A stretch of 64,000 nt of DNA, from assembly GCA_009784555.1 (NCBI GenBank), contig WRBO01000003.1, forward strand, positions 1 through 64,000, read 5' to 3'. The notes below the pieces were generated by a model. The model was given only the letters and a program-made list of their open reading frames with translations. It searched no databases and had not been told where the DNA came from. The DNA comes from Bacillota bacterium. GTDB taxonomy: Bacteria; Bacillota; Clostridia; Christensenellales; UBA1242. Shown one piece after another: positions 1 through 64,000 of the stretch (positions are counted from its first letter, which is position 1; each line of letters begins with the position of its first letter). The translations under genes were made by a program, and so were the position numbers.

Positions 1-7
1 GTTTCGG

Positions 8-499
8 TTGTTTCCAGATACGGGCAGTGGGCATGTGTTGGCGTTGAGCCGTTTGATGTGGCGGGTTGTTCATGTGGATGGCGACAGGGTGACGTTGTGG
101 GCGGCGGGGGCGTATCGGAATAGCCAATTCCATCTGGCGGGAGATATTCCTGTGTACTTGAAGAGCCATCTGCGCCAGAACCTGTTGAGTGATTTCACTG
201 GATTGGGGCTATTGAATCATATCCAGCTGCACTCGGTCTGTAGTGGAGTTTATGACCATATCTGGGTTCCGACATTAGCAGAGGTGAATGGTTGGGATTT
301 AACCGTTGCCCAGCGCAGTTTTGACCCGAATGGGTTTTGGCAAAATGCCTGGTTGCGTTCTCACCAAGGCACACAATTCCCAAACAACGCCCACATCATT
401 CTAGGTCAAGCTGGTGTTGCCAGTTCAGCGCATGGAATCCTTTGGTGTGCGGTGCGGCCGGCTTTGCATTTGTCGTTGGGGGCTTTGGTTGCGGCGTAA
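8..499 (+). CDS. C-terminal part of a DUF6273-like protein, probably 5'-truncated by the window edge
   Basis: ORF at window edge; 'WLRS...VRPALHLSL' C-terminal signature typical of DUF6273-like domains. Confidence 0.5.
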   Translation: MFPDTGSGHVLALSRLMWRVVHVDGDRVTLWAAGAYRNSQFHLAGDIPVYLKSHLRQNLLSDFTGLGLLNHIQLHSVCSGVYDHIWVPTLAEVNGWDLTVAQRSFDPNGFWQNAWLRSHQGTQFPNNAHIILGQAGVASSAHGILWCAVRPALHLSLGALVAA

Positions 500-535
500 A
501 TACGTCGCTTTTTTCACGCACGGGGATAAATTAAT

Positions 536-565
536 TTGACAACGCAAAAACTAGCAAGGTAGTAT
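536..565 (+). promoter_or_regulatory. sigma-A type promoter for the surface protein gene
   Basis: TTGACA, 18-nt spacer, TAGTAT, followed by the 603 start codon. Confidence 0.5.
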
Positions 566-602
566 AGATTACCTACCAAAAATACAAGGGGGGCGACAAA
601 AG

Positions 603-2891
603 ATGACATCACTACGAGACCGCTTGAAAGTGGCCGAGCAGCCACATTTTCCCGTGAATACGCCCGAGCCCGTTGTGGCACCTGAATCTGTTCCTGTTAT
701 GGGTAATATGGTCGCACCCGTGGAAACCCAATCCCCAATGTTTTTTGAACCCGCGCCCGTAACCGTTTTGGAAATCGCGGCATCAACACCAAAGCCACAA
801 TTCGAGGTCGAGACCGTCGCCGTCGAATTCGGCGAACGCCCCTCGGGCACAGAGGGCGAGTTCACATACACCGCCCCAACAAAAGTATACGGATATGATA
901 AACGCAAAAAGGTCTGGGCCACAGGCCGCGAATTGGGCGGCAAAGATGGTGGCGGGGTAAAGAAAAGATGGGGCTTTATGAGTCGCATCCCAACAACCGC
1001 AGGTGCCTTTATCATTATGTTAATGTGTACGGTGTTCGCGGGCGTGGTTTCGTTCGCGGCAATGCCGCCTGCCGCCGCTTCGGTAACACCACCGGAAATC
1101 CTTTGGTCGGACGTTGCAAACACGGCATGGTACACCGAAGAGGAAGACGCAACGGTAGGCCGTACCAGTGGCAATCCGTTCATAATAGGAACGGCCGCGG
1201 AGCTGGCGGGTTTGGCCGTCCTGGTCAACAGCGGGGAGCAGGCCTTTGGCGGAATGCACATTCAACTATCGGGTAACATTGACCTGTCGGGCCGTATCTG
1301 GGTCCCTATTGGAACGGGCCAAGACCAGGGCCGTGCCTTTCGCGGAATTATTGACGGAAACACAACGGTGATAACGATGCCGACCGAGGGTATCTGGTCG
1401 CCTACACGTTACATGGGGCTGTTCGGCCGTTTGGAATATGCCGTCATCCGTGACCTTGCACTTATTGGTACAATGGGCACATATTACAACATTCAAAACG
1501 CATCACGTATTGGTGCGCTTGCGGGGCATGCCTACGCAACACGTCTTGACGGTATCATCAACCGCGTGAACATCGACGTTCCCGTGGCACGCGTATACAC
1601 CGTGGGCGGGGTAGTAGGTTTTGTCAGCAACGTCATCCACGCGGTCAACATCGCTAACTTCGGCCACATAAGTGTAAACAGCGTCCACAACGTCGGCGGC
1701 ATATTCGGCCGTGTTCACGACGGTGTATTGGCAAACACATTTAACCGCGGCGGCATCACGGCAATGGAGGTCACGGGCGGTATCGGCGGATTAATCGGTA
1801 TCCGTCAAACAACGGGCGCAACACCGCAATTTTACATCGCTAACGTATTCAACACGGGCGTTATCTCGAACGGCGAATATGCGGGCTTTCAAATTATCGG
1901 CGGCCAAACATACTCATCCTTGGAAAACACATCTGTGTTGCACGTCCGCAACATCTTCGGCCGTACCGCAGTACTATTCGGCGGTAGCATAGCCGAGGTC
2001 ATCGACCAAAACCTCACCGGCGTAGTCACGGATGAATACGGCATCACATGGATACTGGGCAACGGACACGCAAACCTGTTTGACCAACTGAACTGGGGTG
2101 TTGACAACATCCTGCCACCCGAGGTTGATGACCGCGGACGCCCATGGGAAATCGGTCCGGACGGCGGCCCACAATGGGACGGCTCTGGCTCTGGTGACTG
2201 GGGCTCGCTTGACCCTAACCGCCCTGGCTCTGGTGACGAAGACGAAGACACCGATTACAACCCCGACCCGCCAATCTATCCTGGTGACGGCGGAAACGGC
2301 GGTGGCGGTATCGGCGGATGGGGAATTGCCGGCATCATCCTCGGCGCATTGGCCATCGGCGGCGTTATATTCCTGTTTTTGATGTCACGCCGTAACTCTG
2401 ACAAACCAACCGGCAACACATTGACCCGTGACGAAGAACGCGAAGACATCGCCGAAAACATGTTCACACCTGCGGCCGCTCCTGCTTACGTTGGCGTAAC
2501 AACCACGGAAAAAATGACAGCCCACAGTGCCGAGACACGTAAAAAAGACGAAATCATCCCGGGCGCAACACCTGCACCGAAAATTGCACCAACACCTATC
2601 GATGACACGGCATCAAGCAGTCCCTTTGACCAACCATCGCCAATGACCACACCAAAGCCACCGATGGCACCCGCGCCTGTCGCACCTCCTGTTGCGCCAA
2701 TGACCCCTGCGGCTCCAGTGGCACCAAAACCTGCACCAATGCCAATGGCTCCATCCGCACCGATGGCACCAAAACCAATGGCTGTGGCGGCACCTGTTGC
2801 ACCTGCACCATCAAATCCATTCGCGGCCGCACCTGCACCCGCGCCCGTGAAACCTGCGGCGGATGAAAACAATCCGTCCAGCCCGTGGTAA
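603..2891 (+). CDS. Surface protein with GLUG-type repeat ectodomain, two TM segments and a Pro/Ala-rich C-terminal tail
   Basis: 762 aa; internal TM near aa 125-150, 'GTAAELAGLAVLVN...IDLSGRIWVPIG' and GGVVGF/GGIFGR/GGLIG motifs, C-terminal TM 'GIAGIILGALAIGGVIFLFLM', then PMAPAPVAP-type low complexity. Confidence 0.7.
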   Translation: MTSLRDRLKVAEQPHFPVNTPEPVVAPESVPVMGNMVAPVETQSPMFFEPAPVTVLEIAASTPKPQFEVETVAVEFGERPSGTEGEFTYTAPTKVYGYDKRKKVWATGRELGGKDGGGVKKRWGFMSRIPTTAGAFIIMLMCTVFAGVVSFAAMPPAAASVTPPEILWSDVANTAWYTEEEDATVGRTSGNPFIIGTAAELAGLAVLVNSGEQAFGGMHIQLSGNIDLSGRIWVPIGTGQDQGRAFRGIIDGNTTVITMPTEGIWSPTRYMGLFGRLEYAVIRDLALIGTMGTYYNIQNASRIGALAGHAYATRLDGIINRVNIDVPVARVYTVGGVVGFVSNVIHAVNIANFGHISVNSVHNVGGIFGRVHDGVLANTFNRGGITAMEVTGGIGGLIGIRQTTGATPQFYIANVFNTGVISNGEYAGFQIIGGQTYSSLENTSVLHVRNIFGRTAVLFGGSIAEVIDQNLTGVVTDEYGITWILGNGHANLFDQLNWGVDNILPPEVDDRGRPWEIGPDGGPQWDGSGSGDWGSLDPNRPGSGDEDEDTDYNPDPPIYPGDGGNGGGGIGGWGIAGIILGALAIGGVIFLFLMSRRNSDKPTGNTLTRDEEREDIAENMFTPAAAPAYVGVTTTEKMTAHSAETRKKDEIIPGATPAPKIAPTPIDDTASSSPFDQPSPMTTPKPPMAPAPVAPPVAPMTPAAPVAPKPAPMPMAPSAPMAPKPMAVAAPVAPAPSNPFAAAPAPAPVKPAADENNPSSPW

Positions 2892-2924
2892 TCACGAACG
2901 ACAGCACAGAATTGGGGGAAATAC

Positions 2925-3644
2925 ATGAACTACAGAAGCTGTAAAAAAATTCACGAGAGCTTTATCCTGGCCGAAAATAACGAGCCTCATTTGGCCGTCC
3001 GCAATGCAACGACCGGGGAAATCGAAAAAACGGTACCAATCACCAGTCCAATGGAAAAAGGCTATATCTACGCCAGCCTCTTCTTCTTTGACGAGGTTGA
3101 CAAAGAGGTAATCAAGCTAAACAAAATGATACAAAAGGTTCTGGACGAACTGCAACAAGAGGTCAACATCGACAACCCGACCCTGTTGCTGATGGAGCTG
3201 TCCAACCGTGTCAAAAATGCGATAGGGGATGACAGCCTAGATGCCCTCATAAAGGAGATGCTGGCGGCCCAAACAAAGGCAATCGCCCTGATGCCTGATG
3301 CCGAGGAAATGAAAAAACTCATGGTCATCAAAGAGGCTATCTACACCGAACTGTTCAACAACTTTGTCAACATGACATTCAAAAACAGCAAAGACGTCGG
3401 CGGGTTCCGCACATTCAAATTCACCAACGAATATGTCGAAACCCTAACCGAACGCCAAAAAAAGCTCTTGGCCCCTGCTATCCGTATGGCTGGTTTCATC
3501 AACCAATTGCGGTTGGATGGATTTGAGTTGCAACCCGACTGGTCGGTTCGTTTCAAACCTCACCGAATTGAACAAACATTCAACGCCCGCGAAGACGAAA
3601 TCAAAACCAACCTCAAACGCCTGATGGAAGAACACTTTCGTTAA
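2925..3644 (+). CDS. hypothetical protein, 239 aa
   Basis: Long ORF with upstream RBS-like GGGGGAAA, same strand and close to previous gene; no family recognised. Confidence 0.6.
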   Translation: MNYRSCKKIHESFILAENNEPHLAVRNATTGEIEKTVPITSPMEKGYIYASLFFFDEVDKEVIKLNKMIQKVLDELQQEVNIDNPTLLLMELSNRVKNAIGDDSLDALIKEMLAAQTKAIALMPDAEEMKKLMVIKEAIYTELFNNFVNMTFKNSKDVGGFRTFKFTNEYVETLTERQKKLLAPAIRMAGFINQLRLDGFELQPDWSVRFKPHRIEQTFNAREDEIKTNLKRLMEEHFR

Positions 3645-3672
3645 AAAATGCGTGCCCAGCACGCGACTTTTT
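3643..3672 (+). terminator. intrinsic terminator
   Basis: AAAAAATGCGTGCCCAGCACGCGACTTTTTC hairpin plus T-run just after the stop codon. Confidence 0.6.
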
Positions 3673-3732
3673 CATTTTTGGAAACAAATTATATTGCCTT
3701 GTCATCACCCATGTGTTATAATTCCATGTTTT

Positions 3733-3808
3733 GGTCACGTGGCTCAGTCGGTAGAGCACGTCCTTGGTAAGGACGAGGTCGGCGGTTCGAATCCGCTCGT
3801 GACCTCCA
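3733..3808 (+). tRNA. tRNA-Thr (anticodon GGT)
   Basis: Cloverleaf by eye: GGTCACG/CGTGACC acceptor, GCTC...GAGC D-arm, CGTCC-TTGGTAA-GGACG anticodon arm, TTCGAAT T-loop, encoded CCA. Confidence 0.95.
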
Positions 3809-3812
3809 AACA

Positions 3813-4202
3813 ATGGAACCAATTCGTGGCGATATTTATAAAGAGCGGGGCAGCACCTTTCACGGCTTTTACCTGCAACCGCAAAACATATCGGAATTTA
3901 ATGATGCCCTAACCGACTTGCGCGCCGAATTTCCCGATGCCCACCATTTTTGTTGGGCCTATCGAATACGGGAAAATACCTCGGGAGACCAACTCTGCCT
4001 CTTTGACGACAAAACCCTGCGCGAAAAATATTCAAACGACGGGGAACCCAGTGGCGTTGGAATGGCAATGCTCAATCTGCTTGCTGGTCTCGAGAATGTG
4101 GCGGTTATTGTTGTGCGCTACTGGGGCGGCGAACTTCTCGGTGCCTACAACCTTATCCAAGCCTATAAACGTGCCGCCAAATCCGCCGTGCGGGTAAATT
4201 AA
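3813..4202 (+). CDS. YigZ/IMPACT-family protein (UPF0029 N-terminal domain)
   Basis: 'HHFCWAYRI...[17 protein letters not shown]...[25 protein letters not shown]' family signature. Confidence 0.85.
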
Positions 4203-4246
4203 CCTGTGCATTGAGGAGTGAATATAAATCCATCAGGGGGATTTAT

Positions 4247-5788
4247 ATGGACAAAAATAAACATTTCGAGGTCGACCCAAAACCAGTAACGCGGGCCGCG
4301 GGCGCACCTGTTGCAAATCACGATGATATGATGACGGCGGGCGAACGGGGGCCGGCGGTACTGCAAGACGTGTGGATGTTGGAAAAACTGGCACACTTTG
4401 ACAGGGAGGTCATCCCCGAACGCCGAATGCACGCAAAGGGTAGCGGCGCACACGGAAAATTCACGGTAACCCACGACATCACGCGATTTACAAAGGCGAG
4501 TATCTTTTCGCAAATCGGCAAAGAAACCCCCGTCTTCATGCGCTTTTCAACGGTTGCGGGCGAACGGGGTGCCGCCGACGCCGAACGCGATATCCGCGGC
4601 TTTGCAATGAAATACTATACGGACGAGGGTAACTGGGACCTTGTCGGAAACAATACGCCCGTATTCTTTATCCGCGACCCAATGCAATTCCCCGACCTGA
4701 ACCGCGCCGTAAAACGCGACCCGCGCACAAATATGCGCGACCCGCAAAACAACTGGGACTTCTGGACAATGCTGCCCGAGGCCCTGCACATGGTCACCCG
4801 CGTCATGTCGGACGATGGACTGCCGGCTTCGTTCCGTCACATGCACGGCTTCGGCAGTCATACCTTTTCCATGATTAACGCGAACAACGAACGAACATGG
4901 GTGAAATTCCACCTCCACACGCAACAGGGGTTAAAACATCTAACGGACGACCAGGCCGCGGCAATAATCGCCCACGACCGCGAAAGCCACCAACGTGACC
5001 TGTACGAATCAATAGAACGGGGCGACTTCCCACGCTGGAAGATGTTTATCCAAACAATGACAGAAAAACAGGCAAAACACCATCGCGACAATCCGTTTGA
5101 CGTAACAAAAACCTGGGATGAACGCGAATATCCACTTATCCCTGTTGGAATGTTGGAATTAAACCGTAATCCGTCGAATTACTTTGCCGAGGTGGAACAG
5201 GCCGCCTTTAACCCCGCAAACGTTGTTCCTGGAATTTCTTTTTCACCCGACAAACTCCTCCAAGGCCGACTCTTCAGCTATGGTGATGCACAAAGATACC
5301 GACTGGGCGTAAATCACGAACAAATCCCCGTTAACAAACCATTGGCACATGCCCACACCTATCACCGTGACGGTAAAATGCGGGTGGACGGAAACCAAGG
5401 CTCATTAATCGGATACCATCCAAACAGCTATGGCATGTGGAACGCGGGCGGCCGCGCCGACCCACCAATGGAACTGGATGGGACGATGGATTACCACACC
5501 CAGCACACAAAAACCGACGACACGTTTTACCAGGCGGGGGATTACTATCGCGCCCTGACCCCCGACCAACGTACGCGAACCATTCAAAACACCGCCAACA
5601 ATATTGCAATCGTTTCCGACAACGTAAAATATCGTCACGCCGCGCATTGTTACCTGGCCGACCATGAATATGGAACACGAATCGCATCGGCACTGGGATT
5701 GTGCATGCAAACGGTAATGGGATTGGGGCAAATGACACGGGAAGACCGCCTGTCTGCAACCTCCCACGCAAACTGGGCCCAGGGATGA
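4247..5788 (+). CDS. katA: catalase (monofunctional heme catalase)
   Basis: '[26 protein letters not shown]', '[29 protein letters not shown]', '[25 protein letters not shown]'; start placed at MDKNKHFE. Confidence 0.93.
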
Positions 5789-6162
5789 AGCGGGTAATAT
5801 ACACTATCCTCGGATTGCTTTGTCTGATGATTGGCGTGGTGGGAATTGTTATGCCGTTGGTTCCCACTACGCCGTTTGTCATCCTCTCGTCCATCTGTTT
5901 TGCTCGGTCTTGTAAATGGATGAATCGGTGGTTACGGCGAACTCCGATATTCGGACATTTCATCCGAAATTACGAGGATAAAACGGGAATCCCAATATGG
6001 GTGAAGATTCAAACATTGGTTTTTCTCTGGGTCGGATTGGCAACATCTATGATTCTCCTCGACCGAACCTTTCTTTATATAAAGCTGCCAATCATCGGCC
6101 TTTGCGTTACTATACATATACTGATGATAAAAACATGGAGGAGAGACGGAATTGTGATATAA
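5785..6162 (+). CDS. DUF454 (YbaN-like) inner membrane protein
   Basis: '[34 protein letters not shown]' motif; ATGA overlap with catalase stop. Confidence 0.8.
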
Positions 6163-6168
6163 TATACT

Positions 6169-7239
6169 ATGGTAAAAAGAATAGCTTGTTTGATGATTGT
6201 GATTCTTTTGATGGTGCCATCCATGTGGATATTGGGTGGATGCAATTCAAGGAACAATCCGCCATGTCTGGATGATTTGCGTATGATTGTTGCAAACATG
6301 CGTGCACGTTTGGGTGGGGCAAATGCAAGTTTCAGTATAAATCAAAGTTCCATTTTCGGCGGCGAAGCATATCAAAGATTTATTGTTTCGGGAAATAATG
6401 CATTGCATTGGGAGTCGGGTTCATGGGCGACAAACCCAGGGGATGGTTTTCGGGATTACTTTCATTATGGAAACGGAATGTTATACCATCACGCACCAGG
6501 GACAATAGGGCAGCATGGATGGACGGGCGGAGAAAATATATCACATCGTTTCTTGGTGTCCGAACCATCGGACCGTGAACATTTTAATATGTTGGGTGCG
6601 GTAACGATGGGGCACAGATTAGCGAACGATGTTTGGCAAAAAACCATGCTCTTTGTCCACAGCGGTGAAAACCCGCATTGGTTTAATGTGCGGGGTGAAT
6701 GGTGGTATTTCAATATGCGCCATATCAGGGAACTTCCCGAAACGGCGATGATTGCGGGGCATACCGTTGGGTTACGATACAGGGCGAGGAACAACCGATT
6801 ACACACAGTTGAATATACATTTGACCCAGGGAACACGGGATGGGCACCGCCGCATGTGCGGTTGACATTTGATTTTTCGCCGCAACAAATAACATTGCCG
6901 TCGCAACCACAACCGCGAGAAGCATTGGATGTTGCAACCAATATTCGTATCCAGGATGATTCGATTGTTTGGGATGCGGTACCCGTGTATCGGACAAACC
7001 AATGGGGGGACACCAATCGTGACGATGGTGCAATTGTATTGATATATCGTGATGGTATATATGTAAATCAATTTAATGCATTTGATGATGGATTTGATTT
7101 TGATTGGGCGGTAATACATGGCGGGGCAGAGCGCGGGCGCACATATGAATTTATTATAGTCAGGGTGGATTGGACAGGCGGGCACAGTATGTCCGTACGG
7201 GCGGCACATTTCACCGCAACCATCCCGCAGGCAGGCTAA
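6169..7239 (+). CDS. putative lipoprotein of unknown function
   Basis: Signal peptide with lipobox-like LGGC; 356 aa. Confidence 0.7.
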   Translation: MVKRIACLMIVILLMVPSMWILGGCNSRNNPPCLDDLRMIVANMRARLGGANASFSINQSSIFGGEAYQRFIVSGNNALHWESGSWATNPGDGFRDYFHYGNGMLYHHAPGTIGQHGWTGGENISHRFLVSEPSDREHFNMLGAVTMGHRLANDVWQKTMLFVHSGENPHWFNVRGEWWYFNMRHIRELPETAMIAGHTVGLRYRARNNRLHTVEYTFDPGNTGWAPPHVRLTFDFSPQQITLPSQPQPREALDVATNIRIQDDSIVWDAVPVYRTNQWGDTNRDDGAIVLIYRDGIYVNQFNAFDDGFDFDWAVIHGGAERGRTYEFIIVRVDWTGGHSMSVRAAHFTATIPQAG

Positions 7240-7258
7240 ATTAGCATTGTTAAATCTA

Positions 7259-7287
7259 TTGACAGTAAAGAACAAGTGGTGTAGAAT
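7259..7287 (+). promoter_or_regulatory. sigma-A promoter of the S10 ribosomal operon
   Basis: TTGACA, 17-nt spacer, TAGAAT, about 70 nt upstream of rpsJ start. Confidence 0.75.
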
Positions 7288-7307
7288 AGGGGACTTGTTC
7301 TTTTTTT
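7267..7307 (+). terminator. intrinsic terminator of the upstream lipoprotein gene, overlapping the S10 promoter
   Basis: AAAGAACAAGT ... ACTTGTTCTTT inverted repeat followed by a T-run. Confidence 0.7.
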
Positions 7308-7357
7308 ATGGATGAAAAAAGAAACACACGGGTGAGTTGAAAGATAGAGGAGAGAAT

Positions 7358-7666
7358 ATGACCAAGCAAAAAATTCGGGTAAAGATTTCCGGCTATGACC
7401 ACGGTCTGGTCGAAACGGCCCTGGCGCGAATTATTGATGTTGCCCAAAAAAACGGCAGCAAGGTTTCGGGTCCCGTACCCCTGCCTACCGAGCGCGAAAT
7501 TGTAACAGTTATAAGAAGTCCGCACAAATACAAAGACAGCCGCGAGCAATTTGAAACCCGTACGCACAAGCGATTGGTTGACCTGTATAACCCAAGCCAG
7601 AAATTGGTCGAGGCATTGACACGTTTGGAAATGCCTGCGGGTGTTGAAATCCAAATCAAGCTGTAA
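7358..7666 (+). CDS. rpsJ: 30S ribosomal protein S10
   Basis: 'MTKQKIRVKISGYDHGLVETALARIIDVAQKNGSKVSGPVPLPTE'. Confidence 0.97.
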   Translation: MTKQKIRVKISGYDHGLVETALARIIDVAQKNGSKVSGPVPLPTEREIVTVIRSPHKYKDSREQFETRTHKRLVDLYNPSQKLVEALTRLEMPAGVEIQIKL

Positions 7667-7710
7667 GTCTATTTAACTTGTAATCACAACTATTGAGAGA
7701 GGGAGATGTT

Positions 7711-8355
7711 ATGAAGGGAGTACTTGGTATTAAGAGAGGGATGACCCAAGTCTTTGGCGACAAAGGCGTGGTTATTCCTGTGACCGTCATCGAGGCAGGG
7801 CCTTGTGTGGTTGTACAAGTTAAGACAGTTGCAAGCGATGGTTACAGTGCCATTGTTGTTGGGTTCGGTGACAAGCGCAAAGGTTTGGTTAACAAGCCAG
7901 ACGCAGGTCAATTCAAAAAAGCAGGAACAACCCCAAAACGTTATCTTCGCGAATTCCGCGTTGACGAAAACCACGAATACAAAGTGGGCGACGAGTTCAA
8001 AGCCGATGTTTTCAACGCGGGGGACTTTGTCGACGTAACCGCAAAAACACGGGGCCGTGGTTTTACAGGTGTTATCCAACGTTGGAATCACAGCCGTATT
8101 GCTATGACCCACGGTGCGGGACCAGTTCACCGTCACGTTGGTTCGATGGGCGCAAACAGCGACCCAAGCCGTGTTTTCAAAAACAAAAAGATGGCCGGTC
8201 AATACGGTAACGAAAAGGTGACAATCCAAAATCTCCAAGTTGTAAAAGTCGACACAGACAAAAACGCTATATTGGTCAAGGGTGGCATTCCCGGCGCGGA
8301 AGGCACCCTTGTTGTAATTAAATGGGCCGTTAAAAAAGGCATCCAGGCGAAGTAA
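7711..8355 (+). CDS. rplC: 50S ribosomal protein L3
   Basis: 'MKGVLGIKRGMTQVF...RGRGFTGVIQRW...GPVHRHVGSMGANSDPSRVFK'. Confidence 0.97.
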   Translation: MKGVLGIKRGMTQVFGDKGVVIPVTVIEAGPCVVVQVKTVASDGYSAIVVGFGDKRKGLVNKPDAGQFKKAGTTPKRYLREFRVDENHEYKVGDEFKADVFNAGDFVDVTAKTRGRGFTGVIQRWNHSRIAMTHGAGPVHRHVGSMGANSDPSRVFKNKKMAGQYGNEKVTIQNLQVVKVDTDKNAILVKGGIPGAEGTLVVIKWAVKKGIQAK

Positions 8356-8379
8356 GGAAAAGGGTAAAGAGGTAGCACG

Positions 8380-9018
8380 ATGAAAATTAAGGTAATAGAC
8401 CAAAAAGGTAAAGCAGCAGGGGAAATCACCGTTTCGCCATCTGTTTTCGGAGTAGAGCGCAACGACGCCCTTATCCACGAGGTTGCGGTTGCCCAAATGA
8501 ACAACCAACGCCAAGGAACAAAACACGTTCTTTCACGTCCAGAGGTTCGCGGTCACGCGAAAAAGCCTTACCGTCAAAAGGGCACGGGCCGCGCGCGTCA
8601 AGGTTCGACAAAATCACCGCACCACACAGGTGGTGGTGTTGCGTTCGCACCAAAGCCGCGTGACTTTTCAACCAAAATCAACAAAAAGAAAAAAGAAGCG
8701 GCGTTCAAAAGTGCAATCAGCGGCAAATTGGCCGACCAAGAAATCGTTGTATTGAAAGACGTTAATCTGGCCGAGGCAAAGACAAAAAATGTTGTTGCAA
8801 TTTTGGAGGCACTTAAACTTGACGGCAAGCGCGTTATGTTCATAACCGCAGGCAAAGACGACAACTTCCTGCGTGGTGCAAATAACATCGAAAAGGTAGA
8901 AGTTCAAACGGCCGAGCAACTTTGTGTTATGGATATCGTTAACAACAAATACCTGGTCGCAAGCAGCGACGCAATCAAAGCAATCAACGAGGCATATGCC
9001 GCGGCGGAGGTGAAATAA
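8380..9018 (+). CDS. rplD: 50S ribosomal protein L4
   Basis: 'RQGTKHVLSRPEVRGHAKKPYRQKGTGRARQGSTKSPHHTGGGVAFAPKPRD'. Confidence 0.97.
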   Translation: MKIKVIDQKGKAAGEITVSPSVFGVERNDALIHEVAVAQMNNQRQGTKHVLSRPEVRGHAKKPYRQKGTGRARQGSTKSPHHTGGGVAFAPKPRDFSTKINKKKKEAAFKSAISGKLADQEIVVLKDVNLAEAKTKNVVAILEALKLDGKRVMFITAGKDDNFLRGANNIEKVEVQTAEQLCVMDIVNNKYLVASSDAIKAINEAYAAAEVK

Positions 9019-9308
9019 TGAACGTTTATGACATCATCAAGAGACCAATCTTGAGCGAAAAGAGCTTTGACGGCATCCAATCAAAACACTATACCTTTGA
9101 GGTTGACAAGAACGCGACAAAGCCAATGATAAAGCGCGCGGTCGAAGAAATCTTTAAGGTAAAAGTTGACAGGGTAAACACCGCACGTTACGAAGGCAAG
9201 CCAAAGCGTCAAGGCCGCACAGAAGGAAAGCGCGCGGATTGGAAAAAAGCATACGTACAACTTTCCGCAGACAGCAAGCCAATCGAATTCTTTGAAGGAT
9301 TGCAGTAA
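9018..9308 (+). CDS. rplW: 50S ribosomal protein L23
   Basis: 'YDIIKRPILSEKSF...YTFEVDKNATKPMIKRAVEEIFKVKVDRVNT'. Confidence 0.97.
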   Translation: MNVYDIIKRPILSEKSFDGIQSKHYTFEVDKNATKPMIKRAVEEIFKVKVDRVNTARYEGKPKRQGRTEGKRADWKKAYVQLSADSKPIEFFEGLQ

Positions 9309-9380
9309 GAACCTCGCTTCGCGAGAACCTTGCCCTTCGGGTAATCAACAGCCAACTGAATTAATTAGGGAGAAAAGCAA

Positions 9381-10217
9381 ATGGGTATCAAACGATTTAA
9401 GCCAACCAGTCCGGGTTCAAGACACAAAACGATGTCTACTTTTGAAGAGATTACCGACAAGAGTAAGCAACCAGAAAAGTCTTTGACAACCGTCAAAAAG
9501 AAAACGGGCGGCCGTAACTTTCAAGGTAAAATCACAACCCGTCACATCGGTGGTGGTAACCGTCAAAAATACCGTATTATCGATTTCAAACGTCAAAAGC
9601 ACAATGTGCCTGCGGTTGTTGATGGTATTGAATATGACCCAAACCGTTCCGCGAACATCGCACTCTTGCACTATGTAGATGGTTCAAAGGCATACATCTT
9701 GGCACCTCTTGGATTGTCCAAAGGTGACAAAGTTGCCGCAGGGCCAAACGCAGAGGTGAAAGTCGGAAACGCAATGCCACTGTCGGCGATGCCAATTGGT
9801 TCAACAATTCACAACATCGAAATGCAGCCTGGCAAGGGCGGACAAATCGCACGCTCGGCGGGGAACTATGCACTTCTTGCTGGTCGTTCGGACGGATATG
9901 CAACATTGAAAATGCCTTCGGGCGAGATGCGTCGCGTTCCTGAAAAATGCTATGCAACAATCGGACGCGTCGGAAACGTCGACCACGAATTGATTAGTTT
10001 GGGTAAAGCGGGCCGTAAACGCCACATGGGTGTAAAGCCAACCGTACGTGGTGTCGTTATGAACCCTGTTGACCACCCACACGGTGGTGGAGAGGGCAAG
10101 AGCCCAGTTGGTATGCCTGCACCAGTATCCCCATGGGGAAAACCAGCACTGGGCAAAAAGACCCGCAAACAAAAGAAGCCAAGTAGCAAATTTATAATCA
10201 AGCGCAGAACAAAGTAG
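9381..10217 (+). CDS. rplB: 50S ribosomal protein L2
   Basis: '[17 protein letters not shown]...[22 protein letters not shown]...[17 protein letters not shown]'. Confidence 0.98.
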
Positions 10218-10242
10218 CCAGGGGTGACCCCCTGGACCCAGT
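10218..10242 (+). repeat. palindromic CCAGGGG-TGA-CCCC repeat directly after rplB stop codon
   Basis: TAG|CCAGGGGTGACCCCCTGGACCC; related copies at 15514, 43945 and 50741. Confidence 0.75.
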
Positions 10243-10277
10243 AGGACCAGACAGAAAGAATTTCTAGGAGGAAAAAA

Positions 10278-10568
10278 GTGAGTAGAAGTATAAAGAAAGG
10301 CCCATACGTCCACGCAAAATTGGCGGAACGCGTCGAGGCAATGAACGAAAAAAACGAGCGCAAGGTCATCAAAACATGGTCACGTTCGTCAACTATCCTG
10401 CCATCTTTTGTCGGACATACTATCCAGGTTCACAACGGGCGCAAATTCATTCCCGTATACGTCAAGAGCGAGATGGTCGGTCACAAACTTGGTGAATTCT
10501 CGCCAACACGTACCTTCCCTGGCCACGGCGGGGTAAAGGCCATCAAGGCAAAGGGCAAAAAAGGTTAA
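10278..10568 (+). CDS. rpsS: 30S ribosomal protein S19 (GTG start)
   Basis: '[24 protein letters not shown]...[33 protein letters not shown]'. Confidence 0.97.
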
Positions 10569-10587
10569 GCGGGGAGCCCCCGCGGGC
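10569..10587 (+). repeat. palindromic GCGGGGAGCCCCCGCGGG repeat after rpsS stop codon
   Basis: Identical 18-mer recurs in frame in rplV at about 10998-11015. Confidence 0.75.
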
Positions 10588-10619
10588 AATATTGATAAGA
10601 TTCTTTAAGGAGTAAAAAC

Positions 10620-11174
10620 ATGGCAACAAATGTGAGGGAGAGGGCAAAGAAAAGGGCGGAAACACGCGACCGCAGGCCTTTTGCCGTTGCACGATATATC
10701 AGGATTTCGGGCGGCAAGGTCGAGATTGTTTTGGACCTTATCCGTGGCAAGTCATACCAAGAGGCTGTGGACATCCTGTCGACAACCAACAAATCGGCTT
10801 GTGAACCTGTGTTAAAGGTTGTGCAATCTGCTGGGGCAAACGCCGAAAACAACCAAAACATGCCAAAGGAAACCCTCTATGTTGCCGAGTGCTTTGCAAT
10901 GCAAGGCCCAACAATGAAACGTATGATGCCACGTGCAAAAGGACGCGGAGACAGAATCTTCAAACGCACCGCACATATCAAAGTAATTCTTGACGAGCGG
11001 GGAGCCCCCGCGGGTGATAAGGCCGTTGTGCAAAAAGAAACAAAAAAAGCCACAGTAAAGGCAGCAGCACCAAAGGCCGCGGCTCCGAAAAAAGAAGCAA
11101 CAGCCCCAAAAGCCGCACCAAAGCCAAAGGCAGCACCGAAGAAAGAAACAGTTAAGAAGGAGGTCGCCGAATAA
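10620..11174 (+). CDS. rplV: 50S ribosomal protein L22 with Lys/Ala/Pro-rich C-terminal extension
   Basis: L22 core '...AEENNQNMPKETLYVAECFAMQGPTMKRMMPRAKGRGDRIFKRTAHIKVILDE', then a 60+ aa [10 protein letters not shown]-type tail. Confidence 0.95.
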   Translation: MATNVRERAKKRAETRDRRPFAVARYIRISGGKVEIVLDLIRGKSYQEAVDILSTTNKSACEPVLKVVQSAGANAENNQNMPKETLYVAECFAMQGPTMKRMMPRAKGRGDRIFKRTAHIKVILDERGAPAGDKAVVQKETKKATVKAAAPKAAAPKKEATAPKAAPKPKAAPKKETVKKEVAE

Positions 11175-12070
11175 TGGGACAAAAAGTTAATCCACACGGC
11201 TTCCGCGTAGGAGTCAACAAAGACTGGAACAGCACATGGGTCGCACCGAAAAAGGACATTGCGAACTTTATCAAAGAAGACCACGAATTGCGCAAGCACA
11301 TCATGGACAATTACTCTAACAAAGCTGGCGCGAACAACTGTTCTATCTCGAAAATCACAATCGAGCGGACAAGCGGGCGCGTTGCGGTCAACGTATACAC
11401 GGGTCGTCCAGGAATGTTGATTGGCCAAAAAGGTGCGGGTATCGACAAAATCAAGGCCGAATTGCAAAAAGTTGTTGGCGTAAAGGCACTTGACCTGAAC
11501 ATTAAAGAGGTCAAGAACATCGACGCTGACGCAGTGTTGGTCGCACAATCTATCGCAACACAACTGGAAAAGCGTGTCGCATGGCGTCGTGCGATGAAAA
11601 TGGCAATGCAAAAAGCCATGAAAGCAGGGGTTCGCGGTATAAAGGTTATGGTTGGTGGCCGTCTTGACGGCGCGGACATAGCCCGCAGTGAACACTACCA
11701 AACCGGTATCCTGCCATTGCATACATTGCGCAGTGACATTGAATACGGATTTGCCGAGGCAAAAACAACATTCGGTATCATCGGGGTAAAATGCTGGATA
11801 TGCCATGGCGAAATCAAAGGCAAGACACGCCGCACAGGGGAAGTAACCCGAAGCACACGCCCAGACCGCGACAGCCAAGAGCGCAACCGTCGCCCAGGTG
11901 GATTCGGTGACAAGCGTCGTCCATTCGACCCAAATCGTAAACCACCATTCGGTGACCGCGAACGCCGTCCATTCGACCCAAACCGTCCGCGCCCACCGTT
12001 TGACCCAAATCGCCCACGAACACCACGGCCAGAGGGCGGGGCACCACGTCCAACCACACCCGCTAACTAA
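11174..12070 (+). CDS. rpsC: 30S ribosomal protein S3 with RPFDPNR-rich C-terminal extension
   Basis: 'MGQKVNPHGFRVGVNKDWNSTWVAPKKD...GVRGIKVMVGGRLDGADIARSE'; C-terminal PFDPNRPRPPFDPNRPRTPRP. Confidence 0.97.
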   Translation: MGQKVNPHGFRVGVNKDWNSTWVAPKKDIANFIKEDHELRKHIMDNYSNKAGANNCSISKITIERTSGRVAVNVYTGRPGMLIGQKGAGIDKIKAELQKVVGVKALDLNIKEVKNIDADAVLVAQSIATQLEKRVAWRRAMKMAMQKAMKAGVRGIKVMVGGRLDGADIARSEHYQTGILPLHTLRSDIEYGFAEAKTTFGIIGVKCWICHGEIKGKTRRTGEVTRSTRPDRDSQERNRRPGGFGDKRRPFDPNRKPPFGDRERRPFDPNRPRPPFDPNRPRTPRPEGGAPRPTTPAN

Positions 12071-12104
12071 TTAACCAAGAACAGATATATAGGAGACACA
12101 CACC

Positions 12105-12617
12105 ATGTTAATGCCGAAACGAGTTAAGAGAAGGAAACTTCACCGCGGCCGCATGACGGGAAAGGCCACCCGTGGTAATCAAATTACCTACGGTGACTAT
12201 GCACTTGTCGCTACCGAGCCATGCTGGATTACAAGCAACCAAATCGAGGCTGCTCGTATTGCTATGACCCGATACACAAAACGTGGCGGTAAAGTTTGGA
12301 TTAACATCTTCCCGCACAAATCGGTTACAAAAAAACCTGCCGAAACCCGTATGGGTTCGGGTAAAGGTTCACCGGACAAATGGGTTGCGGTTGTGAAACC
12401 TGGCCGTGTCCTGTACGAACTGGCGGGTGTGTCCGAGGAAGTCGCGCGCGAGGCCCTTCGTCTTGGTATGCACAAACTTCCATGTAAGTGTAAATTTATA
12501 AAACGCGACGTAATTCGCGAAAAACGTTACGTAAAGGGCAAGGTCATCTACCTTGATGAACAAAAGCCAGAGGCAGCAACGACTGCCACAACTCCAACTG
12601 AAGGAGGAGCAGAATAA
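12105..12617 (+). CDS. rplP: 50S ribosomal protein L16
   Basis: '[55 protein letters not shown]'. Confidence 0.97.
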
Positions 12618-12913
12618 TGAACAGAGCTGCACACTATCACAACATGACGACGCCTGAATTGCGCGCCGAATTCCAATCAAAGAAACAAGAGCTTTTCAAT
12701 CTTCGTTTCCAACACAGCACAGGGCAACTGAAAAACCCTCTCGCCCTGAACACAGTGCGCAAGGACATTGCTCGCGTATTGACCGTATTAAAAGAACGTG
12801 AAGAGCAACTTCCACGTAACCCAGGCAAGAGGGGAGCGGCAAAAACCGCCCCAGCCGCAAAAAAAGAGGCACCAGCCAAAAAAGCTAAAAAAGATGAAGG
12901 AGGGGCCAAATAA
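12617..12913 (+). CDS. rpmC: 50S ribosomal protein L29 with Ala/Lys-rich C-terminal extension
   Basis: '[49 protein letters not shown]'. Confidence 0.95.
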
Positions 12914-13188
12914 TGGAAAAAGTTCAAACAGAAGAACAACGTAGCCTACGCAAAACCCGAGAGGGCAAGGTAGTTTCCAACAAAATGGACAAAACAATCG
13001 TTGTCCTGGTTGTGGAAAAAAAGCCGCACCCATTGTACCGTAAAACGGTTACCCGTTCAAAAAAGTTCAAGGCTCATGACGAAAACAACGAATGTGGCAT
13101 CGGCGACACCGTTGAAATCATGGAAACACGGCCACTTTCCAAGGACAAGCACTTCCGCCTTGTTCGTATAATCGAAAAAGCGAAGTAA
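12913..13188 (+). CDS. rpsQ: 30S ribosomal protein S17
   Basis: '[71 protein letters not shown]'. Confidence 0.97.
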
Positions 13189-13230
13189 TCAAAGCAGGCA
13201 TGTAACTACTAGATAGAGGAGATTATTGAG

Positions 13231-13599
13231 ATGGTTCAACCAGAAAGTAGAATGAATGTGGCCGACAACACCGGGGCCAAACAAATCGGGGTGATACGTG
13301 TCTTGGGCGGTTCTTTCCGTCGCAGTGGCGGTATTGGCGATGTTGTTGTTGCATCTGTAAAGGTTGCGACACCTGGTGGCATGGTCAAAAAGGGTGATGT
13401 CATAAAGGCAGTTATCGTCCGTACCGTTAAAACAAAAAAACGTGCCGACGGTACACACATCCGCTTTGATGACAATGCGGCCGTTATTATCGACAAAGAG
13501 GGCAACCCAAAGGGAACCCGTATCTTTGGCCCGGTGGCAAGGGAACTTCGTGAAAAGGGCTATATGAAAATTGTGTCCCTGGCACCAGAAGTGTTGTAG
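13231..13599 (+). CDS. rplN: 50S ribosomal protein L14
   Basis: '[28 protein letters not shown]...[26 protein letters not shown]'. Confidence 0.98.
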
Positions 13600-13631
13600 G
13601 CATTTGAACCGATATATATAGGAGAAACAAG

Positions 13632-14141
13632 ATGGACAAAGTGAAAACAAATATCCGCCGCGGCGACAGCGTCGTTGTAATTGCCGGTAAGGACAAGGGC
13701 AAAAAGGGTAAAGTGATGATGGTTAACCCAGAAGACGGTACATGTATCGTCGAGGGTGTCAACATTATTATCAAACACAAAAAGGCACGCAGCGCGCAAC
13801 AAAAGAGCAGCCGCGAGAAAAAAGCTGGCCCAATCCACATTTCAAACGTTCAAATTCTTTGCAAATGTGGCAAGGCAACCCGTGTCGGACACAAATCCGT
13901 CAACGGCAAAAATGTTCGTGTATGTGTTCGTTGTAACGAAGTCCTGGATAAAAAATTCGCCAAGGTAAAAGAAAAGGCGAAAGAAACCGAGGCCGAGGCA
14001 ACCGACAAAGAAGCAACGGCCGAGAAGAAACAACCGCTGAAGCGTCGTGAGGTAAAACACACCGCCGAGTCAAAGGTCAAGGCACCAGCCGCCAGCGCAA
14101 AGCCAACCGTAGCCCTTCCAAGAAAAACTGGTGGAGCGTAA
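13632..14141 (+). CDS. rplX: 50S ribosomal protein L24 with C-terminal extension
   Basis: 'RRGDSVVVIAGKDKGKKGKVMMVNPEDGTCIVEGVNIIIKHKK'. Confidence 0.96.
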   Translation: MDKVKTNIRRGDSVVVIAGKDKGKKGKVMMVNPEDGTCIVEGVNIIIKHKKARSAQQKSSREKKAGPIHISNVQILCKCGKATRVGHKSVNGKNVRVCVRCNEVLDKKFAKVKEKAKETEAEATDKEATAEKKQPLKRREVKHTAESKVKAPAASAKPTVALPRKTGGA

Positions 14142-14176
14142 CCAGGGAAAGAACATAAACCATCGAGGAGAGAATC

Positions 14177-14827
14177 ATGGAAAAAGAACAGGTAGAAAAG
14201 AAAAAAGCAACAGCTCCGAAAGCCGCGGCGCCAAAAGCGCCAGTGGCCAAAAAGCCTGTTGCCCCAAAAAAGGAGGCTACCGCTCCTAAATTTCACAACC
14301 GCCTGCACCAAAAATACGTGCAAGAGGTCGTTCCGGCCCTCATGCCAAAATATGGCAACATTATGGCCGTGCCAAAAATCGACAAGATTATTTTGAACAT
14401 GGGTTTGGGTGACTGCAAAGATGACACCAAAAAATTCATGAGCGCGGTCGAGGAAATGGGCCTAATCACCGGTCAAAAGCCAGTAATCACAAAGGCAAAG
14501 AAATCTATTTCTAACTTCAAACTGCGCGAGGGACAACGAATTGGTGCAAAGGTCACACTTCGCGGCCGCAAAATGTACCTCTTCCTTGACAAACTTATCT
14601 CGGTCGCATTGCCGCGTGTTCGTGACTTTGCGGGATTGAACCCAAAATCGTTCGACAAATTCGGTAACTACGCAATGGGGATAAAGGAACAACTTGTCTT
14701 CCCGGAAATCAGTTACGACAAAGTCGAAAAAATCCGTGGGTTCGACATTGCCGTGGTAACCACCGCAATGAACAAAGAAGACAGTCTAGAGTTACTAAAG
14801 GCATTGGGATTCCCATTCAAGAAGTAA
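14177..14827 (+). CDS. rplE: 50S ribosomal protein L5 with Lys/Ala-rich N-terminal extension
   Basis: L5 core '[33 protein letters not shown]...[10 protein letters not shown]'-like after a ~35-aa [10 protein letters not shown] extension. Confidence 0.96.
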
Positions 14828-14844
14828 AAAGGAGCATTTGAATA

Positions 14845-15045
14845 ATGGCAAAGACAGGAAAAAAAGAAACGCACAAAAGAGGTGGACGTCTGAATGGCAA
14901 GCCATGCAAAGTGCGCGAAGTTACACGATGCAGCATCTGTGGCAGACCAAAAGCCGTCTTGAAAAAGTACGGGATTTGCCGTATTTGCTTCCGTGAAAAA
15001 GCCCTCCAGGGCGAGATTCCAGGCGTACGCAAGTCAAGCTGGTAA
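14845..15045 (+). CDS. rpsN: 30S ribosomal protein S14, zinc-binding type
   Basis: 66 aa with CSICG...CRICF; S14 signature '[33 protein letters not shown]'. Confidence 0.95.
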
Positions 15046-15093
15046 TCAAAAAAGATAAATTGAACAGTTGATATATTAAAGGAGAAAGACCTG

Positions 15094-15513
15094 ATGAAAA
15101 AAGCAAGGAACACAGTCGTAACGGACCCAATCGCGGACATGCTGACCCGTGTGCGTAATGCAATCGGGGCACGTTTCGAGGCGGTAGACGTACCAAGCAG
15201 CAAGATTAAAAAAGAAATCGCGCGAATAATGCTCGAGGAAGGTTACGTCGCAAACGTCGAGGAAGTGGCGGACGAAATTGGGCGCAAAATGATTCGCCTG
15301 ACTTTCAAGCTCCAAGAGGGTAAACAACGCGTTATCCAGGGCCTGCGCCGTGTGTCAAAACCTGGCCTGCGTGTCTATTCAAAGAGCGACGAGCTTCCGC
15401 GCGTTCTCTCTGGTCTGGGGATTGCAATCATCAGCACCTCAAAAGGCATCATGACGGACAAAACCGCCCGCGAGCAAAAATTGGGTGGCGAAGTATTGGC
15501 TTACATCTGGTAG
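15094..15513 (+). CDS. rpsH: 30S ribosomal protein S8
   Basis: '[42 protein letters not shown]...[26 protein letters not shown]'. Confidence 0.97.
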
Positions 15514-15538
15514 CCAGGGGGTGACCCCTGGACCCGGT
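15514..15538 (+). repeat. palindromic CCAGGGGG-TGA-CCCC repeat directly after rpsH stop codon
   Basis: TAG|CCAGGGGGTGACCCCTGGACCC; same family as 10218. Confidence 0.75.
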
Positions 15539-15589
15539 AGGGCAAACGGTAGTTAGAAGTTTTACGAGAAAAATTTTAGGAGAAAGAAC

Positions 15590-16183
15590 ATGAGTCGAGT
15601 TGGAAAAACAGTAATCACAATTCCAAACGGTGTGAACGTAGAGTTCGCAAATGGTATCGTGACCGTCAGCGGTTCAAATGGCACATTGAAACAAGAAATC
15701 AAAACGCCAATTACCGTGGTTGTCGAGGCAGGCACCGTAAGGGTAGAGCGCGGTGCGGAAAACAACCAAGCCCGTGCGCTCCACGGTTTGTACAACCGCC
15801 TTATTAACAATATGGTTATCGGTGTGTCCCAAGGCTTTACAAAAACCCTCATTTTGAACGGTGTCGGTTACAAAGCGGCAATGAAAGGCGAAGACTTGGC
15901 CCTGAACCTGGGTTACAGCCACCCATCCGAAATCAAAGCGGTTGCGGGTGTCAAATTCAAGGTTTGCACGCCACAGGAAATCGCGGCCCTGAACCTTGGA
16001 AAAGAAGGTATCGGTCAAGTCGTCCAAGTATCGGGTGCAAGTAAAGAACTCGTCGGTTCGGTTGCATCAAAAATCCGTGACCTGCGCGTTGTTGAACCAT
16101 ATCACCTGTACGGTATCCGTTACAGTGACGAACGCGTACTACGCAAAGAGTCAAAGTCGGGCGCAAAAGGTAAAAAGAAGTAA
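15590..16183 (+). CDS. rplF: 50S ribosomal protein L6
   Basis: 'MSRVGKTVITIPNGVNVEF...VVEPYHLYGIRYSDERVLRKESKSGAKGKKK'. Confidence 0.97.
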   Translation: MSRVGKTVITIPNGVNVEFANGIVTVSGSNGTLKQEIKTPITVVVEAGTVRVERGAENNQARALHGLYNRLINNMVIGVSQGFTKTLILNGVGYKAAMKGEDLALNLGYSHPSEIKAVAGVKFKVCTPQEIAALNLGKEGIGQVVQVSGASKELVGSVASKIRDLRVVEPYHLYGIRYSDERVLRKESKSGAKGKKK

Positions 16184-16217
16184 TTAACATCCGCACACAT
16201 AATCAAGGAGACAGGAA

Positions 16218-16583
16218 ATGATTATCAGAGAAGACAAAAACAAGGCAAGGAAACAAAGGGCAAAGCGTACCAGTGACATTCACGGTACCGCCGTACGTCC
16301 TCGTCTTTCGGTGTACCGAAGCACATCCGAAATATATGCCCAAATCATCAACGATGACACGGGCGAAACTTTGGTGGCGGTCAACAGCCTTCAAAAAGAA
16401 ATGGCAAAAAAGCTCGAAGGCAAAACCAAAAAAGAGCAATCTTTTATCATTGGCCAAGAAGCCGGGAAACTGGCTCTCGCCAAAAAAATCAAAGAAGTTG
16501 TCTTTGACCGTAATGGTTATGTGTACGAAGGGCGCATAGCCCAAGTCGCCGAAGGCGCACGTGAAGTAGGTCTGAAGTTCTAG
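16218..16583 (+). CDS. rplR: 50S ribosomal protein L18
   Basis: 'GTAVRPRLSVYRSTSEIYAQIINDDTGETLVAVNS...FDRNGYVYEGRIAQVAEGAREVGLKF'. Confidence 0.97.
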   Translation: MIIREDKNKARKQRAKRTSDIHGTAVRPRLSVYRSTSEIYAQIINDDTGETLVAVNSLQKEMAKKLEGKTKKEQSFIIGQEAGKLALAKKIKEVVFDRNGYVYEGRIAQVAEGAREVGLKF

Positions 16584-16606
16584 GGTATAAATAAGGAGAG
16601 ATAGAG

Positions 16607-17293
16607 ATGGAAGAAAACAAAGAAATCATCGAAGACGTAACCGCCGAGGTTGTTGCCGCGGGTGGGGAAGCTGCGTTGGAACACGGTGCAACCGAAGGGA
16701 CACTTGTCTCTGCTGATGCCGCCCTGAAATCCAGTGCAAAAGACCACCGCGCCAGTGCAAACGACGCCGCGCGCAAGGCTATGTATTCAAAGGCCGCACC
16801 ACGCCAAAAGCGCGAGGAACAGGCCGCTGGCGAGATTTCATCAAAACTCATCGGCGTAAACCGTATCACAAAGGTGGTAAAGGGTGGACGTACATTGCGT
16901 TTCAACGCCGTTGTTGTTGTCGGTGACAAGGCTGGGCGCGTTGCGGTCGGTTCGGGAAAAGCTCGCGAGGTCACCGAGGCAATCCGCAAGGCCGAGCAAG
17001 ATGCAAAAAAAGCATTCAAAACCGTACCTATCCGCGGAACAACCGTCCCGCACGAGGTTATCGGAAGATTTGTTACCAGCAAGGTTAAAATCCTTCCTGC
17101 CCGCGAGGGTAACGGATTGGTTGCGGGCGTTTCCGTCCGTGCCGTTCTGGAACTGGCGGGGTACAAAGACGTTACCGCAAAATGTTACGGCTCGACCAAC
17201 AGTACAAACGTCGTAAAGGCAACTATGGACGCACTTGCACAACTGCGCACACGTGAAGAAGTTGCATACCTGCGCGGACGGGCAACCATCTAA
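16607..17293 (+). CDS. rpsE: 30S ribosomal protein S5 with N-terminal extension
   Basis: 'KLIGVNRITKVVKGGRTLRFNAVVVVGDKAGRVAVGSGKAREVTEAIRKAEQDAKK'. Confidence 0.97.
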   Translation: MEENKEIIEDVTAEVVAAGGEAALEHGATEGTLVSADAALKSSAKDHRASANDAARKAMYSKAAPRQKREEQAAGEISSKLIGVNRITKVVKGGRTLRFNAVVVVGDKAGRVAVGSGKAREVTEAIRKAEQDAKKAFKTVPIRGTTVPHEVIGRFVTSKVKILPAREGNGLVAGVSVRAVLELAGYKDVTAKCYGSTNSTNVVKATMDALAQLRTREEVAYLRGRATI

Positions 17294-17355
17294 TCGATAC
17301 TTAACTTGACACCACATGCATTATAATGCGACAATAATAATTGGAGGATATAACC

Positions 17356-17694
17356 ATGGCAGAAGAAACAAAAAAGGCACCAGCAAAGAAACCAGCCGCA
17401 CCAAAGGCAGAAAAGCCAGTAAAAGCTGAAAAACCAGTTGCGCCAAAAGTTGAAAAAGAAGTAAAAGCAAAAAAGGCACCAGCAAAGGCCGAGGCTCCAT
17501 ATGTTTCAACTGGCGAGGTTAATGTAACATTGACTGGCGGTTTGCAAGGACAAACAAAACGTCAACTGCGCACTGTCCAAGCTCTTGGATTGAAAAAAGT
17601 TGGAGACACCAAACTGCACAAAGACAACCCTGCTATCCGCGGGATGTGCAAACTCGTTGCTCACCTGGTCAAGGTAGAGCCAGTTACAAAATAA
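17356..17694 (+). CDS. rpmD: 50S ribosomal protein L30 with Lys/Ala/Pro-rich N-terminal extension
   Basis: L30 core '[54 protein letters not shown]' after a ~50-aa [10 protein letters not shown] extension. Confidence 0.9.
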
Positions 17695-17747
17695 TTCACC
17701 CAGTAATGCGGGGTGGGGCCGAGGGGGCCCAGCAAAAGGAGTACATT

Positions 17748-18191
17748 ATGTTAATTAATGAATTGGAACCGGCACCGGGCGCGAAAAAACGCGCAAAACG
17801 TCTTGGACGCGGTATTGGTTCGGGAAAAGGCAAAACCAGTGGTAAAGGTCACAAAGGTCAATGGGCCCGAAGCGGCGGCGGCGTTCGCCCAGGTTTCGAG
17901 GGTGGTCAAATGCCTCTTTTGCGTCGTTTGCCTAAACGTGGGTTTACGAACAACTTCGCAAAGGAATACTCTACTGTGAATGTTGGTGCATTGAACCAAT
18001 TCAAAAAGGGTACCGTAATCACGGCCGAGTTCCTAAAAGACTTTGGTGTTCTTTCAAAAATCGAAGAATACGGTCTTAAAATCCTTGGTGATGGCGAACT
18101 CACGGTTGCATTGACCGTCAAGGCAGCCAAGTTCACAAAGCAAGCAAAAGAGAAAATCGAAAAAGCAGGCGGAAAGGCGGAACAGGTATAA
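17748..18191 (+). CDS. rplO: 50S ribosomal protein L15
   Basis: '[66 protein letters not shown]'. Confidence 0.96.
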
Positions 18192-19501
18192 TGTTTAAAA
18201 CATTAGTCGAAGCAATGAAAATGAAAGACTTGCGGCGTAAAATTCTTTTTACGTTGCTTTTGCTTTTCATTTTTCGTGTTGGTGCATGGATTCCAATCCC
18301 GGGTATTGACCCGACATTGTTCCGCGCATCTATAGATGACAGCGCAGCCTCCAGCTTCCTCCACCTCATGTCATCCTTGGCAGGTGGGGCATTGGCAAAC
18401 GGTGCTATATTGGCATTGGGTGTTGGGCCATATATTACGTCCAGCATCGTCATGCAACTTCTGACAATCGCAATCCCATCCCTCGAACGTCTTTCAAAAC
18501 AAGGTGACGAGGGTCGCCGCAAAATCGCGGTTTACACGCGTTACGTTGCATTGTTCATGGCATTGGCCCAGGCCATTGCAATTGTCGTCTCCCTCGGCGC
18601 GGGACAAAATATTAAATCTAACCTTCTGGGCGAGGATATCCCTGGCATAGTCGTAAGTATGATTGTTGTTCTGGTCTTGGTCGCTGGTTCGATGTTTACC
18701 GTGTGGATTGGTGACAAAATCACCGAGCATGGGGTCAGCAACGGTATGAGCATGCTCATCTTCGTCGGTATCATCTCGACGGGTGTCGGCGCATTCTTCA
18801 GCAGCATCGTCGCCGTATTCGACGACATCAACGCAATCTCAACACCAATCGTGTTCATCGTAACCTTGACAATCATCTTCTTCTTTATCGTATTTGTCGA
18901 CTTGGCTGAACGTCGCATCCCCGTACAATACGCGAAACAGGTCAAGGGCAACAAAATGTACGGCGGACAATCGGCGAACATTCCAATTAAAATTAACGCC
19001 GTCGGTGTTATTCCAATCATTTTTGCGTTCAGCTTAATTACATTCCCGCAACTCCTCATGAGCATCTTCGCTCCTGAATCCAACGCCATGGTTTGGTATT
19101 CCCAACACTTGGGTGCGGGCAGCTGGGCTAACATGGTGCTAACCGCTCTCATGATTTTGGGTTTCAGCTACTTCTACGCATCCCTGTCATTCAATCCTGA
19201 CGACGTCGCACGCCAAATCCAACAAAACGGTGGTTTCATTCTCGGGTTCCGCCCTGGTATTCCAACACGTGATTACTTGAAACGCGTGCACAACCGAATC
19301 ACACTCTTTGGGGCATTGTTCCTTATGTTCATGGCCTTGGTTCCGTCGATTATATTCGTCGCCGTCATGGGTGGGGAAAACGCATTGACCAACGCATTTA
19401 CATCTATCGCACTCTTGATTGTTGTGTCGGTTGCCCTCGAATTCGATAAACAGCTTCAGGCAAATATGCTCATGAAGTCTTACAAAGGGTTTCTAAAGTA
19501 G
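18191..19501 (+). CDS. secY: preprotein translocase subunit SecY
   Basis: 436 aa, 10 hydrophobic segments, 'RKILFTLLLLFIFRVGAWIPIPGID', 'ERRIPVQYAKQ'. Confidence 0.97.
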   Translation: MFKTLVEAMKMKDLRRKILFTLLLLFIFRVGAWIPIPGIDPTLFRASIDDSAASSFLHLMSSLAGGALANGAILALGVGPYITSSIVMQLLTIAIPSLERLSKQGDEGRRKIAVYTRYVALFMALAQAIAIVVSLGAGQNIKSNLLGEDIPGIVVSMIVVLVLVAGSMFTVWIGDKITEHGVSNGMSMLIFVGIISTGVGAFFSSIVAVFDDINAISTPIVFIVTLTIIFFFIVFVDLAERRIPVQYAKQVKGNKMYGGQSANIPIKINAVGVIPIIFAFSLITFPQLLMSIFAPESNAMVWYSQHLGAGSWANMVLTALMILGFSYFYASLSFNPDDVARQIQQNGGFILGFRPGIPTRDYLKRVHNRITLFGALFLMFMALVPSIIFVAVMGGENALTNAFTSIALLIVVSVALEFDKQLQANMLMKSYKGFLK

Positions 19502-19538
19502 ACCGCGGGGCAGGTCGCCCCAACAGGGGGAACACAGT

Positions 19539-20177
19539 ATGAAGATAATTTTTATGGGTCCCAGTGGGGCTGGTAAAGGCACAATATCCGCATTTATAAC
19601 ACGCGACTATGGTATCCCTCACGTTTCGTCGGGGGATATCTTTCGTGACCACCTGCGGCGGGGCACGGAACTGGGGCGCGAGGTCGAGGGCTTTATGAAA
19701 GCCGGCCATTGGATACCCGACGAAATCACAATGAAGGTAATCTTCGACCGTCTGGGCCAACCTGATGTCGCCGATGGGTTCTTGCTCGACGGTGTGCCGC
19801 GCACTATGGCCCAAGCCAATTTACTAAACGAACAAATCAACGTCGACCTGGTAATCGAACTGGACGTCTCGGATGAAATCGTCATCGACCGTTTGGGCGG
19901 ACGTTTTATGTGCCGTGGTTGCGGAACAATTCACAACCGCCGATTTGATTCGGTAGACGTATGTAAAGAATGCGGCGGCGAGTTGTTCCAACGCAACGAC
20001 GACCGTGATGATGCAATCCGAAACCGCCTGGCATCTTACCGTAAATACGCGTCACAAATTGCCGATTTTTATCGTGACATGGGCAAACTCTTTGTTGTTC
20101 ATGTAAAACCTTCTGACCTGCCAATCGACAACTACAACACAATAAAAGAAAAACTAGAGGAGTTCTATGGGGATTGA
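19539..20177 (+). CDS. adk: adenylate kinase (zinc-lid type)
   Basis: P-loop 'GPSGAGKGTISAFI', 'FLLDGVPRTMAQA', lid CxxC...CxxC. Confidence 0.95.
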   Translation: MKIIFMGPSGAGKGTISAFITRDYGIPHVSSGDIFRDHLRRGTELGREVEGFMKAGHWIPDEITMKVIFDRLGQPDVADGFLLDGVPRTMAQANLLNEQINVDLVIELDVSDEIVIDRLGGRFMCRGCGTIHNRRFDSVDVCKECGGELFQRNDDRDDAIRNRLASYRKYASQIADFYRDMGKLFVVHVKPSDLPIDNYNTIKEKLEEFYGD

Positions 20178-20958
20178 GGTATACAACGAGGCCGAACTTG
20201 ACCACGTGCGCCACGGTGGCCGAATTTTGTCGGGCGCATTGCAACTGATTGAAAAATCATTACGGGTTGGAATATCCACCCTCGAAATCGACCAAATTGC
20301 CGAGGAATTCATCCGCGCAAACGGTGGCGAGCCCAGTTTCAAAGGCACCTACAACTACCCATTCTCCGTATGCACATCAATAAATGACGAAGCCGTACAC
20401 GGTATGCCGCGCGCCGACAAAATAATCGCCGACGGGGATATCGTTTCTGTCGATGTCGGGGTACGTTACAATGGTTTCTGCACGGATGCGGCGCGAACCT
20501 TTGCGGTCGGTAACGTAGGTCCCGAGGCCCTCGACCTAATAAAACACACCGAACAATCATTCTGGGAATCAATTCGGGGCCTAAAGGCAATGTCAAAGGT
20601 CGGTGACATCGGCGCACGGATAGAGGACTACATCAAAAAAAACACAACATACTCGATAATACGAACATACTTGGGCCACGGCATCGGCAAAAAACCGCAC
20701 CAAGACCCACTAATCCCTAATTACCGCTTGGACAAAAAATCCAAGGTCGGACTAAAGGCACATGTGCGCTCGCGCCTGCCCATTGGCTCGATAATCGCAA
20801 TCGAACCAATGATAAACGCTGGCACCGCGGATGTAAAACTGGCCGATGATAAATGGACTGTTTCAACCGCCGATGGCCGACTATCCGCACACTATGAAAA
20901 CACACTTATCATCCTTGCGGATGGGGTAGAGGTCGTTACAATCCATGATAAATCTTGA
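20167..20958 (+). CDS. map: type I methionyl aminopeptidase
   Basis: 'SINDEAVHGMP', 'DGDIVSVDVGVRYNGFCTDAARTF', 'YLGHGIGKKPHQDPLIPNY', 'IAIEPM'. Confidence 0.95.
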   Translation: MGIEVYNEAELDHVRHGGRILSGALQLIEKSLRVGISTLEIDQIAEEFIRANGGEPSFKGTYNYPFSVCTSINDEAVHGMPRADKIIADGDIVSVDVGVRYNGFCTDAARTFAVGNVGPEALDLIKHTEQSFWESIRGLKAMSKVGDIGARIEDYIKKNTTYSIIRTYLGHGIGKKPHQDPLIPNYRLDKKSKVGLKAHVRSRLPIGSIIAIEPMINAGTADVKLADDKWTVSTADGRLSAHYENTLIILADGVEVVTIHDKS

Positions 20959-21007
20959 TATCGTCTATAGAAAACAAGTATAAATAGCCCCATAAATATA
21001 TGATAAA

Positions 21008-21286
21008 ATGGTCGGGTATATGGACGGCTTTGTTGGTACGATATGTATATCGCGGGCCGGTCACGACAAGGGCATGTTCTATCTTATTGTACGGGAATTG
21101 GACAAAAACCATGTCGGGGTGGCGAACGGACGGAATCGCACAATGGCGAAACCGAAACGTAAAAACATTCGCCATCTGTATGTGACACGGGCCAGGGTTG
21201 AAGAGGTCGAAAGACTCCTAAATCACGAGCCGGTCGGCGGCAACCTCAAACTGGTTGCCATACTTGATGCAGTCCAAAGAGGATAA
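21008..21286 (+). CDS. KOW-domain RNA-binding protein (L14e-like), between map and infA
   Basis: 92 aa; position and '[48 protein letters not shown]'. Confidence 0.75.
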
Positions 21287-21300
21287 AGAGAGGAGGGCAC

Positions 21301-21561
21301 TTGGCACAAGAAGGCGCAATCGAAGTCGAAGGAAAAGTGGTTGAAGTTATGCGGAATGCCAACTTTAAGGTCGAGGTCAAAAACGCCCGCAGTGGTAACG
21401 TGCACGTGGTCCTGGCTTATCTATCTGGAAAACTGTACAAAAACAATATCAAGGTCTTGGAAGGCGACATGGTGAAAATCGAACTCTCACCGTACGACCT
21501 GACAAAAGGCCGAATCGTATGGCGTTCAAAGGGCGAGGCCCCAAAACCACCGCAACAATAG
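21301..21561 (+). CDS. infA: translation initiation factor IF-1 (TTG start)
   Basis: '[22 protein letters not shown]...[36 protein letters not shown]'. Confidence 0.93.
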
Positions 21562-21573
21562 AAGGAGAGGACA

Positions 21574-21690
21574 ATGAAAGTAAGAGCAGGAGTTAAAAAG
21601 ATTTGCGACGCGTGCAAAATTATCAAGCGCGAAGGTAAAGTCATGGTCATTTGTCCAAAAAACCCAAAACACAAACAAACCCAGGGGTAA
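21574..21690 (+). CDS. rpmJ: 50S ribosomal protein L36 (not in the supplied ORF track because it is short)
   Basis: Direct translation [38 protein letters not shown]; zinc CxxC..C..H. Confidence 0.95.
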
Positions 21691-21725
21691 TTTTTTAATC
21701 TAACCACATATAAGGAGAGGTAAAT

Positions 21726-22097
21726 ATGGCACGGATAGCGGGAATCGACATTCCAAAGGACAAGCAAGTAATGTACTCGCTTTGTTACATTCATGGCATT
21801 GGACAACCAATGTCAAAAAAGATTTGCGAAGCAACCGAAATCGACCCAACAACACGGGTAAAGGATTTGTCGGACGCGCAAATCAACACAATCCGTACCT
21901 ATATTGATAAAAACGTCAAGGTCGAGGGTGACATGCGCCGTGACGTGGCTCTTGACATCAAACGCCTGATGGAAATCGGGTGTTATCGTGGTGTCCGCCA
22001 CCGAAAAGGCCTGCCTGTCCGCGGACAATCATCAAAACAAAACGCACGTACACGTAAAGGGCCAAAGAAACACGTCACACGTTCAAAAAAGAAATAA
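21726..22097 (+). CDS. rpsM: 30S ribosomal protein S13
   Basis: '[26 protein letters not shown]...[31 protein letters not shown]'. Confidence 0.98.
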
Positions 22098-22135
22098 GAA
22101 ATAAACCGAAGACAGAGTAGAGGAGAATCGAAATA

Positions 22136-22564
22136 ATGGCAAAGAAAGAAGCAGCAAAACCGAAACCAACGATGAAAAAGAAACCAACCACCAAACGCAA
22201 AAAGAAGGTTTCCCATAACATCGCCCAGGGTCAAGCACACATAAGTGCCAGCTTCAACAATACCATCGTAACCATCACCGACCAATCGGGTGCGGTTCAA
22301 ACATGGGCCAGCGCGGGTACAAGCGGCTTCAAAGGCAGCCGTAAATCAACACCGTTCGCGGCAACAACCGCCGCCGAAAAGGCAGGGGCCGCCGCAAAGG
22401 ACATGGGCGTTAAAAAAGTCGACGTCATGATAAAGGGCCCTGGACACGGCCGTGAAAACGCAATCCGTGCCCTGCAAACCGCGGGATTGGAAGTCACATC
22501 TATCACAGATGTCAGTCCCGTCGCCCACAACGGTTGCCGTCCACCAAAACGCCGCCGCAAGTAA
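22136..22564 (+). CDS. rpsK: 30S ribosomal protein S11
   Basis: '[52 protein letters not shown]'. Confidence 0.98.
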
Positions 22565-22600
22565 TTCAATTCAACTACTACTTATAATAAGGAGATACAC

Positions 22601-23221
22601 ATGGCAAGAGAAACAGGACCAAGTTGCAGACAATGCCGTCGGGAAGGCATGAAGCTCTTTCTAAAAGGGGAGCGTTGTGTTTCCCCAAAATGCGCAATGG
22701 AACGCCGCCCAGTTGTCCCTGGACAACACGGCCTCATGCGTCGCAAAGAAAAAGAATACGGAACACAATTGCGTGAAAAGCAAAAGGTCAAGCGCGCCTA
22801 TGGTGTCCTTGAACGCCAATTCCGTAACCTTTACGAAGAGGCTGTTCGCATGAAAGGCGTTACTGGTGAAAACCTGCTTTCCATGTTGGAACGTCGTTTG
22901 GACAACGTCGTTTACCGTATGGGTATCGGGTCATCCCGTAAAGAAGCCCGTCAAATCGTTTCCCACCGTCACATCACCGTGAACGGTCGCCCTGTCAACA
23001 TCTCGTCATACATCGTCAAAAAAGGCGACAAAATCGGTATAAAGGAAAACAAGCGCGAGCTTGAAATGTTCAAAGACCTGAAAAACCAAAAACCTATCAT
23101 GCCAAAATGGTTGGAATTCAACGGTGACAAACTTACTGGAACAATTCTCGACCTGCCTGCACGTGACGACATCGACCTGAACATCCAAGAAAACCTTATC
23201 ATCGAACTTTACAGCCGTTAA
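22601..23221 (+). CDS. rpsD: 30S ribosomal protein S4 (Cys-containing N-terminus)
   Basis: 'GPSCRQCRREGMKLFLKGERCVSPKCAMERR...RLDNVVYRMGIGSSRKEARQIVSHRHITVNGRPVNI'. Confidence 0.97.
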   Translation: MARETGPSCRQCRREGMKLFLKGERCVSPKCAMERRPVVPGQHGLMRRKEKEYGTQLREKQKVKRAYGVLERQFRNLYEEAVRMKGVTGENLLSMLERRLDNVVYRMGIGSSRKEARQIVSHRHITVNGRPVNISSYIVKKGDKIGIKENKRELEMFKDLKNQKPIMPKWLEFNGDKLTGTILDLPARDDIDLNIQENLIIELYSR

Positions 23222-23275
23222 ACCAAGGGGCTGTAGTTACAACTTGGGGACTATTACAAATTTTGGAGGTGCATT

Positions 23276-24241
23276 ATGCAAATGGAACTTGAAAAGCCAC
23301 GGATTAACATGACCGAATCCGCCAGCCAAAGGTCAGCAAAATTTACCGTAGAACCGCTGGAACGCGGTTACGGGAACACACTCGGAAACATGTTGCGCCG
23401 TGTTCTTCTTTCATCTCTTCCTGGTGCGGCTGTTGTTGCCATCAAAATCGAAGGCGTGATGCACGAATTCTCAACCGTTCCTGGTGTTGTGGAAGACGTC
23501 ACTGACATCGTCCTTAACCTCAAAAACCTTGTTGTTAAAACGGTATCTTCGGACCTTGGCTTCCGCGGCGTAATGCGTATCAAATCGAAAAAAGCTGGCG
23601 TCGTAACTGCAAAGGACTTTGAATTCTCGTCCGACATCACCGTCTGCAACCCTGACATGGTCATCTGTACCTTGGATGGTGGGCACGAGCTAAACATGGA
23701 AGTAATCATCGGCCGTGGCCGCGGTTACGTCGTTGCAAAAGACCACAAAGGCGCAACCGAAAACATCGGAACAATCGCAATAGACAGTCTCTTCTCACCG
23801 GTTGAAAAGGTAAACTACTATGTCGAGGCCGCTCGTGTCGGCCAAAAAATCGACTACGACAAACTGGTTGTGGAAGTCACAACAAACGGCAGTGTAGAGG
23901 CCCGCGAAGTCGTATCCCTCGGCGCACGCCTTATCCAAGACCACCTGCAAATGTTCGTCGACCTGGTATCGGGCATGACAAACATCGTTACATTGATTGA
24001 CCGTCAAGAAGACGCAAAAGTCAAAATCCTTGAAATGTCAATCGAAGACCTGGAACTGTCCCCACGTTCAAGCAACTGCTTAAAACGTGCAAACATCAAC
24101 ACAATTGATGACCTTACACGCAAAACCAAATCTGAAATGTTGCGCGTCCGCAACTTGGGCAGCAAATCTCTTGACGAGATTGAACAAAAATTGATAAACC
24201 TTCTTGGGCACGGATTCCGCCAAGAAGACGACCAGGCCTGA
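23276..24241 (+). CDS. rpoA: DNA-directed RNA polymerase subunit alpha
   Basis: 'FTVEPLERGYGNTLGNMLRRVLLSSLPGAAVVAIKIEGVMHEFSTVPGVVEDVTDIVLNLK'; alpha-CTD present. Confidence 0.98.
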   Translation: MQMELEKPRINMTESASQRSAKFTVEPLERGYGNTLGNMLRRVLLSSLPGAAVVAIKIEGVMHEFSTVPGVVEDVTDIVLNLKNLVVKTVSSDLGFRGVMRIKSKKAGVVTAKDFEFSSDITVCNPDMVICTLDGGHELNMEVIIGRGRGYVVAKDHKGATENIGTIAIDSLFSPVEKVNYYVEAARVGQKIDYDKLVVEVTTNGSVEAREVVSLGARLIQDHLQMFVDLVSGMTNIVTLIDRQEDAKVKILEMSIEDLELSPRSSNCLKRANINTIDDLTRKTKSEMLRVRNLGSKSLDEIEQKLINLLGHGFRQEDDQA

Positions 24242-24331
24242 AGGCCAGGACCGCAGCATAGAAAAGTTGCGGGGCAGTATAACTGCCAGAGCGAGAGGCT
24301 CGGTAAACTACTAAAAGAGGAGAACTAAAAA

Positions 24332-24844
24332 ATGGCAAAACCAGCAAAATTGGGAAAACCAACCGACCAACGTATGGCAATCATGCGTAACCAGGTCAGC
24401 ACCCTTCTATGGAACGGTCGCCTGGAAACAACTGTCGCAAAGGCAAAATCTGTTCGCGCAATCGCGGAAAAGATTATTACCATGGCGATGAACACCTACA
24501 CCGACACCGTAAAGGTCGAAAAAGAAGTCGTCAACGCAAAAGGTGTAAAAGTTAAAAAGAACGTTATGCAAGACGGTCCAACCAAATTGGCTGCTCGCCG
24601 TCGTATCATGACCAAGGTCTACGACCTGCACGAAATCAAATCGGCCGAGGAAACCAAACGCTCATTTGAAAAACGTACAAAAAATATCAACCACCCACTC
24701 GTTGAAAAAATCTTCAACGAACTTGCACCACGCTACGCAAAACGCGCAAAAGAACTGGGCCAGGGCGGGGGATACACACGTATCATGAAACTCGGAAACC
24801 GTAAGGGCGACGATGCCCCAATGGCAATCATCGAATTGGTTTAA
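24332..24844 (+). CDS. rplQ: 50S ribosomal protein L17
   Basis: 'LGKPTDQRMAIMRNQVSTLLWNGRLETTVAKAKSVRAIAEKIITMA...YTRIMKLGNRKGDDAPMAIIELV'. Confidence 0.96.
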   Translation: MAKPAKLGKPTDQRMAIMRNQVSTLLWNGRLETTVAKAKSVRAIAEKIITMAMNTYTDTVKVEKEVVNAKGVKVKKNVMQDGPTKLAARRRIMTKVYDLHEIKSAEETKRSFEKRTKNINHPLVEKIFNELAPRYAKRAKELGQGGGYTRIMKLGNRKGDDAPMAIIELV

Positions 24845-24846
24845 TT

Positions 24847-24872
24847 AAAAAAAGGGGCTTTGACCCTTTTTT
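24847..24872 (+). terminator. intrinsic terminator at end of alpha operon
   Basis: AAAAAAAGGGGCTTTGACCCTTTTTTC. Confidence 0.6.
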
Positions 24873-24891
24873 CTATGCCGTTAAAAATAAC

Positions 24892-25125
24892 TTACATCGC
24901 ATCGACCTGAACCTCGCCGCACAATATATCACTATACGAATACGTCAGGGCATCCGTATCATTAATACGCACAACAAACACCCGCGAAAAGGCATTTTCA
25001 ATAACACCGCGATAATTATGCACCTGCTTACGTCCGCGACAAACCTGCATTTTAATATCTTGGCCCACCATCTCATCAATCTTCTGTCGTATCATATCAA
25101 TCGTTAAACCATTTTTCTTTGTCAT
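24892..25125 (-). CDS. veg: Veg family protein
   Basis: 'GQDIKMQVCRGRKQVHNYRGVIENAFSRVFVVRI...TYSYSDILCGEVQV' resembles B. subtilis Veg. Confidence 0.8.
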   Translation of the reverse strand: MTKKNGLTIDMIRQKIDEMVGQDIKMQVCRGRKQVHNYRGVIENAFSRVFVVRINDTDALTYSYSDILCGEVQVDAM

Positions 25126-25188
25126 TGGTTCTATTTATTGCCAAAACCCTCATAGATTAGACTAACAACTTATTGGGGAGGGGGCAAA

Positions 25189-26703
25189 ATGTCGTTTGAA
25201 GTGGTGCATGGAGAAAAAAGACCAAGGGGCCTAGAACAAATTATGAAATCACAGATACGTGTCGAGGGCCGTATCGAACTTAAAACGCCCGCCAAACGGA
25301 TACTCGAAACGTCCGCGCGGTGCTTTATGACCGAGGTCGAACGAACCGAGGCCGAGGTCACAATGCGTGGCACCGTAACAACCCGTGTCATTTTCATAGA
25401 CGAAACAGACATGTATAACAGTGAAGAACGCACGGACAGCTTCACCGAAAAGGTAAACCTGCAAAACCACGAAACAATAACCTCGGTCGCGCCGATGGTT
25501 CATGTCATGGAAACTCGCCACAATGACGCGGGCGGGGGAATGGTCGACGTAATCAACGTGATTGAACTCGTCATGATGGGACTGGTAACGCGAGAGGTTC
25601 GCTTTGTCGCCGACCTGCGTGGCGATGTCGAATGCCGCCGCGAAACGGTGGCTCTACCGTCATTCGGCGCGCAAATGACCTCCCGCTTTGAAATCGAAGA
25701 AACCATCGACCTGGACAAAGACTGTGACGGGGTACTGGGCACGGATATCGTTGCGGGCCTGCGCGATGTAATCATTGGCGACGGCAAGGTAGTCCTAAAA
25801 GGCGTCATGAGTGCAAACGTAATCTCCGTCCGCGCGGGCGGCGTCCACGCCGAGGTTCGCGAATTCGACTTCTCCAAAACATTGACGCACCGTGACTTGG
25901 GAATCGATGACAAAATGACGGGACGCATAACGGTGGGCGCGGTAACAATGCGCACCGACAACCGCGAACGCCCTCAACTAACCGTGGTCGCCGAGCTAAT
26001 ATTCGTTGGATACACCGTAACCACGGAAACGGCCGAATCCATCACCGACGCATTTTCGTACACAAATGCATTGGATTTTGTGCGCGGAACGGCGCAAACC
26101 ACATCCGTATTGCCACAACACAACTCGGTGCTAGAGGTCGAGGGTAACCTAACGATGCCTGCCAATGCGCCGTTTATAACACGCATCTGCTCCGTCAGCG
26201 GTGCTCGGGTCAGCGGCACTAACATCGTCGTGGCAACTGACCGTGCAACTGTCGAAGGCATGATTACGGCACAAATAGTCTACGAGTGCGAGGAACGCGG
26301 CATCCACATCCACACTGTCAACGTTCCATTCTCGGTCGCAACCCGTGTTGACGGACTGACAACTGCCCACAACGTCGCATTGTCGGTAACTGTCCTGGCT
26401 TGCCGTGTAAAGGCCCGCCGCGGCCGCGAAATCATGGTCGATGCACGGGTGGCGATATCACTCTCTGGGGTATCTAACGTCGAAACCGCGGTCGTAACCG
26501 ACATCACCCTGGGGGCCGAGATTCCGCGCGACACATCTGCCATCCTTATATACACCGTTCTGGACGGTGAAACACTATGGGATGTTGCCAAACGTATCGC
26601 CGTTCCAACCGCCGAAATCACTGGCCAAAACCCTGAAATGGGCGAAAACCTAAAATCGGGCGACAAAATCTTCATCTACCGCCAACATGTTATCAACTTC
26701 TAA
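25189..26703 (+). CDS. DUF3794 repeats plus C-terminal LysM (SipL-like spore morphogenesis protein)
   Basis: Repeated DUF3794-like beta domains; C-terminal 'IYTVLDGETLWDVAKRIAVPTAEITGQNPEMGENLKSGDKIFI' LysM. Confidence 0.8.
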   Translation: MSFEVVHGEKRPRGLEQIMKSQIRVEGRIELKTPAKRILETSARCFMTEVERTEAEVTMRGTVTTRVIFIDETDMYNSEERTDSFTEKVNLQNHETITSVAPMVHVMETRHNDAGGGMVDVINVIELVMMGLVTREVRFVADLRGDVECRRETVALPSFGAQMTSRFEIEETIDLDKDCDGVLGTDIVAGLRDVIIGDGKVVLKGVMSANVISVRAGGVHAEVREFDFSKTLTHRDLGIDDKMTGRITVGAVTMRTDNRERPQLTVVAELIFVGYTVTTETAESITDAFSYTNALDFVRGTAQTTSVLPQHNSVLEVEGNLTMPANAPFITRICSVSGARVSGTNIVVATDRATVEGMITAQIVYECEERGIHIHTVNVPFSVATRVDGLTTAHNVALSVTVLACRVKARRGREIMVDARVAISLSGVSNVETAVVTDITLGAEIPRDTSAILIYTVLDGETLWDVAKRIAVPTAEITGQNPEMGENLKSGDKIFIYRQHVINF

Positions 26704-26724
26704 ATCCCTGTCAATGATATACAC

Positions 26725-27264
26725 ATGAAAGTAGTCATTGCTGGGGTATTCGTTCTAATATCGGTCGTCATACTTGCGTTTGGCGGCCTTTTTACTCTCG
26801 GTACCCCTAATGCTGGTGTCGACGATTTCCTGCGGTTTCATATCCGTGCAAATTCAAACACCGCCTCCGACCAAGAGGTCAAATACCTAATAAAACAAGA
26901 AATCCTAAACCAATTCACCCCAATCTTCTCGGGCGTAACATCTCGCGAAATGGCAATGACAACCTTGGGGGGAAACATATCCCGCCTGGAACGAATTGCA
27001 AACAACGTCCTGCACGCAAACGGCAAATCATACACTGCTCGCGCGTTCCTGCGCTCCGAATACTTCCCAATGCGAACATACCATGGATTCACATTGCCCG
27101 CGGGAAACTATGACGCCCTAATAATCGAACTCGGCCTCGCCCGCGGCGAAAACTGGTGGTGTGTGGTCTATCCACCCCTCTGCTTCCTCGACAATAACAT
27201 AGGGGGCGAGAGGGGAGTGGTCTATCGCTCCCGTCTCCACGAAATCATCCGCCGCTTCCAATAA
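26725..27264 (+). CDS. spoIIR: stage II sporulation protein R
   Basis: 'FLRFHIRANSNTASDQEVKYLIKQEIL...LPAGNYDALIIELGLARGENWWCVVYPPLCFLD'. Confidence 0.92.
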   Translation: MKVVIAGVFVLISVVILAFGGLFTLGTPNAGVDDFLRFHIRANSNTASDQEVKYLIKQEILNQFTPIFSGVTSREMAMTTLGGNISRLERIANNVLHANGKSYTARAFLRSEYFPMRTYHGFTLPAGNYDALIIELGLARGENWWCVVYPPLCFLDNNIGGERGVVYRSRLHEIIRRFQ

Positions 27265-27307
27265 AAAAGTCGCGCCCAGCGCGCGTTACACGCGTCCCGA
27301 CTTTTTT
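27263..27307 (+). terminator. intrinsic terminator after spoIIR
   Basis: AAAAAAGTCG...CGACTTTTTT with GC-rich inner stem. Confidence 0.7.
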
Positions 27308-27383
27308 GGACATTAATGAATCCAAAAAATCACACGGAAATATCTGACGATATTTCCTAGGTCTTAAAAAAAGAGTAAATCTT

Positions 27384-27923
27384 CTAAAAATTAGTTACAC
27401 CGCTATTCGCACCGCGCCTTGCTGCATCAATACTGTTTTGGCTGACTGTTTCAAACGAAGCAGTCAAAAGTTTTTCCGCATGTTTATATGCCTTTACGGC
27501 AATTACCTTGTTGTACATTGCCGCCTCATCGGCATTCCCCATGTCAAAACGCATCGGATATGTTCTCCCGACAAAACCATATGTTAATCTGTTATACCAA
27601 TTTGGCGGCGGATAATAAACACGTGACCCTAAAACAGGGCAGTTATAATAAAGTCGGTCTTGTGTCTCTGTCCCAACTTGGGGTGCAAATGGAGACTTGT
27701 CTTCCCGATACCATTTTGAAACCCAACCTTGGTTTGTTCTCTCGGGGAAGTTGTACCAACGCATCATAGGCGTGGCTTTGGCCGCATCAACAATGGTACC
27801 GCACGTCATTAATTTCACGCGTGATTTATCATCATTATAATGTCCGCAACGAATGGCTCGAAAAGGCCTATTTTTCTTGTCCGCTAACTCTACCAAGAAC
27901 ATATGACATCTAATATTTCGCAT
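27384..27923 (-). CDS. hypothetical protein, 179 aa
   Basis: Only substantial ORF in the gap; no family recognised. Confidence 0.45.
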   Translation of the reverse strand: MRNIRCHMFLVELADKKNRPFRAIRCGHYNDDKSRVKLMTCGTIVDAAKATPMMRWYNFPERTNQGWVSKWYREDKSPFAPQVGTETQDRLYYNCPVLGSRVYYPPPNWYNRLTYGFVGRTYPMRFDMGNADEAAMYNKVIAVKAYKHAEKLLTASFETVSQNSIDAARRGANSGVTNF

Positions 27924-27988
27924 GAACCAATTATACTACATGCCCCATCTAAACGGCAAATATATTGGTTATAATGTCACCAACCCCC

Positions 27989-28016
27989 TTGACGCCCAAA
28001 AATCTCATGCTACCCT
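27989..28016 (+). promoter_or_regulatory. promoter-like start of C-tract element A
   Basis: TTGACG, 16 nt, TGC-TACCCT; same geometry as 45448 and 61107. Confidence 0.5.
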
Positions 28017-28245
28017 AAAATGTAAAGGAGGGTAGTATGTCTGGTTTCTCGGCTGCCAACGAGATATGTTTTTCATCTTCTGCGGATACACTGTGGATGT
28101 TACATACTGTAGGTGTACCAGTCCTCGAAGACAAAAAACACATCTCGGGCGCGCCTCGAAAACCCCCCCCCAACAGAAAAACATAAAAAGTAAAAACCCC
28201 CCCCAAGGCCCAGAACGGAAAACTCTTCGGAATTTTGCTCGAACT
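28017..28245 (+). ncRNA. candidate structured RNA / intergenic element A (long hairpin plus paired C-tracts)
   Basis: Stem 28061-28080 / 28127-28146 (17 of 20 pairs), 46-nt apical region, GGCGCGCCTCG, C9 at 28163-28171 and C8 at 28197-28204. Confidence 0.5.
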
Positions 28246-28289
28246 GTGATATATGTAAAATACATCTTGGAAAATTGGAGGAAAATAAA

Positions 28290-28856
28290 ATGACAACACA
28301 CCACAGCCCAGCGGTAAAGGTAACAAACCCGGACATGGCACTAAAACTGTTAAAAGACGGTCACGCACGATTTCTGGCAAACGAATTGGCCGAATCAAAC
28401 CACCCATTGTCGAAAATGAAAACCGGAACTCAACAAAGTCCATTCGCGGCAATCCTGGCCTGCGCCGACAGCCGTTGCGCCCCCGAAATCCACTTTGACC
28501 AGGGAATCGGAAACCTCTTCGTCGTCCGTAACGCGGGCAATGTCGCGGACAAAGAGGCCATTGGCTCATTCCAATTCGCAACCAATGTCCTGGGCGCGCA
28601 AATAATTGTGGTCGTCGGACACACCGAATGCGGCGCGGTCTTCAACGCCCAAGACGGGACAAAAGTAGAGCTAGAGGAACTGCAATACGTCCTAAATAAC
28701 ATCAGCTGCAAAGTCGAGGGGGCAAAAACACGGGAAGAAAGTCTAGAAATGAATACACGGGCCCAGGTCGAGATACTAAAAAACTCAAAAGGCATCACCG
28801 TTCCCGTATATGGATGTATATATAATGTTGCAAACGGCCAAATAGAATGGTTATAA
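28290..28856 (+). CDS. beta-carbonic anhydrase
   Basis: 'AILACADSRCAPEIHFDQGIGNLFVVRNAGN', 'IIVVVGHTECGAV'. Confidence 0.93.
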   Translation: MTTHHSPAVKVTNPDMALKLLKDGHARFLANELAESNHPLSKMKTGTQQSPFAAILACADSRCAPEIHFDQGIGNLFVVRNAGNVADKEAIGSFQFATNVLGAQIIVVVGHTECGAVFNAQDGTKVELEELQYVLNNISCKVEGAKTREESLEMNTRAQVEILKNSKGITVPVYGCIYNVANGQIEWL

Positions 28857-28866
28857 AGGAATAAAC

Positions 28867-29721
28867 ATGCTTGTCGCGGATGAAAATTGCAAAAGAAACA
28901 CTCGACGGGTCGCGGCCCTAACCATCTCGTCCCTATTCATCATGGGATACCTGAACGCGCTTTCATTACATACATATGACTTGGATGCAATGATTACCGC
29001 GCAAACTGGCAACTTGGTTTGGATGGGTATCAACCTCGGTTCGGGATATTGGGTAGCACTACTGGAAAACCTCGGACTACTCTTCGGCTTTATGTTCGGG
29101 GCGGTGTTCGCACTCTATACCTACAAGATGTTTCGGAACAAACAACTACAATTCTTCTACAACTGGACTGTCTTCATCGTTCCAATAATCCTTTATCCGT
29201 TGCTATTCCAATATTCCGCACCGCCCGTTATCTCGTTTCTAATTTTGGGATTTGCTGCGGGGGCGACGCTGGGATTCTTCCGAAAAATCTACCATATGGA
29301 AATCAACACATCCATGGCCACCGCGAATGTGCGATTTATGGGCCTCTACTTCGCAAAAGGGTTTTTCAAGCGGGACACTCGGGGAAGCCAGGGCAGGGCA
29401 ACCTTCTTCATATTCTTCATCGCTGTATTCGCATTCGTGTTCGGGGCGTTTACATATATAATGTTCTCGCGTATGGATATTGTTGTAATCGGTCTGGTCA
29501 TATTCTGTGTGCTTCCGTACTTACTCTGTCCGGTGCGCGTAAAGATTGGCACATGCGATAATTATGCGGCCGAGGAAGACAAGCCGGACACCAACGAACT
29601 ATTCGTTGCAAACCTGCAAAAACTTGTGACAATGGCCCAAAGCTCCGACGACGTAACCCTAAACGCATCACCTACGGAATTGGAAAAATTCAAAGAACTG
29701 CTGACAAAAATGGTAGACTAG
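28867..29721 (+). CDS. YoaK/DUF1275 family membrane protein
   Basis: 'MGYLNALSLHTYDLDAMITAQTGNLVWMGINL' and ~6 TM segments. Confidence 0.85.
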   Translation: MLVADENCKRNTRRVAALTISSLFIMGYLNALSLHTYDLDAMITAQTGNLVWMGINLGSGYWVALLENLGLLFGFMFGAVFALYTYKMFRNKQLQFFYNWTVFIVPIILYPLLFQYSAPPVISFLILGFAAGATLGFFRKIYHMEINTSMATANVRFMGLYFAKGFFKRDTRGSQGRATFFIFFIAVFAFVFGAFTYIMFSRMDIVVIGLVIFCVLPYLLCPVRVKIGTCDNYAAEEDKPDTNELFVANLQKLVTMAQSSDDVTLNASPTELEKFKELLTKMVD

Positions 29722-29757
29722 AGCAGTAAATTTGATACCTAATATTAAAACTCCCTA

Positions 29758-29786
29758 TTGACAGAATTGCACGATAAATGTTATCT
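29758..29786 (+). promoter_or_regulatory. sigma-A promoter of the giant coiled-coil gene
   Basis: TTGACA, 17 nt, TTATCT. Confidence 0.5.
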
Positions 29787-29836
29787 TTATACTATGTAGG
29801 GGGCACTATGCCCATTATATGGTATGGGGGTAACTC

Positions 29837-32800
29837 ATGATAATTAATCGTATTGGTAACTTTGGCTTTCTCGGCGGAGACAACTTGGCACTTGACATAC
29901 TACTGGTCATTGCTATTATTGCCGTCGGGGTTTTTTTAATAGCCGCAATCGTCTACTTCTTCTCTTTATGGAATGGACGAAACGGACGACGCAATGGCGA
30001 GGGTGGCGGCCGCGACCGAAGCGCCGAGCGACGCGAACGTGACTTGGAACGACGTGAACGGGAACAACGCGAACGCCAACAACGGGATTTGGAACGGCGA
30101 GAACAAGAACAACGTGAACGCGAACAGGCCGAGCGTGAAAAACGCGAGAAGGAATTAAAAGACCGCGAAGAAGCATTAAAAAAAGAACAGGAGAAAAAAC
30201 CAGAACCACCAGCTCCGCAATCCCAGCCCCAAGAAAAAGAAGCATTCGGTGACTTTACAAGAAACGAAGTAGCAACAAGGCAAAAAGCAGAAGAAGCGAG
30301 GACAAACCAAGTGACAACAAACCCGGGGAACAGACCACCATCAAACCCAAACCGCCCAGCAGGCGGTCGGAGCTTCTTTGACGAAATGAACAAAGAAGAC
30401 CAAGAGATTTTCCCAAAACGCCCCCCAGCAAATCAGCAACAGCCACAACAACGCCCCCAACAGCAACAGCAACAGCCACAACAACCACCGCAATACCGTC
30501 CGCCGGCGAACCAACAACAGGGCTCGCCATTTGGAAATGGACAAAATGACCCATTTGCCCAACAGGCGCAACAACGCCCGCAACAACAACCACAACAATC
30601 TCCGTTTGCACCGCAACAAAACCCGTACAATAACCAAATGATGCAACAACCGCAAAACGGAGCAGGGGACAAGGCAACCCAAGAAAAATTTGACAAAATC
30701 CTGGACCAACTCCAGGCACAAAACGCGGCCCAGGCCGAGGCACTGCGAAAAGCCCAAGAGGACCAACGCCAAAACCAAGAAAACCAACGCCGCGCGGCCG
30801 AAGACCAACGCTTTGCCGCAATGCAACAACAATTGGATGCTCGTAACCACCACCAACAACCACAAGACAATTCAAATGCCCAGGTCGAGGCAATGCGCCG
30901 CGAGATGGAAGAAATGCAACGCCGTATGGAACGCGAACGTGAACAGGCCGCGGCCCAAGCCCAAATGGAACAAAAGAACGCACAACTAGAACAAATGCGT
31001 CGCGACATGGAGGAAATGCAGCGCCGCATGGCCGCTGGAACATCATCTCCTATGGCATCATCACCTGTCCAAAACCAAGAAATGATGGCGCTCCAACAAC
31101 AAATCGCCGAAATGCAGCGCAGCATGGAAAAAGAGCGCGAGCGTATGCAACGTGAACAGGCCGAGCGCGAACGCCAAGCACAATTCGATGCACAACAGGC
31201 GGCAACCCAAGCCCAACTTGACCAAAAGAACGCCCAACTGGAAAAAATGCGCCAGGAAATGGAAGAAATGCAACGCCGCATGACAACACCTGCCGCCGCT
31301 GCCCAAAACCCAGAGGTCGCGGCACTCCAACAACAAATTACCGAAATGCAACGAAACATGGAAAAAGAGCGCGAGCGCATGCAACGTGAACAGGCCGAGC
31401 GCGAACGTCAAGCCGCTTTCGATGCACAACAACAAAAATACACTGATGCATTGCGCCAAATGCAAGACCGCAACGACCAAACAATCGCTGACCTCCAAGA
31501 CCAAATCGCGCGTTTAGCACACGGTTCGGAACGTGAACACGTTCAACAACGCATCGACCGCGAAAACGGCGACCACGACATGCTACGCCGTGAAATGGAA
31601 AAACAAATGCAGGCCCTGGCTGACGAACGCAACGCACAACGTGCCGAGTTCGAGGCAATGAAAGAACAAATGCGCCGCGAAGCCGAGGAAGAGCGTGCCC
31701 GAAAAGAGGCAGAAGAGCAAAAGCGCAAGTTTGAAGAAGAAATGGAACGCCAACGCGTAGAGCTGTCCGCCCTTAAACAAAACCTGCTTGCCGAGCGTGA
31801 GAAAATGATGTCGGCAATAGGGGAGGAACGTGCCCGCCTCGAAAGAACCATCGTCGACGCAGAAGAAAAAGCGGCAAAACGCGCCGAAGAGCTAAAACGC
31901 ATGGAGCACGAGCAACTGCAAAAAGCCGCCTACGGCCCGCAAAGCCCATATGGTTACCAGCAACAACAACGCCCGCAACACCAACAACAATATGGCCCAT
32001 ACCAACCTGACCAATATGGCAACACTTACGGAAACCAATATCAACAACCTGAACCACAGGTAAAAGTCGTCGAAAAAATTGTCGAGGTTGAAAAACCTGT
32101 CGACCGCATTGTCGAGGTCGAAGTCGAAAAGATTGTTGAAAAACTCGTCGAGGTCGACCGCCCAGTCGAAAGAATCGTTGAAGTCGAAAAACTGGTCGAG
32201 GTAGAGAAATTAGTTGAAGTTGAAAAAATTGTAGAGGTAGAAAAGCCAGTTGACCGCATCGTCGAAGTCGAGAAGATTGTTGAAATCGAAAAGATTGTCG
32301 ACCGTCCATTTGAAACCATAGTCGAGGTCGAGAAAATCGTCGAAGTGGAAAAACCTGTCGAAGTCATCGTCGAAAAAGAAGTTGAAAAGCTCGTCGAAGT
32401 AGAGAAACTGGTCGAGGTCGAAAAACTTGTCGAAGTTGAAAAGATAGTAGAGGTAGAGAAGCCAGTTGACCGCATTGTCGAAGTCGAGAAAATTGTGGAA
32501 GTCGAAAAGATTGTCGAGGTCGACCGTCCGTTTGAAACCATAGTCGAGGTCGAGAAAATCGTCGAGGTGGAAAAACCAGTAGAAGTTATCGTCGAAAAAG
32601 AAGTTGAAAAGCTCGTTGAGGTCGAGAAACTTGTCGAAGTAGAAAAACTCGTCGAAGTAGAGAAACTGGTCGAAGTTGAAAAAATCGTCGAGGTCGAGAA
32701 AGAAGTCGAAGTCGAAAAGATTGTGGAAGTAGAGAAAATAGTTGAAGTCGACCGCCCAGTGGAAGTTGAAAAAATCGTTGAAATCGAGCGTATTGTCGAG

Positions 32801-34489
32801 GTCGACCGCCCGGTAGAGGTCGAGAAACTTGTCGAAGTAGAGAAGCTCGTAGAGGTTGAAAAAATCGTCGAGGTCGAGAAACTGGTCGAGGTCGAAAAGA
32901 TTGTTGAAATCGAATCGGCAGCCCTGAAACAAGAGGCCGAGCAACTGGCCGCACGTAACGAACAACTCATTGCCGACATGGCGCAACTGCGCGACACGAA
33001 AAACACAGAAATGGAAGCCGAGCGCGCACGTATGCAACAACAAATCCGCGCCGAGTACGAGGCCAACGAACAACGTCTGAACCAAAAATACCTTGAACTA
33101 CGTGCCCAACTGCAACAGGAAAGTGTAGACCTTGAAGCCCGCGTAGAAGGCATTCGTGAGGAACAAGAGCAACTCAAACTGGCAAAAGACGAATTGGCCG
33201 AAGAACGTGCAATGGTAAAAGAACGCATGGAGCTAGAGCTAGAGGTCGAACGCGCTAAACTTGACGCCGAAAAAGCACGTATCGAAGCACGTCTAGAAGG
33301 CGAAAAGGCAAAACTCGAACTGCGCCTGGAAAAAGAAAAAGTTCTAATTGAAGGTCAAAAAGAAGTCGAACTGATGAAGAAGATGGAAGAGGACAGAATG
33401 TTCTTGGAAACGGAACGCACCCGCCTCGAAGAGCAAAAACTCACATTGGAAACCCGCCTGGTCGAGGAACGCAGACTGCTGGAACAACAACTCGAATTCG
33501 AACGCGAGAAACTCATCGCCGCCGAACGCGAACGAATGATGAGCCAAGTTGGAACAGAAGCCTCCGCAGAAGACCAACGCCGCCTGCAACTTGAAAAACT
33601 AGAGGCCGAACGTCGCTTCGCCGAAGAAAAGCGCGAGCTCCAAGAACGCATGACCGCCGAACGCGCCCGCCTAGAGGCCGAGGTTCGCGAAATCTCCGCA
33701 CTGCTCGTCCAAAAAGACGAACAGGTACAGGAAATGCGCGCAAACCCTGGCACCGTGATGGTTGTCGACGAAGGCAAACTTGAACTGGAAAAAGCCAAGT
33801 TAAAGGCAGAGGTCGAGGCTGAACGTGCCCGCCTGCGTGAAGAACACACACGCACAGAATCCGAACTGCGCGCCCGCTACGAACAACTGCAAGTCGGCCT
33901 GCGCCGTCAAGAAGAACAACTCTCCGTCCGTGCAAGTGAATTGGAACTAAAAGAACAACAAATCACGAACGAAGAAACACGCGTAATGCAGGAACGTCAC
34001 GAAATCCACACCCTCATCACCGAACGCGTGTACACCGCCGATGAACGTGTGAAAATCGTGGAAGACTACCAAGGCCGCTTGGAACAACTGCGCGAACGTC
34101 TGCGTGAAAACGAAAAGGCCCTGCGCGGAAACAACAAGGAATTCATCCCATTGCGCCGAATTCGCGACACCCTTGAACGCGACATGAAACTCCTGCGCAA
34201 ACGTGAGGCCATCGTCGCCCGTCAACAGGTTCTTGTGTACGGTGTCAACAACATCACAACCCTGGACCCAGAGCGCGTCAAAAAACTCGAACAAGACGTT
34301 CAGCAACTCACTGGTCTGCAACAATCCGTCGCGAACTGTGAAGACATCATGCACAAAAACCGTGACCGTTTCCCAACTCTGGAAAACTTGGACAAGGTAT
34401 TGCGCGGACAAAACCGTCAAATCCGTTCGGACATCGAAGAATACGAAAAAGCAATCTCATTCTTCGAGACCCAATCCGCATCCGAGTAA
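29837..34489 (+). CDS. 1550-aa membrane-anchored coiled-coil protein with Q/P-rich region and V-E-K hexapeptide repeats
   Basis: Single uninterrupted ORF; N-terminal TM 'LDILLVIAIIAVGVFLIAAIVYFFSLW'; charged RERE region; QQPQQ-rich; heptad-like coiled coil; VEKLVE repeats; second coiled coil. Confidence 0.9.
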   Translation: MIINRIGNFGFLGGDNLALDILLVIAIIAVGVFLIAAIVYFFSLWNGRNGRRNGEGGGRDRSAERRERDLERREREQRERQQRDLERREQEQREREQAEREKREKELKDREEALKKEQEKKPEPPAPQSQPQEKEAFGDFTRNEVATRQKAEEARTNQVTTNPGNRPPSNPNRPAGGRSFFDEMNKEDQEIFPKRPPANQQQPQQRPQQQQQQPQQPPQYRPPANQQQGSPFGNGQNDPFAQQAQQRPQQQPQQSPFAPQQNPYNNQMMQQPQNGAGDKATQEKFDKILDQLQAQNAAQAEALRKAQEDQRQNQENQRRAAEDQRFAAMQQQLDARNHHQQPQDNSNAQVEAMRREMEEMQRRMEREREQAAAQAQMEQKNAQLEQMRRDMEEMQRRMAAGTSSPMASSPVQNQEMMALQQQIAEMQRSMEKERERMQREQAERERQAQFDAQQAATQAQLDQKNAQLEKMRQEMEEMQRRMTTPAAAAQNPEVAALQQQITEMQRNMEKERERMQREQAERERQAAFDAQQQKYTDALRQMQDRNDQTIADLQDQIARLAHGSEREHVQQRIDRENGDHDMLRREMEKQMQALADERNAQRAEFEAMKEQMRREAEEERARKEAEEQKRKFEEEMERQRVELSALKQNLLAEREKMMSAIGEERARLERTIVDAEEKAAKRAEELKRMEHEQLQKAAYGPQSPYGYQQQQRPQHQQQYGPYQPDQYGNTYGNQYQQPEPQVKVVEKIVEVEKPVDRIVEVEVEKIVEKLVEVDRPVERIVEVEKLVEVEKLVEVEKIVEVEKPVDRIVEVEKIVEIEKIVDRPFETIVEVEKIVEVEKPVEVIVEKEVEKLVEVEKLVEVEKLVEVEKIVEVEKPVDRIVEVEKIVEVEKIVEVDRPFETIVEVEKIVEVEKPVEVIVEKEVEKLVEVEKLVEVEKLVEVEKLVEVEKIVEVEKEVEVEKIVEVEKIVEVDRPVEVEKIVEIERIVEVDRPVEVEKLVEVEKLVEVEKIVEVEKLVEVEKIVEIESAALKQEAEQLAARNEQLIADMAQLRDTKNTEMEAERARMQQQIRAEYEANEQRLNQKYLELRAQLQQESVDLEARVEGIREEQEQLKLAKDELAEERAMVKERMELELEVERAKLDAEKARIEARLEGEKAKLELRLEKEKVLIEGQKEVELMKKMEEDRMFLETERTRLEEQKLTLETRLVEERRLLEQQLEFEREKLIAAERERMMSQVGTEASAEDQRRLQLEKLEAERRFAEEKRELQERMTAERARLEAEVREISALLVQKDEQVQEMRANPGTVMVVDEGKLELEKAKLKAEVEAERARLREEHTRTESELRARYEQLQVGLRRQEEQLSVRASELELKEQQITNEETRVMQERHEIHTLITERVYTADERVKIVEDYQGRLEQLRERLRENEKALRGNNKEFIPLRRIRDTLERDMKLLRKREAIVARQQVLVYGVNNITTLDPERVKKLEQDVQQLTGLQQSVANCEDIMHKNRDRFPTLENLDKVLRGQNRQIRSDIEEYEKAISFFETQSASE
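32065..32916 (+). repeat. 18-bp-period coding repeat (hexapeptide V-E-K-[ILP]-V-E)
   Basis: Run of VEKLVE/VEKIVE/VDRPVE units with synonymous codon variation. Confidence 0.9.
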
Positions 34490-34495
34490 CAACCA

Positions 34496-34521
34496 AAGAA
34501 CCCCCGAAAGGGGGTTTTTTG
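34496..34521 (+). terminator. intrinsic terminator
   Basis: AAAGAACCCCCGAAAGGGGGTTTTTT. Confidence 0.9.
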
Positions 34522-34558
34522 TTGGGGATTTTGTCGAAACAAATGCTATATTAAGAGG

Positions 34559-35665
34559 GTGAGACGGCGGTTCTTCATATTCTCTATTTATCGGGGCGTA
34601 TTGTTTACTGGGTTGGCAATTGCGCTAACTCTTGTTGCCGTTTTTGGTGATGCAATTCGTGCGCACTATTTCGGCGACAGCTCGGCTTTCCGCCATACAA
34701 CGGGGGAGCTGGCCGTTCACACAATCGATGTGGGGCATGGCGACGCGATTGCAATTCGTTTTCCGTGCGACCGTGTCGCGTTGATTGATGCGGGCGATGT
34801 TGGATATACGGGCCGAATTTCCGATTATCTTCGCCGCCGTGTAACTGGTCGCCGCGGTCGGATTGATTGGGTTGTGCTAACACATCCGCATCTGGACCAT
34901 ATGGGTGGCATGACCGAAATTCTAAATAACTTCGATATCGGGGTAGTATACAGGCCATTGATAAGCAGTCAAAGCACCCACGACACAAACAACGGCACGG
35001 TTACATTCATGGGCGGTGAAACCCCACACCCCGTATATACGGATGTAATCTATGCCACATATGCCAACGCCGAAGACGTGCGGATTTCCACCGCGGGAAC
35101 ATATTTCGGAACTCCATATTGGCGGATGTTCTTTCATACGCCTACCGTTGATGGGACATGGGCGGGAATGCGCCATGCGAATATGAATGAAATGTCGCCG
35201 ATTATGACCTTGGAATTTGGCAATCAAATCTTTGTGTTCACGGGCGACGCAGGCTTCATGGCCGAGGGCGACTTCCTTCTCACCGACACCGCACGCTATA
35301 TGTTTGGAACGGGGCGGCGCGACCGCACGGTGCATCTAAATGTCGGCCATCATGGAAGTAACGGCAGCACAGGCAACGACTTCCTCCGTCTAATCCAACC
35401 AACCACCGCAAGCATTAGCGTCGGCACGCGGTTTGAAACCCTGCCGTCCGCCACCGCCATCAATCGAATTCGCGGAAATGGGGTAACGCGGGAAAACCTC
35501 TTCATCACCGCCGACTCAGGAGCCATCGCGATTGTGACGGACGGCAATACATGGAATGTTCACGTCGGTTTTCGCAACCCGCCTAATCTGTGGTGGCTGT
35601 TTTCCCTTTTAATCATCGGCTTGTGGTTTGCCTGCTTTTTTGATTGGAAAAGAGCACATAATTAG
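34559..35665 (+). CDS. ComEC/Rec2-like metallo-beta-lactamase-fold protein (GTG start), membrane-anchored
   Basis: 'VHTIDVGHGDAIAIRF...LIDAGD...VVLTHPHLDHMGGM...HLNVGHHGSNGSTGNDFL'; TM at both ends. Confidence 0.85.
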   Translation: MRRRFFIFSIYRGVLFTGLAIALTLVAVFGDAIRAHYFGDSSAFRHTTGELAVHTIDVGHGDAIAIRFPCDRVALIDAGDVGYTGRISDYLRRRVTGRRGRIDWVVLTHPHLDHMGGMTEILNNFDIGVVYRPLISSQSTHDTNNGTVTFMGGETPHPVYTDVIYATYANAEDVRISTAGTYFGTPYWRMFFHTPTVDGTWAGMRHANMNEMSPIMTLEFGNQIFVFTGDAGFMAEGDFLLTDTARYMFGTGRRDRTVHLNVGHHGSNGSTGNDFLRLIQPTTASISVGTRFETLPSATAINRIRGNGVTRENLFITADSGAIAIVTDGNTWNVHVGFRNPPNLWWLFSLLIIGLWFACFFDWKRAHN

Positions 35666-35694
35666 TGCACTTTGACGGAGTTTTTAGGCACTTT

Positions 35695-35743
35695 CCACAA
35701 TATATTGTGTATAGAGAAATTTTGCTTGCACAATATGTTGTGG
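35695..35743 (+). promoter_or_regulatory. pair of NrdR-box-like palindromes upstream of nrdD
   Basis: CACAATATATTGTG (35696-35709) and CACAATATGTTGTG (35729-35742), centres 33 bp apart. Confidence 0.75.
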
Positions 35744-35798
35744 TTTGGTAGTTTAGACACATACACATATTGTGGGCAATGGCCCAAAGGGAGGAATC

Positions 35799-37898
35799 AT
35801 GGCAAAGCAGGTGCTAAAGCGAGACGGAACAAGACAGGCGTACAACCGAAAGAAAATTGCGGACGCGATTTACAAAGCGGTAGAGGCATGCGGGGGGAGT
35901 GACCGTGCCCCATGCGAGGCAATCGCAGAGGCGGTAGAGGTTGAAATCACCGAGAACTTTACTGGCCGCAAAATCCCAAACGTGGAACAGGTCCAGGACA
36001 TCGTCGAACGTCACCTGATAAAGGCGGGCTATGACCAGGTTGCAAAGGCCTACATCCTTTACCGTGAAAAACGCCGCGGCGCGCGAGAGGAAAATGCCCT
36101 TATCGGTGCAACCATCCAAACGTTTGAAAAGTACCTGGGCGGCGATGACTTCGCTATAAAGGAAAACGCGAACCAACAAAAATCCGTTATGGGACTTATG
36201 AACTTTGTTCGCGAAGAATTTACAAAGCGTTACTGGCTGAACGAAGTATACCCATTTGAAATCGCCGAGGCTCACCGCAGCGCGACATTCCACATCCACG
36301 ACCTTGGATTCTTCGGCGCATATTGCGTGGGCTGGGACGTCAAACAAATCCTTATGATGGGCTTCACGGGCGTTCCGGGCAAGATTTCGTCCGCACCACC
36401 AAAACACTTCCGCACCGCATTGGGCCAAATCTGTAACGCCACATTCACGTTCCAAGGCGAAACTGCGGGGGCCCAGGCATGGAGTTCCTTCGACACCTAC
36501 TTGGCACCGTTCATTAAATACGACGGCCTAAACTATAAACAGGTTAAACAGGCTCTCCAAGAATTCGTATACAACATGAACGTTGCGACCCGCGTGGGCT
36601 TCCAATGTCCATTCAGCAACATCACCCTCGACCTAAAATGCCCAAAAACCCTCGCCAACGAACACGTCATCATCGGCGGGGAACCCCAGGCCGAAACATA
36701 CGCTCAATTCCAAGAGGAAATGGACATGTTCAACAAGGCCTTCTGTGAAATCATGCTGGCCGGCGACGCCCAGGGCAGGGTCTTCAGCTTCCCAATCCCA
36801 ACAATCAACATCACCACCGCAACCGACTGGAAATCACCCGTCATGGACGCAATTATGGAAATGACATGTAAATACGGAACACCGTACTTTGCAAACTTCG
36901 TGAACAGCGACCTGGACCCCGAGGACGCCGTATCCATGTGCTGCCGTCTCCGTCTGGACGTGTCCGAACTTCGTAAAAAGGGCGGCGGTCTCTTCGGCTC
37001 CAACCCATTGACGGGCAGTATCGGTGTCGTCACAATCAACCTCCCACGTCTGGGGTACAAAGCCGACAACGAGGCAGAGTTCTTTGAAAACCTCGAACGC
37101 ATCGCTAACATGGCGAAAAACAGTCTCGAAATCAAGAGAAAAATCGTCGAAGACCAAACGGTCAAGGGCCTGTACCCATACTGTAAATACTATCTCCAAG
37201 GCATCAAAGACGGCAAGGGCGCGTACTGGGCCAACCACTTCTCAACAATTGGTCTGGTCGGAATGCACGAATGTCTTCTGAACTTCCTGGGCGCGGACAA
37301 GGGCCTAGACACGGAAGAAGGCAACGCCTTCGCCGTGAAAATCCTTAACTTCCTGCGCGGCAAAATGCAAGAGTACCAGGCCGAAACGGGCAACGTCTAC
37401 AACCTAGAGGCCACACCAGGGGAGGGTACTCAACCGCGCTTTGCAATCATCGATAAAAAACGTTACCCTGATATCATCACCCAGGGCGGCGACACCCCAT
37501 ACTACTCCAACAGCAGCCAAATGCCGGTCGCGTTCACTGACGACGTGTTCAAGGCTGTCAAGATGCAAAACGAACTGCAATCCCTGTACACGGGCGGAAC
37601 GGTGTTGCACGTCTACATGGGCGAACGTCTCGAGGACAAAGAAACCGCGAAAAACCTCATCCAAAAAATCTTCAACTCGAACACTCTGCCATATGTTTCC
37701 CTAACCCCAACCTTCAGTGTCTGCGCCGAACACGGCTACCTAAAGGGTGAACAATGGACATGCCCAACATGTAAAGGCGACACCGAGGTCTGGAGTCGCG
37801 TCGTCGGCTTCCTACGACCTGTCCAAGACTATAACGCAGGAAAGCGCACAGAATACAAAGACAGGGTAAAATACAAGGTTTCAGGTAGCTGCAACTAA
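35799..37898 (+). CDS. nrdD: anaerobic ribonucleoside-triphosphate reductase
   Basis: ATP-cone N-terminus 'VLKRDGTRQAYNRKKIADAI'; 'CAEHGYLKGEQWTCPTC'; glycyl-radical region 'RVVGFLRPVQDYNAGKRTEYKDR'. Confidence 0.95.
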   Translation: MAKQVLKRDGTRQAYNRKKIADAIYKAVEACGGSDRAPCEAIAEAVEVEITENFTGRKIPNVEQVQDIVERHLIKAGYDQVAKAYILYREKRRGAREENALIGATIQTFEKYLGGDDFAIKENANQQKSVMGLMNFVREEFTKRYWLNEVYPFEIAEAHRSATFHIHDLGFFGAYCVGWDVKQILMMGFTGVPGKISSAPPKHFRTALGQICNATFTFQGETAGAQAWSSFDTYLAPFIKYDGLNYKQVKQALQEFVYNMNVATRVGFQCPFSNITLDLKCPKTLANEHVIIGGEPQAETYAQFQEEMDMFNKAFCEIMLAGDAQGRVFSFPIPTINITTATDWKSPVMDAIMEMTCKYGTPYFANFVNSDLDPEDAVSMCCRLRLDVSELRKKGGGLFGSNPLTGSIGVVTINLPRLGYKADNEAEFFENLERIANMAKNSLEIKRKIVEDQTVKGLYPYCKYYLQGIKDGKGAYWANHFSTIGLVGMHECLLNFLGADKGLDTEEGNAFAVKILNFLRGKMQEYQAETGNVYNLEATPGEGTQPRFAIIDKKRYPDIITQGGDTPYYSNSSQMPVAFTDDVFKAVKMQNELQSLYTGGTVLHVYMGERLEDKETAKNLIQKIFNSNTLPYVSLTPTFSVCAEHGYLKGEQWTCPTCKGDTEVWSRVVGFLRPVQDYNAGKRTEYKDRVKYKVSGSCN

Positions 37899-37916
37899 AG
37901 AGGGGGCGGGGCAGGC

Positions 37917-38606
37917 ATGAAAATTGCAGGTTTCCAAAAAAACAGTTTCATAGACTTTCCGGGAAAGATAGCTTCGGTTATCTTTCTTGGCGGTTGTAAT
38001 ATGCGGTGTTATTACTGTCATAACTACAACATATTGTGTTCTTCGTCGAATACCCACGACTTCGCCAACATATTGCCGCAAATCCGCGACCAACTGGGTT
38101 TCATCGATGCGGTGGTAGTCAGCGGCGGTGAACCAACCCTATACCCGCACTTGGAACAACTGATTCGGGAAATCAAAGGCATGGGACTGCTCGTGAAACT
38201 GGACACAAACGGCACTAACCCCCGATTGATGAAAAAACTGGTGGGGGAGGGCTTGGTCGACTACGTGGCAATGGATATAAAGGCTGGGCCGACCAAATAC
38301 GACCAAATAACCATGGTCAAAAACCCAATGGACAAAATCCGCGAATCGATACAATTTCTAATTGGCCAGGATAATGTAAACTACATGTTCCGAACAACCT
38401 TGGCTCCAATTCTGGGGGCGGATGATATGGCCGAAATCGCCGAACTAATCCGCGGGGCGAAAACCTACCAAATCCAACAATTCGTTCCAAACGAATTCTC
38501 AAACGACCAATCTGTCATTATGTTCCCACATACACTTGCCATGGCCCAGGGTTTTGCTGATATAATAGGGGAGAGTGTGGGGGAGGTACTACTGCGTGGG
38601 TTCTAG
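37917..38606 (+). CDS. nrdG: anaerobic RNR activating protein, radical SAM
   Basis: 'FIDFPGKIASVIFLGGCNMRCYYCHNYNIL', 'VVSGGEPTLYP'; adjacent to nrdD. Confidence 0.9.
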   Translation: MKIAGFQKNSFIDFPGKIASVIFLGGCNMRCYYCHNYNILCSSSNTHDFANILPQIRDQLGFIDAVVVSGGEPTLYPHLEQLIREIKGMGLLVKLDTNGTNPRLMKKLVGEGLVDYVAMDIKAGPTKYDQITMVKNPMDKIRESIQFLIGQDNVNYMFRTTLAPILGADDMAEIAELIRGAKTYQIQQFVPNEFSNDQSVIMFPHTLAMAQGFADIIGESVGEVLLRGF

Positions 38607-39126
38607 GGGCAAATCACTCGTAATTGTGTTGCTTCTATGTGTCATAACACTATCTCTTGTGGGCTGTGCGTCGCGTACCCCCGACAATCCGCCTGATGTC
38701 GGGCCTGATTTGCCCAACGTCCATCACTTTGAACGTCGTGTGTTTGAACTAACAAACATCGAACGGGAACTTCATGGCTTGCACCCCCTGATATGGGATT
38801 ACACATTATGGACGGCGGCCCGTGACCATTCCCTGGATATGGAGGGGAACAATATCTTCGGCCACACGGGCTCGGACGGCACAACTCCGCGCCAACGCAT
38901 CGAACGGGCGGGAATAACATGGGCAACGGGGTGGAGCGAAAACGTCGCCCGTGGCCAAATAAGGCCCGAAGATGTCGTCGCCGCATGGATGAATTCGCCT
39001 GGACACCGTGACAATATCCTGCGCGTGACCTCAACACATATGGGCGTGGGCTACATCGAACGACGGCCTGGCGGCTTGGCCATTTCTCCGACATACTGGA
39101 CGCAAAAGTTTGTACGCATACCGTAA
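38596..39126 (+). CDS. CAP/SCP-domain lipoprotein
   Basis: Lipobox 'LVGC'; 'LTNIERELHGLHPLIWDYTLWTAARDHSLDM...FGHTGSDGTTPRQRIERAG...SENVARG...WMNSPGHRDNIL'; GTG start placed by SD. Confidence 0.88.
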   Translation: MGSRGKSLVIVLLLCVITLSLVGCASRTPDNPPDVGPDLPNVHHFERRVFELTNIERELHGLHPLIWDYTLWTAARDHSLDMEGNNIFGHTGSDGTTPRQRIERAGITWATGWSENVARGQIRPEDVVAAWMNSPGHRDNILRVTSTHMGVGYIERRPGGLAISPTYWTQKFVRIP

Positions 39127-39198
39127 ACGGTCAATGTTCATCGGTGTTTTTTGGTGCTATCCGTTTGTCATTGGACGAAATTTGTGCTAGGGTGGATT

Positions 39199-41217
39199 AT
39201 GACAGCAGAGTATACCTCATCTAAAATCCAGGTTCTCGAGGGCCTGAACGCCGTGCGGATGCGCCCAGGTATGTACATAGGCAGCACAGGGACAAAAGGC
39301 CTCCATCACCTCCTGTGGGAAATTGTCGATAACGCGATTGACGAACTGGCTAACGGCTTTGGAACCGAAATGACTGTAACATTGCACCGGGACGGCTCCG
39401 CCTCAGTAGAGGACAATGGCCGCGGTATCCCCGTCGACACCCACCCACAACTAAAGGTCAGCGGGGTCGAGGTCGTCTTCACCCAACTGCACGCGGGCGG
39501 CAAATTCGGCGGCGATAACTACAGCTACAGCGGCGGTCTCCACGGTGTCGGTGCCTCGGTTACAAACGCCCTCTCCGAATATTGCGAGGTCTCGGTCTAC
39601 AAAAAATGGCGCGAGTACTTTGTTCGGTTCAGCCCGAAACAGGTCGGCGACAAAATGCAATACGGCGCGGCCGAGGCTCCGCTCAAGGAACTGGGCAAAA
39701 CAAACAAGCAGGGTACACGGGTGAAATTCTTCCCCGACCGCGTAATGTTCAAAGGCGCAACTTTCAACAACGACACGGTTAATAAAAGGCTAAAGGAACT
39801 GGCCTTCCTAAACAAAGGCATCCAAATCACCTTCACGGATGAACGCGTTGACGTGGAAGACAACGAAGACGGCGAAATAGCCGAGGTTGTCTACAAATAC
39901 GACGGCGGTCTCTCCGACTTTGTTCGATACCTGAACGAAAACAAGAGCCCTATTTACAACGAACCATTCCTATGCGAGGGCCAGGGGCCAAGTATAGCCA
40001 TCGCATTCTCCATCCAACACAACGACTCGTATTCGGAATCGGTCTTTTCCTATGTAAACAACATTCCAACGTCCGAGGGTGGTACACACGAAACTGGTTT
40101 CAAAATGGCCCTGACCCGTGCATTCAACCAAATCGCCAAACAAAACGGAATGGTAAAGGAAAAGGAAACGGCCCTGCTCGGCGAAGACTACCGCGAGGGT
40201 ATGACGGCCGTACTCGCAATCAAAATGCGCGAGGTTCAATTCGAGGGTCAAACCAAAACAAAATTGGGCAACCCCGAGGCCAAGAGCGAGGTCGAACAAT
40301 TCGCCTACGCAAACATCCTGGAACACTTCAAAGACGTTGACAAAAACCCGAAAAAGAAACAACTGTTCGAGGCAATCCTAAACAAAGCCAAGGGTGCGGC
40401 CCGCGTTCGTGAATCGGCCCGCCGTGCAAAGGAAATAGCAAGGCAAAAAAACAGCATCGATGGCGGAATTCTTATTGGAAAGTTAAGCAGCTGTACTGGA
40501 CGCCGCGCTGAAATGAACGAACTGTATATCGTCGAGGGGGACTCTGCGGGTGGAACGGCAAAGGTCGCACGGGACAGGTCTTTCCAGGCCATCTTGCCCC
40601 TGCGCGGTAAACCATTGAATGCCGAGAAAAAACGCCTTGACCAGGTTCTGGATAACGAGGAATTCCGAACAATCATCTCCGCCCTCGGCACCTCCATAGG
40701 CGAGGACTTTAACCTCGAAAACCTAAAATACCACAAAGTCATCGTCATGGCCGACGCGGACCAGGACGGTGCCCACATCCGCGCAATCCTCCTGACATTC
40801 TTTTACCGCTACATGCGACAACTTATTACCGAGGGACATGTCTACATCGGAATGCCACCATTGTATAAATTGTACCGAAAAGACTTCTCGGCATACGCCT
40901 ACGACGAAGAGGAACTGCGCACCCTAACCGCCAAAAACAAGGGAACTATCCAGCGGTACAAGGGTCTTGGTGAAATGAACGCCGACCAACTATGGGAAAC
41001 GACAATGGACCCAAAACAACGAAAACTTTGCAAGGTCACTCTGGACGATGCGGCAATGGCGGAAAAACTCATAACAACCCTAATGGGCGATAATATAGAG
41101 AGCAGGAAAGAATACATCTCAAAACATGCAAACTTTAATAAACAAGAAAACTTTGCAACAAAAGCCGTAAAACAAAAAGTTGATATCCCAGCAGCGGCCA
41201 GCGGGGAGGTGGCGTAA
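39199..41217 (+). CDS. parE: type IIA topoisomerase B subunit (ParE/GyrB)
   Basis: '[19 protein letters not shown]', 'IVDNAIDE', '[13 protein letters not shown]', '[29 protein letters not shown]', '[15 protein letters not shown]'. Confidence 0.85.
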
Positions 41218-41218
41218 G

Positions 41219-43912
41219 ATGGACGAGAACAAAGGAAAAGACAAAAAAGACCATATCATAACAAACGCGGATGAAATCATAGAAATCGCCGAGGCCGATA
41301 AAAACATCCCCGACCCCGCCGATGCAAAGGGCGGGGCATTCCGCGGTTACGGCCCGGCAAAATCTAAAAAGAACCACGGGCACAGCGAATTTGAAAAACC
41401 CGAAGAACACACAACTGACGAGGGTGGGACTCTCATCTACAAAAACCTATCCCAAGTCATGCACGAGAGCATGATTCCATATTCCGAATATGTCATACTC
41501 GACCGTGCTTTGCCGCGGGTAGAGGACGGCCTAAAACCGGTACAACGGCGTGTGTTGTTTGCAATGCACGATATGGGATTGCTTCCCGACCGACCATATC
41601 GAAAATCGGCTGGTATAGTGGGTGAATGTCTTGGTAAATACCACCCGCACGGCGACACCTCGGTCTACGATGCCATGGTGCGCTTGGCCCAACCATTCAA
41701 CATGAACATGCCACTGGTAATTGGCCAGGGTAACTTCGGTTCGGAAGACGGTGACCCACCGGCTGCTATGCGTTATACCGAGGCTAAATTAAGCCCCCTC
41801 GCCCTCGAACTCCTACGCGACATTGACAAGGAAACGGTTCCATTCTCCCTCACCTTCGATGACCGAAACGTCGAACCTGACATTCTGCCTGGACGGTACC
41901 CAAACCTCCTCACAAACGGCGCAACTGGTATCGCGGTTGGTCTGGCAACGAACATACCACCGCATAACCTGGCCGAGGTCATCGACGCCCACATTGCTTA
42001 CATCGACAACCCGCGTATTACATTGCCTGCAATTATGAAAATAATAAAGGGTCCCGATTTCCCAACGGCTGGTTTCGTCATAACGGGCGATGACCTTGTC
42101 CGTGCCTACACAACGGGAAAGGGCAAGGTCATCATGCGTGGACGGGTGCATATTGAAATTGAACCGGGTGACAGGCGGAACATAGTGATAAGTGAACTGC
42201 CGTACCAGGTCAACAAAGTAACTCTGCAACGTAACATCGCCGACCTGCGAGAGGCCAAAAAAGGCATTCTCCAAGGCATATCCGAAATAAGGGACGAATC
42301 CGACCGTAAAGGTATGCGTGTCGTAATAAAGGTCAAAAACGGCTTCGATGCCCGCGCAATCTCGGAACTACTGTTCAAACACACAAACCTGCAATGTAAC
42401 TACAACATTAACATGGTCGCAATCGCAAACGGGAAACCGCGCCTGCTCGGCCTGATGCAACTCATCCAATACTATTGCGAATACCAACGCGAAATCATCC
42501 TCAAACGCTGTATCCACGACCTGCACCAGGCACGGGAAAGGGCACACATCCTCGAGGGGCTCCTTGTCGCAATCAAAAACATCGACGAAGTCGTGCGAAT
42601 AATAAAGACCAGTAAACACACGACCGAGGCCCGTGGCCGCCTGCGCGAGGCATTTGAATTAAGCGAAAAACAAGCCCAAGCCATCCTCGACCTGCGTCTG
42701 GCTCGATTGACCAGTCTCGAGGTCTACAAACTGGAACAAGAACTCGAGGAACTCAAAAAACTCATCGAAAAGTTGGAAAAAATCATCGCATCCAAACGCC
42801 TCCAATACGAAGAAGTCAAAAAAGAAATGCTCGAAATCAAGCGCAAGCACAAGGTAGAGAGGCGCAGTAAAATCCTCGCCAAAATCGAAGACGCAATTGT
42901 AACGGCCGACGACGATGCAAAACCTGTGGAAGAGGTCGTAATTGCCCTCACCGCGGGCGGCACAATCAAACGCATGTCGGCAAAACACTTCTCAATGTCA
43001 CAAACCGAATTCAAAGACGGCATGGGCCTGTTTGAAACACATACAAACATCCTCTCAACCCAAACTGACAAACTGCTCTATATCTTTACCCAATCTGGCA
43101 ACTGTTACAAAATTGACGCGGGGGATATCCCTGAATGTAAACTGCGTGACAAAGGACTGAAACTTGGTCAACTGTTCAAGGGTGCACCCGAAACCGAACT
43201 GCCTGTATCCGTCTACGCAATCGTACACGAACAACTCCCAGCCGAAGAAGACGAATCCAAAGACAAAAAAGAAAAAGCCAAAAAGGAAAAAGGCCCGGGC
43301 CTGTCGCCCGAACTGGTATGGCTGTCCAAATACGGAATGATTAAACGCTCAACATGGACGGAGAGCTGCGGCGTCATCAAATCTGTATTCCAATGCGGCA
43401 AACTTACCCGCGACGACGATGCAATACTAACGGTGGACGAGTTCAGGGCGGGGGACAAAATCCTCCTCCTAACAACAACGGGCATGGTCTTGCACGCAAC
43501 AACGGGGGACGTACCTGTCCAGGGACGTATTGCCGGTGGTGTCAAGGGCATCAACTTCGGCACTGAAACCGAATGGTGTGCATGTAACGCGGTCGCGGGT
43601 GCGGACACGTTCTTGGTCGCCGTCACAAACAAAGGCAACGTAAAACGTACGGCGGTAAAGGGCATTGAAAAAATGGTTCGCTACCGAAAGGGCCTGCAAT
43701 TCGGCGGCTTGGACAAAAACGAAGAAATCATCTTCGGCGCAATCGCCCGCGGTGACGAGGACATCGTTGTCAAAACGGAAGAGGGCGCTGTCGCATCATG
43801 CCCGGTCGAAAAAATCCCGTTGACCGAACGTACTGGCAAATTCCGCCAATTCCCACTAAAACCAAACCTAAAGCCAGTCGAGGGCTGGGTACACCAAAGA
43901 ACAAAGAGGTAG
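41219..43912 (+). CDS. parC: type IIA topoisomerase A subunit (ParC/GyrA) with ~80-aa charged N-terminal extension
   Basis: '[26 protein letters not shown]', '[20 protein letters not shown]', '[14 protein letters not shown]'; no canonical GyrA-box QRRGGKG seen. Confidence 0.8.
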
Positions 43913-43920
43913 AGGTAAGT

Positions 43921-44388
43921 ATGGGGGAAGACAAGCCATATTGCGGTCCAGGGGTCACCCCTGGGAAAATTCTGGGCATCGACTATGGTATGCGACGCAT
44001 AGGTATTGCTGTGACCGACCAAAACGGCACTTTTGCCTCGCCTCTGGCTGTCATACCAAACCACGGTCACAAAAAAACCGCGGCCGCCCTCGCCGACCTC
44101 ATCAAACGGGAGGGGGTCGAACTGGTCGTCATGGGCCTGCCTCTGTACCGCGACGGTAACGAAAGTCCCATGTCCACCGCCGTGCGTGAATTCGCCGCGG
44201 TCTTGGCGGAAACGGGGGTTGCGGTCACCTTCTGGGAAGAAAGTCACACCAGCCAAAGGGCAGAAGACCACATCAAAAACACCCTGGGCATACGCAATCC
44301 AAAGAAAATTGCGGAAATCGTGGACAAGATGGCGGCCTATATGATACTTTCTGAATATATAGACTGCAATAAAACAACAAGGAGATAA
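43921..44388 (+). CDS. ruvX: Holliday junction resolvase-like YqgF/RuvX
   Basis: 'KILGIDYGMRRIGIAVTDQNGTFASPLAVI...VVMGLPLYRDGNES...FWEESHTSQRAE'. Confidence 0.9.
   Translation: MGEDKPYCGPGVTPGKILGIDYGMRRIGIAVTDQNGTFASPLAVIPNHGHKKTAAALADLIKREGVELVVMGLPLYRDGNESPMSTAVREFAAVLAETGVAVTFWEESHTSQRAEDHIKNTLGIRNPKKIAEIVDKMAAYMILSEYIDCNKTTRR
43945..43964 (-). repeat. CCAGGGGTGACCCCTGGACC palindrome copy inside the ruvX 5' coding end
   Basis: GGTCCAGGGGTCACCCCTGG; encodes GPGVTP in frame. Confidence 0.8.
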
Positions 44389-44392
44389 AACA

Positions 44393-44593
44393 ATGGCAAA
44401 GCGAAAAGTGGCAAAAATAACAAACGACTGTATTAACTGTATGGCATGTGCATCGGTGTGTGATTTCGATGCAATCCGCGAGGCCGAGAGCGGCGAAAAG
44501 CACGAGGTCATCCCCGAAAACTGTACATATTGCCAAACATGTATGGGAATGTGCCCGGTTTCGGCAATAATCGAGGACACAGTAACAGAGTAG
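44393..44593 (+). CDS. 4Fe-4S ferredoxin-like protein
   Basis: 'CINCMACASVCDFDAI...CTYCQTCMGMCPVSAI'. Confidence 0.88.
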   Translation: MAKRKVAKITNDCINCMACASVCDFDAIREAESGEKHEVIPENCTYCQTCMGMCPVSAIIEDTVTE

Positions 44594-44607
44594 AGGGAGA
44601 ACAACCA

Positions 44608-44916
44608 ATGGCAAAAAAAGACGAAATAATGGAAGAGGGCGAGGACTTAACCCTCCTAACCCGATTGCTTGATGACGAAAACGACGAAAACATAATCCTG
44701 TTCGACGAAAACGGGGACGAGGTCGAACTGGAGCAGGTCGGCATGGTTCCATATAATCGGGAACTCTATGCAATCCTGCGCCCAATCGACGCGGACGAAG
44801 ACAGTGCGGCGGTGTTCCGGGTAGACACCGAGGACGAGGAATCCCTAACCGCGGTCGAAGACGACGCCCTCGCAACAAAAATCCTCGACCTATACAACGC
44901 AACAATCCAAGGGTAG
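44608..44916 (+). CDS. DUF1292-like acidic protein
   Basis: 'LLDDENDENIILFDENGDEVELEQVGMVPYNRELYAILRPID'. Confidence 0.8.
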   Translation: MAKKDEIMEEGEDLTLLTRLLDDENDENIILFDENGDEVELEQVGMVPYNRELYAILRPIDADEDSAAVFRVDTEDEESLTAVEDDALATKILDLYNATIQG

Positions 44917-44937
44917 AAGGAGGCCCCTACATGCGCA

Positions 44938-45147
44938 TTAATCCTCCAACCCTATAAGGAAGTCGGCCGACACGCCGAAGAATTTCGCCAATTTGTAAAT
45001 TGCATCCGCCGATGGCATATTGTTACAATTCTCCCAATCATAAACCGAGGCACTGCTTGCTCCGATTGCTTTTCCCAATGTTTTCATCGACAGACCTTTC
45101 TCTGCTCTTAACTCTTTCAACCTCTCGGAAAATATTTTCAAATCCAT
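44938..45147 (-). CDS. small XRE-family HTH regulator
   Basis: 'FSERLKELRAEKGLSMKTLGKAIGASSASVYDWENCNNMPSADAIYKLAKFFGVSADFLIGLED'. Confidence 0.88.
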   Translation of the reverse strand: MDLKIFSERLKELRAEKGLSMKTLGKAIGASSASVYDWENCNNMPSADAIYKLAKFFGVSADFLIGLED

Positions 45148-45242
45148 ATATTTGATATTACTCGCTATACCGAACAAATCGCTTGCATGTTCGCTACTCC
45201 GAATGATAAAATGTTTTATTCGGAAAGGCGAACGGGGGAAAT

Positions 45243-45461
45243 ATGAACGAACTGGAACAATACACGGAAGACTTGCACGAGTTTTCACTATATATAAACA
45301 GAGTAGAAGAAATCGCCAATACCCTAGGCATCCCTCTCAAATCCATGTACATTGATTTCACCCCCGCCCGCTGGCTGGTCGATTACCTTAATGGTTATAT
45401 TGACTGTATGCTCGCAAATAACTTATCAACAAATGTCAGTAACCCTCTTGACCCTAAATAA
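45243..45461 (+). CDS. hypothetical 72-aa protein divergent from the XRE gene
   Basis: ORF with upstream GGGGGAAAT RBS-like sequence, divergent to the HTH gene. Confidence 0.5.
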   Translation: MNELEQYTEDLHEFSLYINRVEEIANTLGIPLKSMYIDFTPARWLVDYLNGYIDCMLANNLSTNVSNPLDPK

Positions 45462-45475
45462 TTCCATGTTACTGT
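45448..45475 (+). promoter_or_regulatory. promoter-like start of C-tract element B
   Basis: TTGACC, 16 nt, TGT-TACTGT. Confidence 0.5.
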
Positions 45476-45745
45476 AACATGGAGGGACGAAACATATGGA
45501 GCAAATAATTTTCGCCAGGCCGAGGACAAGCGGAAACGGCCTACCCACAAATGAAGCTCATTTCACTATGACCATGGTGGTCTTTCCGCCTCCACAGGCC
45601 AAGAAAATTCATTTGTCCACTATGTTTCGTCCCAACGCCACCTGTCCGCGTTCGGAATTCCGAAAACCCCCCCCCAACAAAAAACGCAAAAGTAAAAAAA
45701 CCCCCCCCAAGGCTTCGCCTTCGGACCAAACGAAAATTCTTCGAA
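45476..45745 (+). ncRNA. candidate structured RNA / intergenic element B (very long hairpin plus paired C-tracts)
   Basis: Inverted repeat 45484-45536 / 45583-45633, 46-nt loop, then C9 (45667-45675) and C8 (45701-45708) and nested TTCGGAC...GTCCGAA stem. Confidence 0.5.
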
Positions 45746-45831
45746 TTTTGTCCGAACTATTTGGTTTGCACTGCGTGCGCATCACACACGGCTTCGCCCT
45801 CGGGCCAAACGCTCGGTCAAACACAAAACAC

Positions 45832-45861
45832 TTGATTTCGGGAGGGCACATGGTGTATACT
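45832..45861 (+). promoter_or_regulatory. candidate promoter for rpsB, downstream of element B
   Basis: TTGATT, 18 nt, TATACT; second TATAAT at 45868. Confidence 0.5.
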
Positions 45862-45965
45862 TATTGGTATAATCACTCTTTCGGTGATTCCTTGCCTGTT
45901 GCCCCATACGGGGTGGGCCAGGGGAGCTTGAACGGAAAGAGGGTGAAAAAACAGGAGGTTTTTTA

Positions 45966-46808
45966 ATGAGCGTAATTTCGATGAAGCAACTGTTGGAGGC
46001 GGGGGTTCACTTCGGCCACCAAACACAAAAATGGAATCCAAAAATGAAGCCGTACATCTACACGGCGCGCCAGAATGTCCACATTCTGAACTTGGAAAAA
46101 ACAACCGTCCTTATCGACCGCGCATACGAATTCATTCGTGACCAGGTCGGCATGGGCAAAAAGGTTCTCTTCGTGGGAACAAAAAAACAGGCCGAAGAAG
46201 CCGTCAAAAACGAAGCAAACCGTTGCGGCATGTACTACGTCAACAGCCGTTGGTTGGGCGGAACCCTTACAAACTTTGAAACAATCCGCAGCCGCGTTGA
46301 TCGCATGAACAAACTCTACCAAATGGAAAAAGTAGGAGAGTTCGCCTACCTTCCAAAAAAAGAAGTCATCAAGTTAATGGACGAACGCGACAAACTGGAA
46401 AAATACCTGCGCGGTATCGCCGAAATGACCCAAGTCCCTGGCCTAATGATTGTCGTGGACAGCAAAAAAGAACACATCGCCATCAAAGAGGCCCGCAAAC
46501 TGGGTATCCCGGTGGTCGGCATCATCGACACAAACTGTGACCCTGACGACGTTGATGTTATCATCCCTGCTAACGACGACGCAATCCGTTCGGTTACATT
46601 GATTTTGACCGCACTCGCGGACGCTGTTATCGAGGCAAAAGAGGGCGTTGAGCTCCGCGCACGTAACTTTGACGAATCTGTATCCATGTCGGATGCAATC
46701 GCGGCAAAGGCGATAATGGAAAACAACGACGCAAAGGACGAGGAAAAATCCGAAGAAGTCCCAGTGAAAAAGTCCAAAAAAGAAGAACCAATGGAAGAGG
46801 GTAAATAA
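45966..46808 (+). CDS. rpsB: 30S ribosomal protein S2
   Basis: '[46 protein letters not shown]'. Confidence 0.97.
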
Positions 46809-47053
46809 TGCAACAACAAACACCCCTGGGAATGGTATTGCGCAGCTCGATGGGTGCATCGGGCGCGGCACTACACATGGTGGGGTTGTTCGGGTTACTG
46901 TTTATCCAATTCTTTGACGCATGGGGCACTATATACCTGCCCATCATTGCCATCACGGCCATCCTGGTCGGTGCGGTACTATTCGTAATTGCCGCACGAA
47001 TGGCCGCCAAAAATGTTCAACAAGAAAATATAAATAAAGGAGAAGAAGAATGA
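46808..47053 (+). CDS. small two-TM membrane protein inserted between rpsB and tsf
   Basis: 81 aa with two hydrophobic segments; start and stop overlap neighbours. Confidence 0.65.
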   Translation: MQQQTPLGMVLRSSMGASGAALHMVGLFGLLFIQFFDAWGTIYLPIIAITAILVGAVLFVIAARMAAKNVQQENINKGEEE

Positions 47054-47745
47054 ACGACATTATGAAGCTGAAAAATGCCACGGGGGCCGGAATGATGGAT
47101 TGCAAAAATGCATTGGCCGAAACCAACGGCAACTATGAAAAGGCAGTTGCACTCCTGCGAGAGCGGGGCATAGCAAAAGCCGCAAAGAAAGAGGGCAGCG
47201 ACCGCATAAACAGCGAAGGCGCAGTCTTCAGCTACAACCACATGGGCGGAAAAATCGCCGTGCTGGTCGAAATCAACTGTGAAACCGACTTCGCGGCAAA
47301 GGCCGAGGCCTTCCTCGAACTCGGAAAAAACATCGCAATGCACATCGCGGCGGCAAAACCACTTTACCTGGACGAAACCCTGGTGCCAACGGGCGAGCTA
47401 GAGGCCGAAAAAGAAATCCTCAAAAAACAAGCCCTCAACGAAGGTAAGCCAGCGGCCGTTGTCGAAAAAATGGTCGAGGGTCGTGTCAAAAAATACTACG
47501 AAGAAATCTGCTTGGTGCACCAGCCATTCGTAAAAGACCCATCAAAAACAATCAAACAAATCGTCACCGAAACCATTGCCGTAATAGGGGAGAAAATCTC
47601 TATCCGCCGCTTTGCACGATTTGAAATGGGCGAGGGGCTCGAGAAAAAAGAAGACAACTTCGCCGAAGAAGTTGCAAAACAAATGGGCACCAAAAAAGAA
47701 GAAGCCAAGCCCGCCGCAAAAAAACCCGCCGCCAAAAAGAAATAA
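47050..47745 (+). CDS. tsf: elongation factor Ts
   Basis: '[47 protein letters not shown]', '[12 protein letters not shown]'. Confidence 0.96.
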
Positions 47746-47767
47746 TCATACCAACAAAAATCAAACA

Positions 47768-47862
47768 GAGGAGTGCCAACCCCCTCCACGCAAAACCAAC
47801 AGAGGGGCTAACCTGCTCCACGCAAGCCAACAAAGGAGTGCTGACCCGCGCTCCTTTTTGTG
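47768..47862 (+). terminator. terminator region built from three tandem ~34-bp repeats
   Basis: Repeated AGGAGTGC-AACC-CTCCACGCAA units; last unit GGAGTGC...GCGCTCCTTTTT. Confidence 0.7.
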
Positions 47863-47970
47863 GTAATATGCCACACAGACTACCTACATATTGTGGTCTA
47901 CGTGACATGCGTGTTTAATGGCTCGAAATATTGATTGCCCCTGTTTCGCTTGTGATGGTATAATAATTGC

Positions 47971-48546
47971 ATGGAATATCTAAACGACCGCGTAAATATG
48001 ATGCTGCTCGAATTTGAAGAGAAGCTGGGAAAGGCCGCTGGCCACGTCACAAACGAATTCTTGATGGTTCGTGCGGGGCGGGTTAACGCCGCTATGGTGG
48101 AGCGCATAATGGTTGACTACTTTGGAACGCCTACGCCAATGCGCCAATTGGCAAACATCTCATGTTCGGACAGCCGCACCATAGTCATAAGTCTTTGGGA
48201 CACCGCAATCTTACGCGAAACCGTTCGAGCTCTGACGGTTGCGCAGCTGGGCGCAAACCCAATCGACGATGGTCGTTTGATACGAATGATTTTCCCTCTC
48301 TTGACCGAGGAACGTCGAAAGGAATTGGTAAAACAAGTTCGCACAATAGCCGAACAGGGCAAAGTAACAATGCGTAACGAACGTCGAAGCGCAATGGACA
48401 GTCTGAAAAAGATTTCAAAAGATGATAATATAAGCGAGGACGAAAAAGCCAGCATAGAAAAGGATATACAAAAACTACTAGACAATTACGTGGGAAGTGT
48501 TGACAAGCTACTGGCCAAAAAAGAATCCGAAATCCTGGAAATATAA
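47971..48546 (+). CDS. frr: ribosome recycling factor
   Basis: 'VRAGRVNAAMVERIMVDYFGTPTPMRQLANIS...DGRLIRMIFPLLTEERRKELVKQVRTIAEQGKVTMRNERR'. Confidence 0.95.
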   Translation: MEYLNDRVNMMLLEFEEKLGKAAGHVTNEFLMVRAGRVNAAMVERIMVDYFGTPTPMRQLANISCSDSRTIVISLWDTAILRETVRALTVAQLGANPIDDGRLIRMIFPLLTEERRKELVKQVRTIAEQGKVTMRNERRSAMDSLKKISKDDNISEDEKASIEKDIQKLLDNYVGSVDKLLAKKESEILEI

Positions 48547-48549
48547 CAT

Positions 48550-49317
48550 ATGATAATTAGCGCAAAAGAAGAAGAGAAACTGAAAAAGAGGCTTTTGCGT
48601 GTGGTGAAAATTAACAAGCGTATTGATTTGAATCGTGTGCCTGGGCACGTGGCTTTTATAATGGATGGAAATGGACGTTGGGCTGCGGCTCGAGGTATGC
48701 CGCGCAATTATGGGCATCAACGGGGCTACGGTGCGATGGTTGGCGTTCTGCGACGGTGCGTCCAACTGGGCATAGGAGTGGTCAGTGTCTACGCCTTTTC
48801 AACCGAAAACTGGAAACGTCCCCAGGATGAATTGGATGAAATCTTTCGCATCGTCCGCGAAAACATGGATCGCGATGCCGAAGAATTTATTGCAATGGGC
48901 GTCAAGGTGGTGGCTAGTGGGGACATAACCAAATTCCCAAAAGACCTGCAAGATAAATTGGTCGAGGTCATCGACCGTACCCGCGATGGCACCAAATGTG
49001 TTCTGAACATGTGTATCAATTATGGCGGACGGGCGGACATCGTCCAGGCCGTGAACGAAATCATCAACACGGGCAAAAAATCAATAACAGAGGCTGAATT
49101 CGGGGGATATCTGTATAACAGCGACCTGCCTGACCCCGACTTGGTCGTAAGGACGAGTGGCGAGCAACGGGTCTCAAACTTCATGCTCTGGCAAATGTCA
49201 TATTCGGAATTTTTGTTTGTTGACTGGCACTGGCCGGACATGGATGCGCGAAAGGTAGACAAGTGTATCTTGAATTACCAAGGAAGGAATCGCAGGTTCG
49301 GAAGTATTTCCAAATAG
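48550..49317 (+). CDS. uppS: isoprenyl (undecaprenyl) diphosphate synthase
   Basis: 'VPGHVAFIMDGNGRWAAARGMPRNYGHQRGYGAM', 'DPDLVVRTSGEQRVSNFMLWQMSYSEFLFVD'. Confidence 0.95.
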   Translation: MIISAKEEEKLKKRLLRVVKINKRIDLNRVPGHVAFIMDGNGRWAAARGMPRNYGHQRGYGAMVGVLRRCVQLGIGVVSVYAFSTENWKRPQDELDEIFRIVRENMDRDAEEFIAMGVKVVASGDITKFPKDLQDKLVEVIDRTRDGTKCVLNMCINYGGRADIVQAVNEIINTGKKSITEAEFGGYLYNSDLPDPDLVVRTSGEQRVSNFMLWQMSYSEFLFVDWHWPDMDARKVDKCILNYQGRNRRFGSISK

Positions 49318-49406
49318 AGTGCAAAATGTGTTTGCCCCTCATTGCGCATAATGCTATGATAGATGGTACCTATGGTACCTAAAAAAATCTTACTTGCGGG
49401 GGACAA

Positions 49407-50069
49407 ATGACTAAATGCCCATTTGTACTGGACTATAAAATCTTTGAACGCGTCGAGATAAAGGACGCGGACGAGTTGCTCCGGGAATATAACGACTTTT
49501 ATGTATATAACCAAACCCAATATCGCGACCTGTTTACCTTTGACCAAAGCGGAGACAGTAACGCCGAATTGGATGACCAAGAGGACGGGGAAGTGGTGGT
49601 CGCGCGGCCATTGGTTCCCGCCCCTAACGCGGTCGAGCATTTTACAAAACTCTTCGGGTCAAAGGACTTTGCCGAGTCATGCTTTACTGGTTTGAAAATC
49701 GGATGGTATGACCTCCAACAAATATTGTTAGAGGAATTTCGCACAAAGACCCCGGCACACCTGTCGGCTATGAATTCGATTGCTCCGCGTTTGCGGGCAA
49801 TTGCGACCGTATTGCTCTTTGCCGAATACATGCACACCAAAGTGGAAAAAATGCGTAAAGAGGGCGAGAGTGAAAAAACCGCCCAACACAACCAAAAGGT
49901 GGACGCGGTCTTGGCGCATGTGACCGATGTTTTCCCTATTCTCTTTGAAAAAATTGCTGTCGGTGGTGATATCGTGTTACCTGAATACAACAAATCAAAG
50001 AACGCGTTGGCCAAATTAAAAACACCCGAGGCTGTTACAGAGTTCATCGAGCAAAATTTGAAAGTATAA
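49407..50069 (+). CDS. hypothetical protein, 220 aa
   Basis: ORF followed by RBS and the LOG-like gene; no family recognised. Confidence 0.55.
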   Translation: MTKCPFVLDYKIFERVEIKDADELLREYNDFYVYNQTQYRDLFTFDQSGDSNAELDDQEDGEVVVARPLVPAPNAVEHFTKLFGSKDFAESCFTGLKIGWYDLQQILLEEFRTKTPAHLSAMNSIAPRLRAIATVLLFAEYMHTKVEKMRKEGESEKTAQHNQKVDAVLAHVTDVFPILFEKIAVGGDIVLPEYNKSKNALAKLKTPEAVTEFIEQNLKV

Positions 50070-50084
50070 AGGAGGTTTTGTATT

Positions 50085-50675
50085 ATGAAGGTTTGCGTAT
50101 TCGGCGGAACAAACCCCGCAACAAACCCAAAATGGTTCGCGGTAGGCGAGGAAATGGGCAAATTGCTGGTTGCCGCCAATTATGAAAAGGTGTGGGGAGG
50201 GAATTCCCACGGCGTTTTGGCCCAAATTCACAAGGAATATGTGGAAAAGAACGCTCCTAATACCTTGGTAATGCCAACGGCCTATGAAAAAGACTTGGAA
50301 ACAATGAAAACAGACAAAGTCCTAAAAACCGAGAGCATTTGCGAACGGGCAGAGGCGATGTTGGCCGAATCCGATGTTGTGGTCGTTATGCCTGGTGGAA
50401 TTGGAACAATTTTTGAATTTTGGACGGCGGTAGAGGTCCGCAGGGCAGAAGAGTACGATTTCGACATCATCCTGCTTAACTACGATGATTTTTACCAATA
50501 TCAATTGGCGCACTATGGGTTCATATATGCCCAAGGCTTTACGAAAATAGGCAAGGGAGGGGCACCGTACAAAATCGACCCAAAAGACCTCTTTACTATT
50601 GCGACAACACCCCAAGACGTTATGACCAAGCTAAAAGAAATCGAAGCCCGTCGAAAAAAGACCAAGAAAAAATAA
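50085..50675 (+). CDS. LOG/TIGR00730-like nucleotide-processing family protein
   Basis: 'CVFGGTNPATNPKWF', 'VWGGNSHGVLAQIH', 'VVVMPGGIGTIFEFWTA'. Confidence 0.75.
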   Translation: MKVCVFGGTNPATNPKWFAVGEEMGKLLVAANYEKVWGGNSHGVLAQIHKEYVEKNAPNTLVMPTAYEKDLETMKTDKVLKTESICERAEAMLAESDVVVVMPGGIGTIFEFWTAVEVRRAEEYDFDIILLNYDDFYQYQLAHYGFIYAQGFTKIGKGGAPYKIDPKDLFTIATTPQDVMTKLKEIEARRKKTKKK

Positions 50676-50682
50676 TCAAAGT

Positions 50683-50717
50683 AAAAAACTGGTCCGCGAG
50701 GGGCCAGTTTCTTTTTT
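50683..50717 (+). terminator. intrinsic terminator
   Basis: AAACTGGTCC...GGGGCCAGTTTCTTTTTT. Confidence 0.75.
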
Positions 50718-50740
50718 CTTCTGGTGCTGTTCGCGTATCG

Positions 50741-50761
50741 CGGTCCAGGGGTCACCCCTGG
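50741..50761 (-). repeat. CCAGGGGTGACCCCTGGACC palindrome directly after the stop of the minus-strand gene
   Basis: GGTCCAGGGGTCACCCCTGG immediately 3' of the TAA at 50762-50764 (minus strand). Confidence 0.8.
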
Positions 50762-50983
50762 TTAGCAGCAGTGTTTCTCTTTCTTGTCACGACAGAAAAA
50801 TTGTCCGCCGAAAACAACAAGCAGGATTACAATAGTGCATAGGTCCAGGCCAAAGAGTCCGCCGTTAAAGACCAACATCAACAGGATGATAATCCACATG
50901 ATGTCACAACTCTCCATGCGTGGTGTGCACTTGCGCTCGCGTGGTTGACATCCGCAGCCACGACCGAAAATTTCTCCCAACAT
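50762..50983 (-). CDS. small Cys-containing membrane protein
   Basis: MLGEIFGRGCGCQPRERKCTPRMESCDIMWIIILLML...; AGGAGA RBS upstream of this start. Confidence 0.6.
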   Translation of the reverse strand: MLGEIFGRGCGCQPRERKCTPRMESCDIMWIIILLMLVFNGGLFGLDLCTIVILLVVFGGQFFCRDKKEKHCC

Positions 50984-51314
50984 TTTGGTATTCTCCTTTT
51001 GGTTTTCTTGACAGAGTAGTGGTAGTTTTGCCACGCAAAGCACAATATGTCGTAGGTATGGCACACAGACCGCCACAAGTCGATTTGTAGGTTATGTTCA
51101 CAAGACACAGGTGGAGGCCTCCAAGAACCCGCATCAAGAGGTTTGTACGTCTCATCACTTACTCCCCGGCGCGCCATCTTTTGTGAGGATAAAGAAGGGT
51201 GAAAGCGGTGAGATATCCAAGCCTACGTCAGTGTACGCAACGGGTGGTGTGGTTGTGCTTGCGTGCACAAAAATACATGTTTTCATCTGGATGGTTTTTT
51301 GATATACTATTTAC

Positions 51315-51743
51315 ATGAAAGAAATCATCCGCGTAGGAAAAGGAGAGTATACGCACTACGAAAACGGTGTGTATACGGGCAGTATGTATTTTTCCAAAAC
51401 ATTGCTTTGCTCGGCCGTCGCGGCCGCGGCGGGCAGGGTCGAGGGTGTCGTTCGCCTTAAATCCGATTTTTGGTTCGTGCTTCGGAACCTGCTACGTCGG
51501 GGTATGGGGCGGCGCGGTGTCGTCGTTCGGCCTGTGGGATACAACACAATTGTCATAGAGGTTTGCTTCGTGTGCGAGATTGGTTATTCCAGTGCAGATT
51601 TAAGCTACAGGGTTCAAGAAGCGGTATTAAGTGTAGCTCAAAACAAATCGCTGACGGACAAACGTATCAAGCGCGTGGACGTTCGTATCTGTGGTGCTGC
51701 GGCGGCTCAACCCAGTGAAATTGACCTGGTGACCGCGATATGA
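51315..51743 (+). CDS. Asp23/Gls24 family protein
   Basis: Position before nusB; 'GYNTIVIEVCFVCEIGYSSADLSYRVQEAVLSV'. Confidence 0.7.
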   Translation: MKEIIRVGKGEYTHYENGVYTGSMYFSKTLLCSAVAAAAGRVEGVVRLKSDFWFVLRNLLRRGMGRRGVVVRPVGYNTIVIEVCFVCEIGYSSADLSYRVQEAVLSVAQNKSLTDKRIKRVDVRICGAAAAQPSEIDLVTAI

Positions 51744-52147
51744 GCATAAGTCGAAAACAGGCACGCGAGGCGGTATTCAAACTGGTATACGGTTTGGGCT
51801 TCGAGGCCGAGATGGAGAAGGAGCTAGGGACAGAGGAACTGGCCCTTGTCTCTGATGAAATGCCAAAGGGCCCCGAATTCGCATTCATCCAAGACACCTT
51901 TCGCACCGTTGTTGACAACCTGTCCGAAATTGATGACATCATCCGTGCAAAGGCGCGCGATTTTTCCTTTGAACGTTTGTTCCGAATTGACCTGGCCCTC
52001 TTGCGGTTGGGGATTGCTGAAATGCGGTACACGGACACGCCGCACGTGGTGGTCATGAGTACGATTATCGACCTAGCAAAGAAATACAGCACCCAAAAGT
52101 CCGTAACCTTTGTGAATGGGGTGTTGGGAAGCGTGGAGGGCAAATAA
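51740..52147 (+). CDS. nusB: transcription antitermination factor NusB
   Basis: 'SRKQAREAVFKLVYGLGFEA...FERLFRIDLALLRLGIAEMRY...IIDLAKKYSTQKSVTFVNGVLGSV'. Confidence 0.92.
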   Translation: MSISRKQAREAVFKLVYGLGFEAEMEKELGTEELALVSDEMPKGPEFAFIQDTFRTVVDNLSEIDDIIRAKARDFSFERLFRIDLALLRLGIAEMRYTDTPHVVVMSTIIDLAKKYSTQKSVTFVNGVLGSVEGK

Positions 52148-52148
52148 A

Positions 52149-53351
52149 ATGCCTCTTTCCGCAATCACCGTTTCGCAACTGAATAACTACATCCGCCAGG
52201 TGTTCGAGGCGGAAGAGCTTCTGCATAACGTCACCGTAGTCGGCGACATCGACGGGATAAGTATCCGTGGCAATGCGGTGTATTTCTCCCTGCGTGACGA
52301 GGGCGCAACAATCCCATGTGTGTGCTATATCCCTAGCAAGCTAAAAGGTATTGAGAATGGCACAAATGTCCAAGTTCGCGGAACGGTAGGCTACTGGCAC
52401 AAAGCGGGCAAGATAAACTTCACCGTCAACCATATCGAGGCCTTTGGTCTGGGCAAGCTGTTCATAGAGTTTCAAAAGCTACAGGAGAAATTGGCAAAAG
52501 AAGGGATGTTCGATGTCGGCCGTAAAAAGGCAATTCCAACCGACCCGCGACGCATAGGCGTAGTCACCAGTCGGTCTGGCGCGGTAATCCACGACATCAT
52601 TCGTGTCGCACATCGACGCAATCCGTCTGTTGGCATTGTCCTGTATCCCGTTACTGTCCAGGGCATCGGGGCAGAGGGGGCAATCGCCGATGGCATAGAA
52701 TTTTTTAACGCTGTCGCCAAGGGGGAGTATCTAATCGACCCCGTAGATATAATCATGGTCGCGCGCGGCGGGGGCAGTAAAGAGGACCTAGCACCCTTCA
52801 GCTCGGAGTCCGTCGCACGGGCGGCATTCTCGTCCAGCATTCCAATTGTTTCCGCGGTTGGGCATGAAACGGATTGGTCGCTATTGGATTTGGTCGCCGA
52901 TTTGCGTGCCCCAACACCGTCGGCGGGCGCGGAAATTATCGTACCGACCAGTTTAACGCGAAAGGAAAAGGCCATCCAGTCATGGCGGTTAATCAAATAT
53001 ATGACGGGGCAGAAGCTCTCGGCCGTACAATCAACCATCCAAATGACTTGGGGTGATATTCGTTCGGGCACAGAGAATGCGCACAAAAATGCCATACAGG
53101 CCACAATATCTCGTTGGTCTGTCATACGAACTACCACAACGCACAGGGTCGACAGGGCCGAGGCACGCGGCCGAGAGCTGGCAATCTATGTCGAGGAAGC
53201 CAATCCGCTAGCCATCCTGCGCAAAGGATACGGGCGTGTGTTCTCGGGAAAGGATGATGTCACAGAGGTGGGCCAAGTTTCGATAGGTGACGTAGTATTG
53301 ATAAAGATGTATAATGGAGAAATAGAGGCAAGGGTGGAGGAAGTGAAATGA
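52149..53351 (+). CDS. xseA: exodeoxyribonuclease VII large subunit
   Basis: 'SAITVSQLNNYIRQVFEAEELLHNVTVVGDI', 'RRIGVVTSRSGAVIHDIIRVAHRRNPSVGIVLYPVTVQG', 'VARGGGSKEDL', 'VSAVGHETDWSLLDLVADLRAPTPSAGAE'. Confidence 0.95.
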   Translation: MPLSAITVSQLNNYIRQVFEAEELLHNVTVVGDIDGISIRGNAVYFSLRDEGATIPCVCYIPSKLKGIENGTNVQVRGTVGYWHKAGKINFTVNHIEAFGLGKLFIEFQKLQEKLAKEGMFDVGRKKAIPTDPRRIGVVTSRSGAVIHDIIRVAHRRNPSVGIVLYPVTVQGIGAEGAIADGIEFFNAVAKGEYLIDPVDIIMVARGGGSKEDLAPFSSESVARAAFSSSIPIVSAVGHETDWSLLDLVADLRAPTPSAGAEIIVPTSLTRKEKAIQSWRLIKYMTGQKLSAVQSTIQMTWGDIRSGTENAHKNAIQATISRWSVIRTTTTHRVDRAEARGRELAIYVEEANPLAILRKGYGRVFSGKDDVTEVGQVSIGDVVLIKMYNGEIEARVEEVK

Positions 53352-53575
53352 GTGTCGACAAAAAATTGGCCGAACTAGAGGCCCTGGCAAAACAAATCGA
53401 AGGGGAAAAGTCCTTTGACAAAACATTGGACAGATTCACGAAGGCGGCGACCTTGGTAAAAGATGTCCTAGAGGGCGTCGGAAAAGAACGGGGAAGGGTG
53501 ACGGAAATAATCCGTGACATAGACGGCGCAATAGAGCGCGAGATAAAGTTCGACGCAACCGAAGATGAGGAGTAG
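53348..53575 (+). CDS. xseB: exodeoxyribonuclease VII small subunit
   Basis: 75 aa, ATGA-coupled to xseA. Confidence 0.8.
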   Translation: MSVDKKLAELEALAKQIEGEKSFDKTLDRFTKAATLVKDVLEGVGKERGRVTEIIRDIDGAIEREIKFDATEDEE

Positions 53576-53578
53576 GCC

Positions 53579-54226
53579 ATGCCCATAATTGAAATGTGCG
53601 AGGAAATGGAGTTCGACACCCCAACGATTGTATTGGCCACGGGCTCGCCTGCGCGCAAGAAAATACTGGACAACGCGGGAATACCTTTCGTGAAAAAGAT
53701 TGTTCCGATTGACGAGGAGCTGTTGAATGCCGAAATCCCGCACGAGGGGGTTTCGCGGCGGTTCGCGGAACGCTATTGCCATATGCTGGTCAACGAAAAG
53801 CAAAAGCCCTTTCGGGGCAGGGTGCGCAATGGTGTGGTGGTCACGTGTGATACGGTTGTGTGGTGTGATGGGCGAATCTTGGAAAAGCCGTTAACACGCG
53901 AAAAGTGTGTGGAGTGCCACGAATTCGTCAGCGGAAAAATGACATACACGGTCACCGCGATGGCGGTTTACTATAACGGTAAATCTGCCAGCAATGTAAA
54001 AACAACATGGGTGAAAATTGCAAAATTGCCTCCCGCGGTAATTGACGAGGTCGCAAACGAACCGGCAACTCTCCTCGCGGCGGGGTACAGGACCCAAGGC
54101 GCGATACAGTGGTATATCGATTGCAAGAAAGGGGAGATTATGAACGTGGTGGGCCTGTATCTGCCTACTTTACGGCGATTGCTGAAAAAGGTCGATTTCC
54201 CCATCAACCCACAATGGTTTGCGTGA
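53579..54226 (+). CDS. maf: Maf family nucleotide pyrophosphatase
   Basis: 'TIVLATGSPARKKILDNAGIPF', 'VVTCDTVVWCDGRILEKPLTREKCVECHEFVSGKMTYTVTAMAV'. Confidence 0.85.
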   Translation: MPIIEMCEEMEFDTPTIVLATGSPARKKILDNAGIPFVKKIVPIDEELLNAEIPHEGVSRRFAERYCHMLVNEKQKPFRGRVRNGVVVTCDTVVWCDGRILEKPLTREKCVECHEFVSGKMTYTVTAMAVYYNGKSASNVKTTWVKIAKLPPAVIDEVANEPATLLAAGYRTQGAIQWYIDCKKGEIMNVVGLYLPTLRRLLKKVDFPINPQWFA

Positions 54227-54285
54227 TGCACCTACCAGATATTGTGGTATTTCACACATATCGACACTAAAGATGGAGGAGCTTC

Positions 54286-54834
54286 ATGAAGAAAAACCCC
54301 TGCACAATAATCGTGGTTCGTCACGCTCAAACGGATGGAAATTTACAAAGGCGTGTTTTCGGTAATGTGGAGTTGCCGATTAACGAGGCAGGGCGAACCC
54401 AGGCAGAGGGGCTGCGGGCGGTCTTGTCTGGCCGTACGGTGGATGTGTGTGTATCATCTCCTATGAACAGGTGTCTTGAAACGGCCGAGATTTTGTGGAA
54501 TGGGGCTATCCTTGTCGATGAACGTCTGACCGAGCGTGGTTACGGCGAAAAGGAAGGTGCCTCCTTTGATGAAGTCGACTACCTGCGATTTTGGAATCTG
54601 AACAACGAAATCATGTATGATGGGGCCGAAGCTCTGACCGCCATTCGCGCACGGGTAGAGGATTTCCTGCGCGACATGGCCGAAAGCCATGCGGGCAAAA
54701 CGGTCATGGTGATAACTCACGGCAGTGTAGCTCGCACGATGCGTGGTGTCATAGCGGGCCAGGATTTCGACGGCAACTATGCGGTGTTGCCGCGTGTGGG
54801 TAATTGCGAGGTTCTAGAGTTCTCGGTGGGGTGA
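54286..54834 (+). CDS. histidine phosphatase family protein
   Basis: 'IVVRHAQTDGNLQRRVFGNVELPINEAGRTQA...VMVITHGSVARTMRGV'. Confidence 0.9.
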   Translation: MKKNPCTIIVVRHAQTDGNLQRRVFGNVELPINEAGRTQAEGLRAVLSGRTVDVCVSSPMNRCLETAEILWNGAILVDERLTERGYGEKEGASFDEVDYLRFWNLNNEIMYDGAEALTAIRARVEDFLRDMAESHAGKTVMVITHGSVARTMRGVIAGQDFDGNYAVLPRVGNCEVLEFSVG

Positions 54835-54875
54835 TTTGCTTGTCTGTGGGTGTTCGTGTGTGCTAGGCTCGTTCT

Positions 54876-55598
54876 ATGGAAAAGAAGTCATTGCCTGACC
54901 TTGGGCGTTACAAGGCCTTTTTGTTTGACTTGGACGGGACGCTGGTGGATTCCTTGGGCGTGTGGATGGAGGCGTATTCGGAATACCTGCGCCGCCATGG
55001 AAAGGTTCCGTGTTCACCGGCCGACCTTCATGCTGAAATAGGCGGGTTTTTTGCCAAGGCCGATGGGGCGGTAAATATGAACGAGGTGCATATGGCGCAC
55101 CTGAACGAGGCTTACGGGATAAAGGGCTTGAGCGGGGCAGAGTCTCTGGCCCAACGTGACGCAATTCTGGCCGAACTCTATATGGATGTTCGGTTTGGGG
55201 TGGGTGTTGCTGAATTCTTGCGGCATTGGCAAGGTGTGGGACGGAAGATGGCGCTCGTAACCCTGTCCCCGCGATTTGTCATAGATATATGTTCGAATAA
55301 AAATCCGCACATGATGTCCGAGGTTATACTAAATGATGTTTTCGGCGAATTTGTGTTCAGCTCCGATGACGGCTTCCGGAAAAAACCACATCCGGACGGT
55401 TTCTTACTCGCGGCAAAACGTCTGGGGATAGAGCCAGGCGAGTGTCTGGTTTTCGAGGATGCGATTTATGGCGTGCGTTCTGGCGTGGCCGCTGGGATGG
55501 ACGTTTGTGTCATTCGCGAACGGCACAGCGCGGGGCAGCGTACAGAGATTGATGCCCAGGCCACGTATATCATCGATTCGTTTGTGGATATCTTGTAG
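54876..55598 (+). CDS. HAD-superfamily hydrolase
   Basis: 'KAFLFDLDGTLVDSLGVWMEAY', 'KKPHPDGFLLAAKRLGIEPGECLVFEDAIYGVRSGVAAGM'. Confidence 0.92.
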   Translation: MEKKSLPDLGRYKAFLFDLDGTLVDSLGVWMEAYSEYLRRHGKVPCSPADLHAEIGGFFAKADGAVNMNEVHMAHLNEAYGIKGLSGAESLAQRDAILAELYMDVRFGVGVAEFLRHWQGVGRKMALVTLSPRFVIDICSNKNPHMMSEVILNDVFGEFVFSSDDGFRKKPHPDGFLLAAKRLGIEPGECLVFEDAIYGVRSGVAAGMDVCVIRERHSAGQRTEIDAQATYIIDSFVDIL

Positions 55599-55708
55599 GT
55601 GTGTCACGCATACATACAAGATATTGTGGTGTGTGAGATATCAGTGCAGTTTGCCGTGGCATTGTATGTATTTGTCTGTTGCTATTTGATATGGTACAAT
55701 ATGACATT

Positions 55709-57328
55709 ATGTTGCAGAGTTTGCGAATCCAAAACGTCGCACTTGTCGAATCGGCCGAAATTGAATTTGGCCCCCAATTTAATGTCCTGACTGGGGAAAC
55801 GGGGGCGGGAAAGAGTATAATTCTGGGCAGCCTGAACTTTATCCTCGGCGAAAAGCTGGGTAAAAGCATGGTGCGCAGCGGGGCGGCATCGGCTCGTGTT
55901 GATGCGGTCTTTTCTGCCGATGACGCTTTACTGGTGGAAATTTCCACTGCCTGTGGCATTGATTCGGATGACGGGGTGGTTATTTTATCGCGAACTATGA
56001 AATCGGATGGAAAGGGCGAGTGCCGCATAAACGGCTCGGTCGTTACGGCGGCAATGTTGCGGGAAATTGCGGGTATGCTCGTTCACATTCACGGTCAACA
56101 CGATACCGAGGTTCTTCTCAAGCCCCGAAACCACATTGATATCTTGGACGATTTCGGCGCAAAGGAAATTCGACCCTTGCTCACGGCCTATAAACATGAA
56201 TATGACGAATGGCGCGCACTGGAAAAACGGCTTAAATCCTTGGGCGGGGACGAATCGGAACGTGCGCGGTTGGTCGACTTGTACCAATTCCAAATTCGGG
56301 AAATTGAACTGGCTGACTTACAAATGGGGGAGGACGAAGCCCTCGCCGAAAAAAAGGTCACAATGCAAAATTTTGAAAAAATTTCGACCAACTTGGCCCA
56401 AGGTGTCGCGTATCTGGCGGGTGACGACGGCGGGGCGGTGTCCCTATTCAAACGGGCCCTGTCCGCACTTGGCTCTGTCTCTGGCTTTGACGAACGCCTT
56501 GGTAAAATCTACGACAGGGCGGTGGAAGCAGGCTACGCACTCGGCGAGGTCGAAGACGAACTTCAAGGCTACTTGGATGATATGGAATTTGACGAGGAGG
56601 AATTTGCACGTGTCGATAAACGCCTGGACGAGATAAAAGCCTTGCGCAGGAAGTACGGCGGCAGCGTCGACGAAGTACTGCGATTCCTGGCCGATGCACG
56701 CACAAAACTGGACGCATTGTTAAACAGCGAAAGAGACATCACAGAGGTGCAAAACGCAATACAGGCCAAATTACGGCGTCTAGAGGCATGTGCTGCGGAA
56801 CTTTCGGCCGCGCGCTGTGCCCAATCTGACAAAATGCGGGCAAAAATTGTTGCTGAACTCGCCGACTTGGGCATGCCATCCTGTACGTTTGCGGTCGATT
56901 TTCGGGATGTGTCTCCACGCGCTGACGGAACGGACGATATGGAATTTATGTTTAGTGCTAACGCGGGCGAACCATTGCGACCCCTGGCAACAATCATCAG
57001 CGGCGGGGAAATGAGTCGCTTCATGCTGGCCCTGAAATCCATCACCTACGGTGTGGGCGAGGGCGGCGTGCACAAGGTCGGTACGGTCGTATTCGATGAA
57101 ATTGATACTGGCATAGGGGGAATGATGGGGCACAAACTGGCCGAGAAAATGTCAACGCTCTCCCAAAACTGCCAAATCATATGTGTAACGCACTTGGCAC
57201 AAATTGCCGCGGTTGCGAATAATCACTTCTTAATACAAAAGTGTGAACAGGGCGGGCGTACCGCAACGAATGTATTTCCGCTGGATTCCGACGGACGGGC
57301 GGCCGAAATCGCACGTATGCGGGGCTAG
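55709..57328 (+). CDS. recN: DNA repair protein RecN
   Basis: 'MLQSLRIQNVALVESAEIEFGPQFNVLTGETGAGKSIILGSLNFILGEK', 'ISGGEMSRFMLALKSI', 'VFDEIDTGIGGMMGHKLAEKM'. Confidence 0.95.
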   Translation: MLQSLRIQNVALVESAEIEFGPQFNVLTGETGAGKSIILGSLNFILGEKLGKSMVRSGAASARVDAVFSADDALLVEISTACGIDSDDGVVILSRTMKSDGKGECRINGSVVTAAMLREIAGMLVHIHGQHDTEVLLKPRNHIDILDDFGAKEIRPLLTAYKHEYDEWRALEKRLKSLGGDESERARLVDLYQFQIREIELADLQMGEDEALAEKKVTMQNFEKISTNLAQGVAYLAGDDGGAVSLFKRALSALGSVSGFDERLGKIYDRAVEAGYALGEVEDELQGYLDDMEFDEEEFARVDKRLDEIKALRRKYGGSVDEVLRFLADARTKLDALLNSERDITEVQNAIQAKLRRLEACAAELSAARCAQSDKMRAKIVAELADLGMPSCTFAVDFRDVSPRADGTDDMEFMFSANAGEPLRPLATIISGGEMSRFMLALKSITYGVGEGGVHKVGTVVFDEIDTGIGGMMGHKLAEKMSTLSQNCQIICVTHLAQIAAVANNHFLIQKCEQGGRTATNVFPLDSDGRAAEIARMRG

Positions 57329-57436
57329 TATGTCATGCATACCATGGGGACATGCACCAAATCTATTGACGAATGTGTGGCAAATTGTATATATTATGTA
57401 GCGTTCTTATAGGTTGAAATCGGAGGATAGATAGTA

Positions 57437-59275
57437 ATGTTAAAGTTGTTCTTGCTGTTCTCGGCACGCGACTGGGTGCTTTTTTTTATCGCCTTGGTCT
57501 TTATTGTTGCTGGGGTATGGATGGCCTTGGCTGTGCCGGAATACCTTATGGAAATCACCGACTTGGTGACCAACCCACACAGGGACGGTACAATAGGCGA
57601 TGTCTGGGTCCAGGGCGGCTATATGTTCGCTTTCGCTATTGGGGGGATGATTACATCTATCATTGTGGCATGGATTGGGGCGACAATCTCGGCAAACCAT
57701 GCGGCGCGTATACGTCATACGATATTTAATCGTGTGGGGGATTTCTCTACCGCCGAAATGAAACGGTTTTCGGTACCCAGTTTAATTACCCGCAGCACCA
57801 ATGACGTGGTCCAGGTTCGTATGTTCACCGCCATGGCAATCCAAGTTCTGATACAGGCCCCAATCCTCGCAATATGGGCAACCATGCGAATTTTGGATAC
57901 ATCGTGGGAACTATCGGTTGTAACATTTATCGCGGTCGGTGCACTTTTGGTTATCCTGACCGTCTTGATATTCCTTGTTATGCCGCGGTTCAACCGTATC
58001 CAAAAACTGACCGACCAATTAAACCTGGTCACGCGCGAAAATATCAGCGGCCTGCGTGTCGTCCGTGCCTATAACGCCGAGGAATTTGAACAAAAGAAAT
58101 TCAGCGACGCTAACACAACCCTCATGCGAAACAACTTATTCGTGAACAGGGCAATGGCCGTGTTCTGGCCCTTCCTTACATTACTTATGTCCGCGATGAG
58201 CGCGGCAATCTACTGGGTAGGCAGCTGGGTCATAACCACGGGCCGTACGGACGACCCAATCGGGTTCTTTGGTCATATGATGGTCTTCGGCCAATACAGC
58301 ATGATGATACTCTTCAGCTTCATTATGCTAATCATGGTCTTTGTAATGTTCCCGCGCACGCTCGTCTCCGCACGCCGTATTATGGAGGTCATCAGCACCG
58401 AATCAACCGTCATGGGCGGGGAAACGGTTATCGAACCCGCAAACCTGGCTGGCGGTATTGTTATGCGTGACGTAAACTTCCGTTATCCGGGGGCCGAGGG
58501 CAATGTTCTGTCCGACATATCATTGGAAATCAAACCTGGCGAAACTGTGGCCTTTATCGGCGGTACGGGTTGCGGGAAAAGCACCCTCGTCGGCCTCGTC
58601 CCGCGAATATATGACGCAACGGACGGCTCGGTTCAAATCGGCGGAACATGCATTGGCGATATGACCCTGGAACAATTGAACAGCATCGTCGGTTATGTCC
58701 CTCAACGTGCGGTCATATTCAAAGGAACAATCAAATCCAACGTCGCGTTCGGCGAGGGACTTAACGGTGCGCCAACCGACGACGATGTTGTGGTGGCCCT
58801 GAAAACCGCCCAGGCATGGGAATTCGTTTCCGAATTGGAACGGGGTATTGAATCGGATGTCGCACAAAAAGGCAGTAATTTAAGTGGAGGTCAAAAACAA
58901 AGACTCTCTATCGCCCGTGTAATCGCACGCCGTCCAAAGATATTTATCTTTGATGATACGTTCAGTGCCCTTGACTATAAAACGGATAGAGAGTTACGCA
59001 GGGCGTTAAAAGAGGAAACCTCGGGCGCAACCGTCTTGATTGTGGCGCAACGAATTGGCACAATCAAAAACGCGGACAGGATATACGTAATGGACAAAGG
59101 TCGTATCGTCGGCTCGGGAACGCATGACGAATTAATGAAATCAAACGAGGTCTATCAACAAATCGCCCAAAGCCAATTAAGTAAAGAAGAGCTAGAAGGT
59201 GGAGAGGCAAGGCCTCTGCCCGCAAAAAAGCCAAAACTGCCAGCGGAGGCACTCCGCAAAGGGGGTAAGAAATAA
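57437..59275 (+). CDS. ABC exporter, TM plus ATPase fusion
   Basis: 'GGTGCGKSTLVGLVPRIYDATDGSV', 'LSGGQKQRLSIARVIARRPKIFIFDDTFSALD'. Confidence 0.94.
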   Translation: MLKLFLLFSARDWVLFFIALVFIVAGVWMALAVPEYLMEITDLVTNPHRDGTIGDVWVQGGYMFAFAIGGMITSIIVAWIGATISANHAARIRHTIFNRVGDFSTAEMKRFSVPSLITRSTNDVVQVRMFTAMAIQVLIQAPILAIWATMRILDTSWELSVVTFIAVGALLVILTVLIFLVMPRFNRIQKLTDQLNLVTRENISGLRVVRAYNAEEFEQKKFSDANTTLMRNNLFVNRAMAVFWPFLTLLMSAMSAAIYWVGSWVITTGRTDDPIGFFGHMMVFGQYSMMILFSFIMLIMVFVMFPRTLVSARRIMEVISTESTVMGGETVIEPANLAGGIVMRDVNFRYPGAEGNVLSDISLEIKPGETVAFIGGTGCGKSTLVGLVPRIYDATDGSVQIGGTCIGDMTLEQLNSIVGYVPQRAVIFKGTIKSNVAFGEGLNGAPTDDDVVVALKTAQAWEFVSELERGIESDVAQKGSNLSGGQKQRLSIARVIARRPKIFIFDDTFSALDYKTDRELRRALKEETSGATVLIVAQRIGTIKNADRIYVMDKGRIVGSGTHDELMKSNEVYQQIAQSQLSKEELEGGEARPLPAKKPKLPAEALRKGGKK

Positions 59276-61089
59276 TGGAAGAAGTAAAACAAGAAACAAC
59301 CCCAGAAGTGGAAAAGAAAGATGAAGCAACGCCAGAAGCCCAAGAGGGCAAGGCAAAGAACTTTCGGGCGGCATGGGGGCGTCTGTTGCGTTTTTGTAAA
59401 CCTTGGACGGTTCCAATCATCATCGCCGTGGTTTTGGCCGCGGGCGGTGTTGTGATACGTCTGGTCGGTGTTGACCAGGTCGGCTCGATGGTTGAATACA
59501 TCATTGCGGGCGACCATGATTCGGTGGTGCGGATTGGAACATTGCTGGCAATCCTTTTTGGTATTATGTTCGTCATGATGTATGCGGGGGATTTCACGAC
59601 CGTGTCGGTGGTGCAAAAGGTCGCGTATGCATTACGTAAGCGCATCAGCGGCAAGATAAACAAAATCCCGTTATCGTATTATGACAAATCATCTACGGGT
59701 GATGTGTTGTCGCGTGTTACGAATGACGTGACGACCCTGGAAACATCATTGAATTTCAGCATCAGCACCCTGGTCGCCAGTGGCACCATGATTATCGGTG
59801 CGGCGGCGTTCATGTTTTGGACGAACTGGATTTTGGCATTGGTGGCAATAGGCAGCAGCTTCATCGGCTTTATCATCATGGGTATGGTAATGGCACGAAG
59901 TCAAAAGCACTTTACGGCCCAACAAAAGCGCATAGGCGACCTGAACGGTCATATCGAGGAATATTACACAGGGCACCAGGTAATGAAGACGTCCAACGCG
60001 CGCGGCGTGGTGGGTCGGGAATTTGACGAACTGAACGACAAATTAAAGAGCAGTGACAAGAACGCGCAATATTACGGCGGATTGGTCATGCCGATTATGG
60101 GCGCGATAGGTGACCTTGGGTTTATCGCCGTGTGTGTGGTCGGCGGGGTGTTGGCGTTCAACGGAACAATCGGTTTTGGTGTGGTCGCGGCGTTCATGTT
60201 ATATGTAAACATGTTTACATATCCATTGGCGGAAATTGCCCAGGCCGCGCAACACATGCAAATGGCGGCGGCCAGTTCCGAACGCGTGTTTGAATTTTTG
60301 GACGAAGAGGAATTGACGGACGAATCGGAATTAACGGGCAAGGTCGATGACATTCGCGGCCGCGTGGAATTTATCGATGTCAAGTTTGGATACAAAAAGG
60401 ACGAGCCAATCATAAAGGGTTTCAACATCGACATACCCGCGGGTTCGCGTGTTGCGATTGTTGGGCCGACGGGTGCGGGCAAGACGACGATGGTCAACCT
60501 GTTGATGAAATTTTACGAGGCCGACAGCGGTCAAATAAAGGTCGACGGCGTGTGCCTGTCGGACATGCGGCGTGCGGATGTGTCGGCCTTGTTTGGAATG
60601 GTGTTACAGGACACGTGGCTGTTCGAGGGAACCATTCGCCAAAACTTGCTTTATAATATGAACTTGCCCGAGGGGCAAGAGCAGGAGATTATCGACCGTG
60701 CCTGTGCCGCGGCGGGGGTTGACCATTTCATCCGAACATTGCCGGATGGTTATGAGACCATGTTGGGTGAAAAGGAATCGGTAAGTGATGGGGAGAAGCA
60801 ATTGCTGACGATTGCGCGTGCGTTTATAAAGGACGCGCCGTTGTTGATACTGGACGAGGCTACGTCTTCTGTTGACACACGGACAGAGGTTTTAATTCAA
60901 GAGGCCATGGACAGGTTGTCAAAGGGGCACACGTCGTTCATCATTGCACACCGATTGTCCACCATTAAAAATGCGGACATTATTTTGGTAATGCAAAGCG
61001 GCGATATTGTTGAACGCGGTACGCATGACCAGTTACTGGCCAAAAACGGCGTATATGCCGAATTGTACAACTCACAGTTCGCGGCATAA
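59275..61089 (+). CDS. ABC exporter, TM plus ATPase fusion (partner of previous gene)
   Basis: 'GPTGAGKTTMVNLLMKFYEADSGQI', 'VSDGEKQLLTIARAFIKDAPLLILDEATSSVDTRTE'. Confidence 0.94.
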   Translation: MEEVKQETTPEVEKKDEATPEAQEGKAKNFRAAWGRLLRFCKPWTVPIIIAVVLAAGGVVIRLVGVDQVGSMVEYIIAGDHDSVVRIGTLLAILFGIMFVMMYAGDFTTVSVVQKVAYALRKRISGKINKIPLSYYDKSSTGDVLSRVTNDVTTLETSLNFSISTLVASGTMIIGAAAFMFWTNWILALVAIGSSFIGFIIMGMVMARSQKHFTAQQKRIGDLNGHIEEYYTGHQVMKTSNARGVVGREFDELNDKLKSSDKNAQYYGGLVMPIMGAIGDLGFIAVCVVGGVLAFNGTIGFGVVAAFMLYVNMFTYPLAEIAQAAQHMQMAAASSERVFEFLDEEELTDESELTGKVDDIRGRVEFIDVKFGYKKDEPIIKGFNIDIPAGSRVAIVGPTGAGKTTMVNLLMKFYEADSGQIKVDGVCLSDMRRADVSALFGMVLQDTWLFEGTIRQNLLYNMNLPEGQEQEIIDRACAAAGVDHFIRTLPDGYETMLGEKESVSDGEKQLLTIARAFIKDAPLLILDEATSSVDTRTEVLIQEAMDRLSKGHTSFIIAHRLSTIKNADIILVMQSGDIVERGTHDQLLAKNGVYAELYNSQFAA

Positions 61090-61106
61090 TTTTGTCAGCA
61101 AGCATC

Positions 61107-61134
61107 TTGACTATGCAAATTTCCATGTTACTGT
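61107..61134 (+). promoter_or_regulatory. promoter-like start of C-tract element C
   Basis: TTGACT, 16 nt, TGT-TACTGT. Confidence 0.5.
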
Positions 61135-61505
61135 AGGGTGCAAAGGCATCGGCTGCCTAGGCAAGGTCTTTCTTTCGTCTGCGGATAAATCAGATGTGTT
61201 ATATCCGCCAGATATGGGGGAGTCCTCGACGTACAGAAAGACTTGCCTGGCGCGCCTCGCCCTCGTCCATGTTTTTGGATGACTGAAAATTGAAAACTAA
61301 ATATTTAACACCGTTTAACATGCTTACCTCCAACTGGAGGACGGTTACGCTCGTAATTTCACCAAACCACGGACCACGTGTTATAAATGTGAACATAGTT
61401 CACGGATTAATGGAAAACCCCCCCCAACGGAAAATATAAAATGGAAAACCCCCCCCAAGCTTCGCTTCGGGCCAAACGCTGCTCTCGCGGCCTCGGCCCG
61501 AACTA
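61135..61505 (+). ncRNA. candidate structured RNA / intergenic element C (long hairpin plus paired C-tracts)
   Basis: Stem 61159-61179 / 61228-61248 (~18 bp), 48-nt apical region, GGCGCGCCTCG, C8 at 61418-61425 and 61449-61456, nested TTCGGGCC...GGCCCGAA. Confidence 0.5.
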
Positions 61506-61544
61506 TTACGAAGAAATTATCCCAAGGGCGACGTACACAACTTG

Positions 61545-61573
61545 TTGAAGTATTTGTGCAAATGTGCTATACT
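61545..61573 (+). promoter_or_regulatory. candidate promoter for the VTT-domain gene, downstream of element C
   Basis: TTGAAG, 17 nt, extended TGC-TATACT. Confidence 0.6.
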
Positions 61574-61616
61574 TTCTTCGTTTGAATATAATTGATATAC
61601 AGGGATGGGTACAGCC

Positions 61617-62561
61617 ATGAGTGAAGAAGTAAAAGACATCGTAACACCGCAAACGGACGACCAAAAGAAAGAGTCGATGATTTTGCGGTTGAAGGAAAAA
61701 ATCCGATTGGCTCGCCGTGAACAGATAAAGAAGTTGATTTTGGTTGCGTTTATGTTGGCGGGATTTACCGTTGGGATGGTGTTTGTTTTCCGCGCGTTTG
61801 GGATTAACATATTTGATGCCGAGAGCAGCGCACCAGGCAGTGGGGACAGCCGTTTCGCAACCCTGGCCATCCTGTTCATCGTTTTGTATTTTATCCAGGC
61901 CATGACGTTGAATTTAATCCCAGGGACAACAACGGTATTCGTCAGCGGTATTGCGTTCACGATGCTGGGCGGCCAGGATAACATATTCGCAATATACGGG
62001 GTGGTGGTTGCCGCCGTTCTGTTGGCATCTATTGGTTTGTATTTTTTGGGCAGATATGGCGGGCGAAAGTTGCTGTATTGGTTGTTCAGCAAGGATACAT
62101 TGGATAAGCGGTTAGATTGGTTTGCGCGTAATGGTTCGCGCGGTGTGCCGTGGCTGTTCCTTATCCCTATGTTCCCGACCGATCTGATGTGTGTGACATG
62201 TGGTGCCGCAAAGATGAAGTTTTGGCAATATGTATTAATCGTCTTTGTGTTCCGTCCGGTTGAAATTGCGTTGCTGTTGCTTTATCCGATTATCCTGGGT
62301 TCCGACGTGTTCCAACAAATGGATACCGTTACGCAAATCTTGGTCGTGAATGTGTTGCTTATAAACATCGTCCTGTTGATGGTTTACCACCGCACGATAT
62401 TGAATATCTTTAACAAAACATTCAACATTAAAAAACGTGAAGAACAGATGTTACATGCAATGATGGCCGCGGAACAAATGCGCGAAATGGAACAAGAGAG
62501 GGCAGAGCAACTTCGGAGGGAGGCAGATGAAACAAACAAAGAAACAAGCGGTGTTAAGTAA
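61617..62561 (+). CDS. VTT/DedA-like (TVP38/TMEM64) membrane protein
   Basis: 'LIPGTTTVFVSGIAFTMLGGQDNIFAIYGVVVAAVLLASIGLYFLGRYGGRKLL...NGSRGVPWLFLIPMFPTDLMCVTCGAAKMKFWQYV'. Confidence 0.8.
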   Translation: MSEEVKDIVTPQTDDQKKESMILRLKEKIRLARREQIKKLILVAFMLAGFTVGMVFVFRAFGINIFDAESSAPGSGDSRFATLAILFIVLYFIQAMTLNLIPGTTTVFVSGIAFTMLGGQDNIFAIYGVVVAAVLLASIGLYFLGRYGGRKLLYWLFSKDTLDKRLDWFARNGSRGVPWLFLIPMFPTDLMCVTCGAAKMKFWQYVLIVFVFRPVEIALLLLYPIILGSDVFQQMDTVTQILVVNVLLINIVLLMVYHRTILNIFNKTFNIKKREEQMLHAMMAAEQMREMEQERAEQLRREADETNKETSGVK

Positions 62562-63924
62562 TTTCCAAGAGCAAATATTGGCCCTGATAGAAGACAAGGA
62601 CGTGCGGACGTTGAAATCCCTGTTGGCCGAGGCCGAGGAGATGGAGGTCCTGTACGTAATCCAGAGCGAGTTTACGCGAAAGGAAAAGGCGTTGATTTTC
62701 CGACTCCTGACCAAGGACAATGCCCGCCGCGTGTTTGAACAATTGGATACGGGGTTACAGCGCGAGTTGCTAGAGTCCTTTACCGATAAATATGCGGCCG
62801 AGGTGATAGAGGAGTTGGACCCGGATGACAGGGTAAATTTGTTAGAAGAATTGCCGGCCAGTTTCGCAAAGAAGTTAATGGGTATGTTATCACCGGAAGA
62901 GCGGCGGGTGACGAATTTGTTGCTGGGCTATGCCGAGGATACCGCGGGACGTATCATGACACCGAAATTTATTACCTTGCGCCGCGACATGGATGTTGAC
63001 ACCGCATTGGCAAAAATACGCCGCCAAGCCCAGGACAAGGAAACCATATACGCCCTGTACGTGACCGACGAACACAAACGATTGCAAGGGGTTTTGACCC
63101 TGAAAGAGCTTCTGATAGCTCCACAGGGCGTCAAAATCGGTGACATCATGTGTGAGGCGGTTATAAAGGTCGAAACAGACAGCAACAGGAGAGAGGTCGC
63201 AAAGGCGTTAAAGGACTTTGATTTGTTGGCAATTCCCGTTGTCGACCGCGAGGGTTTAATTGTCGGTATCGTTACTATTGACGACGCGGTAGATATATTG
63301 GAGGAAGAGGCCACCGACCACATTTACGACAAGGCGGGTTTGGCAAATTTCACGGGAAGCGAAACCAGTCGTAGTGAGGTGTTGGTCAATGGTTCGTTAT
63401 GGGCCATTTGGAAGGTGCGGATGCCTTTCCTTATAATAACCCTTGTTGCGGGGTTGGCCAGTGGTCTTATCATCGATGGGTTCGAGGAAACGTTGCAGGC
63501 CATTGCCGTCGTTGCCGTGTTCATTCCAATCATCATGGACATGGGCGGAAACGTCGGTACACAATCGACCACCGTGTTTGTGCGAGGGATGGTGTTGGGG
63601 CAAATCCAGGCGAAAAAGTTTTGGAAACATCTGGGTAAAGAATTTACGGTCGGTTTAAGTATAGGTGTAATAGTCGGTACGGTTACGGGTGTGATTGCAT
63701 GGGTGTGGCAGGGGATGCCGATGTTAGGCCTGGCGGTCGGATTGGCATTGGTGACAACATCGACATTGGCGTCTATGCTTGGATTCATCGTGCCGTTCGT
63801 CCTTATGAAATTAAAGTTCGATTCGGCGGCGGGCAGCAGTCCCCTCATAACGTCCATCAAAGATATGGTCGGGTTGACCGTGTACTTTGTCCTGGTAACA
63901 ACCTTGATGTCCAATATGATGTAA
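62527..63924 (+). CDS. mgtE: magnesium transporter MgtE
   Basis: 'VIEELDPDDRVNLLEELPASFAKKLM', CBS pair, 'DMGGNVGTQSTTVFVRGMVLGQI', 'PFVLMKLKFDSAAGSSPLITSIKDMVGLTVYFVLVTTLM'. Confidence 0.92.
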   Translation: MKQTKKQAVLSNFQEQILALIEDKDVRTLKSLLAEAEEMEVLYVIQSEFTRKEKALIFRLLTKDNARRVFEQLDTGLQRELLESFTDKYAAEVIEELDPDDRVNLLEELPASFAKKLMGMLSPEERRVTNLLLGYAEDTAGRIMTPKFITLRRDMDVDTALAKIRRQAQDKETIYALYVTDEHKRLQGVLTLKELLIAPQGVKIGDIMCEAVIKVETDSNRREVAKALKDFDLLAIPVVDREGLIVGIVTIDDAVDILEEEATDHIYDKAGLANFTGSETSRSEVLVNGSLWAIWKVRMPFLIITLVAGLASGLIIDGFEETLQAIAVVAVFIPIIMDMGGNVGTQSTTVFVRGMVLGQIQAKKFWKHLGKEFTVGLSIGVIVGTVTGVIAWVWQGMPMLGLAVGLALVTTSTLASMLGFIVPFVLMKLKFDSAAGSSPLITSIKDMVGLTVYFVLVTTLMSNMM

Positions 63925-64000
63925 ATAGGTTTTTATGGCTTGTCGGCTATGCCGACGTGAATGGTTTAACATTAATGCCCAAAAAAGGCGAGCATGGTTC

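Follow-up and report, generated by a model that had tools for sequence, protein, structure and literature searches.

Element B, an inverted repeat at positions 45,484–45,633 (forward strand) of the 64,000-nucleotide stretch of DNA analysed here (the window), belongs to a repeat family that is real, previously undescribed and found so far in one uncultured Clostridia species only. We think it probable that the family is new and restricted to this species, and that its members, element B among them, are small palindromic repeats that are mobile but non-autonomous and carry a promoter. A composite copy comprises a promoter unit (LEFT), a 115–150-nt hairpin built on a conserved internal-loop motif with two sides, and a unit with C tracts (RIGHT). 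As their positions show, such copies lie between genes, in very many cases at the stop codon of the upstream gene or immediately behind it.

The hairpin and its genomic family

Element B is the top-scoring inverted repeat (I1) of the window at the settings used. The first-pass annotation had described it as two arms (45,484–45,536 and 45,583–45,633) around a 46-nt loop and had proposed RNA folding as a check. This was carried out, and the arms pair as claimed: the minimum free energy of element B, which has type-1 arms, was −64.7 kcal/mol, while 200 dinucleotide shuffles had a mean of −33.4 (s.d. 3.8; z = −8.3) and none was as low. The loop proved not to be unpaired. GGCC (45,538–45,541) pairs with GGTC (45,579–45,582) and ACC (45,543–45,545) with GGT (45,576–45,578), and these seven pairs are present in 25 of 25 aligned copies, leaving a true apical loop of about 30 nt (45,546–45,575) whose sequence is free to vary among copies. 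The small bulges and the ~8-nt internal loop, previously taken as mere interruptions of the stem, form a conserved motif rather than random mismatches, with 5′ CGAGGAC(M)AG facing 3′ CCTCCRCAG. Together with the inner helix and the apical loop, this motif makes up the conserved core CGAGGAC...TCCACAG (45,521–45,597, forward strand). No Rfam family was found on the hairpin, either at the gathering threshold in the window or at E ≤ 5 for eight copies.

The assembly is an 88% complete Clostridia MAG of 1,120,884 bases in 29 contigs. A DNA search of it returned 26 places, and the core pattern CGAGGAC-N55..80-TCCRCAG had 27 exact matches, element B among them, with lengths of 74, 75, 77, 78 and 79 nt; the reversed-pattern control had none. 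Relatives with a shorter core (~11) bring the family to about 38 dispersed copies, the core listing of 39 including one at position 7,180 (L020) that is probably a chance match. An IMG/VR contig (L203) with 99.5% identity represents the same species and holds the same copy in the same place, so that an artefact of a single assembly can be dismissed for this copy. Among named relatives, RpsB matches uncultured Clostridia MAGs, with 79% identity to the nearest.

Two further members lie in the window. Element A (about 28,045–28,160, reverse strand) is a related type-3 hairpin with a shorter core, its orientation reversed relative to its promoter. Element C (about 61,093–61,478, forward strand) consists of a promoter, a type-3 hairpin, likewise with a shorter core and opposite to its promoter, and a RIGHT unit. 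The similar loop lengths of A, B and C, which the first-pass annotation had pointed out, are not an independent coincidence, since the three belong to one modular family and the "loop" holds a conserved helix.

The promoter unit and other modules

Upstream of element B, the LEFT unit (45,434–45,483, forward strand) combines the palindrome CCATGTTACTGTAACATGG with a promoter module, TGTCAGTAACCCTCTTGACC-N16-TACTGT, whose −10 is extended by a TG. TTGACC (45,448–45,453) is separated by 16 nt from TACTGT (45,470–45,475), with the TG at 45,467–45,468. Allowing up to two mismatches, the unit TGTCASYAACCMYCTTGA had 52 matches in the assembly, compared with 0 for the reversed control. The extended −10, TGnTAnnnT, was found in 48 of 51 readable units, and in 47 of these 48 it lay exactly 16 nt from the −35, which is mostly TTGACN, TTTACA or TTGCAN; A/T-rich bases precede the unit. 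Numerous matches lie close to contig ends, where a repeat that interrupts assembly would be expected. A generic promoter consensus scan does not list the promoter in the LEFT unit of element B.

By its sequence, the LEFT unit is a promoter, and the promoter-like site noted upstream of the hairpin has thus turned out to be part of a repeated unit. The earlier prediction that the RNA begins with the hairpin also holds at this level: the promoter is directly upstream, the predicted start is no more than a few bases from the hairpin, and the arrangement recurs genome-wide. No LEFT unit lay near some 11 of the 27 long-core hairpins, several of which sit at the ends of small ORFs or XRE genes. Relative to the promoter, cores were found to point either way, which weakens a strand-specific role of the RNA, and G-T versus A-C mismatches gave no decisive strand asymmetry.

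At one locus (L066), an apparent groES, recognised by eye, directly follows the same box, TGTCAGTAACCCCCTTGC, suggesting that this box may also serve a host promoter. The same promoter unit stands upstream of DUF6291 (PF19808) genes at L015 and L067 (G000 C10:43919 and C2:5765); this genome has two DUF6291 genes and the four congeners none.

The RIGHT unit (45,663–45,712, forward strand) has two C8 tracts and an A-rich spacer and is repeated downstream of most LEFT units. Across loci L049–L078 the tracts are about 25–30 nt apart (AACCCCCCCCAACAAAAAACGCAAAAGTAAAAACCCCCCCCAAGG), and at L015 the 3′ end of the DUF6291 reading frame includes the unit. A further repeat, CCACGGACCACGTGTTATAAATGTG[stem]CACGGATTAATGGAAA, occurs at L255, L258, L097, L100 and L104 and at about 61,365–61,425 of the window; its short stem swaps yet stays complementary (GAAC/GTTC, GGGC/GCCC, GCGC/GCGC). 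Between promoter and RIGHT unit at L049, L051, L057 and L075 lies a fourth module (GCTTCACAAAAAAGAAGTTCGGGC...CGGGTGACGCG); its inner stem is swapped, and an ORF (MLHKKEVRA...) can be read in it.

Conserved pairing and turnover of the arms

In 25 aligned cores, standard pairs occupy 98.5% of helix cells, compared with a mean of 88.5% in shuffled alignments (0 of 500 as high) and 45–63% in slid controls. The 14-pair inner helix (helix 4) is paired in all 350 of 350 cells. Thirteen of 24 pairs change on both sides; two-sided outnumber one-sided standard-pair cells by 70 to 11, 10 of the 11 belonging to a single G-U/G-C column, although two-sided and one-sided counts in this family are inflated by the relatedness of the copies. 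A G-U pair is retained in 15 of the 25 copies, and the internal-loop mismatches are invariant in all 25, whereas the apical loop is not conserved. This invariance suggests that the motif is also under selection by something.

The outer arms fall into seven classes, and the long stems of L080 and L089 are each unique to one locus. Arms pair specifically with their own partners, with mean duplex energies of −37.4 kcal/mol for own arms, −18.7 across classes and −17.0 for shuffled arms. The poorly pairing hairpin L102 has its 5′ arm from one class and its 3′ arm from another, and looks like a product of recombination between copies. In a second chimera, L085 (L014), part of a type-2 5′ arm is fused to a type-1 hairpin that has an operator-like palindrome of its own. 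On a minimum spanning tree of the largest arm class, 16 changes were two-sided and pair-keeping and 7 one-sided, with 149 in unpaired columns. The same method gave more one-sided (20) than two-sided changes (15) in the second class, and concerted arm change is therefore not universal.

Template switching between the arms of an inverted repeat homogenises the arms and inverts spacers, as described in two papers (PMC8604942, PMC8794818). An excess of simultaneous change with few intermediates matches this prediction, which suggests arm copying by template switching as the source of the excess of two-sided change. The stems stay paired through sequence turnover, probably by fold-back template switching in which one arm serves as the template for the other, while selection may keep the internal loops despite such copying. 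Whatever copies or processes the element probably recognises the conserved motif in a folded strand, and the promoter would yield an RNA starting with the hairpin. A more specific version, which we regard as a long shot, is a mobile hairpin copied through a self-primed fold-back intermediate: the internal-loop motif would be recognised, and each event would rebuild one arm and could invert the core, renewing the stems as exact complements. If true, such a hairpin would be a mobile element that mechanically maintains its own RNA-like structure.

It is still debated (PMC8794818) whether stem complementarity is preserved gradually, with compensatory mutations passing through G-U intermediates, or in one step, by a template-switch event. 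With about 38 hairpins in one small genome, seven arm classes, both core orientations and at least one chimeric copy (L102), this young family is a natural data set for deciding it, and a natural test of RNA hairpin evolution in which stems change by copy and their sides remain complementary.

Insertion, distribution and alternative explanations

At element C, the insertion is seen by comparison of the sequence with congeners: the same gene pair is about 25–110 nt apart in three of them and about 516 nt apart here, and the promoter unit begins 4 nt past the stop codon. The place corresponding to element B in the congener G002 holds an unrelated gene. Composite copies are intergenic; in many cases only a few bases separate the start of the LEFT unit from the upstream stop codon, and at several loci the unit itself supplies the stop codon of the upstream ORF. 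Such promoter-bearing repeats at gene ends offer a route for reshaping a reduced 1.1-Mb genome.

Outside the species, blastn found no copy in four same-genus and 56 other relatives, the two other matches being only 31 and 23 bases long, and none in GenBank phages and plasmids or in more distant blastn searches. A covariance model found no copy in 298 family and 388 class genomes, at a setting that scores 10–13 candidates per genome and could miss weak relatives; one extra match (L187; G116) was rejected because it lacks the CGAGGAC core motif. The strict core pattern had no match in IMG/VR or in GTDB r220, from which records of this genome may be omitted, and the RIGHT-unit pattern had none in IMG/VR. 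Other looser-core matches in IMG/VR, apart from L203, fold without the arms, and the type-3 pattern had 13 matches there, at pattern level only.

The first-pass annotation had named a MITE-like mobile element as the alternative to its own reading, recognisable by precise empty sites with target duplication in relatives. Most of this picture emerged: the repeat is multi-copy, was not found in congeners and is matched by a short gap at element C. A target-site duplication was not established, with flanks read by eye and the intergenic DNA of congeners too diverged. Hairpin arms of about 30–50 nt provide the terminal inverted repeats of a MITE. The Y1 transposase (PF01797, Y1_Tnp) had no match in the 88%-complete MAG and is present in 5 of 14 control genomes. 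We have filed the family neither as a MITE proper, which would call for a demonstrated target duplication and transposase, nor as a REP or RPE, whose defining features fail here; in its workings it resembles a bacterial palindromic MITE to which a promoter has been added.

Rickettsia palindromic elements (RPEs) are known for in-frame insertions in coding sequence. Here, a core length of 74–79 nt shifts the frame, for which reason an RPE-like protein-coding hairpin was rejected, and many copies follow a promoter unit. The likeness lies in being dispersed, lineage-restricted palindromes that fold as long stem-loops, as do the 105–146-bp RPEs (PMC2229807). Correia elements (NEMIS) of Neisseria, of about 105–155 bp, have putative promoters in their longer form, and their hairpin RNA has been put forward as a substrate of RNase III (PMC2229807). 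By description rather than sequence, they too are small repeats with a putative promoter and hairpin, but the present family has seven arm classes and no TA target has been shown. The bcr1 repeats of the Bacillus cereus group (~150–167 bp) are of a similar kind, with conserved structure and mobile-element character (PMC2267715 and a 2004 title cited there); the promoter unit and en-bloc stem replacement set our family apart, again by description. REPs and REPINs with TnpA-REP are likewise dispersed extragenic palindromes, but REPs are 20–40 bp long (PMC3733652), whereas hairpins here are 115–150 nt and a Y1 transposase was not found in this genome.

Could the family act purely as DNA? A fold-back MITE whose terminal inverted repeats are a DNA structure for a transposase, with incidental transcription and arms complementary purely through replication template switching, would account for arms that change together and for both core orientations, matching the spacer inversion and arm homogenisation reported for template switching (PMC8604942, PMC8794818). 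Fold-back copying should, however, erase the internal-loop mismatches that are invariant in 25 copies, and neither the G-U pair kept in 15 of 25 nor the promoter unit accompanying many copies fits well; we regard this account as rather unlikely. A multi-copy family of host small-RNA genes, each unit acting in trans or on its neighbour, seems more doubtful still, as it was not found in congeners, roughly 11 of the 27 long-core hairpins are without a neighbouring promoter unit and the apical loop varies, even though promoter geometry (extended −10 in 48 of 51), structure conservation and mixed orientation relative to the downstream gene would suit it.

As a cis-acting 5′ leader of rpsB would, element B precedes rpsB in the same direction and has a promoter. 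This explanation is disfavoured and very improbable: downstream of B there is still a probable native rpsB promoter, TTGATT-N18-TATACT (45,832–45,861, forward strand), as well as a leader similar to those of congeners, and elements of the same kind as B adjoin many unrelated genes. Element B therefore probably entered at a site ahead of the native promoter; rpsB does not require B as its leader, and a regulatory effect on rpsB is possible. The rpsB leader itself (ATAATCAC...CCTTGCC...GGTGGG; window 45,869–45,960 and L045–L047) appears conserved in the genus. Equally hard to credit is the idea that the repeats are attC-like sites for single-strand recombination in a cassette system resembling an integron. 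A structure conserved over variable sequence, and constant flanks around variable modules, recall such sites, but the copies are dispersed rather than arrayed, and no GTTRRRY/RYYYAAC (R″/R′) boxes were noticed by eye at the ends of the 27 copies. A promoter-carrying mobile palindromic repeat remains our preferred reading of element B.

The gene just upstream of element B is a small ORF of 72 aa (P0001; 45,243–45,461, forward strand) that has no Pfam hit and takes its last codons from the LEFT unit (NVSNPLDPK, stop); against IMG/VR it gave a single short match, at 52%. Divergent from it lies a small XRE/HTH_3 regulator (44,938–45,147, reverse strand), and such genes adjoin several copies. A small XRE regulator divergent from an ORF of about 60–75 aa recurs beside many hairpins (window 44,938–45,461, L009, L083, L084, L091 and L103), and the place of the small ORF is filled by two different small-ORF families.
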